Below the pieces are notes generated by a model. It ran no database searches, was not told where the DNA came from, and saw only the letters and a program-made list of their open reading frames with translations. From the NCBI GenBank assembly GCA_017508895.1, contig JAFWRA010000080.1, positions 1-8,614 on the forward strand: a stretch of DNA of 8,614 bases. The letters run 5' to 3'. Source of the stretch: Bacteroidales bacterium. Lineage in GTDB: Bacteria; Bacteroidota; Bacteroidia; Bacteroidales; F082. The first letter of the stretch is position 1, and each line of letters starts with the position of its first letter. Below, piece by piece: positions 1-8,614 of the stretch. Position numbers and translations under genes: made by a program.

Positions 1-534
1 CATGACACGACGATAGTCTGGCAACTGTTCCTCTGAATGTAGCATATCCAACAACGGTGCATCGTATTCGTCTATGATAATAACCACTTGCTTTTTTTCT
101 TTCTCATAGGCACGACGAATTATCCCTTTGAGTAAAGTTCCTGGAAGATTCTCGTCAGCATCTCGACCAAACTTGTCCGCCAAAGGCTTCAATATCAGCA
201 TCAAAACCCTACGGAGTTCTTCTGCAGTAGTTTGGTTTTTCGCCTCGCTCAAATCCACATGGATGACAGGATATGCTTCCCACTCCTTCTCCAGCTCCAT
301 GATTTTCAAGCCTTCGAAAAGGTCTTTTCTTCCTTGGAAATAGGAATCCAGAGTGGTGGTAAGCAAACTCTTTCCAAACCTTCGAGGACGGCTGAGAAAG
401 ATATATTTGGCATAATGAGCCAATTTCCAAACAAGATCGGTTTTGTCTACATATACATAACCTTCTTTTCTAATCTCAGAAAATGTCTGTATCCCAACAG
501 GATAGCGTCTTCCAAAAAAAGCTGTATCTACCAT
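1..534 (-). CDS. AAA-ATPase-like / DUF1703 family protein, 5' part (runs off the left edge)
   Basis: This is an open frame of 178 codons from ATG at 534 to the window edge, with no stop. The protein has the layout of the AAA-ATPase-like family (Pfam PF09820), whose members usually end in a PD-(D/E)XK nuclease-type domain (DUF1703) and are around 500 residues long, so about two thirds is missing. Visible motifs are the family N-terminus YPVGIQTF (residues 11-18), GYVYVDKT (25-32), a Walker A-like loop SRPRRFGKS (48-56) and a Walker B strand VVIIIDEYD (150-158). The biochemical role of the family is not established; nucleotide binding is expected from the Walker motifs, and nuclease activity is only a family-level guess. 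No earlier in-frame ATG is needed, because the promoter at 553-583 gives a leader of about 12 bases. The gene is separated from its upstream neighbour by a terminator, so it is its own transcription unit. It is clearly paralogous to the gene at 8108-8614. Confidence 0.9.
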   Translation of the reverse strand, partial: MVDTAFFGRRYPVGIQTFSEIRKEGYVYVDKTDLVWKLAHYAKYIFLSRPRRFGKSLLTTTLDSYFQGRKDLFEGLKIMELEKEWEAYPVIHVDLSEAKNQTTAEELRRVLMLILKPLADKFGRDADENLPGTLLKGIIRRAYEKEKKQVVIIIDEYDAPLLDMLHSEEQLPDYRRVM

Positions 535-552
535 AATTGTTGTCTTTGGGTG

Positions 553-583
553 CAAAGTTACGAAGAAAAAGATTACTTGCAAA
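553..583 (-). promoter_or_regulatory. Bacteroidota-type promoter for the left AAA-ATPase-like gene
   Basis: Reading the minus strand, TTTG at 583-580 is followed by a 19-bp spacer and then TAACTTTG at 560-553. This matches the Bacteroidetes primary sigma factor consensus (-33 TTTG, about 19-21 bp, -7 TAnnTTTG). A start about seven bases downstream would lie near 546, leaving roughly 12 untranslated bases before the ATG at 534. The -33 box begins just past the T-tract of the terminator at 591-625, so the two transcription units are packed tightly but insulated. The match is seen directly; activity is inferred. Confidence 0.75.
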
Positions 584-590
584 CAAAAAC

Positions 591-625
591 AAGAAAAACG
601 GCCACCTCGTGTGAGATGACCGTTT
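591..625 (-). terminator. Rho-independent terminator of the cohesin-like gene
   Basis: A 13-bp stem (arms 613-625 and 596-608, including G-U pairs in RNA) closes a 4-base loop at 609-612. On the minus strand it is followed at once by a T-rich run (TTTTTCTT, 598-591, overlapping the end of the stem). It lies 22 bases beyond the stop codon of the gene at 647-3763. The opposite strand has no T-tract after the stem, so termination should work only leftward. It likely ends the protease / cohesin transcript. Confidence 0.88.
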
Positions 626-646
626 ATTCACGAATAACTTCCCTAT

Positions 647-3600
647 TTATTCCGTCACTTTGAATCTAATGCTGAAACGGGCTTCAGGTTCTTGTCCGGC
701 GGCTTGGAAGACATAGGCTTGCTGTTTTAACAAATCCACTGTCAAGCCGGTGACGTGGTCAACCAATTGCAGGTATTCGAATTCCGTCTCGTTTCTGTCG
801 ACGGTCAGGGTGAAGTCGCCCACCTGTTTGCTGCTGAAACAGAGCTCCAGCGACTCAAAGGCTTTCTCCACGTGTGCGATGGCGTAATCCTTGCCGTTGT
901 CGCGGACCCAAAGGCTCGGCTCTTGTGCGACGAAGCCGACCATCTTCTCCATGCTGTTGCCACGACCGATGTACACGAATGTCTGATCCATTCCGTTTTC
1001 GCCCTTGACGCTGATGCTCAACGGACTGGTTCCCCTCTTGGCTCCACCCGTTTCCGCAGTGGCGGTGGCGGTGCTCTTGGCTATCGTCAAGACGGTGGGG
1101 GCGGTTGCCTTCACCAGGATGCCTTGTCCAGGATGGATGGCGTCTTCAAAGGTATGGACCTGCCATGTGCCTTCGTTGGTCAGGGTGTAGTAGCCTGAAG
1201 CGAGGTTGACATTGTCAATGGCCGCTCCCACGCCCTTGTAGATGTCGTGCGGGAAGGGGTTACCGATGAGGTTGAAGCCACTGAGCGGGTCGTTGGGACG
1301 CTCGGTGAAGGATAAGGGGCAAGAGACCGCTGAGGCGTTCAGTATGCCTGTAAAGGCGGGACTGAAGGCGTTGCTATTGGCAAAGAGGTAGCCTCGGCCA
1401 TTCTCGAAAGTGGTGAAGTCAGCAAGGCCGCCCTTGTAGTTCTCCCATTCCTCGTTGGTGAGGTTGCTCTCGTTGAAGCGATATAGGTCGAATTCAGGGG
1501 TGGCAAAGCTGCTTCCCTCGATGGGCATTTCATCCATTGGTGAAGCGATGGTGTACCAAGCATCGGGGTTGCTGTTGCTGTATGCGACAATGTCCTTCTC
1601 CAACGTTGCCGCCACGTTACCCGAGGCATTGATAAGTTGTGCCCCGTCCTTGATGACCAAGCCCGCTGTTGAGGTATTGGTCAAGTCGCCTGTCACCGTG
1701 AGGGTTTTGTCTGGCTGGAGGGTGAGTGATTGGCCGTTTGAAACGGTCAGTTCGGCCACCTCGGTGGTCATGTCAAGCTGGCAGTTGGCATCGATGAAGA
1801 CTCTATCGCAACTTCTTGGTAGGGTATTGTATTGCCAATTGCTGATTCCGCTCCAAACGCCATCGGATATGAAATGAAAGTCCACTGGAACTGCAAAGAA
1901 AACAAACGCTAATGGGTCAAACAATCCCGTGTATAGGTTTACTCCTTCCACCCCACTGAGCACGATGTCGGAAACAGAAACCGCGTATTCCTCTTCCGAT
2001 GGCGCATAGATAGGGTGCAAAGTGACATTCAACACTACACCGTCATGGCCATCCACAGAATTGTTTTGTAGGGAAAGAATCAGAATCCGAAAAATGGAAT
2101 CGTTGATGGGCATAGCATAAAGATAGTGGTTGGCAAAGCGTTCGGTCAACTGGAAGTCTGAGGATTGCACCGAGTAATCCTCGTATGGATATTGGAAATT
2201 AGCCTGCAAAGCCACAATACCCGAATAGTTGTTCATGGCCAATGACACGGCCACATCACCGTTCTCCAAACTGAAGGGGTCGGCGGTGAGTTCAAGATCG
2301 TTCGGCTCATAGCGACTGCCAGATAAAGCTACATTCTTCAACCCATTCTGTGGGTCATTGCTGTAGATTTTCATCAAGGCGCTGAAATCGCCTTTCTGCT
2401 CACGGCTGTAACTTACGTGCAAAGTGGTGTTGGCATATTGTTCAACAACAATCGGCATTGTTTCGGCAACAGAGAAATCTGACTGGTCGAAGACGACTTG
2501 GTCAATGCGCATAGAGGCATTACCCTGATTGCGTACCACATATTCTCGGGTGACGGTCTCGGTGACAGGCGAAGAGCCGAAACTCAAAGAATTGTTGCCA
2601 TTGATTTTCGGGCTTCGGATAGTGACGCGACCTTGGTATTTGGCCGAGAGTGCATCCTCTCCGTTGGCATCAGCCAGCACTGCCTTGGAAGGATTCAGGT
2701 AATAGTTGCCATACAAGCCCCGCAAACGCAGCCTCAAAGTGCCAATCACACCGTCATCACCCGTGAAAGCCGATCCCGAGGCAGAATAGGCCATCAGACG
2801 GAGCAAGCCCTCATTGAAAACACCCACTGAAACATGGTCGACCTTGCGGTTGCTAAGTGTGAAGTCCACATATTCCAAAGCTTGCGGCAGGTTCATGTCA
2901 ATTTGGAAACCCATGATGGCCTCCATATTGTTCATGCTGATGGGCACCTCCACGACGCTGTCGCAATAGCCCGTCACATAGTCAATGTGGATTTCGTTCA
3001 CGGCAAAGGGATCAGCAATCAAGTTGATGATGCCGTTGCCAGCAATGGAATTGGAAACGATGGTCGCCGTGGCGGTCAGTGCACCTTTTTGCATCGGAGC
3101 AAACTTGAAGGTAAAATAGGCATTGCCCCCTGGCTGCAAGGTGGTTTCCGTGAAACTCGGGCAGCTGAACACCGCATTGCTGAAGTTGATGCCCGTAATG
3201 ACCAGTGGCTCGTTACCCACATTGGTTACGCTTGCATTTTGAGTATATTCGCTGCGAATGGGCACATGGCCAAAATTCATGTTTGGCGTGTTGATTTGGA
3301 GCTTGGGCGAAAGGATAGTCACCATACCATTGCTTGTAGTTACTGGCAAGGCATTGCCCGCAGCATCCGAGAGTTTGGTTTCGTTCAGCTCAAGAGCATA
3401 GTCACCTGGCTCATTCTTGAGTTTCAGAGTAAAACTAAGCAGGTCACCTTCGTTGCCCACAAAGGGCGTGAGACTCAGAGAGAAAGCATAGATGCGCAGA
3501 CTGCCGTTGACCACAGCGGCACTTACTTGGTGGTCGGTAACACGGTCGGGATTGAGGGCTACTGACCCTGTCACGTAGGTCAGCTGGCTGCCCAAAGGGA

Positions 3601-3763
3601 TTTCTGCTTGGAACGCCACAGCTGCATCGATGTTGGCGAGCGACACTTGCAGCGTCACTTCGTCCTGCGGGTGACCGCTTGTCGAGCTGACCGAAACCAT
3701 GTTTTCGGCCCTTGCAGCAAGTCCACTGAGCAGTAGGATTAAAATTAATATGATGTGTTTCAT
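647..3763 (-). CDS. Secreted multidomain protein with three cohesin-like domains (putative scaffold/adhesin)
   Basis: The protein has 1038 residues and starts at ATG 3763 with a signal peptide (MKHII, leucine/isoleucine-rich core, cut after ARA near residue 19), so it is exported. Residues 22-150, 254-382 and 491-612 share a cohesin-like layout: an opening strand with V-x-V, an A-x-Q/G-F-Q strand, a YVTGS-like strand, a G-L-R-I/L-x-A-Y/F-S strand, then G-D-x-G-x-L/V before the last strands. They are separated by ASH/choice-of-anchor-like domains at 151-252 and 383-485 (NFGHVPI and LSFGSSPV openings, later N-V/Q-GN). Residues 630-720 look like short parallel beta repeats, and 720-1038 is a beta-rich region common in Bacteroidota surface proteins. 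It ends in RFSIRFKVTE with no recognisable T9SS sorting domain, which is unusual for this architecture. It lies 98 bp downstream of the dockerin-bearing protease on the same strand and has no convincing promoter of its own, suggesting co-transcription. The cohesin assignment is by eye; a generic surface adhesin is the alternative. Confidence 0.85.
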   Translation of the reverse strand: MKHIILILILLLSGLAARAENMVSVSSTSGHPQDEVTLQVSLANIDAAVAFQAEIPLGSQLTYVTGSVALNPDRVTDHQVSAAVVNGSLRIYAFSLSLTPFVGNEGDLLSFTLKLKNEPGDYALELNETKLSDAAGNALPVTTSNGMVTILSPKLQINTPNMNFGHVPIRSEYTQNASVTNVGNEPLVITGINFSNAVFSCPSFTETTLQPGGNAYFTFKFAPMQKGALTATATIVSNSIAGNGIINLIADPFAVNEIHIDYVTGYCDSVVEVPISMNNMEAIMGFQIDMNLPQALEYVDFTLSNRKVDHVSVGVFNEGLLRLMAYSASGSAFTGDDGVIGTLRLRLRGLYGNYYLNPSKAVLADANGEDALSAKYQGRVTIRSPKINGNNSLSFGSSPVTETVTREYVVRNQGNASMRIDQVVFDQSDFSVAETMPIVVEQYANTTLHVSYSREQKGDFSALMKIYSNDPQNGLKNVALSGSRYEPNDLELTADPFSLENGDVAVSLAMNNYSGIVALQANFQYPYEDYSVQSSDFQLTERFANHYLYAMPINDSIFRILILSLQNNSVDGHDGVVLNVTLHPIYAPSEEEYAVSVSDIVLSGVEGVNLYTGLFDPLAFVFFAVPVDFHFISDGVWSGISNWQYNTLPRSCDRVFIDANCQLDMTTEVAELTVSNGQSLTLQPDKTLTVTGDLTNTSTAGLVIKDGAQLINASGNVAATLEKDIVAYSNSNPDAWYTIASPMDEMPIEGSSFATPEFDLYRFNESNLTNEEWENYKGGLADFTTFENGRGYLFANSNAFSPAFTGILNASAVSCPLSFTERPNDPLSGFNLIGNPFPHDIYKGVGAAIDNVNLASGYYTLTNEGTWQVHTFEDAIHPGQGILVKATAPTVLTIAKSTATATAETGGAKRGTSPLSISVKGENGMDQTFVYIGRGNSMEKMVGFVAQEPSLWVRDNGKDYAIAHVEKAFESLELCFSSKQVGDFTLTVDRNETEFEYLQLVDHVTGLTVDLLKQQAYVFQAAGQEPEARFSIRFKVTE
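1928..3700 (-). repeat. Protein-level repeat: cohesin-like / ASH-like module array
   Basis: Within the 1038-aa protein a two-module unit recurs: cohesin-like 1 (3314-3700), ASH-like 1 (3008-3313), cohesin-like 2 (2618-3004), ASH-like 2 (2309-2617), cohesin-like 3 (1928-2293). Each ASH-like module begins with SPK, ending the preceding cohesin after V-T-I, and each is followed by ADPF at the start of the next cohesin. The third cohesin is the most divergent and is not followed by an ASH module. Repetition is visible in protein only; the DNA copies are well diverged, indicating old duplication. Confidence 0.65.
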
Positions 3764-3788
3764 TTTGTATAGTTTTTGTATCGGGCCC

Positions 3789-3839
3789 TTCGACAGGCTC
3801 AGGGGCCCTTAGGTCGTTAAGGTCGTTGAGCCTGTCGAA
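3789..3839. repeat. Nested intergenic palindrome, REP-like
   Basis: Perfect 13-bp inverted arms, TTCGACAGGCTCA at 3789-3801 and its complement at 3827-3839, enclose a second 5-bp stem (CCTTA 3807-3811 with TAAGG 3818-3822) around a 6-base loop. The result is one hairpin with a small internal loop. The 8-mer GGGCCCTT occurs twice, at 3783-3790 and 3803-3810, and GGTCGTT is repeated at 3812-3818 and 3821-3827. From memory, near-identical TTCGACARGCTCA palindromes are scattered in intergenic DNA of many bacteria; I could not search this genome. It sits between the protease and cohesin-like genes. No T-tract follows on either strand, so it is not an ordinary terminator, but in a shared transcript it could stabilise or process the RNA. 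Confidence 0.7.
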
Positions 3840-3861
3840 ACGCCGACATACCTAAACATGT

Positions 3862-6800
3862 TTATCTTACATACACCACTTTAGCACGTTGGACATTGCG
3901 GCCGTTGACCTGCATGGAGACCGTGTAGATGCCGGTAGCCATGCTGGCCGAAGGCGACCATTCATATTTGTACTCTCCCCTACTGCGTGAGCCAAGTTCG
4001 ATGCGGGAAACTGTCTGACCCATGATATTCGTGACGGTGAAAACAACGTTGTTGACCCTCTCATCGGCGATGATGAAGGGGATGGTAAGGTTACCGTTGA
4101 AGGGATTCGGATAGGGTTGCTCAAGGAAGAGTGTCTCGTGTTCTTCGACACCAGTACCCGAAAGGATGGCCAGCACATTGTGGCCTTCTGGGTCTGATAG
4201 GGCAACAGTGTTGATTTGGCCTTCGCCGATGCGGAGCAAGGCGTGCTTGCCAGCGGGCAAACGCTTGCCGCTCATACTGTAGGCCATGGACAGCGTGCCA
4301 TCGCTCACATCAGCCTTCACTTGCTCGAAGCCTTCCAATGCCTGCAGCACCTCTATGTTTTGGCCGCCGATGCCATTGAGCACAAACTGCACACCACCCA
4401 ACTCGACGGGCGTATCCACGTAGAGAATGCCGTTCTCGATGCTGTAATAGGCAGTGGCCACAGGGTTGGCATCGGGCAAGCCGCCTCGGTTGGTGATGAT
4501 GTTGATGACACCCACGATGTCCAAGATATCGATGTTGCCATCGCCATTCACGTCTGCTGCCTCAAAGATGAAGGGCTGCGGGTTGCCGTTGGTGAGGTAG
4601 CTGACAATGCTGACCACATCCGCCACATCCACACCCATACTGCCGTTGGCATCGCCCTGAATGGACGTAAGCGGCACGGTGGTGACGGTGAGCGAAGCCT
4701 GACTCTCCGTAAGGTTGGTGCGCAATATCTTGTAATAATAATAGTAACGTTGGCCAGGTACCACATTATAGTCTGTGAATACGGTGTCTTGGATGAGTGC
4801 AGTGTTCAGTTGGATGGAGTCTGTAGGCATCCAAACAGTTTCTTCTTCAATCCAATTCCAGTTTTCATCATAATGACCTTCAATATAAACACTGTCATAC
4901 CGATACCTGTACATATTATACCCCAAGAAATCCTCGAAATCCACTTCATTGTTGTTCCATTCCAAATCCACTTTGCCTAGACCAGGCGTGGCCATGAATT
5001 CATTACTCAAAGAACCTGCCGAAGCCACCTGCACATTGAAGCGAAAGTTCTCCACGGGTATCTCGAAATGCTCATTGTCTCTTGCCTCAGCCACATAAAT
5101 GCGGTTAAGACCATCCGTAGCCGTAGTGCCATCAATAGTGATGGTGGCTGAATAGATGGTTCCGTCTACATTCCAATGACCGTTTCGGGTTATCCCATGC
5201 TGGGTGTAAGGCGGACGCACGCCCATAGCCAGCATAGGCGTGACCAAGGTGTCCATTGGACGATTGAAATACACCTTAAACTCGTGTGTGCCACAACCCA
5301 AAGGAGGCATTTGCTCAAACTCGTCCTGCGCATCATAGCCGTTGACTACTACTTTCCATACTATTCCGTGAGCTTCGGGAATAGGTTGGATAGCTACATT
5401 GTCTATATTGAGGCTACCGAATAAGTAACCAGAATTAAAGTCTTGAATATGATTACGCATAATGTCTACACGTGAAGTTCCCAAAAACACACTACTTAAA
5501 AAATATTCACTTGGAGTGTTTGATTCGGTTTTGAATTCTCTGCCCCATACTCCATCATATCCTTTATTTCCAAACCAATTTGAATATAGTTCTACATTAG
5601 AAGACAACAATTGACTTTTATACGTAATGTTATTTATGAAATTATTAAAGTCTCTTGCATTAGTATACAAACGTTCATCGCTATTGTACATAGAAAATTC
5701 ACAATTAAAAATATTTGAGTTTGAAATTTTGCAGTTAATAGTAGTATATGTATAATAATAATGTATGAATTGAATAATGGAGTTATGAATAAAAGCTCCA
5801 TTTATTGGACCTTGATATTGAAAACCAATTCCATAATCACCACAATTCTCAATTTTACAATACTGCAAAGTGTCGCCACTTAATAACAATCCCTTCCATC
5901 TTGCATTAAAATCAACATTTGTAAAAGTAATCAAACTATCTGGCGTTCCAACAGCATGAATACGTCCGACACTAGATATACCAATATTATTCTTAAATTT
6001 CAATGTTGTTCCAGGTTTAATAATCAGCAATCCCGTGCTACTTATTGCGATGTTGTCAGTTACAATGTAATGCACGTTGGGATAGAGTGTCATCGTATCA
6101 GTAATCATCCCAGAAAGTTCCACACCGTTTTCCACTTGTATAGTGAAAGGAAATACCAGTTCCGATTGTGCATTGGAGGAAGTGGCATGAAGCTCCATAT
6201 TGATATAGCGGCCATCCACGCAATCGGGGTTAATGGTAAAACGTACGGGATTTTGAGATTTACTCTTGGCATAGGCAGAAAGACTCCAACCGAAATCTAC
6301 AGGTTCGGTATCCAAGAAAGTCACAATACTGGGGTTTTCAAACTCGTCCAAGGTCAGCCACATCGTAATGTCATCCGTGGCACCCCATGTGGTGCGCAAA
6401 GTGGGATAGAGGCAGATGGTCTCGCCTGCATCGGGGCGGCCATCGCCATCCCCGTTAATGGTGTCGTTCGTCTCAAAAGCCACGAACTGCAATTGTGCTG
6501 GTGCCTCGCCTGCCTCGTAACAAGCCATGAAATCCACATGAATGCCAGCAGTGTTAATCAAGTCGCCCCAAAGCATTTCCTGCGAGATGTAGGGCTTGGC
6601 ATGAAGCAAGGCAGAGATGCCGCCCGCCACCAAAGGCGTACTCATGGAAGTACCGTTATAGCTGCGGTAATTGCCGTTGGGCACGGTACTGTAAATGCCC
6701 AAACCAGGGGCTTGCAGTTCATAGTTGTAGAGCTGTTCCTCGCTAAAATGCGAGAAAGAAGGGCCATCATCATCAAAATTGGACCAACATGTTCTATATC

Positions 6801-7995
6801 CACAAAAACCTGGTACTTGTTGTGTGGCTTCCACACCAAACACAAAAGTAAATGCAGCAGGGAACATTGGAAATGTGTTAATACCTCGTCCATCATTACC
6901 AGCAGCAGCCACCAATACGCTGTTTTGGTAAGCTTGACCTAAGGCTTGCTCCAAAGCGATGGAATAGCTATAAGAACCAAAGCTCATGCTAATTACATCG
7001 GCGCCGTTGCTTTTGGCGTAGTTAATGCCTTGGATGATGGTGGCCACGTCGCCCGTGCCATTGCTTTGCAGCACGGCAACAGGCATGATGTAGGCCATAG
7101 GGTTGGCACCAGTTATGCCAATGCCGTTGTCGCCTACAGCGGCGGCAATGCCTGCGCAGTGGGTACCATGGCTGTTCCAGTCGTGCATGTCGGCGGTCTG
7201 GTTCACAAAATCCCAGCCGTGGAGGTCATCGGTGAAACCGTTGTTGTCATCGTCGTAGCCGTTCTCATTTTCGCCTGAGTTGGTCCAGATGTTGGCGGCG
7301 AGGTCGGGGTGGTCGATGTCCACTCCAGTATCGAGGATGGCAATAACCTTGCGGTCGGTGCTTAAAACCATGGTATCGGCAGCCCAAAGCTCGGGAAGAT
7401 GGACAGCTTCCAAACCCCATTGTAGGGGATACATAGGCTCAGCCATGTAGGCATCAGGATTGAAATAACCACCATCACGGTTGCGCTTGATGCCAAAGGG
7501 CTTTAGAGGCAAATAAGGCGATGTTTCGCTTTCCACGTCCAAGGCAAAAGCCATGTAGTTAGGCTCGGCAAACTCCACCTCATCGAGTTCCTTCAGTGCT
7601 TCAATCATTTCATGGGTCTGCAAGGGGTCTTCCATCACGAAGCGGCAGAGGCGGCTCAGGTCGCGTTCCACCACGTCGGGACCATTGTACGACTTGGAAG
7701 TCTTCAGATCCCTATTAGGATTATCGTTGGGGCAAAGGCGCTCGGCCTTGGCCACGGGGAAGGTTTTCAGCAGAGCATCCACTTTATTGATTCCAGTGGT
7801 TTGGAGGATTCCGCGCTCGTCGTTTTGCAAGCGCAGTGTGGTGTGGTCGGCAAACTTCACGATGAGTTCGCTCTCTTTGGTGGCATGCTGGTTAAACCAG
7901 TCAATCTTCACCACCTCATCTTCATTGTTGCGGTCTTGGGCAAGGCAATAGGCGCAGGCCAAGACCAATGTGAGTAGGGTAAATAATTTCTTCAT
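3862..7995 (-). CDS. Secreted subtilisin-like serine protease with dockerin and T9SS sorting domain
   Basis: This is a 1377-residue protein if started at ATG 7995. An ATG at 8049 is in frame, but the likely promoter lies between the two, and MKKLFTLLTLVL...CLAQ at 7995 is a clean signal peptide. Order of parts: signal 1-20; propeptide to about 190; S8 domain about 193-487 with Asp222 (AILDTGVD), His276 (SHGTHCAG), oxyanion Asn367 (AAGNDG) and Ser450 (GTSMSTP), so the active site is intact; an acidic, probably calcium-binding segment 240-262; a beta-sandwich around 500-625 with NGDGDG; right-handed beta-helix-like region 637-862; Ig-like 875-990; FN3-like 1005-1109; type I dockerin 1114-1169; a cohesin-like beta domain 1180-1275; T9SS type A domain 1290-1377 (YPNPF at 1295-1299). 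By T9SS knowledge, the sorting domain would direct it across the outer membrane and to surface attachment or release. The substrate is unknown. The first gene of a probable two-gene unit, it may dock to its cohesin-bearing neighbour. Confidence 0.93.
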   Translation of the reverse strand: MKKLFTLLTLVLACAYCLAQDRNNEDEVVKIDWFNQHATKESELIVKFADHTTLRLQNDERGILQTTGINKVDALLKTFPVAKAERLCPNDNPNRDLKTSKSYNGPDVVERDLSRLCRFVMEDPLQTHEMIEALKELDEVEFAEPNYMAFALDVESETSPYLPLKPFGIKRNRDGGYFNPDAYMAEPMYPLQWGLEAVHLPELWAADTMVLSTDRKVIAILDTGVDIDHPDLAANIWTNSGENENGYDDDNNGFTDDLHGWDFVNQTADMHDWNSHGTHCAGIAAAVGDNGIGITGANPMAYIMPVAVLQSNGTGDVATIIQGINYAKSNGADVISMSFGSYSYSIALEQALGQAYQNSVLVAAAGNDGRGINTFPMFPAAFTFVFGVEATQQVPGFCGYRTCWSNFDDDGPSFSHFSEEQLYNYELQAPGLGIYSTVPNGNYRSYNGTSMSTPLVAGGISALLHAKPYISQEMLWGDLINTAGIHVDFMACYEAGEAPAQLQFVAFETNDTINGDGDGRPDAGETICLYPTLRTTWGATDDITMWLTLDEFENPSIVTFLDTEPVDFGWSLSAYAKSKSQNPVRFTINPDCVDGRYINMELHATSSNAQSELVFPFTIQVENGVELSGMITDTMTLYPNVHYIVTDNIAISSTGLLIIKPGTTLKFKNNIGISSVGRIHAVGTPDSLITFTNVDFNARWKGLLLSGDTLQYCKIENCGDYGIGFQYQGPINGAFIHNSIIQFIHYYYTYTTINCKISNSNIFNCEFSMYNSDERLYTNARDFNNFINNITYKSQLLSSNVELYSNWFGNKGYDGVWGREFKTESNTPSEYFLSSVFLGTSRVDIMRNHIQDFNSGYLFGSLNIDNVAIQPIPEAHGIVWKVVVNGYDAQDEFEQMPPLGCGTHEFKVYFNRPMDTLVTPMLAMGVRPPYTQHGITRNGHWNVDGTIYSATITIDGTTATDGLNRIYVAEARDNEHFEIPVENFRFNVQVASAGSLSNEFMATPGLGKVDLEWNNNEVDFEDFLGYNMYRYRYDSVYIEGHYDENWNWIEEETVWMPTDSIQLNTALIQDTVFTDYNVVPGQRYYYYYKILRTNLTESQASLTVTTVPLTSIQGDANGSMGVDVADVVSIVSYLTNGNPQPFIFEAADVNGDGNIDILDIVGVINIITNRGGLPDANPVATAYYSIENGILYVDTPVELGGVQFVLNGIGGQNIEVLQALEGFEQVKADVSDGTLSMAYSMSGKRLPAGKHALLRIGEGQINTVALSDPEGHNVLAILSGTGVEEHETLFLEQPYPNPFNGNLTIPFIIADERVNNVVFTVTNIMGQTVSRIELGSRSRGEYKYEWSPSASMATGIYTVSMQVNGRNVQRAKVVYVR
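3865..4128 (-). other. T9SS type A C-terminal sorting domain of the protease
   Basis: The last 88 residues match the Por secretion sorting family (T9SS type A): LEQPYPNPFNG opening, hydrophobic strand LTIPFII, central VTNIMGQTV in place of the usual DxxGR strand, then ATGIYTVSM and a basic-ending VVYVR. Family knowledge says this tail is read by the T9SS translocon and cut by the PorU sortase at the surface. It is the strongest taxonomic marker in the window. Confidence 0.9.
4489..4656 (-). other. Type I dockerin domain of the protease
   Basis: Two 12-residue calcium loops, each followed by a hydrophobic helix, are spaced as in clostridial dockerins. Loop 2 (DVNGDGNIDILD, residues 1148-1159) is canonical D-x-N-x-D-x-N-x-D-x-x-D. 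Loop 1 (DANGSMGVDVAD, 1115-1126) has Ser at position 5, where Asp is usual. Positions 10-11, which set partner specificity in clostridial dockerins, are VA and IL, hydrophobic rather than Ser-Thr. Known dockerins bind cohesins; the adjacent gene encodes cohesin-like domains. Confidence 0.88.
5410..6060. other. AT-rich segment inside the protease gene (beta-helix region)
   Basis: The four 60-base lines from 5581 to 5820 hold 58 G+C in 240 (24%), while the line at 4561 has 55% and the line at 7141 has 65%. The frame stays open throughout and encodes the Asn/Ile/Tyr/Phe-rich beta-helix-like part of the protease. The abrupt change inside one gene suggests this module has a different history from the catalytic and sorting domains, or that its Asn/Ile-rich composition drives part of the bias. 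Confidence 0.75.
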
Positions 7996-8025
7996 ATTAT
8001 ATGGAATTGTAATTGTTAATGGTGG

Positions 8026-8058
8026 CAAAAATAAGAAAAAACAAAGCAACCTGTCAAA
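8026..8058 (-). promoter_or_regulatory. Bacteroidota-type promoter for the protease (and probably the cohesin-like gene)
   Basis: On the minus strand, TTTG at 8058-8055 is followed by a 21-bp spacer and TATTTTTG at 8033-8026, fitting the TTTG / TAnnTTTG consensus. A start near 8019 would leave about 24 bases before the ATG at 7995 and would exclude the in-frame ATG at 8049, so this site decides the start codon. The -33 TTTG forms half of the palindrome CAAATTTG (8055-8062), in the divergent region shared with the gene at 8108. Confidence 0.65.
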
Positions 8059-8107
8059 TTTGTTGATTTTTTGTAATTCTGCGGACAGAATACAAGATTA
8101 GGGCGTT

Positions 8108-8614
8108 ATGACTAAATATCCTATCGGCTTGCAGAATTTCCAAGGGCTTCGCGAAGACGGCTATGTTTATGTGGACAAAACAGCCTTTGTGTACGAACTG
8201 GCGCAAAGCGGGAAATACTACTTCCTCAGCCGCCCACGCCGCTTCGGTAAGAGTTTGTTCCATTCCACACTCGAAGCCTATTACCAAGGGAAAAAGGAAC
8301 TCTTCAATGGGCTAGCTTTGGAGCGGTTGGAAAAAGATTGGAAGGTATATCCAGTGTTTCATTTGGACTTCAATACAGGTCTTTATACAAATCCAGAGGG
8401 CTTGGTTTCAATCATAGACGAACATTTGCGTTACTTTGAAAAGAATTATGACATCGAACCCAATGGCTTTTCATTATCGGAGCGATTCAAGGCTATTATT
8501 CGCTGCGCATACGAGAAAACGGGCCAAAAAGTGGTCATTTTAGTAGATGAATACGACAAGCCTCTGTTGGAAGCCATTGGAAACGAGCCACTCCAAAACG
8601 ACTATAGGAAAATG
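8108..8614 (+). CDS. AAA-ATPase-like / DUF1703 family protein, 5' part (runs off the right edge)
   Basis: An open frame of 169 codons runs from ATG 8108 to the window edge without a stop. It begins MTKYPIGLQNF, the typical start of the AAA-ATPase-like family (PF09820), then GYVYVDKT (residues 18-25), Walker A-like SRPRRFGKS (41-49) and Walker B VVILVDEYD (142-150). The nuclease-like C-terminal half expected for the family lies outside the window. It is a paralogue of the gene at 1-534, with long identical blocks (YVYVDKT, FLSRPRRFGKSL) but diverged DNA, so this is an old duplication or separate acquisition. It is transcribed divergently from the protease across a 112-bp gap. No perfect promoter is visible; TAATTCTG at 8074-8081 is one mismatch from the -7 consensus but lacks a well-spaced -33. 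Function is unknown beyond expected nucleotide binding. Confidence 0.9.
   Translation, partial: MTKYPIGLQNFQGLREDGYVYVDKTAFVYELAQSGKYYFLSRPRRFGKSLFHSTLEAYYQGKKELFNGLALERLEKDWKVYPVFHLDFNTGLYTNPEGLVSIIDEHLRYFEKNYDIEPNGFSLSERFKAIIRCAYEKTGQKVVILVDEYDKPLLEAIGNEPLQNDYRKM

Follow-up and report, generated by a model that had tools for sequence, protein, structure and literature searches.

A dockerin-bearing subtilase and its neighbouring three-cohesin protein as a candidate T9SS-displayed surface module of Bacteroidales with a polymorphic part

Bacteroidales contig JAFWRA010000080.1 harbours two neighbouring genes, A and B, encoding a subtilase with a dockerin and a protein with three cohesins. We read them, with moderate confidence, as a dedicated two-gene protease-cohesin surface module of Bacteroidales that would be displayed by the T9SS and that has a polymorphic part. 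The domains of A and B, the conservation of the locus and the replacement of a cassette within A come directly from sequence and fold comparisons, and the best reading of the pair is a new variant of the non-cellulosomal cohesin-dockerin systems, not a cellulosome. The window, which is the whole stretch of 8,614 nucleotides analysed here, is organised as follows:

3862..7995 (-), gene A, T9SS-type subtilase with dockerin, 1377 aa (ORF with ATG at 7995 inside the listed frame; Pfam S8 and Dockerin_1; TIGR04183)
647..3763 (-), gene B, three cohesin and two ASH domains and an exchangeable C-terminal part, 1038 aa (ORF, Pfam, hhalign, fold)
3764..3861 (-), A-B spacer with a REP-like palindrome, arms at 3789 and 3827 (folding z -5.5)
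8028..8057 (-), promoter-like site (10/12)
596..625 (-), terminator-like stem of 13 pairs, 3' of B (sequence scan)

The preliminary description had noticed a dockerin-protease gene next to a multi-cohesin gene on the same strand, and open reading frames, Pfam and fold confirm this observation; it overlooked that A contains a hypervariable cassette and that the C-terminus of B is exchanged. The promoter-like site can also be read as TTG then TATTTTTG, which we take to be the Bacteroidetes -33/-7 pattern. In the window the spacer measures 98 nt and carries the REP-like hairpin TTCGACAGGCTCA ... TGAGCCTGTCGAA; four related loci (L001, L003, L004, L006) have a 4-nt A/B overlap in place of the hairpin. 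Half-sites or near variants of the palindrome are also present in L009, L025, L043 and L058. Both flanking genes, at 1-582 (-) and 8108-8614 (+), belong to the predicted AAA-ATPase family PF09820; they bracket the A-B unit and each is incomplete at the window end. Rfam and tRNA scans of the window gave no matches, and PADLOC returned a single generic subtilase model for A and nothing for B or the flanking genes.

Gene A encodes the following parts:

6547..7347 (-), peptidase S8 domain, A 217-483, with Asp222, His276, Asn367 and Ser450 (Pfam PF00082)
5386..5925 (-), hypervariable low-GC cassette, A about 691-870 (beta-helix-like by eye; identity, cluster and GC comparisons)
4495..4656 (-), type I dockerin, A 1114-1167, with two calcium-binding-type repeats (Pfam, 30.5 bits)
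4126..4485 (-), cohesin-like domain directly after the dockerin, A 1171-1290 (hhalign, fold)
3862..4113 (-), T9SS type A sorting domain (CTD) of A and stop codon (TIGR04183, fold)

The S8 assignment (PF00082, 6.2e-47) is accompanied by an intact catalytic triad (Asp222, His276, Ser450), which together with Asn367 is invariant across 26 aligned homologs. All three triad motifs were found in 12 of the 13 A proteins checked, L062 being without the exact HGTH string, and the T9SS motif was seen in all 13. The CTD of A scores 24.4 against a cut-off of 23 in TIGR04183 and lies just under the cut-off of Pfam PF18962, and its T9SS CTD fold is supported. A signal peptide is present, as judged by eye, and the T9SS translocon gene sprA was present in 16/16 relatives tested. 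These results uphold the earlier assignment of A as a predicted T9SS-exported subtilase.

The dockerin of A is real (PF00404, 30.5 bits against a curated cut-off of 22.9), with two F-hand repeats. It was matched in 26/26 aligned homologs, in which eight ligand-type Asp/Asn residues are invariant (D1115, N1117, D1123, D1126, D1148, N1150, D1152, D1159). The model of the A tail reached a pLDDT of 58.9, with values below 50 over the dockerin. Contrary to the preliminary description, which had A ending in this dockerin, a cohesin-like domain and then the CTD follow it in the same protein.

Gene B encodes the following parts:

3308..3706 (-), cohesin 1 (20-152)
3014..3307 (-), ASH/HYDIN Ig-like domain 1 (Pfam PF22544/PF15780)
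2606..3010 (-), cohesin 2 (252-386)
2309..2605 (-), ASH/HYDIN Ig-like domain 2 (second Pfam stretch; hhalign 99.1% to domain 1)
1898..2308 (-), cohesin 3 (486-622), most divergent of the three (hhalign 99.4% to cohesins 1 and 2; weak NagJ cohesin matches)
650..1897 (-), C-terminal part (623-1038), exchanged among relatives, no T9SS CTD found

B matches the cohesin profile (PF00963, 51.8 bits against a curated cut-off of 24.1), so that the cohesin and the dockerin profile search both gave scores above curated cut-offs, and the three cohesin-like domains proposed earlier are supported by a cohesin fold and by hhalign. The cohesin fold matches the Clostridium perfringens NagJ cohesin (2jh2/2ozn) and an Archaeoglobus fulgidus cohesin (2xdh). 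Plain Foldseek placed ciliary HYDIN/ASH-type and other Ig-fold chains on top, with no cohesin among the 50 matches listed for either model, and B as a single sequence had no match among the PDB sequences. A Pfam cohesin at E <= 0.01 was detected in only 31 of 42 aligned B homologs.

A B-type cohesin gene was found at the A locus in 17/17 genomes examined (L001, L002, L003, L004, L006, L007, L029, L056-L060, L062-L066); 6 of them were reached via B and 11 via the dockerin family or A, independently of B. B lies immediately downstream in 11 loci, after one further gene in four (L057, L059, L060, L066, the A of the last being a contig-end fragment without the protease part) and upstream in two (L056, L058). 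Its three cohesins are visible in 15 of the 17; in L056 and L058 B is incomplete in the fetched stretch and shows one or two. Weaker A matches outside the 17 occur in G359, where a dockerin gene without S8 is nevertheless followed by a B-type cohesin gene, and in G414 and G434, where only short flanks were covered. Since the homolog lists were ranked by similarity to the window, these counts describe close relatives.

Eight genomes were searched whole, with a single dockerin match in seven and zero in one. Among them are six relatives with A, each with one dockerin match and with cohesin matches (E <= 0.001) confined to B; in G003 no cohesin passes this threshold although B is present. These six relatives thus have A and B as a dedicated pair. 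By name, five of the six relatives with A and B are of ruminant type (RUG, goat, yak) and one is of soil type, which extends the host range beyond the rumen. With a single dockerin gene beside a single cohesin gene, the locus offers a simple system in which to examine the role of such modules outside cellulosomes.

Three cohesins in one protein would also fit a classical cellulosome-like scaffold gathering many dockerin enzymes. A scaffoldin with dockerin peptidases and glycoside hydrolases has been proposed in Cloacimonadota, for Ca. Stygibacter; the accessible part of that article describes dockerins at the C-terminus of S8 and C25 peptidases, several dockerin enzymes with GH18 and GH57 among them, and a scaffoldin of 3,755 aa with CBM2/CBM3 and a CTD for surface attachment (PMC8542988). 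Going by that part, this cellulosome-like complex is the nearest described case, and it has dockerin peptidases and a cohesin scaffold in common with A and B. The A-B locus differs from it in its single dockerin gene per genome in the six relatives, in a B without carbohydrate-binding module (Pfam scan at E <= 1) and often without CTD. A scaffold for many enzymes was rejected on the first two of these points and we consider it very improbable.

In the reading we favour, A would pass through Sec and the T9SS and be anchored at the surface, and its dockerin would bind the cohesins of B in a calcium-dependent manner, so that up to three proteases could be held per B. Protease core, dockerin and cohesins would then make up the constant machine, with the cassette and the B tail as its changing face, and the whole would work as a small, private assembly of proteases whose tip is polymorphic, and not as a cellulosome. 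Because a cohesin-like domain follows the dockerin in A, binding in cis or from A to A is a real alternative, giving a compact stalk or a chain and leaving the B cohesins as spacers or as binders of something else. A shared frame of dockerin and cohesin is not confined to A: both seem to lie in one open frame (equal frame length, one contig) in 15 of 33 single-dockerin Bacteroidales genomes with a cohesin, four of the 15 having no other cohesin nearby, and L032 encodes a GH31 protein in which a Pfam cohesin match (E 0.0017, under the curated cut-off) comes after a Pfam dockerin. Such contacts would, however, leave the B-type gene at all 17 A loci examined unexplained, and the domain of A itself is shorter and more divergent than the B cohesins (hhalign <=84%). 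We judge this alternative rather unlikely.

The same modules were surveyed in an order-level sample of 295 Bacteroidales genomes, of which 104 had a dockerin, 91 a cohesin and 68 both (odds ratio 13.8 without correction for kinship). The genome counts depend on profile thresholds and capped initial searches, by which divergent domains are missed, and on genomes without completeness figures. Fifty-nine genomes carried a single dockerin; for these the cohesin threshold was E <= 0.01, at which the E. coli control also yields one match below the cut-off. In 24 of them a cohesin lay in another open frame on the same strand within 10 kb (21 downstream), in four it was in the same frame only and in five elsewhere only, and in 26 none was detectable. 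With the curated cohesin cut-off, 25/59 of these genomes had a cohesin, against 33/59 at E <= 0.01. Restricting the survey to the 23 genomes with a dockerin of at least 29.5 bits gave a neighbouring cohesin in 16 (15 downstream), one in the same frame only in two, none elsewhere only, and no cohesin in five.

Where a single-dockerin genome has any cohesin, it is mostly next door, and the heads of the dockerin proteins differ. Other heads beside cohesin genes were kelch and beta-helix (L020, L022), beta-helix (L027, L030) and an M6 peptidase (L028). With such different heads, the side-by-side placing of dockerin and cohesin genes looks to be a wider Bacteroidales habit of which the subtilase pair is one form. 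The single-dockerin genomes without any cohesin, including the five with a high-scoring dockerin, also fit a view in which both domains only give structure to large T9SS surface proteins, as calcium-stabilised or Ig-like units that do not bind each other specifically, and the genes are kept together for another reason. It is further consistent with this view that 10 of the 42 aligned B homologs carry a dockerin themselves and that A-B binding is a prediction from sequence. We assign it a low probability.

Returning to the favoured protease-cohesin module, its polymorphic part is seen most clearly in A, which is a mosaic: the cassette is replaced between close relatives and the rest is nearly constant. 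Across 109 homologs, taken from the best 120 of 2411 matches, identity in 30-residue bins is 63-95%, except at residues 691-870 (27-37%) and 151-180 (43%). Among 24 pairs with a C part at least 95% identical, the median cassette identity is 0.26 and only three share a cassette above 0.7. The converse case, with cassettes 94-100% identical and surroundings less alike, was found in P0127/P0168, P0124/P0192, P0169/P0215 and P0150/P0197. Clustering of 110 proteins at 70% identity gave 95 clusters for the cassette, two for the S8 domain and one for the dockerin with the next domain; at 90% identity the numbers were 102, 25 and 17. The alleles are still related, with a median identity of 0.297 against 0.212 in shuffled controls. 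Cassette GC is 0.21-0.37, compared with 0.34-0.54 in the rest of the gene, in the window and in 14/14 loci. Two smaller variable stretches are residues 151-180, ahead of the protease domain (window 7456-7545), and residues 361-420 within it, around and after the oxyanion Asn367 (window 6736-6915); variation in the latter may change substrate choice.

Comparison of the cassette with Pfam, NCBIfam and PDB sequences gave no convincing match, and its beta-helix-like pattern was judged by eye. A search of residues 695-865 against 5.8 billion proteins, which required shared 5-residue words and can miss distant relatives, found only the protein itself among 118 candidates. A silent cassette store or shufflon was considered as a source of alleles and rejected: each of 12/12 genomes has one strong match to the leading edge of the cassette (residues 600-700), so that there is no sign of such a store among copies that include this edge, on which the test relied and without which copies would be missed. 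Weak further matches to the edge (E 1e-5 or worse) occur in three of the 12 genomes.

Exchange of the locus between species is visible in G392, G375 and G387, where the DNA of the A-B locus outside the cassette is 94-97% identical and the sprA regions are 80-83% identical. For G392 and G375, identity is likewise 80-83% in the flanks carried on the same contigs. Along A, the DNA of these two shows 90-100% identity as far as about nt 1980 and, beyond about nt 2800, mostly 92-100% (last bin 85%). The intervening part is mostly at 43-58%, with four bins near the edges at 68-85%. At the protein level, G375 and G387 have cassettes that are 73% identical to each other and 24-28% identical to that of G392; the B tail is conserved (90-100%) among all three. 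An assembly error may mimic cassette exchange, but the breakpoints in G392 and G375 fall inside contigs. The species pair G401/G399 shows no excess locus similarity (84.7% against 85.9%), and the locus has therefore moved in one of the two groups compared.

The cassette, and partly also the B C-terminus, would be the outward-facing part of the module, which might either bind a target or be seen by phages, protozoa or rivals. The extreme allele diversity, the low GC and the interspecies exchange fit frequency-dependent selection, as for a decoy or antigen on which phages, protozoa or a host exert pressure, with target choice residing elsewhere. Variation near the oxyanion Asn and in the B tail also fits changing targets, and we hold the decoy or antigen reading, which is compatible with the favoured one, to be plausible but short of probable. 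O-antigen loci and variable adhesins are polymorphic and recombining, with a low-GC variable core between conserved flanks and exchange between species. The cassette resembles them in these respects but lies inside a protease gene and has no second strong leading-edge copy in the 12 genomes searched. Through the exchange of the cassette, the selection acting on a surface protease becomes open to experiment.

The C-terminal part of B is exchanged as well. B pairs with cores 94-97% identical can have C-terminal parts of 38-54% identity, although P0024/P0025, in the same core range, keep 89%; the window B shares 95% of its core with P0005 without detectable similarity of the tail. The T9SS motif is present in 39 of 69 B tails, with a near variant in one more; some database tails may have been shortened by assembly. 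Among 17 B genes (window and 16 loci) the motif is present in nine and absent in eight (window, L001, L002, L057, L062, L029, L056, L058), L029 being probably broken by a frame change and L056 and L058 incomplete in the fetched stretch. A 1708-aa protein (L005, 6107-11233), from the same genome as L001, carries a terminal module 85% identical to the window B tail, and B tails are thus common to unrelated surface proteins.

Neither a CTD in Pfam or NCBIfam scans nor the T9SS motif was found in the window B, so its own sequence does not explain surface display. The possible surface protease complex of the preliminary description is accordingly a prediction that fits A, with its T9SS CTD, and B less well; its interpretation as a whole is partly supported by the folds, the shared strand, the conserved neighbourhood, the dedicated pair in the six relatives and the presence of sprA, and fails on the terminal position of the dockerin. 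A B without CTD may travel to the surface as a passenger of A via the dockerin contact, and, if it does arrive there, riding on A would be the simplest route. A more far-reaching version appears speculative to us: the locus would be a polymorphic recognition system of Bacteroidales in which species trade surface-protease alleles, the beta-helix cassette determines the cell, phage or protein to be recognised, and a periplasmic dockerin-cohesin contact carries the CTD-less B across the outer membrane on the T9SS signal of A, as a hitchhiker. A CTD-less B beside a CTD-bearing A makes passenger export by the T9SS directly testable.

Gingipain-adhesin complexes of Porphyromonas gingivalis consist of T9SS-exported cysteine proteases and adhesins cut from the same chain. 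Similar to them, the A-B pair is predicted to hold a T9SS-exported protease with adhesin domains at the surface, but A is a subtilase and B a separate cohesin protein. Non-cellulosomal cohesin/dockerin systems have few modules per genome and non-cellulase partners. The A-B pair agrees with them in the few modules per genome, in a non-cellulase partner and in a cohesin fold that matches their structures. It differs in that T9SS export is predicted, the partner is a protease, ASH domains alternate with the three cohesins, the two genes keep a fixed locus and a cassette is hypervariable. Such systems were reportedly reviewed by Peer et al. in 2009.

No account of the A-B pair or of a variable cassette in T9SS proteases was found in the open-licence PMC literature. 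In their accessible parts, two articles report rumen Bacteroidetes cohesins and dockerins as metagenome counts or in non-fibrolytic proteins, with unclear roles (PMC6071333, PMC3396655), and a third reports dockerins in cockroach Bacteroidales (PMC10266427). The corresponding sections of other sources state that dockerins are absent from Ca. Paraporphyromonas polyenzymogenes, in agreement with other Bacteroidetes genomes (PMC5831590), and from the reindeer rumen partial assembly SRM-1 (PMC3368933), and the Hungate1000 discussion, as far as accessible, concerns Clostridiales (PMC6118326). The available text on the T9SS translocon describes CTD-mediated binding and holds no precedent for passenger export (PMC10994853), and in the accessible part of another article piggyback import is given for peroxisomes, not for the T9SS (PMC9251779).

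Several related loci show further arrangements. In L059, A is present as three tandem copies, after which come one gene with two cohesins and one with three. In L006 (13015-18111) a peptidase of the C10 family (PF01640), whose T9SS-like tail scores just under the Pfam cut-off, lies directly after B and ahead of a protein with a B-type tail. On the Cloacimonadota contig L010, a B relative at 30% identity is preceded by a short gene matching the first cohesin of B, and a fragment matching the T9SS tail of A is present upstream.
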